Positions 1 through 64,000 of a stretch of DNA of 64,000 bases are shown piece by piece (within the stretch, counting starts at the first letter, position 1; each line of letters begins with the position of its first letter). The stretch is from NCBI GenBank assembly GCA_021292105.1, contig CM037860.1:11054698-11118697 (forward strand), given 5' to 3'. The translations under genes and the position numbers were made by a program. The notes below the pieces were generated by a model, which had not been told where the DNA came from, ran no database searches, and saw only the letters and a list, made by a program, of their open reading frames with translations. Source of the DNA: Anadara kagoshimensis. Its lineage: Eukaryota > Mollusca > Bivalvia > Arcoida > Arcidae.

Positions 1-1059
1 TGTTCTTGAGAGATTGTTTATGACTTCCTAGAGTGCATATGTATTATCCTAAATGCCTTGGTACACAGGTCTGCATAGGTGCTTTTCTAACAGAACATAT
101 ACCTCTTCTTAAGCTTGATTTTAATATTTTTAAATTATTGATAGCACTTAATTAGAAATACCAGCTCTCAATTTGAACAGATGTACGGGTACTTCTAGAC
201 GGTGTGTTTCTTACATTATAACATACGTAAATAGTTCGTCAAAATTTCCCTTTGTGATACAGTCGTGTTTAAATAATCAGTTGAAGATAGAGCCTGATCA
301 GATTTTCTGTTCATTTTGTAAAGCCAACACTCTCAATTTCTTCAACAGTTCCACAATTATTTGAAGTTTTCTATATTTTCATAGACCCCGCAGTAAAATT
401 ACTATCTGCCAAGTGACTGGGACAGCATCGAGATCCAGATGGAATAATTATCTCATTTCTCAAGAATGCCCTAAATCTAGCATTTAAGCATTTACCGATA
501 CAGCTATTAGTTTATAACAAGGCTTTTTACATATGAAAAAGTATGAGTGACTTTTGGCTGTCGATTGTATTGGCAACATGATTGAGGGTGGGCTAGTTAT
601 TGATGTGGTTTTCTGTTTTGGAGCTGGTTTCGTTGTTCTAGAAACACGGTGTGATGATCCTTTGCACTCTGCCTTATAATCACCTTGCCTGCACTTACTG
701 GAAATTATATCTGAAGGCTTTGTGTCCAACACGAAATGCATATATGCTTATGAAGATTTTTGTAATCGAAATATACAAACATCTGCGTTATTCAGGATTG
801 GCAATGAAAAAGAGGGATTTTGTCTATTTCAATTCCATTATTATTATTATTATTATTATTATTATGAAAAAACATGACCCCAGCCGCAATTATTTAGCTT
901 ATGATCATTATCATTAAGAAGCATGGCCACAGCCTTATCTATTGTAACTGATGTCGCCGATGTTAAATAAGCGAAATATTCTTTCTGTTAGACCCTTATC
1001 TAAATTATTACTAAATGTATCAAGTAAATAGTATAACCAATTTTTTTTAATATTTATAT
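1..1059. other. AT-rich non-coding stretch
   Basis: No reading frame here has coding character: the frames are short, mostly lack a good ATG context and show no recognisable domain. The only structured sequence is an ATT microsatellite near 837-865. A short phrase near 385-400 (GACCCCGCAGTAAAAT type) resembles one in the tandem repeat at 22.2-22.5 kb, which hints at shared repeat ancestry. Confidence 0.6.
837..865. repeat. (ATT)n microsatellite
   Basis: An uninterrupted trinucleotide run of nearly ten units. The short isoleucine run in an overlapping + frame is a product of this repeat and not a protein. Confidence 0.95.
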
Positions 1060-1925
1060 TGAGTGCTCCTCAAAAATACTGGCCCAAATTCGATGATATT
1101 TGGCAAAATTGATGTATAGGTAAATGGCTTTCAGATTTGCAAAACTGAATTATGTCCCTTTGTGGTCCCATAAAGAGAAAAATTGTGAAAATTATTTAAA
1201 TAAACCTCCCCTCTGAACATACATAAGATATATCTTAAATATTTCATGTAAAATATACTTAGGATCGCTTATTTCAGATTTGCATAAATCATAGCCGTAG
1301 GGGCAAAAATGAGGAAATGACAAGGTACTTAAGGGGGAAATTGCTAAAATTTAAATATCTTGAAACTATCAATTTTTTGTATAGACATGCATTAGAATAT
1401 GTTAGGTAATAGCATAATGATCAATTTGATATATGAATGGATGTTATGGGTTCAAAGTTCAAGGTCACAAATGAAACGAATACTGAAATGATTAATTATC
1501 TTGAAAACTGCAAACATTTTGTATAGGCATGTATATTAAATATTGTAGATAATAATGTGGCAATCATTTTGATACATGAATAAAGGTCATTGGTTCAAAG
1601 GTCAAGATCACAGATGCAAAGGGATATTAAATTAAAATTATCTTGAAAACTACAAACATTTTGTATAAGCAAATATATTTGAATAATTTAACGGTCATTT
1701 TGATATTTTATTGGAGGTCATGAATTTTAAAATCAAGGTCACAGTTACGACTGAATACTCAAATGGTTAATTATCTAAAAAACTATACATTTTTAAAAGA
1801 CATGTATAAGTTTGTAGGTTTTGGCCTAACGGCCAATGTGATATATTGATGAAAGTTTTTTGTTCAAAAGTCAAGGTCACAGATGCAAATGAGTACTAAA
1901 ATGGTTAATTATCTGCAGCTAGGCT
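1060..1925 (+). repeat. Head plus four diverged ~140-bp tandem units
   Basis: A head of about 280 bp (1060-1340) precedes four diverged tandem units. Each unit carries a phrase like GGTTCAAAGGTCAAGGTCAC followed by an AAATGGTTAATTATCT-like phrase and a TTTTGTATAGGCATGTAT-like phrase. The CAAGGTCAC-type anchors begin at 1460, 1603, 1734 and 1872, giving periods of about 143, 131 and 138 bp. The same head and units occur in reverse orientation at 6230-6890. No coding frame is present. This is a dispersed tandem-containing repeat family of unknown class. Confidence 0.75.
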
Positions 1926-1929
1926 TTAG

Positions 1930-3383
1930 ATATTTGTCGTATTCTTAAGACAAGTTATAATTAATTAGCAAACATTTTTGCATATTGGCCATAACTGCTG
2001 AAACCTGGACATTAATTATTTAATGTGATTGGCCATTGTACCTCTGCATGAGATGCGTACAAACCCTCGGGTGAGCGTTATGGCTAATACCCAAATCCAA
2101 TTTTTGAAATTGGCCACAGTCCTCAACCAAGAAAAAACCAACATGTATTTTAAAAAAAGTAATATGTTATATTTTAAATAAAAATGGTTTTGGTTGCGGG
2201 AAATGGCCACATCAAATTTTGTAGAATTCGGTACAAAGTTTGTGCAAAATTGTCGATTTTCAAGAGTTTACCTACATTTTCCTTTTATTTTACACAAACA
2301 TTGCTATTTTATAATTTAAAATTTAATCTGGTATTGAACATTCGATAAAAACATGCATAAGAATAACGATTTGTTTGGATTTATTTTAGTCAAACATTTG
2401 TGCCGATAACCCTGCTTCCCGAATTTAACTTTCTCCTTTATTATGGGTTCTACATCTTGATATGGCATAAAAAGATAATTTTTCTTTTTAAGTATTAAGA
2501 TGAATAATTTTCTTGAATCCATTTTTGGAACATTACACATGAATTCTAATTTAGCATGGGTTCTGTGTCATAATATTGACATTTTAGGTTCGATGTCAAA
2601 AGATTTAGAGATTAAAATGAGATTGCATGATAGAATATTACATAAAAATGTCATTTATTGTGAATGAGTGTTACAGTACATTGACCGTGACAAAAATATT
2701 TCCTTACCGGATTAAAATGTAGGGCATATGCTTACAGTGCTTTAAGATGTCATATGGATTTTATTTGATTAGCTATATATGCCATATATAGAACGACATG
2801 GGTGTAATGAGTTGAATTACATGTATGTACGAATATAAAGAAATATTTTGACCATTACATGCGGCTATTAACGGTGAGAGCAAGTTAATTAATCTCTAAG
2901 AACAAATGTGTGAGTGTGAGATGCATGGTTGTGTTGTATAGTTTGTCTTGCATTATTGCTCTCTCAGGGCGACTTCATGGTACTAGCAGTGCACCTCAGA
3001 TAGGCATACTACTTTCGAAGTGATATTGATACCAGGTGAACCAGTCGATATTTTGCACTCTTAATACTGAGGCCTAGGCGAGAAAACAGTACCCTGAATT
3101 TGAAAGTATTTTGTATGACTAGGCCGAGGTTTTAACGCATTTCCCGATCATGAATCTGGCGCTCTATCTTGAACATGTATACATCCGTATTAATCATATA
3201 AGCCAAGACAGAAACGCTTGAAGAAAAAGTGCTTTAACACTAGTGAGATAGTTGTAGTTACAGTCTGAGGGATGAAAACAAAAGTTAACTGTGAAAAAAA
3301 TAATAAACCAAATTTTGTTCTTGGAACAGTGAGTGACATTTGAAATAAATACACATTTTACCCTTCTAAATACATTAATATAC
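1930..3383. other. Non-coding stretch, nothing recognised
   Basis: AT-rich sequence with short random frames on both strands. I see no splice-bounded exon, terminal repeat or RNA gene. Confidence 0.55.
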
Positions 3384-3483
3384 AATAATTGCCCTCTAGG
3401 TATGTGGACATCCAGAATTGTCACCCGACAGAAGGTTTGTCACCCGAGGGTATCGCCCTCCACATACCTAGAGGGCAATTATT
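3384..3483. repeat. Small foldback element, perfect 25-bp arms
   Basis: Bases 3384-3408 and 3459-3483 are exact reverse complements over 25 bp (left arm begins AATAATTGCCCTCTAGG) around a 50-bp loop. The loop itself contains two TCACCCGA words. This is the size and shape of a very short MITE or a decayed foldback element. The flanks show no clear target-site duplication. Confidence 0.85.
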
Positions 3484-3584
3484 ATTTTATTATACCGAAA
3501 CAAAACTTACAATGTAAATTGACGCAAACAATATCTACATTTTAAATTAAATTCATTGCTGCCAGTTTACACTTTCAACCATCC

Positions 3585-3733
3585 GGGGGGGGGGGGGGGG
3601 TTCCATCAAATACATTTCCAGTATTTTCACTGAAGCTTGGGTGACCCTTTTTGTGTTTTCTGCATTGTCATACATAATTAATAACAAGTCCGTTCCCGAC
3701 GAACTGCAAAAAAAAAAAAAAAAAAAAAAAAAA
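3585..3733. repeat. Poly-G (3585-3600) and poly-A (3708-3733) tracts
   Basis: Two homopolymer runs of 16 G and 26 A lie 107 bp apart. They generate low-complexity proline-like and phenylalanine-like runs in minus-strand frames, which are not genes. The poly-A run could be a retroposed tail but no source element is recognisable next to it. Confidence 0.9.
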
Positions 3734-3807
3734 GACTGGCCGCCATTTTTATTGTTTACCAAATGACAACACAGTTCTGTTGTACGAGTTGTTTCCTTTG
3801 TACCGGG

Positions 3808-3824
3808 TTATCACCGGGTGATAA
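3808..3824. repeat. 17-bp palindrome inside a TTATCAC-rich patch
   Basis: TTATCACC-G-GGTGATAA is a perfect palindrome about a central G. It is followed over the next 120 bp by repeated TTATCACAT or TTGTCACAC words near 3831, 3850, 3870 and 3910. It is probably the edge of a degenerate inverted-repeat element. Confidence 0.7.
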
Positions 3825-4064
3825 TAGTATTATCACATAGATGTGAGAGGTTATCACATGGCTTTGAGAGGTTGTCACACGCTGACAGTGATTCTGTGGG
3901 AAATATGTCATTTATCACATGTCATGTTATTGGAAAACATCCAATGAAAAGTGTTTTAATATATGTGAGGTATAATAATAAAAGATATATGTGATATATT
4001 GACTGTATCTGCTTCCAAACATCCAAAAATATCACATGAAAATGTTTGACGTTCCATATTTCTA

Positions 4065-4250
4065 TTAGTTCTATGTTCCTTTTATTTACAATTTTGATCA
4101 CACACGTAGCTGGAGTTGTTGCTAATCAGAGGGTGCTTAACCGTCTAGACCACCCGGTCTCGCTTACCTGGAAGAAATTCACGTGTTTAACTTAAATAGC
4201 TAGCTTCAAAGCTTTTACTTTGCTTTGGGATTTGGAATACATGACACATC
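4065..4250 (+). mobile_element. 3' tail fragment of the RT retroelement family
   Basis: A diverged copy of the retroelement 3' UTR best seen at 17982-18185. It keeps, in order, TATGTTCCTTTTA, TTTTGATCACACACGTAGC, a GTGCTTAACC..CCGGTCTCGC block, TTCACGTGTTTAAC and TTTACTTTGCTT. No coding part remains, so it is a 5'-truncated, old insertion. Confidence 0.75.
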
Positions 4251-4784
4251 AGATAAAAACAAATGATGAACTAAATAATTCCATCCCTCAAAAAACACAT
4301 GAAAATCGTATAATAATAACAATCAACCATAAACACATAGGTACCGATCAATTTTAAACTAGAACCCACAAAAAGCCAAATAAACTAGTGGAACTAACGC
4401 ATTAAGGTGAAACACGTGAACTGTTCTAAGGAAATTGAGGCCCAGGAACGTTCGAAGGGTGAGCATCCCGAAAAATAATTATCCCAAAATAGCTAATCAT
4501 AAAAGAAATTATCAACAAAATAAAACAAACCAAACAAAATAATATCTAAATAATACATAAAAAGGAAACAAAACAAGTAAATATATAAAAATAAATATGT
4601 TTAAATAAGTCAAGCGAAACTCATTAAAAAGGAAATGCTCAGCAAAAAACAAGACTTTACCATGATAGCACATAAGAAGAAATAATAAACCAAGGAATAA
4701 AAATAATAAAATGATAGAATAAAATAGCACATGAACAAAAGACAGGACATGAAAAAGCACATAAGTCACAAACAAACATACAAA
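4251..4784. other. A-rich non-coding stretch
   Basis: Strong strand asymmetry (A-rich on +) gives an artefactual hydrophobic Phe/Leu-rich frame on the minus strand. No gene or terminal repeat is seen. Confidence 0.55.
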
Positions 4785-4990
4785 CACATGCTTGAATCAC
4801 GATCACAAAGCAAAGTAAAAAACAACTTTGAAACTGACAAATCGTTAAACACGTGAGGTCAGGTGGTCCAGAAAGGGGAAAGATAAGTGATTACTCTTTA
4901 GATAGCTACACCTGCCACGTACATGAAGAATCATAATTTAAAGTGAAGAAACACAAGACTATTAGACGTAAAATATATCCAGGTCAAGCC
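4785..4990 (-). mobile_element. 3' tail fragment of the RT retroelement family
   Basis: Minus-strand copy of the retroelement tail. Read on +, it shows AAGCAAAGTAAAAAAC, TTTGAAACTGACAA, AAACACGTGA, a TAGCTACACCTGCCACGT block and AAATATATCCAGG. It is diverged and truncated before the RT coding part. Together with the + copy at 4065-4250 it forms an inverted pair about 0.5 kb apart. Confidence 0.75.
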
Positions 4991-6229
4991 TATAAGAAAT
5001 GATCAACTTAATAAATTTAGGGAACGGAATCGAAATCTATGAAAATAATTTCAGACATATTCCTCTATTAATGGTTTTAATATTAACAAATATGTTTCAT
5101 GTGACATGTAAGGTATCAAAGATTTAACTGGTTTATACTTTTGCTTTTTTTATCTTACCTGTTACTCAATATTACAGAAAAACACAACAAAATAAGATAA
5201 TTGGAAAATATTTTGTTAGCGTTTACATTTTTCTTTAACATCTGTGTCTTCGTATTTCCGGAAGGTTTTTTTTGTTATAAATCCTCAGGTTTATAATGTT
5301 GTTTGTTCCGACATACGTTTACATTTACGTGAGCTTGGAAAATAAATTACAAATCTCGTTATAATAATGTATTGATGTTCACGTAACAAAAATAGAACAT
5401 ATGTATAACAGATAGCAAAAGGAAGAGTAAAATACCGCGACTAATTAATCAATATATAAAAAAATTGTGGTAAATCGGTTGTAAGTTTATTGTTTGGTAA
5501 CATACGGTATATTTAATGAAGGTATTGATGGTATGCATTGGTTGTGGAAAAAAGAGAGATCCTCGGAAAAAGATTGATATGAATTAAAATGATCCATTCC
5601 TTCACTATATTAGCTTGATTTAGTAAACATGATAGATTAAACATTTCCAATGAAGTCCATAGAATAATTACAAAGAGAGATATAAATACGAAGTTATAAG
5701 ATTTAAGTTTTATGCAAAACATACAAATAATTGCATGTAGAACAATAACACCTTCTGAGACGGATGTGTCCTTTGAAATGAAAGATTCAAGAATATTTTG
5801 CAATAACATTATTTAAGTTGATTAAAATCATAGATTGTTAATCTATCTTTTATCACTAAATGATATGTTTAGGTGTCTTGTTCGATTGATAAATTAGATG
5901 GAGGCTTACCGCGTGGTAAAAATATTTCACTAACAGATGTAGGTGATTTGACCCTTACAGAGCGCTTAGGGTGTTATGCAGAGACGGTTATTAAGCGTGC
6001 AACATTCATTAACTATTTTCCAAGTCTTGTACATACCCTGACATAGTTTCAACCCCCTACCCCACGTAAAACTGTCTCACTGTCATTTCAACAAATATAC
6101 AAAACAAAACAGGTACAATCAAAATATTCCCCTAACACAATATCAAAATATTTTCAAATTGAATATTTCTTGTCGTAAGTATGCTTCATCAAAATTATCT
6201 GCAACAATAGCGAAAGCACAATTGGAAAA
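4991..6229. other. Non-coding stretch, nothing recognised
   Basis: AT-rich sequence. A minus-strand frame near 5513-5809 lacks any recognisable domain and has no splice context. No repeat shared with the rest of the window was found. Confidence 0.5.
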
Positions 6230-6890
6230 AATCTAAACCATTTCAATACTTTTGATCTTGGACTCATGACCTCCATTTGTGTTTTTAAATTATCCTTATG
6301 TCAATACCTACAATATTCTTATATATATGTAAATACTATTTGTTTTATAGTTTTCGAGATAATTACCCATTCCAGTGATGTTTTGCATTTAAGACTGTCG
6401 AACCCATTGACTCAATCTATATATCAAAATAATCAAATCATCAATACTTGCAATATTCTTGTACATGCCTAAATAACAAAATTGTTCGCAATTGCTCATT
6501 CAGTATTGTAATGCATTTTTGACCTTAACTTTTGAACCCATGACTTCCATCTATATATCAATTGATCGTTATGTCGATTCCCAGAAAATTAACAATTTCA
6601 TTATTTCATTATTCTTTTGCATAACCTTTTTAAGTCTAATGTATATGGTTAAAAAGTTGATATTTTTCCATTTAAAAATTTGCCTTAAGTATATTTCCAT
6701 TTCCGCATTTTAAGCCCTACAGCTACGATTTTTGCAAATCATAAAATTGATGTTTTAACTATGCTTTACATGGAATATCAAAGCCACTTGTCTTGTATGT
6801 TTAAAGTCGTTTTTTATATTTTCTACTATTTCTATCTTATTGAGCACTGATAAGCATGGTAGTACTTAAGCTTCATCATATTTAATCAAG
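6230..6890 (-). repeat. Inverted copy of the 1.06-1.93 kb tandem repeat family
   Basis: Reverse complement of the family at 1060-1925. Units are marked by TTGATCTTGGACTCATGAC near 6250, a CGAACCCATTGACTC phrase near 6395 and TTTTGAACCCATGACTTCC near 6530, a spacing of about 131-137 bp. The head follows at about 6670-6745 (CCTTAAGTATATTTCC, CCCTACAGCTACGATTTTTGC). The two copies are about 4.3 kb apart in opposite orientation. Confidence 0.7.
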
Positions 6891-7772
6891 TAGTTTTAGA
6901 CATGATTAAAATGTGAAATATTTAAGCTAAAATTGATGAAATCCCGTATTGGTTGAAAATCAACACCACTTGAATCAAGTTTTATGTTTATTCACAGCTT
7001 CAATCACAATCCGCGTGTCAAATGTATGAACCATACAGATATAAAGAGTGTTATTAGAGGAATGTCCTTATTCCCGGCAATGTTGAAGTGCAACTGTACA
7101 AGTTAATATTGTCATAGGTTAAAAATGTCTATGCTGTGGTTATATTTAAAAAAAACTCATCGTTTTCTTGAACTTATCGGACCTTCTCTTTATCTTATGG
7201 TGCTTGCAGACTAATTCATCATTTGATATGTATTTACAATTGTAAATGCTAATCCTTAAATAAGACGTATCAGCTTCTGATTGAAATGCATTGAAATACA
7301 ATAACGATATCACCTGAATATAACGATATTTCATTAAAACAAAGTGGTATTGCATTAAATTTAAATAACAAAGGTTAGTATGTCCATCATATAACCTTGA
7401 TTTATAGGACATACAGTACGTTAAATCATGGATTAATGTCTGAATTCCCATGACAACACAGCTAATACAGATATGTATTTGCATTTTGTATTTCCTAAAT
7501 GACCAATTAATTGCTTTTGACATCACGTTATTTCTAAATTGTAATGTTTTATCTATTACTTTTTGTCGAGAGATTTAACCTCCACTGATATAATTTATAC
7601 AATTGTTTTCTGGTGAGGTATGTACAAATATATACACATATATCGATTTATCAAAAACAAAAATGGCCCAAAATCAAACCGTTCGTTCGTTATACATTTA
7701 CATGTATATAAAAATGTAAGTACTGTATAGTCTTAAGTCTTGGTCTATATTATCACACATCTCTTCAATTGT
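6690..7772. repeat. Duplicated 1.1-kb segment, copy A
   Basis: Collinear with 18609-19776. Shared anchors in the same order are TTTCCATTTCCGC and CAGCTACGATTT (6690s, 18610s), CAACACCACTTGAAT (6962, 19010), CGCGTGTCAAA.GTATGAACC (7012, 19053), GGACATACAGTACGTTA (7406, 19450), ATCGATTTATCAAAAAC (7643, 19670) and CACACATCTCTT (7753, 19755). No coding frame is conserved between the copies, so this is a duplicated non-coding segment or a large unclassified mobile element. Confidence 0.8.
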
Positions 7773-8147
7773 TAAGTTTTTGTATCTGCTGTTCTAAATA
7801 ATTTCAAAAACTTTGAGCAATAAGATAATAATAAAACTAAAAAAACCTTCACAATTTTGAATAAAGTTTTGATAAGGATTGTCATTTGATTTATTATTAT
7901 GCAACGATGCAAGTTGCTTACTAATAAATTGTTGACTTTTTGATGTAGAAATCCTACATTTATCAAGGTATCAACACTTGTATCTTCGTCATTCAAATAT
8001 TTTTGATAAGTATGATGTCTCTGTATCTTGAATATATTTGACTTTTTATCATTCATGCTCCATCATTCTTCAATTTTTATTGATTTAACAGATGGCGAGT
8101 ATAGCATCAATATGTTTTACTTACCAGTTTTCTCTTTACATTTTGCT

Positions 8148-8506
8148 GAGGCCGCGGTGGCCTAATGAATAAGACATTAGTCTACAAATCAAGGGTGTCT
8201 CATCGCTGTGAGTTCGAGTCCCGCTCAGACAACAATGGGAAAGTGAATTTTTCTTGTCGTTTGCCTGGTATCAGTATAATGCCACTGGGGGCTTGTCTGA
8301 GGCGTGCTGACTCGTTGAACTAGCACCCCAAGTCTCCCTGAGTGCGCGCCAGTATGAGGCAGACCATACTACACACTTGCACTTTACATGCATACACGAC
8401 TTGTTCACAAATTAATCCATAGAGATTAATAAATTAGTTCTCGTCGCGAATAGCTGAAAAAATTGCTGATGCGACATTAAGCAACATTCGTCCAAGCAAT
8501 CTTTAC
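8148..8506 (+). mobile_element. tRNA-derived SINE, near full length
   Basis: The 5' about 85 bp are tRNA-like: GCCGCGGTGGCCTAATGAA carries an A-box-like segment and GAGTTCGAGTCCC carries a B box, the internal RNA polymerase III promoter. The body includes ATCAGTATAATGCCACTGG and GGCGTGCTGACTC, shared with the copy at 48528. The 3' end has a GATGCGACATTAAGC phrase resembling the LINE-derived tails of lophotrochozoan SINEs. A tRNA gene is excluded because the cloverleaf is imperfect and the body continues for 270 bp. Confidence 0.8.
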
Positions 8507-8569
8507 TTTTGGGATAGTAATTTAAACATAAATCAATATGTGGTTGATTTGTATTGAATTTTATTGATA

Positions 8570-11300
8570 GCGTTAGTAGTTTATATGTACCTAATTTTTC
8601 CTTGTTCCATTTTCATGTTTTATCACCCTGTCCACACTGGATGTTTTCTGCTAAATTACTTGCAATCGATGAATATATAACGCGTTATTATAGCTAGGAA
8701 AATAAAATTCAATTTCTAAATGCTAATTTAAGGGATAAAATGTATATATCAGATTTACTTAAACGATGTGACGTTGGACTAATATAAATTTGGTATCCCA
8801 ATTATTGAGGGTTTATTATTTTGCTGAATTTCTTGCTTGTGTTAATATATTATTTTTATATACATTTTAAAAACCATACGTACACATGATCTGTATGATA
8901 CCCATTCTGCGCTTTATGGCAAATACAAAGCTACATTGATACTAATTAAATGTTTTTTTTTCTATTTCATTTCCGAATGGTTCTTCACATCATGGCTTAT
9001 GTTATTATTTCAGATCAAAACACGCATTAATTTTAATCTTTTTCTGTTGTACTTGTAACCTTATTTTTCTTTTATATTTAGATAAGAGAAATCGCTCCCT
9101 TGTATAAAACGACATGTATTTACTTTTGTACACAAACATTTTAAAATAATAGGGTTTAGCGATCACCATCCCCAACATTTTAACATCAGTTAAATACAAA
9201 GTTAAATTGTTGTATTTTCAGCATTCTTTTGTGGTCATATGGATGCATGATTTCCTTCTAGATCAACCCAATTACAAATATTGCAATACCAATCAACATA
9301 CGTCAAAGTCAGTGTCCCTAAGGACGCAAGCTTTTTTTGAGACACAAGTTACAAATAAGTATTGCTGTCCGTGTATGTGATGGTGTTTGTTTATAAACCG
9401 AAGTGCCCTAGGACTAATGAACATATCCTTAATATCTCGTAATTGGATTATAACTTGATGGATCAATTTAGCGAATAAATAGTTAAAATATATACGAAAT
9501 GCCGATCATGTTTGCTTCACAAAAGACACACGCAATTCCATCACGTCAACAAAATAGACTTTAGTTAAAAAATCTCCATTTGTAGAAGACCGCTGTTTGC
9601 AAGTTGTGACTGGAGATTGATTGGCGCTTTATCCTTCATCAGTTATTATTTCGAATTATATGGCTTATCTCGCCAGTTATCCTTTTACCTTTACAGATTA
9701 GTTTTTACGTAGCTTAGTTATAATTCCTGTTCGTAACAACAACAACATCCATCAAACAATCTAAGAGGACTAAGTACTGTCATAACAAATCAACTGCCGA
9801 GCTGACGATGAATTTTAAATGCAAGAAAACAGAACACCAGGTGCAAAAGCATATTCTTGTTATTACAATGGTCATCTTAGATCAAGCTATTCGTTATCAA
9901 TAACCATGAAAATCAACTGAACAAGTGAGAAGCCATTCGAATTGAAACGTATTTATCTTGAAATGCATCAATTCCTAGTACCTTGTGAATGAAAGAAATG
10001 CAAGAAAGGCTAAACGATGAAAGAAACACGTATTGGAACTTGATATTATAAAACTTAAATTTTTAGAAAGGCACTTTGTAATGACGTAAATTGCAAAGTA
10101 GACTGATTATAGTACAACTGGAGGCCGCAAATCTATTTTACTTATTTATCTCGACTCGACCTGTAATCGACATATGATAGCTACCTTTAGGTAGCGTTTT
10201 AGCTATACCTGTAATCGACATATGATATCTACCTTTAGGTAGCGTTTTAGCTATACCTGTAATCGACATATGATATCTACCTTTAGGTAGCGTTTTAGCT
10301 ATACCTGTAGTCGACATATGATATCTACCTTTAGGTAGCGTTTTAGCTATACCTGTAATCGACATATGATCTACCTTTAGGTAGCGTTTTAGCTATACCT
10401 GTAATCGACATATGATATCTACCTTTAGGTAGCGTTTTAGCTATACCTGTAATCGACATATGATATCTACCTTTAGGTAGCGTTTTAGCTATACCTGTAG
10501 TCGACATATGATATCTACCTTTAGGTAGCGTTTTAGCTATACCTGTAATCGACATATGATATCTACCTTTAGGTAGCGTTTTAGCTATACCTGTAATCGA
10601 CATATGAGATCTACCTTTAGGTAGCGTTTTAGCTATACCTGTAATCGACATATGAGATCTACCTTTAGGTAGCGTTTTAGCTACTGGCTATCCATAGTTC
10701 GGCTACTTGGCTTTGATTTATTTTCGTTAACCTAGTGGTAGACTTTCAACAGGTCTGTACTACTTGCTTCATTATCCAAACTTAGTTATCTGAATATCAA
10801 ACACTAACAATATACTGTTGTACTTTCTGTACTAGGACCAATCGATGGAAACAGTTTTATAAATTAATGACTATTTTGTCTGAAGGTTACAAGGACATCA
10901 ACAGTGGTTTCTCGATAAATAAATGTAATGACAAAAGAATTAAACATAAAAATATATGTTAATGGCCAAAGATATGAATTAGGTACATACTCACGAAGCG
11001 TTTGAATTATAATGTACATAAAAAAAAAAAAATTAAAGTGTCCACTTTACAAAAATCAGGCACATTTTATAAATTCTTGTTTTGTGAATAACTTATATCG
11101 TATTGGTATTTCTATGAATTGTTTTGCATATTATCAAAGACAACATTTCTCGTCGTCGAAGTAAGTAGCTAGATAGAAGGCGCTCGCCTACCGGACTACC
11201 CGGGTTTACTGGTGGAATAACACGTTTATAGCAGCTAATATGTTGATGTGTTTGTCAAGTTTTTTTCTGTAGTAGTTTTACCATTCAATGTGTTGTGGTC
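8570..11300. repeat. Duplicated non-coding module 1
   Basis: First of about five diverged modules sharing ordered blocks. X is AATTACTTGCAATCGATGAAT..TTATAGCTAGGAAA (8650-8760). Y is GATACTAATTAAATG..CATTTCCGAATGGTTCTTC (8938-9060). V is TTTCTGTACTAGGACC..ATTTTGTCTGAAGG (10820-10900). U is AAAGTGTCCACTTTACAAAA (11036). T is CATTTCTCGTCG (11143). S is GCTCGCCTACCGGACTACCC..ATAGCAGCTAATATGTTG (11180-11250). The module is interrupted by the 48-bp minisatellite. No protein frame is conserved. Confidence 0.7.
10165..10683. repeat. 48-bp minisatellite, 11 copies
   Basis: Units begin at 10165, 10213, 10261, 10309, 10357, 10403, 10451, 10499, 10547, 10595 and 10643. Each carries TCGACATATGATATCTACC, then CTACCTTTAGGTAG (a hairpin with 5-bp arms CTACC/GGTAG) and TTTTAGCTATACCTGT. 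Copies 4 and 8 share a variant with GTCGAC, copy 5 lacks 2 bp, and copies 10 and 11 share a GAGATCT variant. Because 48 is divisible by 3, the minus strand stays open as a 16-residue repeat. The 2-bp deletion breaks that frame, which argues against a protein. Confidence 0.95.
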
Positions 11301-11459
11301 CGTAGGCATAGGATGCCGTATTTACCATGTCCATTCTGGATACTTTCTAGTAAATTACTTGAAATCAATGAATATCTTACGTTTATTATAGCTTAGCAAC
11401 TGAAATCCAATTCTAAATGCTAGTTAAAGGGATAAACGTCTCATGATATACTGTAGAAT

Positions 11460-12316
11460 CACAAATATTTGTGGGGGATTCAATTTTGTTATTTTCGCAG
11501 GTAAGTTAAAACCACGAAATTTAATGTCAACGAAAATATTTACTTAACGAAGTTGCGGACGGCAGTCAACATGGTCAAAGGGGGCTCGTACTTTTGCCGA
11601 CCGCAAGTTACTTCCTTCTCACTCCCATGTTTATCATCTCCTTATCATTGACCGTTTTATGTTTAAGGTAGATCCATATAATGGTGACGTCGATGTTTTA
11701 TGCGTACGTCGAAATGTCTGATTTGACGTCTTTTTCATCTATTACGTCACGAATATGTGGTCTCCGTCACATACAGAAATATGGCGGGAACGCTTTTACG
11801 CGTACCATTTAGAATAATTTTCTGCATTCACAAAGATTATAATTCATAATATCAATTTGGTGTACTATTTTAAAGAACTAATTTAATGTATATTTTAACG
11901 GAAATTAGAGAGATCAAAACTGTTGAGGGTACAATTCTAAAGAAAGATTTGAGTACATCGTTCAAATTTGGAGTTCTGTGTTTTAAATGCTGCTTCATGT
12001 GACTGTTTTGGGTGAATTTAAATACAGATAGTATGACAAACTAATGATTCTTCAATAAACATGCCGTATAATAATTTTTCTCGGTGTCAAATTCAAGCAG
12101 TTTGACTATGTTCTTGTGTTTGTTTGCATTTCATTTCGGCGGGCTAGAACCGAGAACGCTTAATCAATTTATTCGAATTTCCTTTCCACTTTAATTCGGA
12201 TGTGTTAAGTAACGGTTGCTATGGGTACCGATTATATGATATTTAAAATTAGTTTTGTTTTGCACAACTAAATAACCCACTATCAGTGCTTTTGTTGTTT
12301 TAGTAGACATTTCTAA
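11460..12316. other. Non-coding stretch of mixed composition
   Basis: Contains a CACAAATATTTGTG palindrome (about 11461-11474) and a stretch of above-average GC near 11560-11780 with several GACGTC words (11697 onward). No coding exon is apparent. The GACGTC cluster could be promoter-like sequence of an old mobile element but nothing downstream confirms that. Confidence 0.4.
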
Positions 12317-13797
12317 CCTTTGGTCGGAGAAGGACTCGGAGTTAGAGTTGTACTTCAAAGGGGGTCATCTCAAAATTACTTTTGGTCTGAACAACGTTTT
12401 ACGCCTACAAACGTTCTTCAAAAACCACCAGATGTCATAATTGCACTCCCTTATTAGATTTTCTAGAGTGAAAAATAACATTTTATCATCACGATCAGCG
12501 ATAGGGATGTCTTTAATCAGTCTTATTGTGTGTCTTGAATTTGTTCTATAGTACATTTTATTGTTACGAATTGTTTGTGGATCTGGCAGTGATATTGAAT
12601 TATATTATTGCATACATACCATTGTCAATTTGTTATCGTTGAAAATAAAACAATTACTATGGTCAACTAAGATATGTCTAACATGTCGAGGTTTTACCAT
12701 AATTTGTTGTCAACGATAACAAATTGACAATTGTATGTATGTAATGATAATAACGATGCCCGTTGCAGAAAAAATGATCGGGCTCGGTACTTGGTTTATA
12801 TTTCATGTGAAGTACCGTCTATAGCATCTACAGCATCGCCAATCTCTGACCAGTTGCCCCGCATGCTTTTCCATTAATTATATCATTGCCGTTGCTCATT
12901 CACCGCGTAAATGAATCACATTATAGTGTGCATAATGTCAATTTCATTTGCAAATGTCAATATCGCAATATTTACTTCGAACAATATAGAAAGAAAAAAC
13001 ATTGATATGCGCGAATTCTCAGAAGAAATGATAACACTAAGTGACTAAGGAAAAGATAGAATAACTAATGTATTAATTTTAATACCAACAGCGACAGCGA
13101 GTCGGAACCACCTAAAGACATCGAGACAAGCAAAAAGATTTTGTGAGAAGTAATCATTAAGGTTCATAAATTTTCTACTTAACAAGTTTCGAAAATATCG
13201 AAGGCTCTAGAGATAGACGATTCTGATTCCGATTAAATATTAGGTTGGTTGGTTCACAATTGCCTTAAGTTTCATTTTTTAATTAATTTTGTTCTCGGTT
13301 TTGATTTAACACGTAACTATACAGGAGGTACTGCCTTTTCGAAGCACCCAGCCTCGCTTCGAATTCGCCAGTGGATGTTCGCATGCTTTATTGGATTTTG
13401 CTTTTTAGATTACAATTTTAACATCGATAAGTGTGTTTGATTGTTTAATTCTAATTTTTGACAGCCAAATAGTTTTTCGCATGTACTAGAAATGCTTCAC
13501 TACATGTACAAGTCAAGTTATAAGCATGCTTGTTTTATATGTTGTTATGTGTTTTCAATGTCACTTCAGCATATGATTATATATGCTTTTTAAGTTTCAA
13601 TATCAATGTTTTTTCAATGAAGCTTTCTGTGACATAGACTATATCGCACTGACTCGCCATTTACTAGGTTTTCAAAACGTTTTGCATTAAAAATCCGTAG
13701 AAGTATAGGCGTGAAATGTTCGTAAGACAAAAATTTAATTTTGAGATGACCCCCTTTGAAGTACAACTCTAACTCCAAGTCCTACTCCGACCAAAGG
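12317..13797. mobile_element. 1.48-kb element with 62-bp terminal inverted repeats
   Basis: Bases 12317-12378 and 13736-13797 are reverse complements over 62 bp with about two mismatches; both ends start CCTTTGGTCGGAG. The interior has no transposase-like frame, so the element is non-autonomous and needs a helper. Flanks do not show an obvious target-site duplication, so the superfamily is not assigned. A nested 131-bp palindromic element lies at 12611-12741. The near-identity of the ends in otherwise diverged DNA suggests a fairly recent insertion. Confidence 0.85.
12611..12741. repeat. Nested palindromic element, 32-bp arms
   Basis: Arms at 12611-12642 and 12710-12741 match as reverse complements at 31 of 32 positions (CATACATAC..TTGTTATCGTTGA). 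The 67-bp loop has no coding content. It sits wholly inside the larger inverted-repeat element, so it either inserted later or forms part of that element's structure. Confidence 0.85.
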
Positions 13798-14279
13798 GTA
13801 AAAATATCTAGTACCAAACGAAAAACATTGAGTTCATAATAGTAGACTAGGACATTAATGGTAACTTCTTACGTAAGGAATAAGGCTTTTTTCTTGATTC
13901 AGGATTTTGGTGCAATTTTATGAAAAAATAACTTGACCAGCCCCTATTTTTTGTTTCCGAAAACCAAACATATATTCATAGCAATATATGTGATATTAAT
14001 GATTCTACTGTATGGTGTGTATGTAACCTTTTGTGCGGTTTTATAAAACCAAAACAATGCTATATTGATACTAATTTAATGTTACTTCTATTTCATTTCC
14101 GAATAGTTCTTCACATCATGGCCTATCTTATTATATCAGACTAAGTCACGCATTAAGTTTAATCTTTTTATGTTGTACTTGTAACCTTATTTTTTCGTTT
14201 ATACATAGAACGCCATGTATTTAAAATGAAAGGGTTTGACAATCACCATATTCTAAAGTGCTAGTTTAAGGGATAAACG

Positions 14280-14281
<2 letters not shown>

Positions 14282-14333
<52 letters not shown>
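14282..14333. repeat. (TA)n microsatellite
   Basis: About 26 uninterrupted TA units placed directly in block X of module 3, where the sister modules have none. It therefore expanded after the duplication. Confidence 0.97.
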
Positions 14334-14335
<2 letters not shown>

Positions 14336-15302
14336 TGACGATAAGAATGGCTTAGTTGATCAGTAATATGACTTTGGCTCCAAAAAAAGTTTGGCATCCT
14401 CATCCTTGATCTTCATCCATTACTTTGCGTAGTGTCTGTCTTTGCTCGTGTATTTCTTTTTATAAATTTATAAATCACTTCAAATAAATATGACGTATAT
14501 GTTACTAATTTTATTTGTAGATTTGCGCCTCATTTCAAATACATTGCTATAATCATACTAGTATAAATGAAATGACATTTCTATTTCTTTTTCAAATGTT
14601 ACTTTACATCATGGCATATCCGATTATTCCACATTAAGTTACGCATTAAGTTTATTATTTTACTGTTGTGTTCATCACCATATTCTATTTGTTAATGTAA
14701 ACAGGTGAATTCATTTTGGTTTTTTAAAACAGCGGTCATCTTGGAGGCATGATTTGCCTGTAGATCAATCCCAATCAAATAATTCAAATTACAAATCAAC
14801 AGACTTAGTAAATGCATGTATGGACGCAAACTTATCTTTCACATGCAAAGACAATAAATCGTCTGCGCTGAACGCGTTATCCATCCGTGGATGTGATGGC
14901 GTTGAACAAAGCAAAATATATTATATATCCCCTCCCTGAGAACTAATGTATATTCCTTAAATATCTCATAATCGGATCTTAACGGATGAATCAATTTAGC
15001 ATTTAGAGAATAAAATGTTAAAATAAGTTTAAGTATTTTGTTTACTTCATTTTCCTAGTTTTAGTTATTTTAAATTATGAATATCAAACATTCATGAAAA
15101 TCTTTTGTACTTTCTGTACTTAGACCCATCGGGGGAAAACAGTTTTAGAAATTGATGACTATTTAGTCTGAGGATTACAAGACTTGGCTTATCTTGAACG
15201 TCAGCAGTGGCTTCTCGATAAATAAATGTATTGACAAAGCAATTAATCAAACACAAACATATAGGTTAATGGCCAAAGAAACGATTTTTCTACATCTGGG
15301 AA

Positions 15303-15420
15303 ATATTTTGCTTCATAATTTTGGTCCAAGCACTACCTAATGATGGGGAATTGTGTTCCGAAACGGCCGTGTAGTGCTGAAAAATTAAAACCTGTATAAT
15401 ATGTAATGAGTTACATGTTA
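15303..15420 (+). mobile_element. Degenerate hammerhead-ribozyme repeat (retrozyme relic)
   Basis: Relative of the 339-bp repeat at 58782, here with the ribozyme on +. The ribozyme region is 15329-15378: stem I arms AGCACTA and TAGTGCT, then CTAATGA where CTGATGA is required, GAAA, ACGGCCGT and the cleavage triplet GTG instead of GTC. Both core changes are expected to abolish self-cleavage. The flanking ATTTTGGTCCAAGCACTA and TATAATATG phrases confirm family membership. Confidence 0.8.
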
Positions 15421-15699
15421 ATAAAGTGGTCGACTTTTAATGTATATAAAACACAAAAGGTAAATTAAAGTGTTTACTTTGTGAAAATCAGGCACACGTT
15501 ATAAATATCTGTTTTATGAATTACTTAACATCGTAATGATATTTCTTTGAATTGTTTTACATCTTATCGAAGACTACGTACATTTCTCGTCGAAGAAGCT
15601 AGAGGGATAGAATGTGCTCGCCTCCCGGATCACATTGGTTTACTTTTGGAATAACACTTTTATAGCAGCCGGTATGTTGATGTGGGATTATATATATAT

Positions 15700-15800
15700 A
15701 TTCGTACTCCAACAGGAGAAAATGCTGTGTCAATCAAAAACAAACATAGTAATCCATGTCCGAATCATAATCCAGAAGCAAAGTCAAGTAATTTTCTTCT
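15700..15800 (-). mobile_element. Short 3' tail of the RT retroelement family
   Basis: On + it reads AATCAAAAACAAACATAG, TAATCCATGTCCGAATC and AATCCAGAAGCAAAGT. This is the minus-strand terminal part of the retroelement 3' UTR, heavily 5'-truncated. It sits at the end of module 3. Confidence 0.8.
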
Positions 15801-15879
15801 GTAATAGTCTTACTATTCAACGTATTTTGTTCATGAAATGGAAAAAACGTATTTTCCTCGTCTAAAATGAATACTGTCT

Positions 15880-17590
15880 GCTGGATTGAATCGATGGATA
15901 TGTTACGGGTTTATTATAGCTAGGAAACTAAAAGTCAATTTCTAAAGTGCTGGTTTTGGGGAAAAATATCAGACATATCTGTCTTTGACGTTCAAAATGC
16001 CTTAAACTACTAATCAATAAATAACTTTACTTTGGCTTGAAACATATTTTGACATCATCATCATTGAATCTGTATCCGTTATTTTAATGAATTTCGTTGC
16101 CTGTATCAATATATTCTTTTTATTTTATTTTTTTTAAACCATATGCATAAACGATGCGTATGATACTTATCTTTAGCTTTATTTCAAATACAATGCTTTA
16201 TCTGTACTATTTAAATGATATTCCTATTTTATTTCTGGATGTTTCTTTACACCGTGGTCTGTCTTATTATTTCATATCCAGTCACACATTGTGTTAATCC
16301 TTTACTGTTGTATGCGTCACTATATTCCGTTTGTTTGTGTAAACAAGTTGATTTGCTCCCTTATATAAAACAAAAAATAACGCCAGATATATACTTTATA
16401 ACACCAATCCTCTTTAGATGAATAATGGTGCTATTGAGCAATCAATTACTGTCATGAAAATCATCTGAACAAGTTCAAAGTCCTTGGTTAGATTCAAATA
16501 CTCTTTTAAATTCCATTAAAAAAATAACAACTGATGAATAAAAGAAAGACTCGCACAAGGCAAGAAAACACATATTGTAATTTTCAGGAGTTTTGAAGGT
16601 TATTTTATTTCACGACACAATAACGCGAAGAAGTACCATTATAATACAACAGGTCCCACGTTTTGTATTTCCAGTGCTCCGTGAATATGGACGCTTAAAA
16701 ATATAATACTTATACCTTACAGATATGTCGAAAACTTAACACTAATCTTTAAAAAAGTTCTGTATTGTCAGTTCATCACTGTTCTTTGTTAGATATAATT
16801 CGACAAATTTTCGACAAAAAATATCTATCTCTCGGCAGCTATATAGCCAATGCCTATTCATAGCTCGGCCACTATGATACGATTCATTTTCGTTTACCTA
16901 GTGTTAAACTTTCGACAAGTCTGTACTGTATGGTTAATTTTCAAAAATATGGCGGGAGTAAACAGTTGCTTTAGATAATGAATATCAAATACGCATAAAA
17001 TACAGTTGTACTTCCTGTACTAAGATTCATTGGGGAAAATTGTTTTAGAAGTTAATGACTATTTTGTTTAAGGATTACAAGACCTGGCTTATCTTGGAAA
17101 TCAACAGTTGTTCCTCGATCAAAAACTGTATTGACAGAGCAATTTATTAAACACAAACATATAGGTCAATGGCCAACGAAATGAATAAGCTACATGTCTA
17201 TGAAGTGTTGGACTCATAATGTCCAAAAGTCCACAACAAAGTAAATTAAAGCGGCACTTTACAAAAATCAGACTCAGCTTATAAAAGTTTTATTTGATAA
17301 ATAGCTAAATATCGTGTAATATTTAAAACTGAACATTTCTCGTCGAAGTAATGTCAGCGACTTTATCAAGTGAATTTATGTTTTGGTGATGTTTGCTTTT
17401 TAACCAAACCTACCACTAAACTCCATATGTTTATCGTTTGACTTAGCTTGTGTTTTTCCGAAAATTGGTCCAGTAAGCATAACCACCTTTCATTCGCGCC
17501 ATTATCAAGTGAATGTTACGAGGTGTTCTACAATCAGTGTTAGCGTAGTATATATCTGAAGTTCTGCTTGGTTCTGGTTTATTATAGGTG
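15880..17590. repeat. Duplicated non-coding module 4
   Basis: Blocks X (15885-15960, TTATTATAGCTAGGAAAC), Y (16195-16340), W (GGTGCTATTGAGCAATCAATT, 16427), V (17005-17185, CCTGTACTAAGATTC, GGTCAATGGCCAACG), U (17255) and T (17333) appear in the same order. They are followed by a 200-bp segment (17340-17590) collinear with 21750-21985, ending in GGTTTATTATAGGT. This is the least interrupted module. Confidence 0.7.
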
Positions 17591-17596
17591 GAAAAC

Positions 17597-18185
17597 CAAA
17601 TACAAGACCTCAAGTTCTGCTTCATATTTAGACTTATACCTGAATTATGACGCACAGGAAAGGCTACATTTGAAACTTTATGACAAACGTGATGATTTCA
17701 ATTTTTCTATTGTCAACTTTACTTTTTTATGCAGCAATATACCTGCTTCTACTGCTTATGGTGTATTTGTTTCCCAATTAATACGCTATAGAGCTTGTTC
17801 CCACTACGGGGACTTTGTACAACGAAGTAGGGTGCTTGCAAATAAATTGTTGACTCAGGGATATTGCAAGCCTAGGCTTATCAAGGCCCTCAAAAAGTTT
17901 TATGGCCGTCATCACAGTATTGTTGATAAGTTTGATGTCTCTGTGTCCAGGATTGCCTTGGATATATTTGACGTCTCGTAGTTCCATGTTCCTTTCACAC
18001 AATTTTGATTACACACGTGGCGGGTGTAGCTAGCTAAACAGGAGGTGCATACCCTTCTGGAGCACCCGGCCTCACTTCCCCAGTGGAAGTTCACGTGTCT
18101 AACCTAACTTGTCAGTTCCAAAATTTTTACTTTGCTTCTGGATTGTGATTCGGAAATGGATTAGTATGTTTGTTTTTGATTGTAA
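17597..18185 (+). mobile_element. Longest + copy of the RT retroelement 3' end
   Basis: It covers the RT C-terminus and about 200 bp of 3' UTR. The UTR contains TTCCATGTTCC, TTTTGATTACACACG, the palindrome TAGCTAGCTA, GGAGCACCCGGCCTC, TTCACGTGTCTAACC, TTTACTTTGCTTCTGG, and ends ATGGATTAGTATGTTTG-TTTTTGAT. This tail is the reference for the other copies in the window. Its 5' limit near CCTCAAGTTCTGCTTC (17608) matches the limit of the minus copy at 20592-21157. Confidence 0.85.
17605..17981 (+). pseudogene. C-terminal reverse transcriptase fragment
   Basis: An open frame of about 125 codons ends at TAG 17979. It matches my knowledge of the C-terminal part of a retroelement RT family common in molluscs and cnidarians, with the blocks SYLDLYL, KLYDKRDDFNFSIVNF, SNIPASTAYGVF, SQLIRYRACSHYGDF and LLTQGYCKPRLIKALKKFYG. 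The catalytic palm is missing because the copy is 5'-truncated. The frame could be read about 12 codons further upstream, but that part derives from module 4, so it is not used. The family is probably Penelope-like or a related RT clade; I cannot settle this by eye. The 3' UTR follows immediately. Confidence 0.8.
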
Positions 18186-18608
18186 GACTGTCAATTATAT
18201 AGTGTATAAATAAAAACAAAATATATTTTTACTTGGGTCCTGCTTATTTATATATAGGTATGGGTGTTAAGAGTAATACAATTCATCGACTCTACTATCA
18301 ATTTTGCCATATCATGCTTTTGCTTATTGTTTAATTCTTTGTTATATTGTTCTCTTGCATCAACGTATTGTATTTATACCTTGCATTTATAAGGTATGTA
18401 AAGAAGAACATCATGTCAAATAATAATAACCTAACAAAGTTCTGTATTTCAAAGGTTTGCCTAACATCAAGCTGATAAAGTTTTTTTTTATTTGTTATGA
18501 ATACATTTCTCGTTTAAGGATCTTTTCAAGTTATTTAAAGTTTAAAAATAATAATAGGAATTTGCTTTAACTTTAACGAATTACTGGTATTGCTATATTT
18601 TTAGTAAA
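18186..18608. repeat. Non-coding stretch with a segment repeated at 23.3 kb
   Basis: Bases 18435-18518 (ACAAAGTTCTGTATTTC, AAGCTGATAAAG, TTGTTATGAATACATTTCTC) are collinear with 23289-23370 (ACAAAGGTCTGTATTG, AAGCTGATGAAG, TTGCTATGAATACCTTTCTC). A CAACGTATTGTATTTATACC-like context precedes both. No gene is seen. Confidence 0.6.
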
Positions 18609-19776
18609 GTACATTTCCATTTCCGCAATTTTGGTCTTACAGCTACGATTTGTGCAGATCTGATAACAGATGTCCAAACTATGCTTTACATTGGATATCC
18701 TTGCCATATGTCTTGAAAGGTGATTTTTTTTATCTTTTTCAGTCTTATGGAGCCCCGACTATCAAAGATGGTTGCATAGTTATTTTTCACTCTCCAATTC
18801 TCATAATTTTGATAAATACCAGGCATAATAGTATTTAAGTTTAATTAAATTTGGCCAGGTAGTTTTGGAGATGATACAAAATGTGAGTTGTTACTGCACA
18901 ACGGATGACGCATGGCAAGCCACGGACGATGTATCATCGTAAAAGCTCAACTAAACTTTTAGTTCAGGCGATCCAAGAACTACCGAGATCCTGTATTAGT
19001 CGAAAATCAACACCACTTGAATATTTGTGTTTAAATACAGCTCTTATCAAAATCCGCGTGTCAAACGTATGAACCAAAGAGATATAAAGAGAATTGACTT
19101 CATTCGCGGCAGTGTTTGTATGCAACTGTACTTGTTAATATTTGCCATAGGTTGAATATGTCTATGTAATGGTTATAGTTACAAAACTCATTATTGTTTT
19201 TATATTTCCCTACTCTCTCTTTGATCTTATGGTGCTTGCAGAGTAGTTTATCTTTTGATATGTTTTTAAAAATTGTAAATGTTTTAAACCTTAAATACGA
19301 CGTGGCAACTTCTAATTGAAATGAATTGAAATTCAAAGACGATACTATTTTAATATAATGATATTTTATTACAACAAAGTAATTTTGCATTAATTGTAAA
19401 TGGCAAAGGTTAATGTGTCCATTATATAGCCTTGATTTTTGTTATTAATAGGACATACAGTACGTTAGATCATGGTTAAAGTCTGTAATCCACTGAAAAC
19501 AAAATGCAAACATGTATTTGAAGACGTCATCACTGATTGACCAAAATATTGATTGACTTTAACATCAAATAAATTCTAAACTCAAATGTTTTGTCTATTA
19601 TTTTTCTCGGGAGATTTTACCTCGCCTGATACATTTTCTTCTTAATAAGGTTTGTGCAAATATATATATCGATTTATCAAAAACAAAAATGGCCAAAAAT
19701 TAAACTGTTCGTTCGTAAAACTTAAATGTACCGTATTGTCTTGGACAATATTGTCACACATCTCTTAGATATGTTG
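18609..19776. repeat. Duplicated 1.1-kb segment, copy B
   Basis: Collinear partner of 6690-7772, with the shared anchors listed there. Divergence is considerable, with small indels throughout. The minus-strand frame near 19100-19390 has a counterpart near 7146-7526, but the two disagree in frame and stops, so neither is supported as a gene. Confidence 0.8.
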
Positions 19777-21990
19777 TCAGATATGGTTCTTGTTACCACA
19801 TGATAAAAAGGTGCTATAAATATTTTGACAGTGCAATAGTTTAAGATTGCAGAGGGCCACAGGTTTGTAGATCAATATAAAAACATCAGCTCAACTGGTG
19901 AAATAATATATAACATAAGACCACGAATACATAAATCATATGTTCATCTATAGTACAAATTGATGTTCCTTTTTAGTAACCGTTGTTCTAAACGGCGTTT
20001 TTTTTTCTTTTTTAAACTTTCGACATGAATGTAATGTATAAGTATTTTTAGGCGTCCCAATTAATGGACCACTGGTAGCACAAACGTGGAATAATTTGGT
20101 TTCCTCCTCTTGCATTATAATGGTACTGCTTTGCAACATTGTATTGTGAAATAACGTAACCTTCAAAAGGCTGCAATTCCTGTTAGTAACAATAATAGTC
20201 CCCTGTACGATTAGACTACCGAACATTCTCAAACTAATAATGACAATGCAATGGTTATAACAATGGTCCTTTTGGACAAATGATGGTGTTGTTGAGCAAT
20301 TACCTATTGATTATTTTCATAAAAATTATCTGAACAAAGTCAAAGTCTTTGGGTTAGATGCAAAATACTTTTTTTAAATTCGGAGAAACAAAATAGCAAC
20401 TGTTGAATGAATGAAAGCACCAAAGAAGGCAATAAAAGGCACATATAGACACTTGAGTTGATAAAATGACTTTTGAAGCTGCATAATTAAATACAACAGG
20501 AGTAATAAAATCTATTTCACTTTTTGTGTTACCAGTGGTCGATGAACCAGGACATTTAAAATTGAATACACATGTCGAAAGTTTAACACTAAACTAGCAA
20601 TCAAAAACAAACATACTAATCCATGTCCGAAACACAATCCAGAAGCAAAGTAAAAACTTTTGAACTGACAAGATAGGTTAGACACGTGAAATTCCACTGG
20701 GGAAGTGAGGCCGGGTGCTCCGGAAGGGTAAGCACCTCCTGTTTAAATAGCTACACCCGCCACGTGTGTAATTGTGTGAAAGGAACATGGAACTATGAGA
20801 CGTCAAATATATCCAGGGCAATCCTGGACACAGAGACACCAAACTTATCAACAATACTGTGATGACGGCCATAAAACTGTTTGTGGGTCTCGATAAGCCT
20901 AGGCTTGCAATATCCCCGAGTCAACAATTATTTGCAAGCAGCCTACTTCGTTGTACAAATACCCCGTAGTGGGATCAAGCTTTACCATAGCGTATGAATT
21001 GTGAAACAAATACACCATAAGCAGGAGAAGCTTCATAAAAAAGAAAAGTTGACAATAGAAAAATTGAAGTCATCTTGTTTGTCATAAAGTTTCAAATGTA
21101 GCCTTTCGTGTGTGTCATAATTCAGGTATAAGTCTAAATATGAAACAGAAATTGAGGATACGTTCCTAATCGACAGGCCATATCTGTTCCTCGTTGTTAT
21201 ATCTCGACAAAATTTCGGCGATATCTATCTTGCAGATTTAATTTGATTTAATAGCTCAGGCACTCGACTTCGATGTATTCTCGTTAACAAGGTGTTAAAC
21301 TTTAGACACCTCTGTACTGTTACGTCTGTACTGTTTGCTTCATTATTCAAATTTCCGTTATTTTAAATGCTGAATATCAAATACTCATAAAATAGTGTTG
21401 TACTTTCTGTACTTACATCCAATCGGGAAAACGGTTTTCGAAATTTAAGTCTATTTTGTCTGAGGATTGGCTTATATTGGACATCAACATTGGCTTCTCG
21501 ATAAATAAATGTATTTGCAATGCAATCAATTAAACACAGACATGTAGGTTAATGTCCGAAGAAATAATATTGTTCATTTTATGCACTGTGAGACTTATAA
21601 TGTCCACGAAAAAACACAAAGTAAATTAAAGTTGACACTTTATGATTTTGGATACATAACATTCTTGTATTATTAATAAATAATATGGTATTGATATTTC
21701 GTTGATTTTTTTCTCCCGATTTCCAGGAAACAACATTTCTCATTAAAGTACATGTAAGTTCAGTGACCCTTGGAAGTTACTTAAAGTTTTCGACACGTTT
21801 GCTATTTAACCAAAACTCCAACTGAGCTCCATATGGGTATCGTTTTGTTTCAAACTGTTTTACCGAAAATTTAACGGCATCCACAGTCAACTTTCCATTC
21901 GCGTCATTATGGTTTTCATTTTACTAGGTCTTATATAAGCAGTGTGTTCCTAAGGTGTTTATTTGGTTATGGTTTATTATAGGTAAGAAA
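19777..21990. repeat. Duplicated non-coding module 5
   Basis: Carries block W (GTTGTTGAGCAATTACC, 20288), V (TTTCTGTACTTACATCC, 21400; TTCTCGATAAATAAATG, 21497), T (CATTTCTCATTAAAG, 21736) and the 17.34-17.59 kb segment (21750-21985, ending GGTTTATTATAGGT). A minus-strand RT retroelement copy interrupts it at 20592-21157. Blocks X and Y are not recognisable here. Confidence 0.6.
20592..21157 (-). pseudogene. Minus-strand RT retroelement copy with broken RT C-terminus
   Basis: Near full counterpart of 17608-18185 in reverse orientation. On + it starts AAAAACAAACATACTAATCC, passes the TTCCACTGGGGAAGTGAGGC and ACACCCGCCACGTGTG blocks and runs through the RT-coding part to CTAAATATGAAACAG. Small indels and substitutions break the RT frame. 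It stops at the same RT position as the + copy. Confidence 0.8.
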
Positions 21991-22054
21991 CACCATACAT
22001 GTACATGACAATGCTGGATGCATGACGGTCAATCACAGGATGAAAATGAAATGC

Positions 22055-22205
22055 CATCTATAAGCCACCTATAAGCCAAGCTTATAGGAACTTATAGATT
22101 GCCTTATAGGAGCTTATAGGTGGCTAATAGCACTCCTATCTATAAGTCATCTATAAGCCTGGCTTATTGGCACTCAAAATATAACCTTATGGCTTATAGA
22201 CAGTT
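22055..22205. repeat. Cluster of TATAAGCC direct and inverted words
   Basis: About ten occurrences of CTATAAGCC, CTTATAGG or close variants alternate in both orientations in 150 bp. For example AAGCCACCTATAAGCC near 22073 can pair with GCTTATAGGTGGCT near 22111. The stretch is able to form several alternative hairpins. It does not resemble the flanking sequence or any known gene. Confidence 0.75.
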
Positions 22206-22229
22206 TTTATTTTAAATAAAATCATTGTC

Positions 22230-22560
22230 GTGTACTAACATTATGGAAGTCTTATTTATTTATTTATTCAGTTTGTATATATGAAAAAAATCATATGAGA
22301 AAATATGCACTTTAAAATTAATGACCCCGGCAGTAAAATTTTTATAATTGTTAGTTTTCAATTTATTTATCTATCTAATTAGTTATTTTTTTATTTATTC
22401 AGTTTGTATATATGACAAAAAATCATATGAGAAAATACGAAATTTAAAATATAATGACCCCGGCAGTAAAAATTTTATGATTGTTAGTTTTCAATTTTTT
22501 TATTTATTTATTTATTTATTTATTATACTTATTTATGCAGTGTATATACAAAGAAACAAG
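22230..22560. repeat. 131-bp tandem duplication with a partial third unit
   Basis: CAGTTTGTATATATGA begins at 22269 and 22400, a period of 131 bp. Within each unit the phrases AATCATATGAGAAAATA, ATGACCCCGGCAGTAAA and TTGTTAGTTTTCAATTT recur in order. A third, degraded start (ATGCAGTGTATATAC) is near 22543. The hydrophobic frame spanning it is repeat-derived. Confidence 0.85.
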
Positions 22561-23570
22561 ATATTTAATTGGTCCCTTGTCAATTTTTTGCAACATAACA
22601 TTGCAAAGGTAAGAGATTCGATTCTAAGAGTTGGAGCAAATTTCAACGAAATGAATTCATCAAAACTCAGTTCAGCAGTGCTTCAAGCAAAATCAATTTT
22701 ATTACAAAAATATTGTTCATTTTGCAAGGATAGTCGGTATCTAGTCGCCTAATATAAAATTGAATCAGGTGTATTGATGATGGCTTGATCACTGACTAGA
22801 TAAACACCTAACATCAAACGGTGATAAGTGTTTTGATTTGGTTTTTTATTGTGTTTATTCAGATACTTGCAAAAACATCTGATTGAGATATTTCCTTTTC
22901 TTTTAACAATAGGACTTTTCTGTTTTTCATTAACGATGGTTTCGCGTGGGAGAATATCAACAATCATTATTAACTGTGAAATACGGTAAAATGATTCTAT
23001 GAAAAAAAACACATATGCCGTTTTTATAGGAAGTAATATGTTATCAGCTATTAGGCTATAGTTTAGGGACATCTGTGTGCGTGTGCATTTGCCGAGGAAG
23101 AATAGACTGATTTAATTTATTGTCTAAACTGTCACTTTTCATTGCCATGGTATTATTGTATACATTTCTTCGTTACATTGCCCTTATTGCATCAGCATAT
23201 TATCTTTATACTCGTACTATTTGTCTCACCAATATCGAACATTCAAGAAGGACAACGTCAATTAATGATGATCTTTCAAGACCACTTCACAAAGGTCTGT
23301 ATTGTAGAGGTTTACCTTACAGTAAGCTGATGAAGTGGCTTAATTTGCTATGAATACCTTTCTCATTTATAGTGTGGTATGACGTGTCAGAAAAATAGCT
23401 CCCGTGCGATTTTTGTGCTAAAACTGATTTTTTTGTTGTTTTGCCATGGTATGATGTGAAGCTATTGGGAAAAATGAGGTTCAAGTTTTCCCACCCCTAT
23501 AACCCTTTTTACTGACCCCTAGACTTTGACACCTCAAAATCTCTTTTTGAACGCATCTTGTGTATTATGA
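22561..23570. other. Non-coding stretch
   Basis: Holds the 23289-23370 segment shared with 18.4 kb. Short frames on both strands show no domain. No terminal repeats were found. Confidence 0.45.
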
Positions 23571-23960
23571 CATGTTATTACGTAGATTGTTGATTGTCAA
23601 TTAATCACAAAGTGGTGGTGTTCAATTCATTATTTACCCCTGTTTTTTTAGCTCTTAAGATTCACACATTCCTTTTATTTTTATATTGAAAAAAAACCTT
23701 AAAATAAAAACAGATCAATTTCAACCCCATAAATTGACCAGAAGTGGCTACCGTCTGCTTCCGGTTACGTAAATTGTGCTTTATCCTTGAATAACAACAA
23801 ATGTTTCACTCTTAGATTTCGTATGTTCCTTTATCTTATATATTGAAATATAAAATTGCTTTAAAATTTAAACTGATCAATTTCAACCCCATACTTGACC
23901 GAAGTGACTAATGTCTGCTTCCGGTCACGTAAAATGTGCTTTATGCTCTACTTCTTCAGT
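23570..23960. repeat. 162-bp tandem duplication
   Basis: GATCAATTTCAACCCCAT starts at 23713 and 23875 (162 bp apart). Each is followed by GTCTGCTTCCGGT.ACGTAAA and TGTGCTTTAT. The upstream half (TTCACACATTCCTTTTA..TATATTGAA) is also doubled. A reverse-orientation relative is at 26461-26600. Confidence 0.8.
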
Positions 23961-26460
23961 TTCCTTATAGTTTTGGTCTATATCACTTCGCATTTCATGC
24001 TAATATCGATTGCTTGCTTTGTTTTACCAGGTCACGTTTTTGGCCAATTTTGCTAATGTTTACCCTGGGGCAATTTTTCTTATATCATTATCTTAATTTT
24101 TTTTTATCTTTTTCTTTAGCTCGAACGGAAGTTGTCAAACTTACGTTCGCTCACGAATATTCCAGATATAGAATGTAGTTTAATATTCTCATTTAGTTTT
24201 GGGAAACATCCATAGGGGTGATATGATGATGTTAAACCATCCTTTTATGGCCAATGCTTGAGTCATTTCACATAATTTGGAAATGGCAGTTGACAGTCTG
24301 TTCAGCGGTTCTTTGATATTTTCCATAGATTATATAAAAAAATTATTGTATCATAGAGGTTGCTCTAATCCCCAATAGCTAATTTTGAATGATGTCCTAT
24401 AGCTCTATGCATGTGAAGTGTTCTTCACAAATCGTGTTCCTCTTTTTTGCGACTCCTCTGTCTGCTGTTTATCACAAAAATGACTGACTAGTTCTGATAA
24501 TCATTTTCCTCTAAGGCTTTATTTAAGAATTTCAAGTAGCCAACTATCGCATGATATAATAATATTTTTCCTTCACGTTCTTACCGAAGGTAACTCCTAT
24601 ACAGGTACTAGAAGGTCAGTTTCTTTTAGCATTGATACAATTTTTCAAATAGAAAGCTTATTGTTATAAATATGCCGACCAAGTTGTAAGGGTGAGTTCG
24701 CCTAAAATCTCTAATTTTAGTCTTAATAAAAAGCATGGTCTTAATTTTTCATGAGAACATCTTTTGAGAAATATGAGAATATTCTTGATGATGAATTCTG
24801 ACGATTTGACCACCCAATGAGGCGCATTGAATGAGAGAAAAAAAATGTTAGGAAAAGGGTCTTTATGATAAATTCTGTCAAGGATGTGATCATAACAATG
24901 CTACATATTAGTGTCTGTTGGTAAGGGTGTCCCTTTTCCGCACCTACAGTAGTTCCATAACACTGAAGTACAACAACGTGTTGTCCCTGTATTCATCATC
25001 TTTAATTTACAAGAATTGTTTACTATTCCTACGAATAATATGTTAAAATATGTTTAAGAAATTCATGCTATTAAATCTTTTCAAAATGACGACATTACAA
25101 TATTATTGGACTCTTTTTTTTACTGAAACTGCAGCTTATACATTGAAATAAATTCTAATGATCTCTTAACGTTCTCTTGTAAGTGACCATCACAACAAGT
25201 CATTACAATTCACCTTTTAAAGATACAGTGTCAAATATTCAAGAAGGGTTTATAATTTTATAGCATGAAAGTCGGGAAACAGCTGACCCTCTAGACAAAT
25301 GACAATTATTTAAAGATAGTAGATAAACTGACAACGAAAGGATTCTACCAACCACAGTGTTTTGGTATTAGGTGTGGATAACGGATTATCTTAACAACAG
25401 ATAACAATGGGCCATATTTGAAGGTCACAACCTTGTCAAAATTTGTTATACCGTTTCCTAACATTCTTTACCATCTCCTTGAAGTGAATTACTCAGAGAT
25501 CATGCTCTACATAGCATAAATGACTAGAAGTCAAGAATAGGGTACATCGAGCTCGAGACTTCTATAAGGACGTGATTTCAAAATATGGCTTGCAGAGTAA
25601 AACAATGGTCTTTCTAAAGGAGAGGTTGATTGTATTGCAATCAGCTATATAAGAAACTGGTGGTAAATGCCTTCATAGGCGATGACTTCGATAAAAGCAC
25701 ATTGTCTTCATCGTTTGAGATATTTGATCAAACTCTTAAAGAATAAAGAGTACCAGAGCGAGTCAGTTAGTACATTTGGAAGTGCAGTAGATAGAGGAAC
25801 ACAAATAAGAAGAGCATTACTTGTCAACAAATACTACATTGGCAAAGAACTAGATATCATTCGAACGTATCGACGAACTAGGTTTAACTACAAATGAGGC
25901 GATAAAAGATGAATACATTTCGCATGAGTATAAATTCCAGCGCAAACACGCCTGATGAAAGCCGATGTATGTCAATGTATCCAAAAAATCTCTCGGGAGT
26001 ATTTCATCTATCCTTGAAACAATTTGTGATTTGAACAATCTCCATGAGGCATTATTATTATACAATATATAAAAAAGCGAAGAGCAGTATATCGAGCAAC
26101 GATTATAAAAGGAAGGTTTCAACAGCATCATATCACTTCTATGGGATTTCCCCAACTAACCGGAAGTGAAGATGCGCTGTGTTACTGGTAGACTACGTAT
26201 ATCGTAAGTTATACACCAGATTCCAGTATATTTAAAGAAAGAAACGATTGTTTGATTTCAAGAAAAATTATATTTACGAGTTCAAAAAACCAAAATAGTG
26301 CATTATTTGCCCCCCCCTTCCCGCCTCACAAAAGGATCAAAGATAACAAATTAAACTGGACCAGAAACAGAACGAAACAAATAAAACAAAACAATTTTAA
26401 AATGAAGTACAAAGTAGTATAAAGCAAAACTTTAAGTAAACTTAAAACGTAGAGAACAAA
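23961..26460. other. 2.5-kb non-coding stretch
   Basis: No repeat shared with the rest of the window was recognised. A + frame near 25682-25897 is about 70 codons with no domain and no good splice junctions. Palindromes and terminal repeats were not seen. It may be unique sequence upstream of the receptor-like gene. Confidence 0.4.
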
Positions 26461-26600
26461 ACCCATTTTACGTGACCGGAAGCAGACAGTAGCCACTTCC
26501 GGTCAAGTTGAAGGATTGAAATCGATCAGCATTAATCTAAAAACTTATTTATATTCCAACACAAAAAGAATATATTACTTATAAGAGATAAACACGAGCT
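26461..26600 (-). repeat. Inverted relative of the 23.6-23.96 kb repeat
   Basis: On + it reads CATTTTACGTGACCGGAAGC, AGACAGTAGCCACTTCCGG, TCAAG and GATTGAAATCGATCAG. This is the reverse complement of the tandem unit at 23713 and 23875. It confirms a dispersed family and not only a local duplication. Confidence 0.75.
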
Positions 26601-26632
26601 TTTATTAAGACTATACTAGGGTAAGCCTAATT

Positions 26633-26646
26633 CCCCCCCCCCCCCC
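26633..26646. repeat. Poly-C tract
   Basis: A run of 14 C. A shorter C-rich patch lies at 26311-26318. Confidence 0.9.
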
Positions 26647-26774
26647 AGCTAAAAAGGAAGCAAATCCATTCAAGTTACATTTCCAGATAATAACACCAGT
26701 AATGTCGAAATGCTATAAACATTGCTATAACTTGTCATAGTTCAAGGATACTTCAGTTTTCTTCAGTCCAAAAT

Positions 26775-26955
26775 GTAGTTGAATTATTTAACGTAACACG
26801 CGGCAGGTGTAGCTAGCTAGACATAAGGTGTTTGTCCTCCCGGATTATCCGACCTTACTGGCGAAGGCTCACTTGTTGAATTTAATTTGCCAGTTTTCAA
26901 AGTTTTCTCTGTTTGTTTTCAATTGTGATCTCAAAATGGACATATGCGCTTGTGA
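26775..26955 (+). mobile_element. 3' tail fragment of the RT retroelement family
   Basis: Diverged tail with ACGCGGCAGGTGTAGCTAGC, GTTTGTCCTCCCGGATTATC, TTACTGGCGAAGGCTCAC, TTGCCAGTTTTCAAAG and CAAAATGGACATATG. It is 5'-truncated in the 3' UTR with no coding part. Confidence 0.75.
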
Positions 26956-27299
26956 TAATATGATTTCCACGAAATGTTAGCAAGTTGGATGTGTCAATCA
27001 TTTGACTGGAATTTCAATTATATATGTGTTTCAAAATCGTCTAATTTAAAAAGAGGTTTTGATATCCAGCACCGAACGGTTTGTCATGTGAACTGACTAA
27101 TGAGGTTCTCAGAATCTCAGAGAAGAATCGAATCTTCCGCATAATGCAGAGTTATCTGATCTATAGTGTCAGTTTCGAAATTAAAGATTAATTTTATTAT
27201 ATCACATTCGCTACATTTTTCATTGTCAGTTTCAACTGTCACTCAATGTTTTTGAAAATATGTTAAAATGTAAAAATATATATATATCAACATTTTATA

Positions 27300-27685
27300 A
27301 CATGAATTACGAAACGGTCGTCTAGGGTTGTAAAATTAAAACTGGTATAATATGCAATTTCTCTGCTGATGGAGGTGATTATGAGGACAACACAAACTCA
27401 GTAGTCAATAATTGTGAGTTATTGTCAGAAAATATTATTGTCTAAATTTGCTGCTAGTTAAAACTTGAAATCTCCCAAAAAATAAGGTATACTCTCTCAT
27501 ACACAGGATTCCCTTAGGTAAATTTGGTAAATATATCTTGATCCTTTGGGTATATTTCAACATCTTGAAAACAAACTTGGTTTCACAATTTTGGTCCAAG
27601 CACTACTGATGAGGAATTGTATTCCGAAACGGCCGTCTAGATCCGTAAAATTTAAACTGGTATAATATGTACTGTATTTACAAAT
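27300..27685 (+). mobile_element. Retrozyme relic: one 315-bp unit between two ribozyme remnants
   Basis: The sequence GAAACGGTCGTCTAG at 27311 and GAAACGGCCGTCTAG at 27626 are the 3' halves of two hammerhead motifs 315 bp apart, on +. Both are followed by GTAAAA and ACTGGTATAATATG. The intervening unit is a diverged version of the 339-bp unit at 58782 (opposite strand). The tandem head-to-tail layout is therefore preserved in an older insertion. Confidence 0.85.
27599..27643 (+). ncRNA. Hammerhead ribozyme motif, core intact, stem I damaged
   Basis: AGCACTA, CTGATGA, stem II GGAATTGTATTCC, GAAA, palindromic ACGGCCGT and the GTC cleavage triplet are all present. After the cleavage site only TAG of the expected TAGTGCT remains, so stem I is reduced to about 3 bp. 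The catalytic core is unmutated, but activity is expected to be weak or absent. Confidence 0.8.
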
Positions 27686-27753
27686 AATTAAAATTTTAAT
27701 ACTATCCAGTGTTGTAAATTTTTTGTATCTATGATCCCATAGACAGAATTTTT

Positions 27754-27776
27754 TGACGTCATATTAGCTGACGTCA
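27754..27776. promoter_or_regulatory. Two CRE-like sites and an inverted CCAAT box
   Basis: TGACGTCA occurs at 27754-27761 and 27769-27776, 15 bp apart. A CCATTGGC with an inverted CCAAT core follows near 27800. Each TGACGTCA is a perfect CRE (ATF/CREB-family) palindrome. The block lies between a partial arm (27725-27750) and the full arm (27940) of the foldback family, so it may be that element's own promoter-like part. Function is inferred only. Confidence 0.45.
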
Positions 27777-27939
27777 TATTGTGCAGAGCTACCGGCGGTT
27801 GCCATTGGCAATCAGCCGTGTTCCGCTTTTAGATTAATGCGCCATTTTTTGCTTTAATGCGATGGTTTTTTGTTTCATGTGTATGATTTAAAGATTACAT
27901 GAATGTTTTGAATATTGAACTTATTTTGAATTTAATTAT

Positions 27940-28093
27940 AAGGAATAATTGTAATTTTTTTTTTCTATCTATGGGGTCATAGAAAATTATTTGGTCCACG
28001 CGTATGCATAAACCGCTTCGCGGTTTTATGCCGCGTGCACCAAATAATTTTGTCTATGACCCCATAGATAGAAAAAAAATACAATCATTCCTT
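27940..28093. mobile_element. Foldback element with ~75-bp arms and TTCG centre
   Basis: Nearly the whole 154 bp folds on itself: AAGGAAT at 27940 pairs with ATTCCTT at 28087, TCTATCTATGGGGTCATAG pairs with CTATGACCCCATAGATAG, and the centre is AACCGC-TTCG-CGGTT. Arms contain a few mismatches and one or two small indels. A partial arm (ATGATCCCATAGACAG) at 27731 suggests a longer parent element or nesting. It carries no coding frame. It is best described as a MITE-like foldback. Confidence 0.85.
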
Positions 28094-29320
28094 AATTGTT
28101 TTTATGTAAATAAGTCAAACCCATATATATTAATTATGAATTCATGTTATCGGAATTACCATACGCTTCTAAAAAATAATCAGTTAAAATGGAAAGAAAT
28201 GTCATAAAAATCATGAATTTACTAGACAATCAATTTCCAAACCTGTCCGGTTATTCTATTAATGCCCTGTAACTTTTAATAGACAATACTAAATATGGTT
28301 GTTGCGAATTGCTGTGATTGCGTTGATGCAGCTAAGAATATTTTAAATCAAGTTAAACAAAACATGTATTTCTTCATAGTAAATACAATAAAAACAACAA
28401 CATGAAATCAGACTACAAAAACCGTGCACTCTATTCAGTATCAAAATATTTCTCACATAAAAATTGAATCATAATCATTTTTCACCAAACCATGGAATGT
28501 TAACTGACAAACAGTATATTTCAAGCTGAAATATAACCGGTTTACTTTGTAATCAATATCTTTACGTACCTTCCACAGACTACAACATTTCTTTTTACTG
28601 TACATAGGATAAAATATTTTGTAGTATGCTTCTATGTAATATATTAACCTAACATACAATGCATTAATTTATATACATACGCAAAAAATCCTAGGTATAA
28701 CATCCTGCTACTTAAACGGATGAATGTTAAATTTACATCAAAAGTACATGTAGTTGTAATTTCTGATATATTACTTCCAATTGAAATATGATCAAGTGCT
28801 TAATCTAAAATACTAAAAATTTTCTGTAAACCGAAAGTATGTTAATTTCCAGCACAAATGTTGCAGAAATAAATGTATTATTTTGTGTACTAAACATCAT
28901 CACACTACCTATGAAAACTATCACGTGCTGTCATCATACGTATTGATCCAATCTTTGTTAACTTGGCTAACTCCAAACAATATCCTAACACACACAATAA
29001 ACTCACAAGTATTATTACGGTATTCTTGTCTCAAATCGGAGAAATAGACTAAAGTAAATGAAGAGTATTCCAAGTTTTTCTTAGATGATATAAAGTTAGC
29101 TTGATTATATGTTATATATATAGCGTGCTGTATATAATCTGGTATAACACAATACGATTGTATACACTAGCACAAGGAACTATATTATTAAACAATAACT
29201 ACATGAACTAACAAACTAATGTTATTTATTAATTGATAAAGGTGAAAATAGAAAACAAGTCATTTAATCTAAGCACTTGAATATTGTGTTTAAACCAGAG
29301 TTATCACTTTTTTCTATATA
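28094..29320. other. Non-coding stretch upstream of the receptor-like exon
   Basis: AT-rich sequence with no recognisable repeat. It would hold the intron upstream of the exon beginning near 29322, judging by the acceptor there. I see no convincing TATA-initiator arrangement or CpG-rich promoter. Confidence 0.4.
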
Positions 29321-29351
29321 GTTTAATTGTATAACAAGAAATAGTACGAAA

Positions 29352-29536
29352 ATGGATGCAAGTTTCATGTACAATGGAACCAACGTAGTTGGAGATGATA
29401 ATTCGTCACTTTTGAATGGGACATCATATTTTGGAAATTTTGGAAGGCGAAATATTACATTTCCATTCGAATATATGCATGTTAAAATACCATTTATAAT
29501 TGCTTATGGGACGGTATTTGGCGGCTGCATTTTCGG
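29352..29536 (+). CDS. First coding exon of a putative seven-helix receptor
   Basis: The ATG at 29352 has a favourable context (A at -3, G at +4). The exon encodes 61 residues plus one base. Residues 1-43 are hydrophilic with four N-glycosylation sequons (N8-G-T, N17-S-S, N22-G-T, N34-I-T) and no signal peptide. From about residue 46 a hydrophobic helix starts (KIPFIIAYGTVFGGCIF). This fits an extracellular N-terminus and the start of TM1 in a rhodopsin-like receptor. A consensus donor GTAAGT follows at 29537 (phase 1). A pyrimidine-rich acceptor (CACTTTTTTCTATATAG) ends at 29321, so the exon probably starts at 29322 with 30 nt of 5' UTR, and untranslated exons lie upstream. The ligand class cannot be named; a peptide receptor is an inference. 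Confidence 0.65.
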
Positions 29537-29859
29537 TAAGTAGAAACATTCGATTTTCACTATGAATGTATTATGTAGCTTTATGAAAATGTATACATGT
29601 TTATTTGACAAATGTTTTCTTTTATTGACAATTGGATCTGAAGTGGATTTTATACAGATTTGTAGTCACAATTTATGCATATAATTGTGACCTAATATAT
29701 AACAAAAGGGCATTTCATAATTTTTATTTGATACGGATCTCACTAGATATAATGAAGATCTTTGGTTTGAAATTTTATTTCCAAATGATCGTGAATTGAT
29801 TAAATGAACTAATAATCATGCCTTTGCTGATTTTGAAAGACAACATTAGTAAATTGGCC

Positions 29860-31130
29860 ATGATAAAACAAAGCATCTATGGAATGCAAAACCAACAATA
29901 AAAAATAATAATACCATCGGTCCCGAAGGTGATATACGATGCCCAAGATTATCTAATAAAAGAATATTGGATAACCACACACTTCTTTTACTTGAGTAGA
30001 TATTATGGCATCGTGTAGGTGTGAGAGGTTTTATTTGTATACGAGATGTAGGTCAGTGAGTTACGTGAAATGATGCATACACATGATGCACAGATGTTAC
30101 CTTATAAAAAATATTTAGGTAATTATATGTATATCACATTATAAGGAAAAACATATTACAATTACATGCATGGTATCTTATCGTTGAATGACAAAATGTC
30201 CTGGATTAAAATTCATTAATTTTTTTAATTTATGCAACACTTCAAAAGTAATGTAACATTGATTAGAACATTTGTGTCCATCAATGCCGAAATGAAATTT
30301 CTGATGGATAACATCATATTTCTGATGGATGGGTTCCTAGTTTGATAGATGATATGAATTCTAATATTTCGTAGCGGAAATCTTAATATGCATTTTGTAT
30401 TTTAAGAGATCATTTGTAAGTCATTTATGTCAATTCAATTCAATTTAGTATAAAAGTATGTACAATTAGCGCAAACCACTATACATGAGGCGTAGTGTCT
30501 TCATTTCTACTTTGTTTTCCCACTTTAAGTGTTGATGAATAGAACTTCATTATTATTGATTATGTCACCCATGTGCAGAATTTCGAAATTTAATAAAGAA
30601 AATGTTCAAAGATTGCAAATAACGTACATTGTGTTGTACAATTAAATTCTGTTGACCTATTGATGTGTGATGGATATTATATTATGATGAGCACGAATAG
30701 AAGTCATTAAATGGGTTAAAGTTTATAGTGTTATAATATCACAACATCATTGTTTCGATGTTCTGTAAAAAATCTGCATAGATTTAACTTGATATCATAC
30801 AAAAATAAACGTATTGACAAATGTATCAATGGAAATGCAAATAAACAAAGATATTTTGCTTTTGATCAGCAAATACTTAGGCAACAAATTGTTGGTTTTC
30901 TAGTACTTCAAAGCCTTACGATTAATGATACGAGTCCATGTTATCAATTAATATTTATATCTTTGTATCGTATTACATTGTAATTATTACTTCATTTGAA
31001 TTTTCAAATGAAAAAATTCAATTTAATCAAATAATAATAAAAATAACAGCATACATTTAATTATGTTCATATTCTATTTTTTATTAGAAGCATTCACTCT
31101 GATTTAGTTAATAATGTGTGAGTGTGTGGT
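29860..31130. other. Intronic non-coding stretch
   Basis: No repeat shared with the rest of the window was recognised apart from short doubled words near 30290-30340 (TTTCTGATGGAT twice, 29 bp apart). Frames in this part are short and random-looking. Confidence 0.4.
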
Positions 31131-31136
31131 GTGGTG

Positions 31137-31152
31137 GGGGGGGGGGGGGGGG
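31137..31152. repeat. Poly-G tract
   Basis: A run of 16 G just after a GTGTGTGGTGTGGT patch. Confidence 0.9.
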
Positions 31153-31242
31153 TGTTACATATCAATGCGATAAAAAACTTTTATTGATGCTAAATATGAA
31201 AAAAGCGTGCTATACTTATTATTGTCCTTATAGATATTGATC

Positions 31243-31262
31243 ACACACACACACACACACAC

Positions 31263-31344
<82 letters not shown>
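31243..31344. repeat. Compound (CA)n(GA)n microsatellite
   Basis: About ten CA units are followed by a long GA run with a single interruption (AGGAGAG near 31328). Together they are about 100 bp. A similar AC/AG compound occurs at 35342-35383. Confidence 0.97.
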
Positions 31345-31379
31345 TTAATTTATTTATATTATAAGAGTGATAGATTCTG

Positions 31380-33160
31380 TTTGTGGTACTCTGAAGTTCT
31401 TACAAAGTCAGGTACATTATATAATATCATTAGCGCCAACGTAAAACGCAATGGAAGAAACAAGACGTAATAAACTGACTTTGTCATTGCATGCATATGA
31501 CGTAACCACCCTTGACATATTTATTCAATTAATCAAATTGAAAAACCTTAGTAATACAATTTATATCACGAGAGTGCAGTTGTCTTGTTTTTTGTATTAT
31601 TTACAAACGTGAAGAAACTGTTCAGTACCAACGCTATGTTTTGCTAAAATTCCTCTGGCGTCCTTAAAACGGTTTTTTGAAGGCGTTTTTATATGCTTCC
31701 GTATGGTGGTTAATCAAGTCAAATGGAATGTTTCTGTAAATCAATTGATATTTATATCGTAGGTAAAATGATATATATATGGAATTTGTATTTTGCAGTG
31801 CAGTATTGTTGCGTTTAGAATCATTCATTCCGTATGAGTGGGTAACAATTTTATACCATGTTCCCCTGATTTCTGATTTCACTTCCAGGTGTCGATGGAT
31901 TGATATACTTAATGCAAAAAATCAATTTTGTTTTTACCTGCTTGTGTCGCGTAAATAGTGAGGTCTGTATATACGTACAAATTTGGTTTTGTATGGTACA
32001 TTTTTTCAATGTCGGCAACTGTTACTGTAATGTATCATTAATAAGGTTGTTAAGGATTGTGGTTAATATGGTTAGCAGTTCGTGCCAGTTAAGTGAACGG
32101 TCGTACGTACATATTTGATCTAAAGGACAAATCACGTGAACACTACTTCGTGATTCTATACAGTAATGCAAAAAAGGTAATTGATTGAATTATAAAGGGA
32201 AAGTGAACCACCTAGTAACATTGAACCTTTATTGCCTTTATTGTCAGCAATTTGTTAGTTGTAATTGCTAGATCGGGAAAGCTAATAAACCACTTACTCC
32301 AACAAATTATCGCGATAAACCTTTAAAATACAAGATTACGTGAAGTTTTACTCCGTTCACAATGAACGGATGAAAGTGTATACAATTTGTTTTACTATCT
32401 GGATAACTGTAAAAAGGTATATATATATATATATATAAATGGCATCACATTGTTATTGCCTCTTTAGGTTAGCTTATCAACACTCTTGCACTCCTGCGTA
32501 TGACGTACATCTTTCTTCATTCAGGCCAAGGTATGAAACCAAAAGCCCTAAACTATTATTCTTCCAATGCAAAAAGTAAACACGTTATATGAAGCTATAA
32601 AACTCTTAACCTGAAACGCAGACTCTTGCACCATTAATGTAGCTCACTTCATACATTCCTCAACTCACAGTTAAAGAGGCTTTTTTATTACCGAGCACTC
32701 GACGTTTAAGAAAAAAAAAAACACTGGGTGAGACAATATAACCGATGCCCATCGGTACGGGTTGGTATGTTACGCTAAAGAATCATAATTGGTTTCCCTG
32801 AAAAATGCAAATGTCACAAGTATTGCCACTGCACCGAAAGTTACTTCCCGATATAAGTAAAATATCCCTGTCTGGGATAAAACTATTCAATCAATCAATC
32901 AATTAATCAATATTACATCAGCAAAAACATCAGGTATAGAGCGTTGTCGGCAAAGTTAACAGAGATAATTATTTGTGTGAGGGTGATGCAGTTTTATCAT
33001 ATTTGAAAAAAAATATTTCGTTTCATAACGGAAGATTTTTTTCCTGTTGTGGGGAAATTTCGATGGAAAGCTGCTTTAGTAGATTAGATAAAAAAATAAA
33101 GCATCATGCAGTTTCTAGCTTGGTTACTAAATTGGTAAAACTACAATTCGTTTCTTTATA
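31380..33160. other. Intronic stretch with small repeats
   Basis: Contains a TA run at 32419-32437 and an AATC tail at 32886-32911. The tail follows TATCCCTGTCTGGGATAAAA, which itself has a short hairpin, and resembles the 3' end of lophotrochozoan SINE/LINE insertions of + orientation. The body of that element is not recognisable. No exon is seen. Confidence 0.45.
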
Positions 33161-33162
33161 TG

Positions 33163-33420
33163 AACCAAAAACAAACATACTAATCCATGTCCAAACCACA
33201 ATAATAATTATACCAAAGAAAACTAAAACTAAAAAAAAAAAAAAATGAAGCTGGCAAATTAGATTAAAACACGTGAACTTCCACCTTGGAAATGAAGCCA
33301 GGTGCTCCGACAGAGCAAACAGTTCCTGTATCGCTAGCTACACCCAACACATATATAATCGAAATAGGGAATGAAAGAAACATGGAAATATATTCTGGGT
33401 TATATTGGATACAGTGATAT
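33163..33420 (-). mobile_element. RT retroelement tail, minus strand
   Basis: On + it starts AAAAACAAACATACTAATCC and then ATGTCCAAACCACAATAAT. An A-rich insertion (AAACTAAAACTAAAAA, 33219-33245) precedes TTAAAACACGTGAACTTCC, CCAGGTGCTCCGACAGAGC and CGCTAGCTACACCCAACAC. No RT coding part is kept. Confidence 0.8.
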
Positions 33421-36070
33421 CACATACAAACAGATAAAACCATAGGACGAAAACATTTACTCATACTTTATACATATATTTACGTTTTGAAAAATACATC
33501 GTTACCAGATAGAATTGTATTTTTTACCAAAACGCATAGTTATACAATTGAAATAAATAAAGTAAGTAAGCAGGTAAAATCCGATAATGGAAGTGACAGC
33601 AACAGAATTAACAAATCAATGTCGATAGATTGCCTAGTTTAGTAGATACATAGATATACATATTATCCATGCCTTGTGTGTGTAAGGTATTTGTATCGGA
33701 GAATTGTTGGGTCTATGAGGATATCGATGATAAAAAATGACTTGGAACAAGACGAGACTCTAATAAAAATCCCATATACTCATAAGATGTAAATAATAGT
33801 TTTATCTTCCAATGTTCATAAAATGGGTAAAAGTCTTTTTTTTAAAATCTAAACGATGTATGTACTTTTTCTCAATAAGAGGGATAATATGCTGGTAGGT
33901 AAGCATCACAGTCAAAAACACGGAAGGCGGTTAAAGGACACCAATTCATTGAATGTCATTGTGGACACGACTTGTTATCGACAGTCTCATGCTATTTTGA
34001 AGCTTTTAGGGATTGTTCTTTTGATGACTTAAGATTTTTATAGATTTTATAATTTTAAGTACAGTTTAAAATTCAATCTGTCTATTTAAATTTATAAAAT
34101 TACAATGATAATACTATATATTGTACCAATGTTATTCTAATAACCGTCATTACCACGAAATACATGACGTCGAACATTTAAACGTTTTATTTTTGGATTT
34201 AGATGACATTTTCCCCGATTTCTCGTAATTTTATTGCATGGTGTTTTTCACGTCGGTAACTAGGGGCTGATCTTTGATTACACCTCATCACTACAGGTTT
34301 AAAGCAGCCCTCGAACAAATTCACGCAACCTGTAAAGTCCGTCCGTGATCTGATCGTAGAGTGTTTATAAACACGTATGGGTTTTAATGACGCATATAGG
34401 TTATCACCGTAAGCGTATAATCACGCCAGCCCACGCTTTATTCGCTACACCTACCCTACTTTTAAAAAAGACTCAGTGTATGTACTTTGTAATCAGGTCA
34501 TGGACGACTTACATGTATGTCAGGCCTATCTGATTTAAAATCTATCAGATACCCTTGAAACTGCTGAAGAATGTAATAATTAAAAACGAAATGCATCTTA
34601 ATCTTCTCGTAATTGGAAGCTATAAAACATGTTAACACGATTTATAAATATAGAAATTAAATGAAAGATCATTTTAATTTTAAGCTTTATATATATATAG
34701 TTTTAGTCTATATCTAGGGATTATTATCAATGGTGTCATTAATCTTATGTCTCATATGTCTTATTGCGTATTTCGATGTTGATCGAGAGAAGTTTCATCT
34801 TCCTAAATCTTAAATTTAAATGCTATTGCTATCCAAAAAATGTGCTTTGAGTATTAAAACGAGCGTTCAATTTCATTTGTAATAACCTCCCAAAAAATTT
34901 GATGACAGTTGCAATGTTTTAAATCTGTTTTATGTGAAATAAGTATGTAATAAATGTGTAAGAAATATATTTTCATCGATCAATAAGAAAATAAACGGCC
35001 TAATATATAGTTTATAATCATCATTGGATTGTGTTGAGTGCTTTGTAGAATTGCTTATAACAGAAAGAAATGTCCAACTGGAAAATTACATAATACGCAT
35101 GCCAACAAAGGTCATGATAATGTAAGTCAACGAAAAATCCTTAAACAAGAAAATATAAGAAAAGAAACAAGACACATATTGGGGGACAACTGTTAAAGAT
35201 ATTTTCCAGATCGAGCACTGAAGCAAATGGTCAGTAGTGTGATTAAAATATTGTTGGAGGACCCTCCACGATTTGACCGATTTTGCGATCAGTGCTCAAA
35301 AAGCAGTGATCCATAAAAAGCACATTTAACAATTTATATTAACACACACACACACATACAGAGAGAGAGAGAGAGAGAGAGCGAGATGCATTATGTTTCA
35401 AAACATATTCTTTAATGTCATTTTATAAATCATGTCATTGCAAATACATAGAAGACGTATGGTTATTGAACTTATTGAATTTTATGTTCGCTTGTTTTCT
35501 ATCTACATTGTTTTAATTAAAGCATAAGTGTATTTCTAATTATGTTTGTTTCCTTTTCTAAGATGATTTCGTTACAAGTTTATGGGTTTTTTAAAGCATG
35601 AAAAATTGCGTTGTTGAGTTTACGAGCGATATCATGTCTTCTTTACTTTGGTTTAATTACCGGTTCCATGTGCTATAATCCTTACTGTTTCAGTGGAATA
35701 CTTAGTTCAGTAAATTCAGTATTTTTATGCATCTCATACACAACTGTCAAATATCATTTTTGAATGTATTGAATAATTAAATTCAAAATCAGAGTTAACA
35801 TTCGATAATGCGATTTGTAATATTACAAATGGGTCGATTATTAGATTGTTATTTTTTCCGTGATACCAAGCGAAAAACGAATGTAAACATTTGTTCTCTA
35901 TTTAAGCATTCACCCTTTTGCGTCTATTTTTAATTTTTGATGTTTATTTATTATTGAATTTGGTTTTGCACGTTCAGCATATATATGAGCAATTGTTAGA
36001 TAATGTCAAGTGTGAAGCAATGGAATCACCATGGTATTGATTCTGGCGATAAAGGATTTAGAGAAACCAC
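33421..36070. other. Intronic stretch, partly less AT-rich
   Basis: Mostly AT-rich. Bases about 34150-34480 are noticeably higher in GC, lack recognisable repeats and contain no open frame with splice sites. They could be a conserved non-coding element or an old mobile element. A compound AC/AG microsatellite is at 35342-35383. Confidence 0.4.
35342..35383. repeat. Compound (AC)n(AG)n microsatellite
   Basis: Seven or eight AC units, a short interruption (ATACAG), then a GA run ending GCGAGATG. Confidence 0.95.
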
Positions 36071-36077
36071 CTTGTCG

Positions 36078-36590
36078 CATCAAAAACAAACACACTAATC
36101 AATGTCGAATATACGAAGTAAATGGGTAAAGTGATAAAGTATTATTATTATTATCATTATTATTTGAAACGAGTTCTAAAACTAGAATGATAGCACTCAA
36201 ACTGAAATAAAGATGAAAAGGCAATAACGATGATTGTTTTTCATTGGAATTATAAATATATAGAAAACGATTGTGAGTTTTATCATCAACCAGCTTCAGC
36301 AATGGTGACACAACATAATAACAATGCTAGAAACCGTTTAAAGCCTAGAATCCTTGAATCAACAATTTATCTGTAAGCATGCTTAACTTTTTTATTGTTT
36401 AAGGTTCCATTAGTAGCACCAAACTCTGCCATAGCGTGTTAATTGCGACATAATACACCATAAGCCGGATAAGCAGGTATATTGTTAACATCATGGAATA
36501 AGAAAGTTGACAATAGAAAAAATAAGAATTTGTCACACAGATTCAAATGAGGTCTTTCGATGACGTCATAATTGACGGATCGCTGGCCAC
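36078..36590 (-). pseudogene. Degraded minus-strand RT retroelement copy
   Basis: The tail (ATCAAAAACAAACACACTAA) is at 36079. The central UTR is replaced by unrelated AT-rich sequence. RT-coding sequence resumes at 36420 (CTCTGCCATAGCGTGTTAAT, AATACACCATAAGC, AAGTTGACAATAG) and runs to the CGTCATAATT word near 36570. This stops about 50 bp short of the 5' limit of the 17.6 and 20.6 kb copies. The reading frame is broken. Confidence 0.75.
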
Positions 36591-36599
36591 GCCCACAAT

Positions 36600-38360
36600 G
36601 TTCCGACAAAGACTTGCATGCTTGAATTACACACAAAAAGAATGAAAACTCGGCCTGAACTGTGCATTAAATGACATCACTGACAAAAGTGTATATGCCA
36701 TTATTTGCCGTGACGCTGCTTTGGAACCGTGATGGCGACCAGTGTCGGAACATAAAGGCATGGCCGGCGATACGTTAATCGAGTTATAGATTTCAATATG
36801 GAACAGAACTTAAAGAATCATTCAAATCCTTTATTTCAAGCTCACTGTGATATATCACATTCACATACTCTCCAAAGTTAGGATTTTTAAGGGATAGAAC
36901 GTCATATATATATCCACCATTTCTGAAATCCAAATAATTGAAAGGAACATGGAACATGGCGTATATCCGATACATTCGTGTGCAATTGATTGGATAGAGT
37001 AAAACCTTTTTTTATTTTGTAATGTAATGGAAATATTTCTCAATATATCAATTACAAGAACACGAAAAACATCTTTTTCATATTTCTTAAATGGTACAAA
37101 TTATATTTTCAGACAAATTATATAAAGTAAAGGTACTTCTCAGTGTGCCCGAAGGCTTACAATAGTGAATAGTGTAAGAGTCATTGTCATTTATTTATTA
37201 GTTGGCAGACGACTTAACCTACACATATACGATTTGTTTAAATTATTTCGGCCTTCATTTATTAATAAGAGGTCTTCAACCATCCGTTTTGAATGGGTTG
37301 TGATTTAGACTTGAGTATTTACGATACTGAGGTACCATGTGATAGTAACATCAAATGCACCGATAACTGTTTTCTTCCTTTCAGTTTTGCTATTTTGGAT
37401 GATTATCAGGTGCAACTTGCATCGGCTTGTCAAATAGCATCAATTTTCCAACTAGCGCATTTCATGTCGGTAACTTATACCCACCGCACACTAGTTTGAG
37501 GTTGGAATCACCATGTCTGTATGTCTGCCTGTCCGTGTAAAATCGTGTACGGGCTATATGTCATCAATGCCATGAAATTTCACATGAATAACCTTCATGG
37601 TCCAAAGGTGTGTCATGACCTTGAACCAAGGTCATATCGGAAACGTTACGGTCGCAGGAAAACTTTAACTGTTGGGGGGGGGGGGGTATTTGACTCTCAA
37701 TAGGCAGTTCTAGTTAATGTATGTTCTACTCTCATTGATATTGTTAGGATTAATTGATACGAGGCCACTTTAACATACATTGTCTGGTTAGGTAACAAGT
37801 CAGTTTTAGGTCGTTGTTCTAGAACACCTGTGTGTTTCTACAGACTTTTAATGATTACATAACTGTAAGTTCAAGCAGACTTGTTTCCTATATTACAGCT
37901 GCGTTATTTGTTAATTGTAAAAACTGGTATTGTCATGTTTATAGGATTATCGACCTATGCATAATGATGTGGGCGCTTTATATTCTTGTGTTTTAATTAC
38001 TTGTTCGATGTGTTTTCTTCCTGTTTTGGAAATGCCTTTCAACCTTTAAAAGAAGATAATGTCCTTTTTATGTTACCATACAAAGATAAAGTTCAACTAT
38101 TAGTGTAATCTAGTAAAGTGGGTTTGTAGAAGTGGACATTCATAAAGTTATAAATACTATAATTATATTGATGAATCGAAATGAATCATAAGACAACCAA
38201 GAGCATTTAAAGGTTATTGGTCTATTTGGTGTATAATCCAAAACATTGAAAAACTATTATCAAACGTAAACTTTGCATCGCGAGTTGTGTATGTACACGC
38301 TTTAATCGATTCCAAAAATATTTACAAATGGGTTAGAACAACAACAGTTGTCGGCTTCCC
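36600..38360. other. Intronic stretch with an unclassified repeat-like block
   Basis: Bases 37500-37680 contain TGTCTGTATGTCTGCCTGTC, CACATGAATAACC and CATGACCTTGAACC, a phrase style I associate with dispersed molluscan repeats; only one copy is in this window. It ends in a poly-G run at 37673-37686. The ATG frames here are not splice-bounded. Confidence 0.4.
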
Positions 38361-38364
38361 AAAA

Positions 38365-38465
38365 AAACATACAATACAGTGATGCAAACCAGCTTCACTT
38401 CCTCAATTTATCTTTGCTTTTAGATTGTGGTTTCGACATGGATTGATACATATTCATGACAGTAC
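38365..38465 (+). mobile_element. Short RT retroelement tail
   Basis: CCAGCTTCACTTCC, TTTGCTTTTAGATTGTGG and GACATGGATTGATACATATT match the final 90 bp of the retroelement 3' UTR. All upstream sequence is missing. Confidence 0.65.
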
Positions 38466-39488
38466 CGAGTCATTGTTTAACGGGAAATATTTTAATTTTT
38501 ATGGAGTATATAAAATGAATATAAACTGCTAAACAGATAATCAAATCGCCTCACGGGGCACCATCGCATTGTCATTTATCCCTTTCATAAACAAGTACTT
38601 ATAGGCTATGGTACATGTATGTGACGTTACTTTACATTGTCCTATTTTGTTTGTTGCTTATAAAATTGTTTTTTGTTTGTTTCATTGACAGTGGAAGGTA
38701 GAAGTTCAGTGTGACTACTAAGAAATTTAAACATTGAATTATTCAATTTAATTATGATAAAAAACGACCATACCAATCATTTTTGTAAAAATGTCATGTG
38801 TGCAAGGTTGTTAGCACTTTTATAACATGGCAAAAACATTTTAATAATTTTAAATAATATTTAAGAGAAAAAGGAAATATATTAATTTAAATAAATAGAA
38901 CATATGTATACACTGGTGAATAATTTTACAAGTGAATTAATATTAACTATTTTAATAATTTATTGAGGAAATAACTTGTTTTAATTTTGATTAAAATAAT
39001 ATAAGAAATATACATACAGCTGTGTATATTACGGCTATGCATATAAATAAGGAATAGAGAGGCTATAGAGATAAATAAATATTTACCGTACTGTCGAAAG
39101 TTAAACACTTCATATAAGGGCAAGGGGTCTAAGCTCGTTGTCAGAGTGACTGAGATATGGATAGCTTAGTAGTCGAAAAGATTTCAAGTTCAAGAAACAG
39201 ATAGCAGCTGTTGCGAAATAGCTAACGAGGGGCGGAGGTCAGTTGCCGATACATATTAGATACTTTATAGTGTAAAACTTTTCACAGGATAGAACAGAAG
39301 GACAATCAACAGTTATTTCTTATCGATTGCATTTATTTTAGATACTTTGGGAACAGACTGTTCTTATTATCACCAGATGAATCAATTAACGCTAGATTTG
39401 GAGATCATGATGACCATCTGTTATTATAAGTGGGTTTTTTTATTTGAAACTTTCTGATTAACGATAGCAGCTACATATTTTGTCATTT
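38466..39488. other. Very AT-rich intronic stretch
   Basis: No repeat or exon recognised. Confidence 0.45.
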
Positions 39489-39588
39489 AAGAAAAGACAT
39501 TCTGATCATGGTATTTCAAGGCTAATGAAAGATAGTGTGGCGCGTGCCAAATTCAAAATAAATACCATGATCAGAAAGGTCATTTCTT
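39489..39588. repeat. 100-bp foldback with ~28-bp arms
   Basis: Arms at 39489-39516 and 39560-39588 are reverse complements apart from two mismatches and one indel (TTCTGATCATGGTATTT against AAATACCATGATCAGAA). The loop contains GGCGCGTGCC, itself palindromic. It is MITE-like with no coding content. Confidence 0.85.
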
Positions 39589-40087
39589 ATATTTCAATTT
39601 TTGTTAATTTATTTATTTTTGTTTAAAAATATTTTTGTACCAATATTTGTTGATCCGATGTTCAAAACTGTTGCTGTTTACAGTTTGACTCCGCCTCCGA
39701 TATCCGACAGCTGTCAAAGAAAAATATAATCCGAAGTATTTCATGCTAATTTTTTATTTATAGTCATTTAATTTTACAACAAATATTATATCTTCGTGTT
39801 AAAATTAAAATCACAATTATTAAAAGTAAATAATACTGCAAGTAATATACTGTTTGTAAACAAATCCACGTGGTATGACATGTGCTTTCTGGAACTACTA
39901 CGCATCAAAGGTCATGACCCCTATTGTCATTCAACGGGAATTGAAATACAATTGCTTCTGCATGTTTCATCGAAGACAAGTACAGTCATATTGTAAATAT
40001 AAGTGCTTGAAAGTTTCTGTTGTAAACATTTTGCAATCTATAAAAGTTGTTTTAAGCAAAGACAAGTCTTTAAAGATTATTTATATA

Positions 40088-40310
40088 ATGATACATGAAT
40101 TAGTATGTTTGTTTTTGTAAACATTTCTTTTTAAGACGTCCCATAGTTACACGTTCCTTTTTAGAAAATTTTGTTTACAAACCCGGCCAGTGTAGCTAGC
40201 TGAACTTTCTTGCCTTTCCGGAATAACAGGCATCATTTCCCTGGTGGATGTTCACGTGTCTAACCTGACTTGTCAGTTCCAAAGTCTTTACTTTGCTTCT
40301 GGATTGATTC
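40088..40310 (+). mobile_element. RT retroelement tail, two 3' ends in a row
   Basis: A short 3' end (ATGAATTAGTATGTTTG-TTTTTG) at 40096-40118 is followed by a second, longer tail: GACGTCCCATAGTTACACG, AGTGTAGCTAGCTGAAC, TTTCCGGAATAACAGGC, TTCACGTGTCTAACC and TTTACTTTGCTTCTGG. The second copy lacks its own terminal TATGTTTG phrase. This suggests one copy inserted next to or into another. Confidence 0.75.
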
Positions 40311-40501
40311 AGCTATTGTGAAAAAAGTCTATCTTTTTGTCGTTTTCTGGGGACTTCGGGTTCAATCTCATGTCCCATTTTTATCTTCAAGTCTATCCCG
40401 GTTGGTATCATTCCTACTTCAACGTTTCGGCCTATGTTTCGAGGCCAACCCCCGAAGGGGTGACTTTGTGGGTTTTTACTCTTCTTTCTGGTGTCGTGGT
40501 T
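40311..40501. other. GC-richer 190-bp block
   Basis: Directly after the retroelement tail is a block far richer in G and C than its surroundings, with CCCCCGAAGGGG (hairpin) and TTTCGGCC/TTTCGAGGCC words. An 84-codon + frame covers it but begins inside the retroelement tail and has no recognisable domain. The origin is unknown. Confidence 0.4.
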
Positions 40502-40830
40502 CTAAAATGAAATTAACAATCTAATAAAATATTTGTTCTTTATTTCTGGAGTTCAGTTCACAAAGTCTTAAAATAAAACATTACAAATTACAATATAAAA
40601 CAAAGCAGCATGAAATATGAAATAACTTCTTTAAGTTGACCAACCAGGAATTTTCGCTCGAATTATTTATTTAAATGACTTATTTTAAACATAAACTTTT
40701 TATTTTTTAAACTCTAACATTATTTAATCAAAGTTGCTTACGGTAATTTATATATTTTAACTCACCTAAAATGAAATTAACAATCTAATAAAATATTTGT
40801 TCTTTATTTCTGGAGTTCAGTTGACAAAGT
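40502..40830. repeat. 65-bp direct repeats flanking 200 bp
   Basis: Bases 40502-40566 and 40766-40830 agree at all but about one or two positions (CTAAAATGAAATTAAC.. to ..GTTCAGTT.ACAAAGT). The intervening sequence is unrelated AT-rich DNA. This may be a short tandem duplication of a 264-bp unit, or terminal direct repeats of a small element. Confidence 0.85.
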
Positions 40831-41857
40831 GGCCAATATCTGAAAATCATGCCAATGCTCACTTTTGGTCACGTGACTGAATCCACAACGACAACATTTT
40901 AATTTGACCAATTGAATTTTAAGGTTAATTAATTTTACTCACGCCTTTGTTCACATGACCAGGCAAAAGTTCACGCCCTCTACCACTTGACCAATGCAAA
41001 ACATGACACGTGAGTTTAGCTCATAAAAAGAACTTTATTAAACATTTTATCTGAAACTTTTTTTTAGTAAAAATGGATATTTTATTTCTATAAAAACATT
41101 TACTATATTTTTCGCAGTACAAATCCCTACTGGAATGCGTTAATTCCGTATTTCCGAATTAAGACGGAAACTACACAAAAGATGCCGACAAGACGATTGC
41201 GTTAAGGCTGATTTCTTAATTTGTAACATATGACATTTCTTTGTTTCCAGAATTTGAGAACATTATTTACAAAAACTATTTTATCTACAATTAGCTATGG
41301 ATTAACTTCTATTAACAAATTATACTTTTCAACGATTTATTTATTTTTCTCCTTTTCTTTCTATCTTTCTGTCTTCATTTATTTTTGTTTTAACTTATTT
41401 ATCAATTATTTAGCATTTTATTTTGAATTATTTATCTTTTTTTTTATTCAATCAAAAACATCCCATTTTCCGGCATAACACAGCCATGGATTAGTATGTT
41501 TGTTTTTGATTAAATGACATCAACGTGTGTGTAACAATGCTAGAAATTTGGCATGTTTATGTGTATGTTTGTATTCGTATCATTTACTTTTATTTATTTA
41601 ATTTTCTCATAATTACAATTACAGGTGTTGTCCCTGTGGTACAATTGATTGCCATCCACAATCATCATTAGTTTCTATTAGAACGCGAGATAACAACTGA
41701 CATATTGGCGTCAATGCTCCGCAAATTCTGTGGCGATTAACTTCCCTCAACAAAATTAAAAGCTTCTATTTTTGTAACCAGATGTGTGTAATAAAACACA
41801 ATAAGAAATATGATATGTACATTTAGCTCACAATTAAACTCTTGACGTAGTGCTATT
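40831..41857 (+). other. Intronic stretch with an isolated retroelement 3' end
   Basis: Only 41485-41515 is recognisable: CATGGATTAGTATGTTTG and TTTTTGATT, the last 30 bp of the RT retroelement. The remaining sequence is T-rich low complexity (41330-41450) without exons. Confidence 0.5.
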
Positions 41858-42135
41858 GCCCTCAAACAGTTTTATGGCCCTCATCACAATAACATTGATA
41901 AGTAAATTGTCTTTGTATTAAAATTTACCCTGGATATATTTGACCTACAATAGTATTACATCTATTAAATTAAACAAGTGACGCGTGTATCTAGCTAAAC
42001 AAGAGATGCTTACCTTTCCGGAACACACGGTCTTGCTTCATTGTTAGAAGGTTGCGTGTTTCAGTTTTGTCATTTACAAAGGTTTTACTTGCTTTGGAAG
42101 TGTGCTTTGGGCACGGATTAGTACCCTTTTTATGA
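41858..42135 (+). mobile_element. RT retroelement copy with last RT codons
   Basis: GCCCTCAAACAGTTTTATGG, CATTGATAAGTAAATTGTC and CCTGGATATATTTGAC match the end of the RT coding part, and the UTR follows (AAGTGACGCGTGTATCTAGC, TACCTTTCCGGAACAC, TTTTACTTGCTTTGG). It is diverged with stops in the RT part. Confidence 0.75.
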
Positions 42136-42344
42136 TATAAAATGATATAAAATGTTTTCAGCGGTAAATAATGACTATCGTGCTGTAGTGACAATGAAAA
42201 GAAATCATTTGTTTGAATAGAAGAACATAGTTTATCTTAACTTTATCTTAATTTTTTACTTGTCTTATTGTATTTACTCAGTGTTCATAACCGGTACTCT
42301 ACTGGTTAAAGTTAAATACATGCACAGTTAATTTTATTATTTTA

Positions 42345-42398
42345 TTAAGTCACCCAACATACCCCAACTATGTTGTGGTGACTTATCGATTACCCCTA

Positions 42399-42435
<37 letters not shown>

Positions 42436-42450
42436 TATTATTATTATTTT
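42345..42450. repeat. 15-bp-arm hairpin followed by (ATT)n
   Basis: AAGTCACCCAACATA and TATGTTGTGGTGACTT pair around a 7-nt loop (42345-42382). A TTATTA run follows at 42400-42450 with one TATA interruption. The hairpin is too short to be classed as an element. Confidence 0.75.
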
Positions 42451-43290
42451 CAATTATTATTATTATTCCTTATTTTTCCGCCATGCTTTTGTAAACAGCA
42501 TAGATCAACGGTTTGGTGAAATGTGACATTTGTTTCCCATGAAATGTAGTTGTGCCTTTTGGGGGTCACATCTCATTGGTTTAAATGGAAAGGAAGATAA
42601 ATTGATTTTAAGATTATGTCCAATAATTATCGCTTATGTTCTTTTGTGTTTTATAAAGTAAGATAATCAGTTTGACCTCATCTGTTAAATTAAATGCGTG
42701 GTAATTAGTAATTTTGATTTTTATTTCTTTTGTAAATTAAACAATATACATAAACTCAATATCCATAAGAATAATATTCATTGCTAGGCGTTTTTATCTT
42801 TGTTTTTGGCGTACAGCAAAACACACATTGAATTCCAGACCTATTTATATATGATAAATGGTGTCGTATAATCTAGAGTATACAATATGACATTACAATC
42901 ATGTAATAGTTAAATCTTGTCTACTATGCCTTTGTTCTCACGTCATGTTGTTATCTTGGTATTACATGGCTATATATCATCGCCGTACTTCTGGAGGTCG
43001 TGTTCGAATTGCCCACAAGTATGTTGACAAATTCTTGTCATCACTTAGTAATAGATTATAGTCTAGACGGGATGATAAAAATCAATCGGCTTGATTCCAA
43101 ATTAAAATTTTTGTGTACAAACATGATGTAATATATTGATATAACGTTAATCAGATCGGGCTTTAGTCAAGTGGATATTTAATAATTGGTATAATTGAAA
43201 AGCTAAAAACATGAACTTGGCAGTAGACAGCATGAAACAGAAATGCAAGACGTGACAGACAGATAATATAAAACAAACGTACTAATAAAA
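42451..43290. other. Intronic stretch, nothing recognised
   Basis: No exon, terminal repeat or shared repeat was found. Confidence 0.45.
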
Positions 43291-43294
43291 AAGA

Positions 43295-43480
43295 AACATA
43301 CTAATCCATGTCCGAATCACAATTCAGAAGCAAAGTAAAAACTTTGGAACAGACAAGTCAGGTTACTGAGACACTTCCACCAGGAAATTGAGGAAGATAT
43401 ACTAATATACTAATTTATATCTAAACCACATTTCCAAATAAAAGTAAAAACTTTGAAACTGACGAATTAGGTTAAACACC
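43295..43480 (-). mobile_element. Two adjoining RT retroelement 3' tails, minus strand
   Basis: The first tail reads AAACATACTAATCCATGTCC, AATTCAGAAGCAAAGT and TTCCACCAGGAAATTGAGG (43298-43390). A second begins at about 43395 with ATACTAATATACTAATT and TCTAAACCACATTTCC, then AAAGTAAAAACTTTG and GGTTAAACACC. Both are short and truncated. The pair indicates repeated insertion at one spot. Confidence 0.75.
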
Positions 43481-43484
43481 AGCG

Positions 43485-44965
43485 TTTGGACGAGCACTGG
43501 ATAATGTTGTGGTTTTAAAGATACCCTAACCATCCAAAATGCTTAATAAGCATATTAACATATTATGTGATGTATGCACTATATTTATTTATTACTAAAA
43601 TCACCCAAAAATGTCTTCAGTCGCTTTGCAGACAAATAGTCATAGCGTGTTTTTTTTTACATTCTATGATCATATTTAATGATAATGAACAAAAACTAAA
43701 AAAATATGTATTAGTGTTAAGTAAATAACATTGAATATTCAAGTTACACTCATTACTGATCTATTAACGGTTTAACGGCGATCTATGTACTTTAGTTCTC
43801 CATTTAAGTAGGGATGTTAATATACTGCTTCAGACTGAGATGATTATGTACTTCAAATGAAGACCAAGTCAGAAGATATCGTTAACATTATAAGGAGCGG
43901 GTTTACCCGAGGCCTTGTTTTAAAGAAGCCTACCTCTTAGATGGTTTGCTCTATTATTTTCAAACGGTATCCATAGATGTATTGATATATCTTGAAAGAT
44001 GAAGTGATCTTAATACGAAAAACGTTAGAAATGACCAAAAGTAAAAAAAGGTAACAGGATAATGAAACGGAAACTGAATCAAATCCCATAATATTCGTTT
44101 ATCTATAACTAATGTATACTTATTTACAGTATAAATCATTGAACGATAGCCATATTTATACAGAGTTATTGACATACAGCACAGACCTGTCTAAAGTTTA
44201 TAATTAATCTAACAAATACGCGCCTAATCTCGGTCATCTCTGCTAATGATTAGTTACATGAATATTTCGACAGCTTTTCGTCAGCTGTTTATCTCTCGGC
44301 CGTTTTTCGCTCACTGTATTTTTGTCCAAGCTTTGACCCCTTTTCGTTATTAATTCGGTCTGCCTACTGTACTTATCATATTTATGGCAGAGATGATAAT
44401 AATTCAGCAGCTGAGTGTCATCTCCCTTTCGTAAGCTGAGTAATATATTTCGACAGGTCTGTATTGTACGAACTTGACCTAGATTTTGACTAGAGGATCA
44501 CTGTTACATTGGATAAAATTGTAGTCTCTACAGTGTTAACAAGACATTGTTGGCGCACGACGCACACCGAGCTAAATATCAAATCTGTATCGATATTTAA
44601 AACAAGTTAAAATATGGCCAAGTGCATTTCAACACTGCCAACGCATAGAAAACACAACAATTGACAAACTATTTTACGAACTTTCTAAAATACATGCATA
44701 AAGCAAATAAGTTTATTATTACGTTAATTATTCCATTGTTTTCAAATGTCACGAAAAGAACAAATTACTGAATACAGAATTGCAGAATTCATATGACAGA
44801 GTTTGTTCTAATGATCGGTTTCGGGCATTGGTTGTTTTTATTACATTTTTTAGAATTCTGAGTCGCTGGGGTCCAGTGACATACTTTTAGTCACGCTTTT
44901 AATAATTGAGACACGTGCTACGTTATGCCATAAGGTCAAAAGACTAAGTCAGATTGACATCTAGA
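43485..44965. other. Intronic stretch with a possible conserved block
   Basis: Mostly AT-rich. Bases 44190-44480 are less AT-rich, with CTAATGATTAG (homeodomain-type TAAT..ATTA word), CAGCTGTTTATC and CTCTCGGCC words and no match elsewhere in the window except a CGACAGGTCTGTA phrase (44453) shared with block V of the modules. It may be an old V relic or a non-coding regulatory element. Confidence 0.35.
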
Positions 44966-44971
44966 GTCAAA

Positions 44972-45012
44972 GTTGATTGATTGATTGATTGATTGGGGTT
45001 TTACATCCCATT
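44972..45012 (-). repeat. (GATT)n tail of a decayed SINE/LINE
   Basis: On the minus strand the sequence reads GGGATGTAAAACCCC followed by an AATC run. This is a typical lophotrochozoan retroposon 3' end. The body upstream (to about 45100) is not recognisable. Confidence 0.6.
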
Positions 45013-45670
45013 TTAAGAATAATGTATTGAAAAATTTACTTTACTAACTATATAGTTAAAGTGGTAAAATGCAATGCGTTTTGTGCACACATAATTGACC
45101 ATGTATGACGGTATGTAACGGTTTTTTATTTCTCTTCTGAAAGACGATGGTGATTTCATTTTAGTTTAAATTGCTGGGTGACAAAAACCGGACATTTCAT
45201 ATTTTCAAGACATTGTCAGACCCAGGGTTAGGGTTATAAACCTAGTCCCTTTTTTAGCTAGCAAAAACTCTACCAACGAAGCTGCTGTAGCGTTTTTGTC
45301 ATCAATACTTAAATTTGACTGGGGACATGATAAGTTCGCCAGGTTAATTAATTAACGTCTGTAGAACTTCCTTTATAACAAAACAATTAAAACACGGCTT
45401 GACAGATTTATATAAAATCGAAAAAACTAATCATGATTTTTTGAAGCTGGAATAATATCAAATCAATAAAATATAGTTCTTCTGTACTGAAAAAAAATTT
45501 TATTCGCCCTGCTGAAAACATTCAATTACCCACCCTCTCAAATGTTCACAACTCCCCTTTTTCTAGGCATATATCATATGTTTCTTATACACGAAGTACG
45601 TCGATATTTTGAGGAGCCTTGTGCGAAATGAATTCTTATATATAATGCATTGTTTCGTAATATTGACATA

Positions 45671-45862
45671 CAGTAAAACCTCGTCATAATGCCCCTCGAT
45701 AACTTTGCCACCTCGCTTAACGCCACACTATTTTGAAGTCCCAAAATCCATTTTGTTTAAGTTGTTCTTTATCCGCTCCCCCCCCCCCAGTTTATCGCCA
45801 AACCCCTTTATAACGCCAAAATTTGACAGAACAAATAGTGGCGATAAATCGAGGTTTTACTG
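45671..45862. mobile_element. 192-bp pogo-like MITE
   Basis: Terminal inverted repeats CAGTAAAACCTCG and CGAGGTTTTACTG bound 192 bp. The left flank is TA, the target of Tc1/mariner-pogo elements; the right TA has been lost. Inside are repeated TAACGCCA or TATCGCCA words and a poly-C run. There is no transposase, so mobility depended on a helper. The terminal sequence is typical of pogo/Tigger-related MITEs. Confidence 0.85.
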
Positions 45863-47330
45863 CTTAACTTTACGATAGAAGAATTGATATACATTTTCTC
45901 TATAACGACACTACTGATAAAATCTAGTATGAACAAAAATGTTTAATGATCGGTGTAGAATATCCAATATAGCTCTTTATTCCTTGTAATTAAAATACCA
46001 CGCATCATTTACTGCATCAATTCAAAATTAAATGTAGCAACCGTTGAAACAGTTATGTAAAGGAGGGTCTTATGTGCGTGGTTCATACAACGGATATCTG
46101 GGGGCTATTGAACTAAATATACATTTTAGTTAAAGTAATTGGATATTCATTATAAAAAAACGTAATTGATGTGTGGTTTAATTGCATTTGCCCAGTGTAT
46201 GATGAAAGAATTATATTTATCACATGATTTAACCGTTATTTTGAATGTATTATTTTATATTGCGTGAAATTACACTGAAAAATGTTAAAATGTTTAGGTT
46301 TGTTATGATCGGTAATGCTAAGCAATTATTCGGGTTAACTCTAAACGATAGCGTCAGTACAGCTTCTTTGACGCTTAGCACACAGGCTGACTGGGAAATG
46401 AACAAACTACCTCAAACAATTTCCTTAAGTTTTGTTTACTATTCCAAAAGTTCCGCCGTGAATTTGTGATTGCAAATATTTAAAGATGTTGAAATTCAAT
46501 GTGTAGTTTAAAGGGCATGGATTCATCTTATGATATTTTATAACAATGAACAATAATTATTACAAACTGTACCTTCAATCTCCTAGTACCAATTAATAAA
46601 ATAACATCAATGCGTTGTTCTTAACAAAGCTATTTGAACTTTAAGTTTACAAGGAGAATGCAAAAAACTCTTCAAATAATGAGGCTTAAATTGCATACGT
46701 TTAAAACGCATCTCTCTGTTAACAATTATGTTTAAAGTTTTTAGTCGACGAGTCAATGACTTTTTTGAACATCAAAGGCTCTAAACTTTTCTTTAAAAGT
46801 TTTAAGTTAATAGGTGCATATTGCCAAAATCTCATAAGTGGTCTTTATAATCTGACTAATTAAAAACACAACGCATTTAGAAAATGGTTACTTCGTGTTT
46901 TGTTGTGATTTAGACATTTATTTTGCTAAACAGCGCCGTGTTAGACCGGATGCAAACATGTTTTGCCATTTATTGCATTTTGCATTTAGGCTCACAAATG
47001 TTACACATGTTTTCAATTCAGTAAGAGAAATGGCTAAGGTTAATTTGTATTCAGTACAACGGTTACTGTCTCGACTCATATGCCTTTATGGACTTCAAAC
47101 GATCTGATTTATTTTAAGTTTTTTAAATAGTTTTTTAAAGGTCTTGAGATTTGACTTCACATATAAGACATTTAAAATCCGGTTTTATTATTGATTTAAT
47201 AAATATTTATAATTGTGTAATGTTATGCTATTTAAACATCGAGAAGTCTAAGTTTAAGACCTAGATATGTAGACAATCACCACTCAATAGTGTAAGAACA
47301 TAGGATCATAATAAATTCGTGAATTACTTA
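45863..47330. other. Intronic stretch, nothing recognised
   Basis: Two + frames of 70-74 codons (46245-46469, 46895-47107) have no domain, no ATG context support and no splice-site pair. No repeats were recognised. Confidence 0.45.
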
Positions 47331-47333
47331 CAG

Positions 47334-47690
47334 CTGCTTGCAAATAAATTGCTGACTCAGGGATATTGCAAACCTAGGCTTAAAGGCCCTCCAAAAGTTG
47401 TATGGCTGTGATCACAGTATTGTTGATAAATTTGATGTATCTGTGTCCAGGATTGCCCTGGATATATTTGACGTCCAATAATTCCATGTTCTTTTCACAG
47501 AATTTTGATTACACTCGTGGCGGGAGTAGCTATCTAAACAAGAAATGCTTGCCCTTCCGGAGTACCCGACCTCACTTCTCTGGTGGAAGTTCACGTGTCT
47601 AACCTGGCTTGTCAGTTCCAAAGTTTTTACTTTGGTTCTGGATTGTCATTCGGACATGGACAAGTATGTTTGTTTTTTATTTCAAGTATG
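47334..47690 (+). pseudogene. RT retroelement copy with ~45 C-terminal RT codons
   Basis: Begins GCTTGCAAATAAATTGCTGA (encoding the LANKLLTQGY region), continues through TATTGCAAACCTAGGC and TATTGTTGATAAATTTG to the RT end, and then the complete 3' UTR to GACATGGACAAGTATGTTTG. A small deletion after CCTAGGCTTA shifts the RT frame. Its tail is among the best preserved in the window. Confidence 0.85.
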
Positions 47691-48527
47691 TACGTATTGT
47701 TTGGAATTCAGGCTACAGATACGAATACTATTTTTAGTTAATTTTTATAATTCCTCAAATATGACAGAGTGCAATTAAACCAGCAAAGATTGACCCTATT
47801 GCCGAGAAAAGGTGAACATCTCCAAATGAATTAAAGTTCATGTGTTCTAATTTCTTTACCCTGATGTTGGGTTTGTGTTTAATACAAAAACACAATGTTG
47901 TTTATTTGTGCGTAACTATGAGTATGTGTCCATTACACCATCCCTTAAGAATATATATTTTTAATTGAAAAAAAATGTATTTATGAAACCTTATAAAGGC
48001 CCATTCCTTAATGAATTCATATGTTGTCGTATAATCAACATTTGAATTAAGAGGTTTTTCAGAATATTGTATCATGAACCCTTGGTAATGACAGGGACAC
48101 GGACATGTGTTAAAGCCAGAGCAATGACCATCAGTGTATATTGTCAAATTTAAAGAACGTTTAATAGGAACATTGTTTGGTGCAGATGTAAACCTCAGGG
48201 GTAGTACTAGGTAGTTTCTTCATTGACAACGCTGTTTTATTGTCTAATCAGTGTTTTAATTGAAATAAATATCATTAGTTTGATGATCAAATGCAAAAGT
48301 GTCCTCGAAAATTACTGAAACTAAACTTAATAAGAGTTGTGAAACCAATATACGTAGTAACTCCAAAAATACTACATATATGTAGTAATGAATCACAAAT
48401 GTAATAACGAATTTTACCACAAATGTTGCAAAATAAAAACGCAATTAATGTTTTGAAAAGACAACAAATATGGAAGGGTCAATACTAGGCGAATATAGGA
48501 TTGTTCATGATTTTATGAGGTAGTAGT
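47691..48527. other. Intronic stretch, nothing recognised
   Basis: No exon or repeat was recognised. Confidence 0.45.
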
Positions 48528-48775
48528 GAGCCGCGGTGGCCTAGCTAATGAATGATCATAAGACGTTAGTCTACAAAACCAGTGTCTCTCGCCGCTGTGA
48601 GTTCGTGTTCCGCTCAGACCACATGCGGGTAAGTAAACTTCCTTTGCCTTTGGCCTTTACTGGTTCATCCGGTGTCAGTAAAATGAGACTTGGGGAGTGG
48701 AACGCTTGTCTGTGGCATACTGACTCAGTGATTAAGTAGATTGGCTATTTAAAGTTTGGGGCATCATAAACAGTG
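48528..48775 (+). mobile_element. tRNA-derived SINE, 5' part
   Basis: Starts GAGCCGCGGTGGCCTAGC with the A-box-like part, has an insertion (GAATGATCA), then GACGTTAGTCTACAAAACC and the B box region CTGTGAGTTCGTGTTCC, where GTTCGAGTCC has decayed. The body phrases GTCAGTAAAATGAGACTTGG and TGGCATACTGACTC match the SINE at 8148. The 3' third is missing. Confidence 0.8.
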
Positions 48776-48779
48776 GTCC

Positions 48780-49540
48780 AAACCCGTGTGTCTTCATAAT
48801 TTTTAGTTTAGTTTGTTGTTTTATGAGTTTTCAATTGCATAAGATGTTGCTCGTTACACTTTCCAGCTTTCTTCATTACCCCAAAGAGCTTGAAAACGAA
48901 AATACAAAATGTGTATGCGACTAAAATGAATATTTTGCAAAAAGAAACCGAATTACTGACATTTTAATGAGCCCTGTTTATGTTTGGTTGTATTATAGAT
49001 GAGATAAATTGGAAACATAGATAATTTTAGATGTAGTTAACTCATTTTACTAATATTTAATAACTATAAGAATGTATGTCAGTAACTTCCATATTTAGAC
49101 CATTGTGCCAGTATAATTATGCGGCTGTATAGTGAAACATGTAAAGTGTGTCCAACGCATCTGTGACAAATATTTCTGTGAATAAAACAGTCTAATGTTT
49201 GATGTTTGTGACAAACCTTCAAAGAAAATCTAATAAAACGGATTAAAGATACCAACAGAATAATAACTAGATTATAATCGGAAACCGGAATGATGTCCCA
49301 TTTGTCGGACGGATATACATTTTACACGCCACAGTAATTTTCATTATTACGAGTCAGCAAATCCATTTAAGCTTCTTTACTAAATTGACTTGCTTTTAGA
49401 TTTAATTTTATAAATTCAACTTGCCATGTCATATTATGATACACGATACTCGCAGCCATGGGGGTCATTAAAACCAAAACATACAACAAATCGGACAATA
49501 AATTTCAATACGTACTTTGTTTACGTTGATTTTTTTTCGG
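48780..49540. other. Intronic stretch, nothing recognised
   Basis: No exon or repeat was recognised. Confidence 0.45.
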
Positions 49541-49544
49541 TCTA

Positions 49545-49735
49545 AAATTGATTACACACATTTTTTGCTAGCTAGAAAACAGGTGCTTATCCCTCCTTAG
49601 CAACTGGCCTCACTTATCCGGTAGCAGTTCACATGTTTAGCTTACATTGCCAGCATTCAAAATTTCAACTTTGCTTGGGATTTTGATTGTGATTTGAACA
49701 TGGATTGGTATGTTTGTATTTTTATTCATGATATT
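49545..49735 (+). mobile_element. RT retroelement 3' tail
   Basis: AAAATTGATTACACACATTT, GCTAGCTAGAAAACAGG, TCACTTATCCGGTAGCAG, CACATGTTTAGC and ACATGGATTGGTATGTTTG match the 3' UTR in order. It has no RT coding part. Confidence 0.8.
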
Positions 49736-49739
49736 CATG

Positions 49740-50700
49740 TTTTACCATAGCCATTGTCAGTATTATAGTGCCAGGTCACTGAGGCACAATGCCACAAAAG
49801 ACATATCACCCCATACCGTACTCAACAGTAATGAAATGCATCTGATTTAAAGATTAAAATCTTCGTCATAATAACAACAAAGTCTTTATCGCCACAATAT
49901 CTAAATTAGACATCGGTTTCAACATGTAAGGTCTTTCTTGTAACAATTTATATTTAATGAAACGACTAAGTGATAAACCTTTGAAAAACAAAAACATTTT
50001 AACACCAATGTGAAACAACCTAACCTAGCATTTTTGACACATTAACGTATTTCTCAAATTAATACTTAATTGTGAAGCCAACCTAAAGTACACGAAAACG
50101 TGTATCAAAAATTTAATAATGTGTTTTAAACGAGGCTCTGTACAGAAACTCTGAAATCCCCTCAGTATTATAAAAATGTAAATGTGGCTGACTAGATTGC
50201 CATCAGCAATAAAATAAAAACTTATAATAAATTAATCCTTATACTTATGATCTATTATCCAATAGAGAATACATAACTCGCTATTTTATACACATTATTC
50301 CTGAGGATTCCGCGGGCTATTTCTGGTTAAAGTAAAACAAATAAGTTTTTTATCGTAATTGTACTGTAATCATGATAATTTACATTATTTAAATATAATC
50401 AATATAGACTATCAGTTCATAGGGCGACCTGCATAACATTAATTATCATATATTAGTATTTTTACTCCGGGGTTATGCACTCTATGAAGATAAAAAAAAT
50501 GTCCAGTTATAGAATAGAATGTGTAAGAGATAGAAGTGAAAAGTGTTTCATCTTATTTCCGTCAGTGTGTTCAAGAGAGACATTGTTCTTCAGCTTTTAT
50601 TTGCATATTATGGCATTTGGTCGATTTTCAAAAAATTGAATAAAACAAGCTTTTTACTATAAGTCTAAACAAGCATCAACGGGTATCACATTTACAATGG
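49740..50700. other. Intronic stretch, nothing recognised
   Basis: AT-rich with no exon or repeat recognised. Confidence 0.45.
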
Positions 50701-50943
50701 TATATAGTGCGTCAAGTTTAGCCCGACCATTTGCCTTTTAATTTGAATATTCGATTTAGCTAATAGACTGTGTGATTAAAGAAAGATAGCATGTTTCATG
50801 AATATAAACAGCCGATACCCAGTAACAATATCATCCATTCATATGTATAAACTTGATATAGCCCGTAAATCACACAATGGCATGTCTTTTTGAATATTCA
50901 AATTAAAGGTCAAACGGCCAGGTCAAACTTGACGCACTATATA
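50701..50943. mobile_element. 243-bp MITE with ~52-bp inverted termini
   Basis: Left terminus TATATAGTGCGTCAAGTTT..CATTTGCCTTTTAATTTGAA pairs with TTCAAATTAAAGG..AACTTGACGCACTATATA on the right, apart from a few mismatches and small indels. Inner words TGTGTGATT and AATCACACA extend the fold. TATA at both edges is compatible with a TA target. No transposase is inside. Confidence 0.88.
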
Positions 50944-50944
50944 A

Positions 50945-52900
50945 TTCTACTACAGGCAAAATATTTAAAATACCCAAGGAGTAATTTAAACGCCATACAT
51001 TCGGACCAGTAAGAGCCAATTTACGTATATGTGCATGTTAGTGCAAGCAAAAATTATACATGTATGTTAGTGTTAAATTAACAAGAAGAAATGTGGATTA
51101 AGGATAGTGCTCATGTTAACCGGGCAACTCTGTGTAATCTATTCATTTTTAAAATTAAAAATGTATCGTTGTATATATACATTTGATGGTATCTATGATC
51201 AATGCAGAACAGATTAATTTAACATATACACAGTTGTTATTCAGACATCCTTACATGGTTCTTGGATTATGTAATCAACATGTTCGCCGCTAAGGCATGA
51301 ATGAACCAAAGTAAACAAAAATAGTAATGATAATGATCCTGTATCTTTTTATAGAGGTGCATGGGAAATCAAAAAATAAATCAAAGTTCTAAAAGTAAGT
51401 TTGTACTGAATAACAGCGAAGAACATTTTAATTACGATGAACAGAAAAAACCTTTTATCAGCTTACAGTCAAACCCGACAATAAAGATAATTTAGATGTC
51501 AAGTGAATCTTATAACTGGTCTTTATAAGCACTGAATTTAACACATTTTAAAATCTTCAAATATTAATGATTAAAACTGAATCTTGCAGACGAATTGGCT
51601 CTGACAAGTCAAAATTAAGAATGACAGGCAGACGTTAAATATAGCCAGGTTCTGGATACGATATGGAAATATCACACTTCATTTTATGATTGATATATAT
51701 CAAACGTGTGAGTAATAGAGGTTCGATCTTTTAGGAGGATCGAGCCAATTCGATAAAAGAGGGAGCATTATGAGGCTCAGAACCTAATATTTTATTATTA
51801 TTTTTTAAACTCAATATTGCCCACATTTTATGGTTTTTAAACTTGAATGTGTTTTATTTCCTACTCTTAAAATCGTACAGAGACATGTAGAAAACGACAG
51901 CTGCAAATATTCCATATCGTGCTATTTATGAAAATGATATTTTTTTTCTAAGGAAGTCTCAATCTACCTTTAGGGCTTTGTAAAACCTACATATTTGGTA
52001 AATGATGTAATGTTTCTTTAAATAATATCTTCAATTAAATGGACATGTATTTGTGAACTTGTGTTTTCTAATACACCTAGAATCGTTGTGGCCTCAGTAT
52101 CTGAGTGATCTAATATGTGTATACACGGTGTTTTTAATCTAAGTTTAAATTCAGCTCGGCTCAATTCTAGTATATGTATTAGAAAGTTTTGTTATTGGGA
52201 CGGTTGTCTTCTGGTATTTAGGACTCCTCCACAATTTTAAAAATTAACCGCTTCGACTCCATGAAAGAATATTGACTGAAGTGTATGACACCATTAATCC
52301 AATTACCTCTTCCATCCCTTAAACTAATGATTTGTATTACATGTCGATGTGATATTTTATATGGCTTTAGGGATTCTTATTTATAGGTTCAACAACAATA
52401 TTCTCAATGGATTTTCTTAATTTGAGTAGCCTGTTTCAGGTCTGATAAAACATCATTCAATATATCGGAAATCAACAATAGACTGACAGCTCTTCATTTT
52501 CAAAATAGTTTATATAGTGCATATAGTGGCATCTGAAACATGGTTAAATTCATGGTTTATGCAGAGAAAGGGAATTGTAGATCTTGAATAGAAGAATGCC
52601 ATTGTACAAAGCTATTATCTGTCGAATAATGTCAAGATATTCGGATGTTGTGAAGTATTATGCTGATTTTTTACCCAAACAGGAAATTAAACTGTGAAGA
52701 TGCAATTTATCCAATTGTAATTTCCTTCTTAGTGAAACCGATTTATATAAGATTATAATTTATAAGACTTCAGTAATACATGTATTTATTTTTTCTATTT
52801 CTATTTACTAAAGCTAACATATGAGAAATGTCATGTTAGGTAAAGTTCGCTGTAAAAGCAAAGTTAAACTCAATTTTGATATTTATTATAAAGACACGGA
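50945..52900. other. Intronic stretch, nothing recognised
   Basis: A TTCGATCTTTTAGGAGGATCGAGCC hairpin-like patch lies near 51722-51747. Nothing else stands out. Confidence 0.4.
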
Positions 52901-52904
52901 TAAA

Positions 52905-53005
52905 ATAAAAAAAAACACATAAAAATCCATGTTACAAATGAAAATCTAGAAGCAAAGCAAAATCTTTGTAACTAACACACGCACTTCTATCAGAGAAGAA
53001 TATGG
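52905..53005 (-). mobile_element. Short RT retroelement tail, minus strand
   Basis: AAAAACACATAAAAATCCATG, AAAATCTAGAAGCAAAGC and TTTGTAACTAACAC preserve the terminal 80-90 bp of the family in diverged form. Confidence 0.65.
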
Positions 53006-53514
53006 TATTAATGGTTGCTTTTATCGTAATTATGGAAGGTCGGTAGGCGCTTCAATCGGTGTCAAACACTACGGAAGATAGTCATCCACCAAGATGATGA
53101 TGCTTCATATTAAAGTTATACAGAAGATGGTGTCACTACGTTTTGCAGAAATAAAACCTAATTCAATGGTGATGCTAGATATAAAATATATACACATAAA
53201 ATCATAATGCTTCATATGGAAGTGGAATGATTCGGCGTATGGAAATCAGGCATTGGATTCTTGATGCTGCGTAAGGAATCATATAGTTAAATGATGATGC
53301 GTTTGAAAATAATGAAATTAATACATGTTGGAATCTCACGTATCATATTCAAAATCATTGGTAAATTTGAGTTAGAACAGAAATTTTCTATTGATGCTAA
53401 ATCTTATCCTTGAACTGTCTATTGGTACATGTGGCACCGTACTACTTATAAAAAGATCATCAGGACAGATGAGTTCCAGGCGCTTGCAGAAAATTGAGAT
53501 TGTAAATAATTAAA

Positions 53515-53890
53515 ATAGACATTTTAAAAGTGCAAAATGTTACAATTTTATAACTCCTTGAAAACACTTGCTGTGAATATGAGTGAGTTAATGACTAAAA
53601 GCAAACGGACATAGCATCTCGTTTTAAACAGATGTTGACTATGAATAAAACGGAGGTGGAGAAAGAATAAACAAAGTCAATGACGAGAAATGAATAGGCA
53701 TGTAATTGATATAGACATTTTAAAAGTGCAAAATTTTACAAAGTTATAACTACTTAAAATAACCTTTGTGAAAAATAGTGTTAATATACGTATACGAGCA
53801 AAAGCAAACGGTCATAACATTTGGTGTTAAACAAATGTTGACTCTAAAGAAAAGTAGGGATCAATGAAGGTCAACGTCAACACAATGATT
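53515..53890. repeat. 196-bp tandem duplication
   Basis: ATAGACATTTTAAAAGTGCA starts at 53515 and 53711. Each is followed by TTATAACT, AAAAGCAAACGG.CATA and ACA.ATGTTGACT in order. The copies are diverged with small indels. Confidence 0.8.
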
Positions 53891-53894
53891 ACTA

Positions 53895-55425
53895 TTACAA
53901 CAATATAAACATGTAAACCTGTATGTAAAAACATGCATGGTTATGCATGTTGGAAGTGATTTGTTGGAGAAATTTTTTTTCTCTTGTCTGATTGCATGTA
54001 CACTGTTTATTCTTTAGTATATACTGAAACAAATATGTAATATTATTATACCTCATAAAAAATACGATACGATCTGTAATTTGATAAAATCGTTGTATCA
54101 TGTGATCAGGGTGGAGAAAACATCGTGTATCCATCAGACAACATCATATATATATGTACCCTTTGGAACACACCATGAAGTCATCAAAGGAAAACGACGT
54201 TCTAGTATTGGCCTCCAATGAGTTCCGATAGGAGAAAAATCGATGAAGAACTGATGTCTTTTTTAAAACATTTTTTCCTTTCTGTCTGTATTTCTTATCA
54301 CCATAGTTATCTTTCGGTATAATAAGCATTTTTTTGAGAGAGATATGAACATTTTTTCGCCCTTAACACGTCACATTTCCCTCGGGCTTGGCACTAGAGA
54401 AATATACATGTTGCTATTGATCTAGTTGTTAACTGTAAATTACATAAGGTTTTATCGTATGATTAAATATGACCATTTTTGTAAATAAAAATGCTTTTCA
54501 AAAGGAAGGCGCGCAGAAGAAAACCGTATAATAATTAAAAAAATAAGCGAGTATAACTCATAAAAGTGAAAATCGGAGACTATCAACACACATGCATGCA
54601 CAAAAAAAGGATGTCAACATTAATTTTAATTTTGTAGACGAAAAGTAAAGAAATGAGGACTATTTTTTATTTAATTTTTGTTGGATAAAATGCAATGATA
54701 CAACAATTTATAACTTTCAAGTCAGTTTCAAATGAATACAAAACAGGTGAAGAATAGCAAATGATTATTAAATCAGCATTTATATTGATCAAAATCAAAA
54801 ATATTACACATTTCAAAGCGACCGTTTACATAAAAGCAAAGAGTTCTGATTTACATTAACTTTGTGCCTGCTTCATTTTTTTATCAGATCCTGCTTTCTC
54901 AGTGATTCACATGTACAAGATCAAAAACTTGTATACGGAACCTCAACTATCTTACCGGTCATCCCTAAATATTTGTTCTTTAATCAGAAACGATGTTGCA
55001 AAAAAAGCTTTTAAAACCAATTACTTTGCTATAAGATATCATTTCATTACCGATTATTCTTACAGTTTTGATAAAGACATCATTACGGTTTTAATGAGTT
55101 ATTACTTAGCAGATATATACCTATTTTGCTAGCCTTGGATCTCGATTAAACCACCAGTATACGCATAATTGACTTGTTTTTAATAAGGATTGTTGTAAAT
55201 TGAACTGAATCATCCGTTTTGACCATTAAAGACAGTCATGACAGATAATATCGATGATTACAATGGAAGCAAGAAAAATGACAGAAATATGTACTTATTC
55301 TCTCGTTGCTTTCAGACTCAAACAATTTGTTAAACTGAATAATAATTAAGCATCCGAACTAAAGTTCAAGGGCTGTTTATCGACCTACCTGGACTGAGAG
55401 AGTTATATATTAATATATATGATTC
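53895..55425. other. Intronic stretch
   Basis: A good-looking acceptor (CTTCATTTTTTTATCAG) lies at about 54887, and an open frame follows for about 75 codons, but it has no domain, no matching donor and wrong phase context, so it is not called an exon. Confidence 0.4.
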
Positions 55426-55429
55426 TATT

Positions 55430-55475
55430 AGGAATGGTACTTCTGAACGGCCGTTTAGTGCTGTAAAAATAAAAC
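55430..55475 (+). mobile_element. Hammerhead repeat remnant
   Basis: AGGAATGGTACTTCTGAACGG, CCGTTTAGTGCTG and ATAAAACTG preserve stem II, the palindromic stem III and the 3' strand of stem I of the hammerhead family. GAAA has become GAA and the cleavage triplet is GTT. The 5' half of the core is gone. Confidence 0.65.
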
Positions 55476-55479
55476 TGCT

Positions 55480-57195
55480 AAGAAAAGACGCTTGATTTTA
55501 ATCTAATCCATATATTATACCTTCTTCAATACACTAATATATATTAAAATTGAGAATGAACAATCAAATTTGAGGTGCCTTCTGTTTGTGACGTAATGAT
55601 GACGGAATAAATGTCTATTTTACGTTGGTCCGTAATGGGTATATTAAGGGTAGCTTTAAGTTCAGATTGAGTTTAAAAGGATTAGTTTACACTGTTTTTC
55701 CGACATTTTATCATATCAAAATGCATTTCACTTCATTAGTTCATGAAAAAATTTCTGCAATCCAATAATGCTAAAACCATTCTGTCATAGAACTGCACTA
55801 AAAAATTACGTCGTCACCATGTCACATAAAATACCCCTCCATTTTGTAATTATTTACCATTGTAAACGCGTACTCATATCCATTTTCTCGCCTAAAAGGG
55901 AGATATAAAACAAGGATGAAACTGAAAAACAGGGCCTTTCAGCATTAACACAGCTCGTGTACCAGGTAGGACAGTAAAACAATAATAGAATTTAGCCTGT
56001 CCCATTAAAAACCTGTTCCCGTTTTTTTTTCTCTGACGTACTCATAAAACTCTTCAATGCTTACAAAAAAAACAATCTAGATATTGGCTAAACAAGAAAC
56101 CATTTAAATGATTAAGCGCATTACTTAATCAAGTTGACATTGCGACAACTTTTTTGCCTGATAAAGTTTAGTTAATATATCTTCAAACTTGTAACCATAG
56201 CATTTCGTTGCTTTCCAGACAATTAAGTTATATATGTTATTTCATAATATCTAGTGAGTTAGCAATGAAAAGTCTTCGGAGTTGTCAATTAAAAGGCCGT
56301 TGCTATTAAGTACTTGCATTCGTTTAAAAGGTACAAAATTATAAAATGTTGAAAATCCTTAAATATGTATTTACATGTAGTCTTCACAAGCATACATTAA
56401 GCGTACAAAGTAGATAGTATATGCAATGTATAAATAGAATACGATTGCATTTTACAGAAAAACGATAGTATAGTGAACAGGTGGTTATATTAAATGATCT
56501 ACGAGCTATTTTCATTTATATGATAATACAATTACTTCTGGTTTCATAAATAAAAATAAATTTATTTTTTTTATGTAATAATCATTTTAAATACAAAAAC
56601 CCAAATGTATATGTTTGTATTAACCGAATTCTTTCTCATCATTACTTTATCCCACTATATATGGTATAGCATTACTTTACAACTGAGGACTGCTGGTAAA
56701 AACGTGACTAGCTATTTACAGACGGAGCAGACGTATTTACAGATAGAAATTAGAAAATAAAATAACATAAAATTACATAATAATAACAAATAAATTATTA
56801 AGCGTAATACAATTGTCTTGAATAATGTTTATCAAAGAAGCTGTCATTTTAATAATTAAATTTAAAGATTTTTGCATCCAGTAACGTAGCAATATTTTCA
56901 TGTAAACAACTGCGATGTAAATAAATATGACCATAAATCTAAACGAAGGTATTTTCTTGTTTTCACACAAACACAATTATTCTATTTTCGATTGAAATAG
57001 CAATCATTAGTGTCTATATAAAGTTTAAAGTGTTTTGGAATTTGGTTGGTTGACAACATTTAATGTTTTTATATTGAGGTTATCTAAGGCTAATTAAGAA
57101 TCACTATTATCGCGTTGCACACCCATTTTTCTGAAACTTTATACCTATATAGGTGATATATATGTATGCGTATAAAATAATTTTTGACTTAAGGT
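55480..57195. other. Intronic stretch, nothing recognised
   Basis: AT-rich. A short GTGACGTAATGATGACGG patch with CRE-like half-sites is near 55590. No exon is seen. Confidence 0.4.
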
Positions 57196-57390
57196 TATAT
57201 ATATATATATATATATATATATAACAAGCATACGAACCTATGTTCAACTCGCAATCAAAGCAAGTTAAAACTTTGGTTCTGACAAATTATGTTAAACACG
57301 TAAATTTCTAACGAGGAAGTGAGACCGAGCGTTTGGGAAGGGTAAGCCGAATGAAAAGCAGAAAAATGACCAAAAAAAAAAAAAAAAAAA
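57196..57390 (-). mobile_element. TA run, RT retroelement tail and poly-A
   Basis: A TA microsatellite (57196-57222) adjoins a minus-strand retroelement tail at 57225-57350 (AACAAGCATACGAACC, AAGTTAAAACTTTGG, TTAAACACGTAAATTTC, GAGCGTTTGGGAAGGGTAAG). An 18-A run follows at 57373-57390. Confidence 0.75.
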
Positions 57391-57689
57391 CGAAAACATG
57401 ATTAAGGTGAGAGTTGTTCCTGTCAAATCACACATAGTGATCAACTATCTAACGATGCTAATCGTCACGTTTTCTAAGCACTCCCGTACATATTATGCAC
57501 ATTGACAAACTTCAAATGTTCATTTAAATTGTCTCGAATGATGCAGAATAATTTTCACAAAAACTATTACGAGTATGACGGTTATCACTCTTTCGCTAAA
57601 CGAAGAAATTTTTCTTTACTTTTCAACAAATCGGTATGTCATTATCCATTTTTGTTTGAAATAGCATGTCACTAGGTTTCACATACTAG

Positions 57690-58130
57690 TGGTGTTTTAG
57701 GAGTATGATGGCGGGCAACTTCTTAAATGATGAATAATATAATAAATTATAAGCTTTTAAATTCCCAATGCTCCATAAAAGTAAACACATGACAAGAAAT
57801 TGTAAATCGTCATTGTCTGAAGACGAGGAAAAGTTTTACTACTTTTTACAAAACAAGTAGGGTTATGGGAATATGATGGCTGACAACTTAAAATGATGAA
57901 TTGCAAATGATTGGTTTTGCAAGATATGACAATAAATGTTTAAAACGTTTAATTCTTGAAAGGATAAAAAACGATTCGACCAGGACATAAATAATGTATT
58001 AACTAAACAATCCAACCAGGCGATATCATTCGTTTTAAAATGTAATACCATGTCACCAAAATTCTTTACAAAACAAATATTCGGAATATGTTGGTAGACA
58101 ACTTCTAAAATACTCATTTACACATCATAT
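57690..58130. repeat. Three diverged tandem units
   Basis: ATGATGGCGGGCAACTTC (57707), ATGATGGCTGACAACTT (57874) and ATGTTGGTAGACAACTTC (58088) recur at about 167 and 214 bp, each followed by an AAAATGATGAAT-like phrase and a TAAAGTAAA.ACATG-like phrase. They are strongly diverged. Confidence 0.6.
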
Positions 58131-58807
58131 GATTTTGTATTCTAAATGTGTCCTTAAAGTAAAAACACATGGCTGTTTTTAAAATGCTAGTTCTTAGGAA
58201 AGTGTAACTAGTGTATTATTAAAGAAAAATGCTATTCCAAACTGTCCAAAGTGAGAAATTGAAAATCGAAAAGCGACAGTCTGACACGCAAAGTTTACAA
58301 GCGTACCGAAATAAACGGAATGTGATAGTTGTATTTGTAACATGTTACCTTCGATCACGTAATATTGTTGTAGTCAATACGGCCTTATTTATCTTTTCCT
58401 TTGATTACTAATGCAACAAATTGATACCTTAGGGCGAATTTGTAATTGTATCATCTTGGAAAAAGTTGTTTACTTGACATGCAATATGGTTCATTCCTTT
58501 TTTAATTAGGGTTTAAAAGCCGTATTTAAATTATTAACAAATGTATTCATATATGTCCTGTTTTTATTCTTAAACCAGATTGTATCCGATGGCATATGCA
58601 TTATGTATTTATTTTGTATGAATTAATTGTTTGAACTAATTTGTTTATGTCACTTCAGCTTTGGATATTATATATGTATTATTTATGAACACTAAAATTA
58701 ACACATGGATGAAATGCGGCCAATATAATGATGAATGGCCATATGAAAATAACTAAATTGTTAATTGATGCATATCTATTTACATATTATACCAGTTTTA
58801 ATTTTAC

Positions 58808-58853
58808 AGCACTAGACGGCCGTTTCGGAATACAATTCCTCATCAGTAGTGCT
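58808..58853 (-). ncRNA. Type I hammerhead ribozyme, copy 1
   Basis: Read on the minus strand: stem I 5' strand AGCACUA, core CUGAUGA, stem II GGAAU-UGU-AUUCC (5 bp, 3-nt loop), GAAA, stem III as the palindrome ACGGCCGU, cleavage triplet GUC, then UAGUGCU, which pairs exactly with the 5' strand. All conserved core bases are present. The predicted cut is between positions 58815 and 58814. The very short stem III is typical of metazoan Penelope- and retrozyme-type hammerheads, which are thought to act as dimers. Confidence 0.9.
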
Positions 58854-59146
58854 TGGACCGAAATTATGAAACCAAAATTATTTTGAAGATGGTGAAAAGC
58901 TACCCAAAGGACCAAAATATATTTTACCAAATTAAGCTAAGGAAATACTTTGCATGAGGAAGTATTCCTTAGTTTTTGAGAAATTTCAAATTTTAACTTG
59001 CAGGAAATTTAGACAATTAAAGTATATTTCTGACAATAATACGAAATTATTGCCTACTGAGTTGGTGATATCCTCGGGGCACCAGCCACCAGCAGAGATA
59101 TCGGCTCAGGGGTTTTAATTACATATTATACCAGTTTTAATTTTAC

Positions 59147-59192
59147 AGCACTAGACGGCCGTTTCGGAATACAATTCCTCATCAGTAGTGCT
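59147..59192 (-). ncRNA. Type I hammerhead ribozyme, copy 2
   Basis: Same sequence and fold as copy 1, offset by 339 bp. Predicted cut between 59154 and 59153. Cleavage at both sites would release one 339-nt RNA (59153 down to 58815) with termini suited to circularisation. Confidence 0.9.
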
Positions 59193-59485
59193 TGGACCGA
59201 AATTATGAAACCAAAATTATTTTGAAGATGGTGAAAAGCTACCCAAAGAACCAAAATATATTTTACCGAATTAAGCTAAGGAAATACTTTGCATGAGGAA
59301 GTATTCCTTAGTTTTTGAGAAATTTCAAATTTTAACTTGCAGGAAATTTAGACAATTAAAGTATATTTCTGACAATAATACGAAATTATTGCCTACTGAG
59401 TTGGTGATATCCTCGGGGCACCAGCCACCAGCAGAGATATCGGCTCAGGGGTTTTAATTACATATTATACCAGTTTTAATTTTAC

Positions 59486-59520
59486 AGCACTAGACGGCCG
59501 TTTCGGAATACAATTCCTCA
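59486..59520 (-). ncRNA. Truncated hammerhead, third copy
   Basis: Stem I 3' strand, cleavage triplet, stem III, GAAA and stem II are present, but the array ends within CUGAUGA (only UGA remains). The upstream stem I strand is absent, so it cannot cleave by itself. The truncation marks the 5' end of the inserted RNA if the minus strand is the transcript. Confidence 0.85.
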
Positions 59521-59774
59521 ATTTATCGTCATTGCAGCGAGTAACATTATGCCAGCATTTTACTAATTTATTTCAAGATAAAGTTTATATTTTTATGATG
59601 ATGTTTATTTGTGTTTATTTCCTTTCAACAGAACGTAAACTCTGAGAAAACAAATACCTTTTTGAATAACACTTCCATCAGATTACGTTATCAATGCGAA
59701 TCGAAAGAAGTTTACTCGGACATATTTACGACTGCTTGTATCAGGAAAATGGCAGAAATAGTTTTAGCAAGTTA

Positions 59775-60110
59775 AAAACAAATATATTAAAACAGACACA
59801 TCCGTACATGCGAAAACCACAATCCCAAAAGCAAAGTAAGAGCTTTTAAAAATTTGAAAATTTTAACTTCAACCAGGAAAATGAAGGGAACTTGGATCTA
59901 TTAGACATGCTATAACCAGCATAAGTGTCGATATAGAGAAACCATGCTTATCAACACCATTGTATCGGCGGTCATAAAACGATTTTAGGCCTTGATGTGC
60001 CTAGGGTTGCAATATACCTGGGACAGCAATTCAATTGAAAGCAGCTTTCTTCGTTGTACATGTATAAAGTTCCTATAGTAGAAACAAACTCTGATAGTAA
60101 AGGATAAAGT
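59775..60110 (-). pseudogene. Degraded minus-strand RT retroelement copy
   Basis: On + the tail is degenerate (AAAAACAAATATATTAAAAC, ACATCCGTACATGCG, AATCCCAAAAGCAAAGT). RT-coding remnants follow: ATGCTTATCAACACCATTG, GGTCATAAAACGATTTTAGG, TGCCTAGGGTTGCAATATAC, CTTTCTTCGTTGTACATG. The central UTR is partly deleted and the RT frame is lost. Confidence 0.75.
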
Positions 60111-60886
60111 CTTCTTAAAAATACAAAGTAACAAACCATAGACGTACATTAAATCCAATTAAGTCAATGAATTCAGCGTTGGACGGTTTCAGGTGTTAGG
60201 CTGCCAGACTTAACACTGTAGTAAACATACACATGCTGTGATTTTATCTACAAAACACAGCGATTTCATGCAGCTGATATCATTGTTATCAGGTTGTGAT
60301 TTTAAAGCATCTAAAGATTTCAAGTGTTAATGGATGTTTTATATGGTATGTTTAAATAAACAAGACGATAAAATATTATACATTAATTAAATTTTAAGTA
60401 TGACACGTGCAAGCATTTATCATAATTGCCACAATATAATAAAGTATTATCTTTAGTATTTCCTTCTTGCAGAGTTAAAAATCCGCAAAAATTGTTTTAT
60501 TACATTTTCATAATATGTAATATTTTCTATTCTAATATTTAATTTTTAAAGCAGCGCCTAGAAACATCATGATAACCATTTTACCTACATCATCGATCAG
60601 TTTTGAGAACCTTTATATTTACATATTAATTAAAAGATCCGAACGGGACGTGCGATAACTTACTGATATCGGAACTACACCTTGCAACTACGAACGAATA
60701 ATCATTTCAACTTGATACAAGAACAAAGTTTCGACTAGTCATTTAGTTTGTAATACTAAGGACATCTGATATGTCCTAACGAAATCTGAATCATAGAGTA
60801 CATTAATATCAATAAAATTACGTAGAAATATTACATTTTTTTCAAATGTTTAAGAGAAGAGATTCTGAAATTGGGTGATGTGCATG
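60111..60886. other. Intronic stretch, nothing recognised
   Basis: No exon or repeat was recognised. Confidence 0.45.
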
Positions 60887-61240
60887 ATCAAAAACAAACA
60901 TACTTATCCATGTTCGAATCACAATCCAGAATAAAGTAAAAACTTTGAAACTGACAAGTGAGGCTACACACGTGAACTTTCACCAGGGAAGTGATGCCGG
61001 GTGCTCCGGGAAGGATAAGCACCTCTTGTTTAGCTAGCTACAACCGCCACGTGTGTAATCAAAATTGTGTGAAAGGAACATGGAATTATGAGACGTCAAA
61101 TATATCCAGGGTAAGCTTAGACACAGAGACATCAAACTTGTCAAACTAAACATAAAAAGGAAAGTTTCATAAGAACAAAGAAACAAATCAGCAAGCAATG
61201 GAGCACAGTTTGTACCCATTGGTATACCAATAGTTAATTA
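60887..61240 (-). pseudogene. RT retroelement copy keeping an RT catalytic-region motif
   Basis: On + it begins ATCAAAAACAAACATAC with a well-preserved 3' UTR to about 61140. On the minus strand the RT end is then joined, out of frame, to an upstream RT segment encoding IGIPMGTNCAPLLADLF (ATG at 61219) followed by LCSYETF. This is the region between the two catalytic aspartate motifs of the RT palm (motif 4 type). About 0.6 kb of RT, including the second catalytic block, is missing between the two parts. A stop lies just upstream. It shows that the dispersed tails derive from a genuine RT element. Confidence 0.8.
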
Positions 61241-61244
61241 TGTA

Positions 61245-61579
61245 AGCAAAATTGATTATTGTACTCAATCCGGATTGTGTGTCTTATCGAACAAGGAATC
61301 TTTAACTCATTCAACAGTTTTCAAAAGCATGCCCTAGACTCCTATAGCCTTGTACATTGTTAAATATTGCAAAACTTATTGTATATGTCTTGAACGTGTT
61401 CTATAAAACTGCGAAAAGACTATAGTCAAGAAGCAGTTTTAGAGATTGAAGCCATACAGAACAAAGTGCAATTGACATACCGATAAAAAATTCAAATGTT
61501 GTCTTTTTAACTTTTTAATTCGATAAAATTAATATAATTATATATTATGTATCCAAACCTCATACTGGATTTTATATTC
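61245..61579. other. Intronic stretch, nothing recognised
   Basis: Possibly further decayed RT element sequence next to the copy ending at 61240, but no conserved RT block was read. Confidence 0.35.
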
Positions 61580-61735
61580 CCATAGTTCCATGCTCCTTTC
61601 ATACTCAACATTTTCGGCCACATACCACCACTCTGCTTTGAATGTTCACATGTTTAATTAAATTTGTCTGCTTTCACCGTGTTATTTGGATGTAAATTTG
61701 AACATGGACTTGTATGTTTGATTTTTTTATTTCAG
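61580..61735 (+). mobile_element. RT retroelement 3' tail
   Basis: AGTTCCATGCTCCTTTCATAC, CCACATACCACCACTCTGC, GTTCACATGTTTAATTAAAT and GAACATGGACTTGTATGTTTG fit the UTR in order, with an internal deletion in the TAGCTAGC block. Confidence 0.75.
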
Positions 61736-62626
61736 CACGTAACATTTGTATCTTGTTCTGGATAAAGATTACAAATGTATAAATGAAACTGCTATTTCAG
61801 ATATTATTTTTTCATTGCCAAGGTTCCAGTGTAAATTATTCAGGTAAAAAGGTTTGATGAGACAGATTCATGCATGATTAATTATGTAAATAAAATACCT
61901 TGATTTTAGTATGCACAGCATTGTATCATAATAAAAATAGAAATAAACATAGGTACACATTGCTTACCCTTTGCCTACATTCAATGCCTGTGGGTGATTT
62001 AATTAAAAGCTAAAGTAAAAATGCATTAAGGCGTCCATTTGCGTCGATTTAGGAATGATTCGTGCACATACTAATCACTAGTTCTTTAAGTCTTCTCTTG
62101 TTATGTATTCAGGCTTTCTCTTTTTCAATAAGATTTTCCCACATGTTTTCAGAATTCAAACGTCATTTGTATCCCTTATGAATTTACTCGCATGTTCGTT
62201 TTAATGCATCTACGATACTCATTGGAAGGTTTTTTTCAAATTTAACGTTCAAGCACTACATTTGAAAAATCAAAGGATAATGAACAACAGCCAAATTCAT
62301 ATGCTTTCTGACACTTTTTAAAATGGACAAAACAAAGATATCATAACTGAAGGTAAATAACCAAATATTCTGAATATTCCACCAAATCAAGTTTGGAATA
62401 AATCAGTGAAATCATTTCTATACTTTGAATAGAATAATGTCGAGAAAGCACTTATTATCACGACAAACTAGCATGCAGATGGAAGTGACATTCAGATATC
62501 TAAGTCCGTATTACATAACAATATAAACTTATAATTATGAATCGTTTTATTACACCTGACCTTTAGTGTCGATTCAACTGATATTCGCAACTGTGAAAAA
62601 TTAGTTTAATGATGGTCTATTTTCAG

Positions 62627-62695
62627 CATTTGGACACGAAAACGGTATCATTATCATTCGATGTACACGGAAAACAAAGATGCTGAAGGGCAATG
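62627..62695 (+). CDS. Candidate second exon: end of TM1 and first loop
   Basis: A 69-nt exon between acceptor GGTCTATTTTCAG (ending 62626) and donor GTAAAT (62696). Entered in phase 1, as the exon at 29352 requires, it reads AFGHENGIIII then RCTRKTKMLKGN and leaves in phase 1. Joined to the first exon, the hydrophobic stretch continues to an Asn at residue 67 that fits position 1.50 of rhodopsin-like receptors. A Met follows 13 residues later in a basic loop, the spacing seen in many peptide receptors. The residue before the Asn is Glu instead of the usual Gly. Later exons would lie beyond the window. The short length and 33-kb distance keep confidence moderate. Confidence 0.5.
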
Positions 62696-63024
62696 GTAAA
62701 TATTTGTCTGGCATTTAAAGTTTTGTGTTCAGACACTTCTATTATAAAACAGATTAATTCATCAGAGCCTTTTGTTAAATCTCAAAATTACCAGTACACA
62801 ATCTGTTGTTATTGCATAAAATTTGACAGTTGATCAGGAAATTGCGATATCGAATTGATTAAGGTATTCAATAGATACTTTTTTATTGAATAAGAATTGC
62901 ACTGATATATTAGCGACATATTATAATTTAGTGGTTAATACAGGTAGTACTTTAATAATCGAACACATACTTGCTTTTGCTAATGTTGTGCAGAAATATA
63001 AATTTATAGAGGTTTATTTCTTCA
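62696..63024. other. Non-coding stretch after the candidate exon
   Basis: Starts with the GTAAAT donor. Nothing else is recognised. Confidence 0.45.
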
Positions 63025-63027
63025 AAT

Positions 63028-63205
63028 AAACAACAAACATACTATTGCATGTCCGAATCACAACCCCGAAGCAAAGTAAAAAAATTGGAATTATCAAATT
63101 AGATTGGAAACCTTTACTTCCACCAGGGAAGTGATGTCGGGTGATCCGGGAGATTTAAAATCTCCTGTTTATCTAGCTACACCTGCAACGTGTTTAAACA
63201 CAGAG
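63028..63205 (-). mobile_element. RT retroelement 3' tail, minus strand
   Basis: On + AACAACAAACATACTATTGC, TGTCCGAATCACAACCCC, AAGCAAAGTAAAAA, TTCCACCAGGGAAGTGATG, GGTGATCCGGGAG and ATCTAGCTACACCTGCAACG. A 111-codon + frame starts inside it and continues into AT-rich DNA; it is not a gene. Confidence 0.8.
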
Positions 63206-64000
63206 ATTATTTGTTTTTTAATTGTCAATTTAACATGTATGCGAAGCTTTTTAGAAATGTTTTACTTTGTTTTTAAAAACTATTTTTGGTTCAATTGTTA
63301 CATATACCGCTTTATTTTTTGTTTAAATTTGAACTCTTGCCACCTTAAACAATTTACACACACAGAAATCATGTTTAAGGGAAAAACTTTTGTTCTGAAG
63401 AAGCCTCTATGTGTAAATGAACAAAAGCACTTGTTTTAAGAAGGGTTCTAAACACGACAAATTGTGACATAAATAACTGCTCAATACAGATAAACAGATA
63501 TCTGACCTCTTATCACAGTAAATTCATTTCCAAAAGTTTTTTTTTCTTTTCTCTGGATTATTTCCAGTACATATGCACCTGACAACAAAACCTACATTTA
63601 CTATCACTTAAATAAGATATAAAATAAAGTATTTCGCAGCTGAAAGGTAAAAATATAAAAACTCAAGATATCCATATAAAATAAGGATGATTATTTGACT
63701 CTTGTCTCTCTAATGTAAACTGTGACGAAACATGAAGTGTGTTGCTGTGTTTAAAACAGAGAACCATAACAATGTTCTTTTTACAGCCATACTTTAATTT
63801 GCGAAGGACGTTGTTATACTGAATTTATATCTTACTTACATAGTTGGTAATTCATATAGCATTAAGAATAAGGTAAACCAGTTTTATAGTAAACGTACAT
63901 GCATTTTCAATAAAACAATATTCATACAGTAATAATGGTGCGCTGCCTTGTTCGTATACACCTATATATTATACATTAGCCATTTATCTTACACAATACA
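63206..64000. other. Non-coding stretch to the window end
   Basis: No exon with a matching phase-1 acceptor and receptor TM2 sequence was recognised, and no repeats were seen. Confidence 0.4.

Follow-up and report, generated by a model that had tools for sequence, protein, structure and literature searches.

We identified, in the genome of the bivalve Anadara kagoshimensis, a dispersed family of hammerhead ribozyme (HHR) retroelements, or retrozymes, whose insertions end at one common 3′ site just past the ribozyme and begin at scattered 5′ positions. The explanation that we favour, with somewhat better than even confidence, is target-primed, rolling-circle reverse transcription of a circular RNA, started internally by an enzyme of the Penelope-like element (PLE) type. 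When metazoan retrozymes were defined (Cervera and de la Pena 2020, PMC7229834), neither the priming step nor the helper was settled, and the genomic scars of this family, among them target marks like those of PLEs, offer a testable answer to how retrozymes return into DNA, and by which enzyme. What is new here is evidence for the insertion mechanism, within an already known retrozyme class. Our searches of open-licence papers brought up no account of a fixed retrozyme start site, and the text consulted of PMC7229834 describes no fixed 3′ ends.

The window, by which we mean the whole analysed stretch of 64,000 nucleotides, contains a tandem of this family with the features listed below. Unit position 1 is the base that follows HHR cleavage, and numbering runs in RNA sense.

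58780..59520, minus strand: retrozyme insertion of 2.2 units of 339 nt, running in RNA sense from unit 312 (59520) to unit 35 (58780)
58815..59153, minus strand: exactly one unit, bounded by the predicted cleavage sites of the two HHRs; would correspond to the 339-nt RNA monomer or circle
58809..58852, minus strand: complete type I hammerhead ribozyme 1 (RF00163, 28.1 bits, below the gathering score)
59148..59191, minus strand: complete type I hammerhead ribozyme 2 (RF00163, 28.1 bits, below the gathering score)
59487..59520, minus strand: third hammerhead, 5′-truncated and predicted to be inactive; CUGAU and the 5′ stem I strand are missing
58780..58814, minus strand: terminal 'tail', 35 nt, from the HHR cleavage site to the fixed 3′ end
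58816..58823, minus strand: stem III of hammerhead 1, self-complementary ACGGCCGU (second copy 59155-59162)

The sequence-only reading of this DNA had reported an exact 339-bp period with near-identical units, and TRF recovers that period at 58780-59520 with 2.2 copies, 99% matches and no indels. Aligned to the 339-bp unit, the tandem covers 58777-59520 at 99.6% identity. Its description as a 'young' element also stands, the two window units differing at 2 positions. Two complete type I hammerheads on the same strand had been claimed as well, and Rfam Hammerhead_1 (RF00163) indeed matches twice on the minus strand (E=1.4e-4 each, for 901 bases searched). The curated gathering score of this model is 34, above the 28.1 bits of the window HHRs, and a gathering-threshold scan of the whole window was empty for that reason. 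The position of hammerhead cleavage is set by the GUC^ rule. Predicted cleavage lies on the minus strand between 58815 and 58814 for the first ribozyme and between 59154 and 59153 for the second, and cleavage at both would free a 339-nt RNA. The G+C content of the unit is 34.8% and the longest ATG frame in the tandem is 18 codons in RNA sense and 54 on the other strand. The proposed location in a receptor-gene intron did not find support, as 10 of the 44 window ORFs of at least 80 aa were scanned and yielded no Pfam match at E<=0.01. The tail at 58780..58814 is read as the putative start of reverse transcription.

A genome-wide search for the unit had also been proposed, and it revealed a large dispersed family. 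In 1,115,223,567 bases on 36 contigs the 38-nt HHR has 11,949 matches with at most 3 mismatches and its reversed control has 0, which excludes a chance origin of the window HHRs; a 27-nt tail probe has 20,448 matches (control 3). The fetched loci contain 174 HHRs in 17 forms, with overlapping loci counted repeatedly, and the ribozyme is nearly invariant among them. The feature almost certainly belongs to the known class of metazoan non-LTR retrozymes, as had been suggested from sequence: each unit bears a type I HHR on the same strand (RF00163 twice, below the gathering score), the tandem units of 339 bp and 34.8% G+C fall within the 150-450 bp and low G+C of the class, and the copies are dispersed in thousands and non-coding, with ATG frames of at most 54 codons. 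The retrozymes of Acropora, Mytilus and axolotl are likewise low-G+C tandems of 150-450 bp with type I HHRs in thousands of copies, whereas the present family has its own sequence and a 339-nt unit (PMC7229834). The insertions that we mapped in samples 1 and 2 (see below) consist of tandem units, and no other terminal repeat was seen.

The common 3′ end was established in three samples. Sample 1 comprised 39 arrays of at least 230 bp from the window, the 30 best-match loci and 20 further regions, with overlaps merged and two listed arrays (C9 at 37.0 Mb; C17) left out; the 3′ end lies at unit 36-44 in 38 of them (36/37 without two segmental duplicates). Sample 2, picked by HHR match, comprised 20 single-hit places on contig 1 taken in list order among the 100 HHR matches listed, with four multi-hit places skipped, and 18 of these end at unit 36-39. 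Sample 3, picked by tail match, comprised 20 exact-tail places without a listed exact HHR, the places at 4.65, 4.84 and 4.87 Mb being passed over. All 20 proved to be retrozymes and 19 end at unit 36-41; selection by exact tail keeps ends before unit 36 out of this sample. With alike flanks, L119/L121 and L122/L123 are possibly not independent, and L113 had its end assigned by visual inspection. Pooled, 75 of 79 copies end at the common site. Of the remaining four, L052 stops at unit 19 and L059 at unit 325, L116 reads on, and L040 (around G000:C16:42700972-42701310), alone among the sample-1 arrays, has its 3′ end precisely where the HHR would cleave, at unit 339. L040 thus looks like a copy begun at the 3′ end of a cleaved linear RNA.

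Tail-only insertions occur in sample 3 (L115, 30 nt; L120, 36 nt; L118, 58 nt). Six pieces of 27-119 nt, below the 230 bp of sample 1, lie outside it: only L013 (27 nt, tail-only) ends at the site, at unit 37, and the other five, 72-88% alike, stop off it. Further pieces within sample-2 loci end at unit 17, 187 and 41, all three in L054, at unit 289 in L068, where the piece is nested, and at the locus edge in L056. Across 86 units the tail is the least variable part, at 0.45% of cells versus 1.1% in the HHR and 1.34% elsewhere; unit 5 of L022 was excluded from this comparison and from the private/shared column count given below. Identity in 13 hand-picked divergent copies is 91.2% in the tail, 88.1% in the HHR and 86.1% in the rest, a weak difference to which local-alignment end effects possibly contribute. 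The family shares with PLEs an insertion 3′ end at a set distance, the tail, past the HHR.

Target-primed reverse transcription characteristically leaves copies that share one 3′ end and are truncated to different extents at the 5′ end. We examined 5′ ends in 54 insertions, 36 from sample 1 (without L031, L033 and L040) and 18/20 from sample 2; given this composition, the 5′-end and flank tests cover site-ending copies only. Their distribution around the unit does not differ significantly from a uniform one (KS p=0.30, n=54). Post hoc, 7/54 fall at unit 63-69 and 23/54 at unit 63-127, above even spacing. Part of unit 63-127 is a hairpin in the predicted structure, which may slow the enzyme. 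The array L028 (G000:C7:19705470-19706147) has its 5′ end at unit 337 or 1, preceded by 3-6 extra bases and otherwise blunt, and this could be run-off at the HHR-made 5′ end. L027 at C7:23450089 is an array like L028.

The base that follows unit 36 is T in 43 of the 54 insertions (background 0.33, p=1.6e-12), and one or two bases of target pairing may therefore help the start. Flank comparison at 25, 40 and 120 nt showed no general target-site duplication. For 25-nt flanks, where the test kept 37 of 45 arrays, the mean best match is 4.41 versus 4.57 in mispaired flanks; at 40 nt and at 120 nt, 5/54 insertions each exceed the 95% level of mispaired flanks, mostly in host repeats. The clearest of these cases, L053, lies inside a 32-bp host tandem repeat. 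Eight of the 54 insertions are in repeats for which uninterrupted copies exist among the fetched sequences, at most 4 host copies being compared per insertion. Read by eye, these empty sites indicate a duplication of 6-7 bp at L030, of up to 6 bp at L039 and of 0-1 bp at L035; none at L028, which has the 3-6 extra bases at its 5′ junction; a deletion of 3-4 bp at L014 and of 2-4 bp at L057, where the host copy is merely 67% alike; and either a 3-bp deletion or a 29-bp duplication at L053. The comparison for L061 was unreadable. Target-site duplications of metazoan non-LTR retrozymes are given as more than 4 bp, if present (PMC7229834), and in the Penelope PLEs of a rotifer (Adineta) the target is either duplicated over 8-10 bp or shows microhomology with no duplication (PMC3846280).

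Variation within arrays bears on the template. Among 87 full units the mean divergence is 0.96% within arrays versus 2.5% between them, and 56 of the 70 units of multi-unit arrays have their nearest neighbour in their own array, ties being counted as own-array. The eight arrays of at least four units contain 65 varying columns private to one unit and 7 shared (gap columns included); seven of these arrays have at most one shared column, and L023 holds 5 of the 7. Five three-unit arrays with 38 further varying columns were left out of the count, because a two-state column there is private by arithmetic. The private variation resembles what repeated copying of a single circle would leave. We judge rolling-circle copying from one internal start to be fairly likely. 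Mixed units are expected from a linear multimer of an old array and not from a recopied RNA circle, which argues for one template per array.

It is unlikely that the template is an uncleaved linear multimeric transcript that ends at unit 36, which would make a circle unnecessary. The common 3′ end could equally be the end of such a transcript, and the purified Anolis PLE reportedly used unprocessed RNA in vitro, with its HHR dispensable for insertion (PMC11167929). A few arrays are moreover nearly as varied inside as between: L036 varies by 2.2% inside versus 2.7% against others, and L023 and L047 vary by 1.7% and 1.8% inside. However, a transcript of an old array is expected to carry that array's unit differences, yet L006, L014, L030, L037, L038 and L044 diverge internally by 0 to 0.2%, and the near absence of shared columns in 7/8 of the longer arrays likewise speaks against it.

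As to the helper, we think it probable that the family uses a PLE-type enzyme. A GIY-YIG search of the genome gave 50 places, and the four PLE frames tested contain RVT_1, GIY-YIG or both. From 40 fetched PLE regions we obtained 32 copies in five families in which the ORF is followed by a minimal HHR-like motif, in some copies with core changes. The common sequence stops approximately 29-42 nt past the HHR-like motif in family A (12 copies, including two segmental pairs), 44 or 90 nt past it in family B (7 copies), 32 or 90 nt in family C (7 copies), 44 nt in family D (3 copies) and 64 nt in family E (3 copies). These distances were read off the sequences, since a crude end-caller overshoots at TA runs and fails on two C copies. 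For the PLE frame L089, the animal sources named among the 120 matches listed of 2036 include Mytilus, Pinctada and Saccostrea, and the other names belong to bivalve-symbiont records; this fits a bivalve-like mollusc. The PLE coding stretches L080/L081, L082/L083 and L077/L078 form opposite-strand pairs approximately 2-2.5 kb apart, an inverted layout known from PLEs.

The recurring PLE ends resemble the two start sites and the optional 30-40 bp 'tail' of the purified Anolis PLE, an enzyme that initiates within its RNA and favours ATT in AT-rich DNA (PMC11167929). A word search of the main text of that paper gave no mention of retrozymes or circles. In Anolis PAc (PMC11167929) and Adineta Penelope (PMC3846280), PLEs with minimal HHRs, the ribozyme is likewise followed by a short tail and then the insertion end, and AT-rich targets, tandem copies and short or absent target duplications are also common to them and the present family, for which an internal copying start like theirs is proposed. 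In contrast to PLEs, which encode RT and GIY-YIG, the retrozyme unit has no long frame. It thus lacks the ORF for a telomerase-like RT and GIY-YIG by which an autonomous PLE is recognised; it works like a PLE passenger and is not itself a PLE. The PLEs of the same genome have other tails, most of those in families A-D running, by eye, into TA repeats, unlike the retrozymes, where a search of the 30 nt next to the insertion found (TA)5 at the 3′ end in 0/54 and at the 5′ end in 1/54. Families A-D are therefore improbable as the helper. Family E lacks such a TA run, and its tail is unlike that of the retrozyme. The commonest PLE HHR motif, GAAAGCGCTA, joined to the end of the retrozyme tail has 0 matches in the genome, and none of the 20 tail-selected places holds a tail outside retrozymes; a PLE with the retrozyme tail was not found.

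Elements mobilised by LINEs typically have a common 3′ end and 5′ truncation as well, and to that extent a LINE-type (non-PLE) retrotransposon fits as helper. We consider this improbable: the sampled 3′ junctions have no common poly(A) or short-repeat tail (the duplicates L031/L032 run into GATA repeats), target duplications are short or absent, and copying seems to begin inside the RNA past the hammerhead, as in the PLEs of the same genome.

Arrays may also have changed after insertion. L033 and L034 have flanks in common and hold 3 versus 4 full units, so that the unit number can change later. The longest array, L038, has 11 units in 3.9 kb at 0.16% divergence; with an even chance of stopping and a mean copying run of ~280 nt, a rough estimate, this length is hard to reach, and some arrays may thus have grown subsequently. 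In the five units of L023 (G000:C16:11929252-11930976), 3 of the 5 shared variable columns alternate as ABABA. This pattern would result from a circle of two units and equally from duplication of two units at a later time; L023 may even record a two-unit circle. On such grounds one could suppose that one- to two-unit insertions were expanded by unequal crossing-over with rolling-circle copying uninvolved, since L038 and the alternating L023 could stem from later duplication and the pair L033/L034 points to changes of unit number. As a general account we find this rather improbable. Crossing-over should leave variants shared by several units, yet 7/8 arrays have at most one such column, although a very early burst would escape this test; moreover, arrays of all lengths have one and the same 3′ end.

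Lastly, an ordinary immobile satellite repeat with a hammerhead-like motif, to which the tandem layout and the Rfam score under the gathering cut-off would point, is extremely improbable, because it conflicts with the way the insertions are built: copies are dispersed in their thousands and share a 3′ end, some are 5′-truncated singles, and empty sites exist in unrelated host repeats.

For target-primed rolling-circle copying we propose the following course, in which we infer cleavage, circularity and the enzyme. Tandem copies would be transcribed from the minus strand. By analogy with the known class, paired hammerheads would cut the transcript into 339-nt monomers, which a host RNA ligase would close into circles. 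A Penelope-type reverse transcriptase/endonuclease would then open an AT-rich target and begin copying inside the circle at a point ~36 nt beyond HHR cleavage in the downstream direction, aided by 1-2 A:U pairs. Copying would halt after a variable distance: a short run would leave a stub of 30-300 nt with the common 3′ end, and a long run would circle repeatedly to give a tandem array. As copying would start just past the ribozyme, any insertion longer than ~75-80 nt should bear a whole hammerhead when made.

Stem III of the HHR is the palindrome ACGGCCGU, which would allow two hammerheads to pair. The fold of a single-motif hammerhead has −6.2 kcal/mol with stem III and −7.0 without it, and a single-motif misfold has −10.7 kcal/mol (twice, −21.4). 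The double hammerhead of two copies reaches −31.3 versus these single-strand folds, from which dimer-dependent cleavage of the retrozyme HHR is predicted. The fold energy of the 339-nt unit is not unusual (z=−1.2). In the predicted circle 6/6 pairs of stem I and 5/5 of stem II form (mean probability 0.62 and 0.59), so an active monomer could reopen the circle; a dimer-only ribozyme would keep the monomeric circle closed. A weak, palindromic stem III places the family nearer to the amphibian HHRs than to other metazoan retrozymes; the amphibian HHRs have a weak palindromic helix III and act as dimers, and for the class the question has been raised why HHR circles persist (PMC7229834). Dimer-only cleavage, if true, would explain the survival of HHR circles in animals.

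The hammerhead satellites of newt and axolotl are likewise tandems of ~330-350 bp with type I HHRs and a weak palindromic helix III (PMC7229834). They differ in sequence and host, and the dimer requirement is a prediction for the present family. Plant LTR retrozymes are likewise non-autonomous, and theirs is an HHR-processed circular RNA of the kind that we suppose here (PMC7761336). Their HHRs are of type III, their units measure several hundred bp, and they possess LTRs, PBS and PPT together with 4-bp duplications (PMC7761336; PMC7229834), whereas here the HHRs are of type I and terminal repeats outside the tandem were not seen.

We tentatively extend the proposal, at a little under an even chance, to metazoan retrozymes in general: a PLE-type enzyme would bind the conserved tail of a small RNA circle and copy from a fraction of a turn to many turns, starting ~36 nt past the ribozyme, and, because stem III is weak and palindromic, multimers would be cut through dimers whereas the monomer circle would stay closed. 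If true, this would unite the literatures on small ribozyme circular RNAs and on internal initiation by PLEs, and a small circular RNA would be a natural template for target-primed DNA synthesis.

The window also contains three older copies of the family, which had gone unnoticed in the sequence-only reading, as had the nature of the array end as a family-wide 3′ terminus.

27303..27671, plus strand: older copy at 80% identity (unit 320 to 34), terminating close to the family-wide 3′ site
27600-27643, plus strand: HHR of that copy; core and stems II and III identical
15286..15407, plus strand: older 5′-truncated copy, 84%, unit 256 to 36; broken HHR; family-wide 3′ end
55427..55480, plus strand: older fragment, 83%, unit 311 to 25; match ends short of the family-wide end

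In the copy at 27303-27671, 18 bases (unit 38-55) are absent directly after the family-wide start site, which suggests that its two turns were separate runs or that a deletion occurred. Elsewhere in the genome, two opposite-strand pairs of retrozyme HHRs have the same 857-base spacing (G000:C1:42916471/42917328 and G000:C1:43123979/43124836) and are probably a segmental duplication of one inverted pair. The window further contains a 48-bp tandem repeat at 10159-10683 (11 copies, 97%), and a minus-strand ORF at 61034-61237 that includes IGIPMGTNCAPLLADLF, which we take to resemble a reverse-transcriptase fragment.
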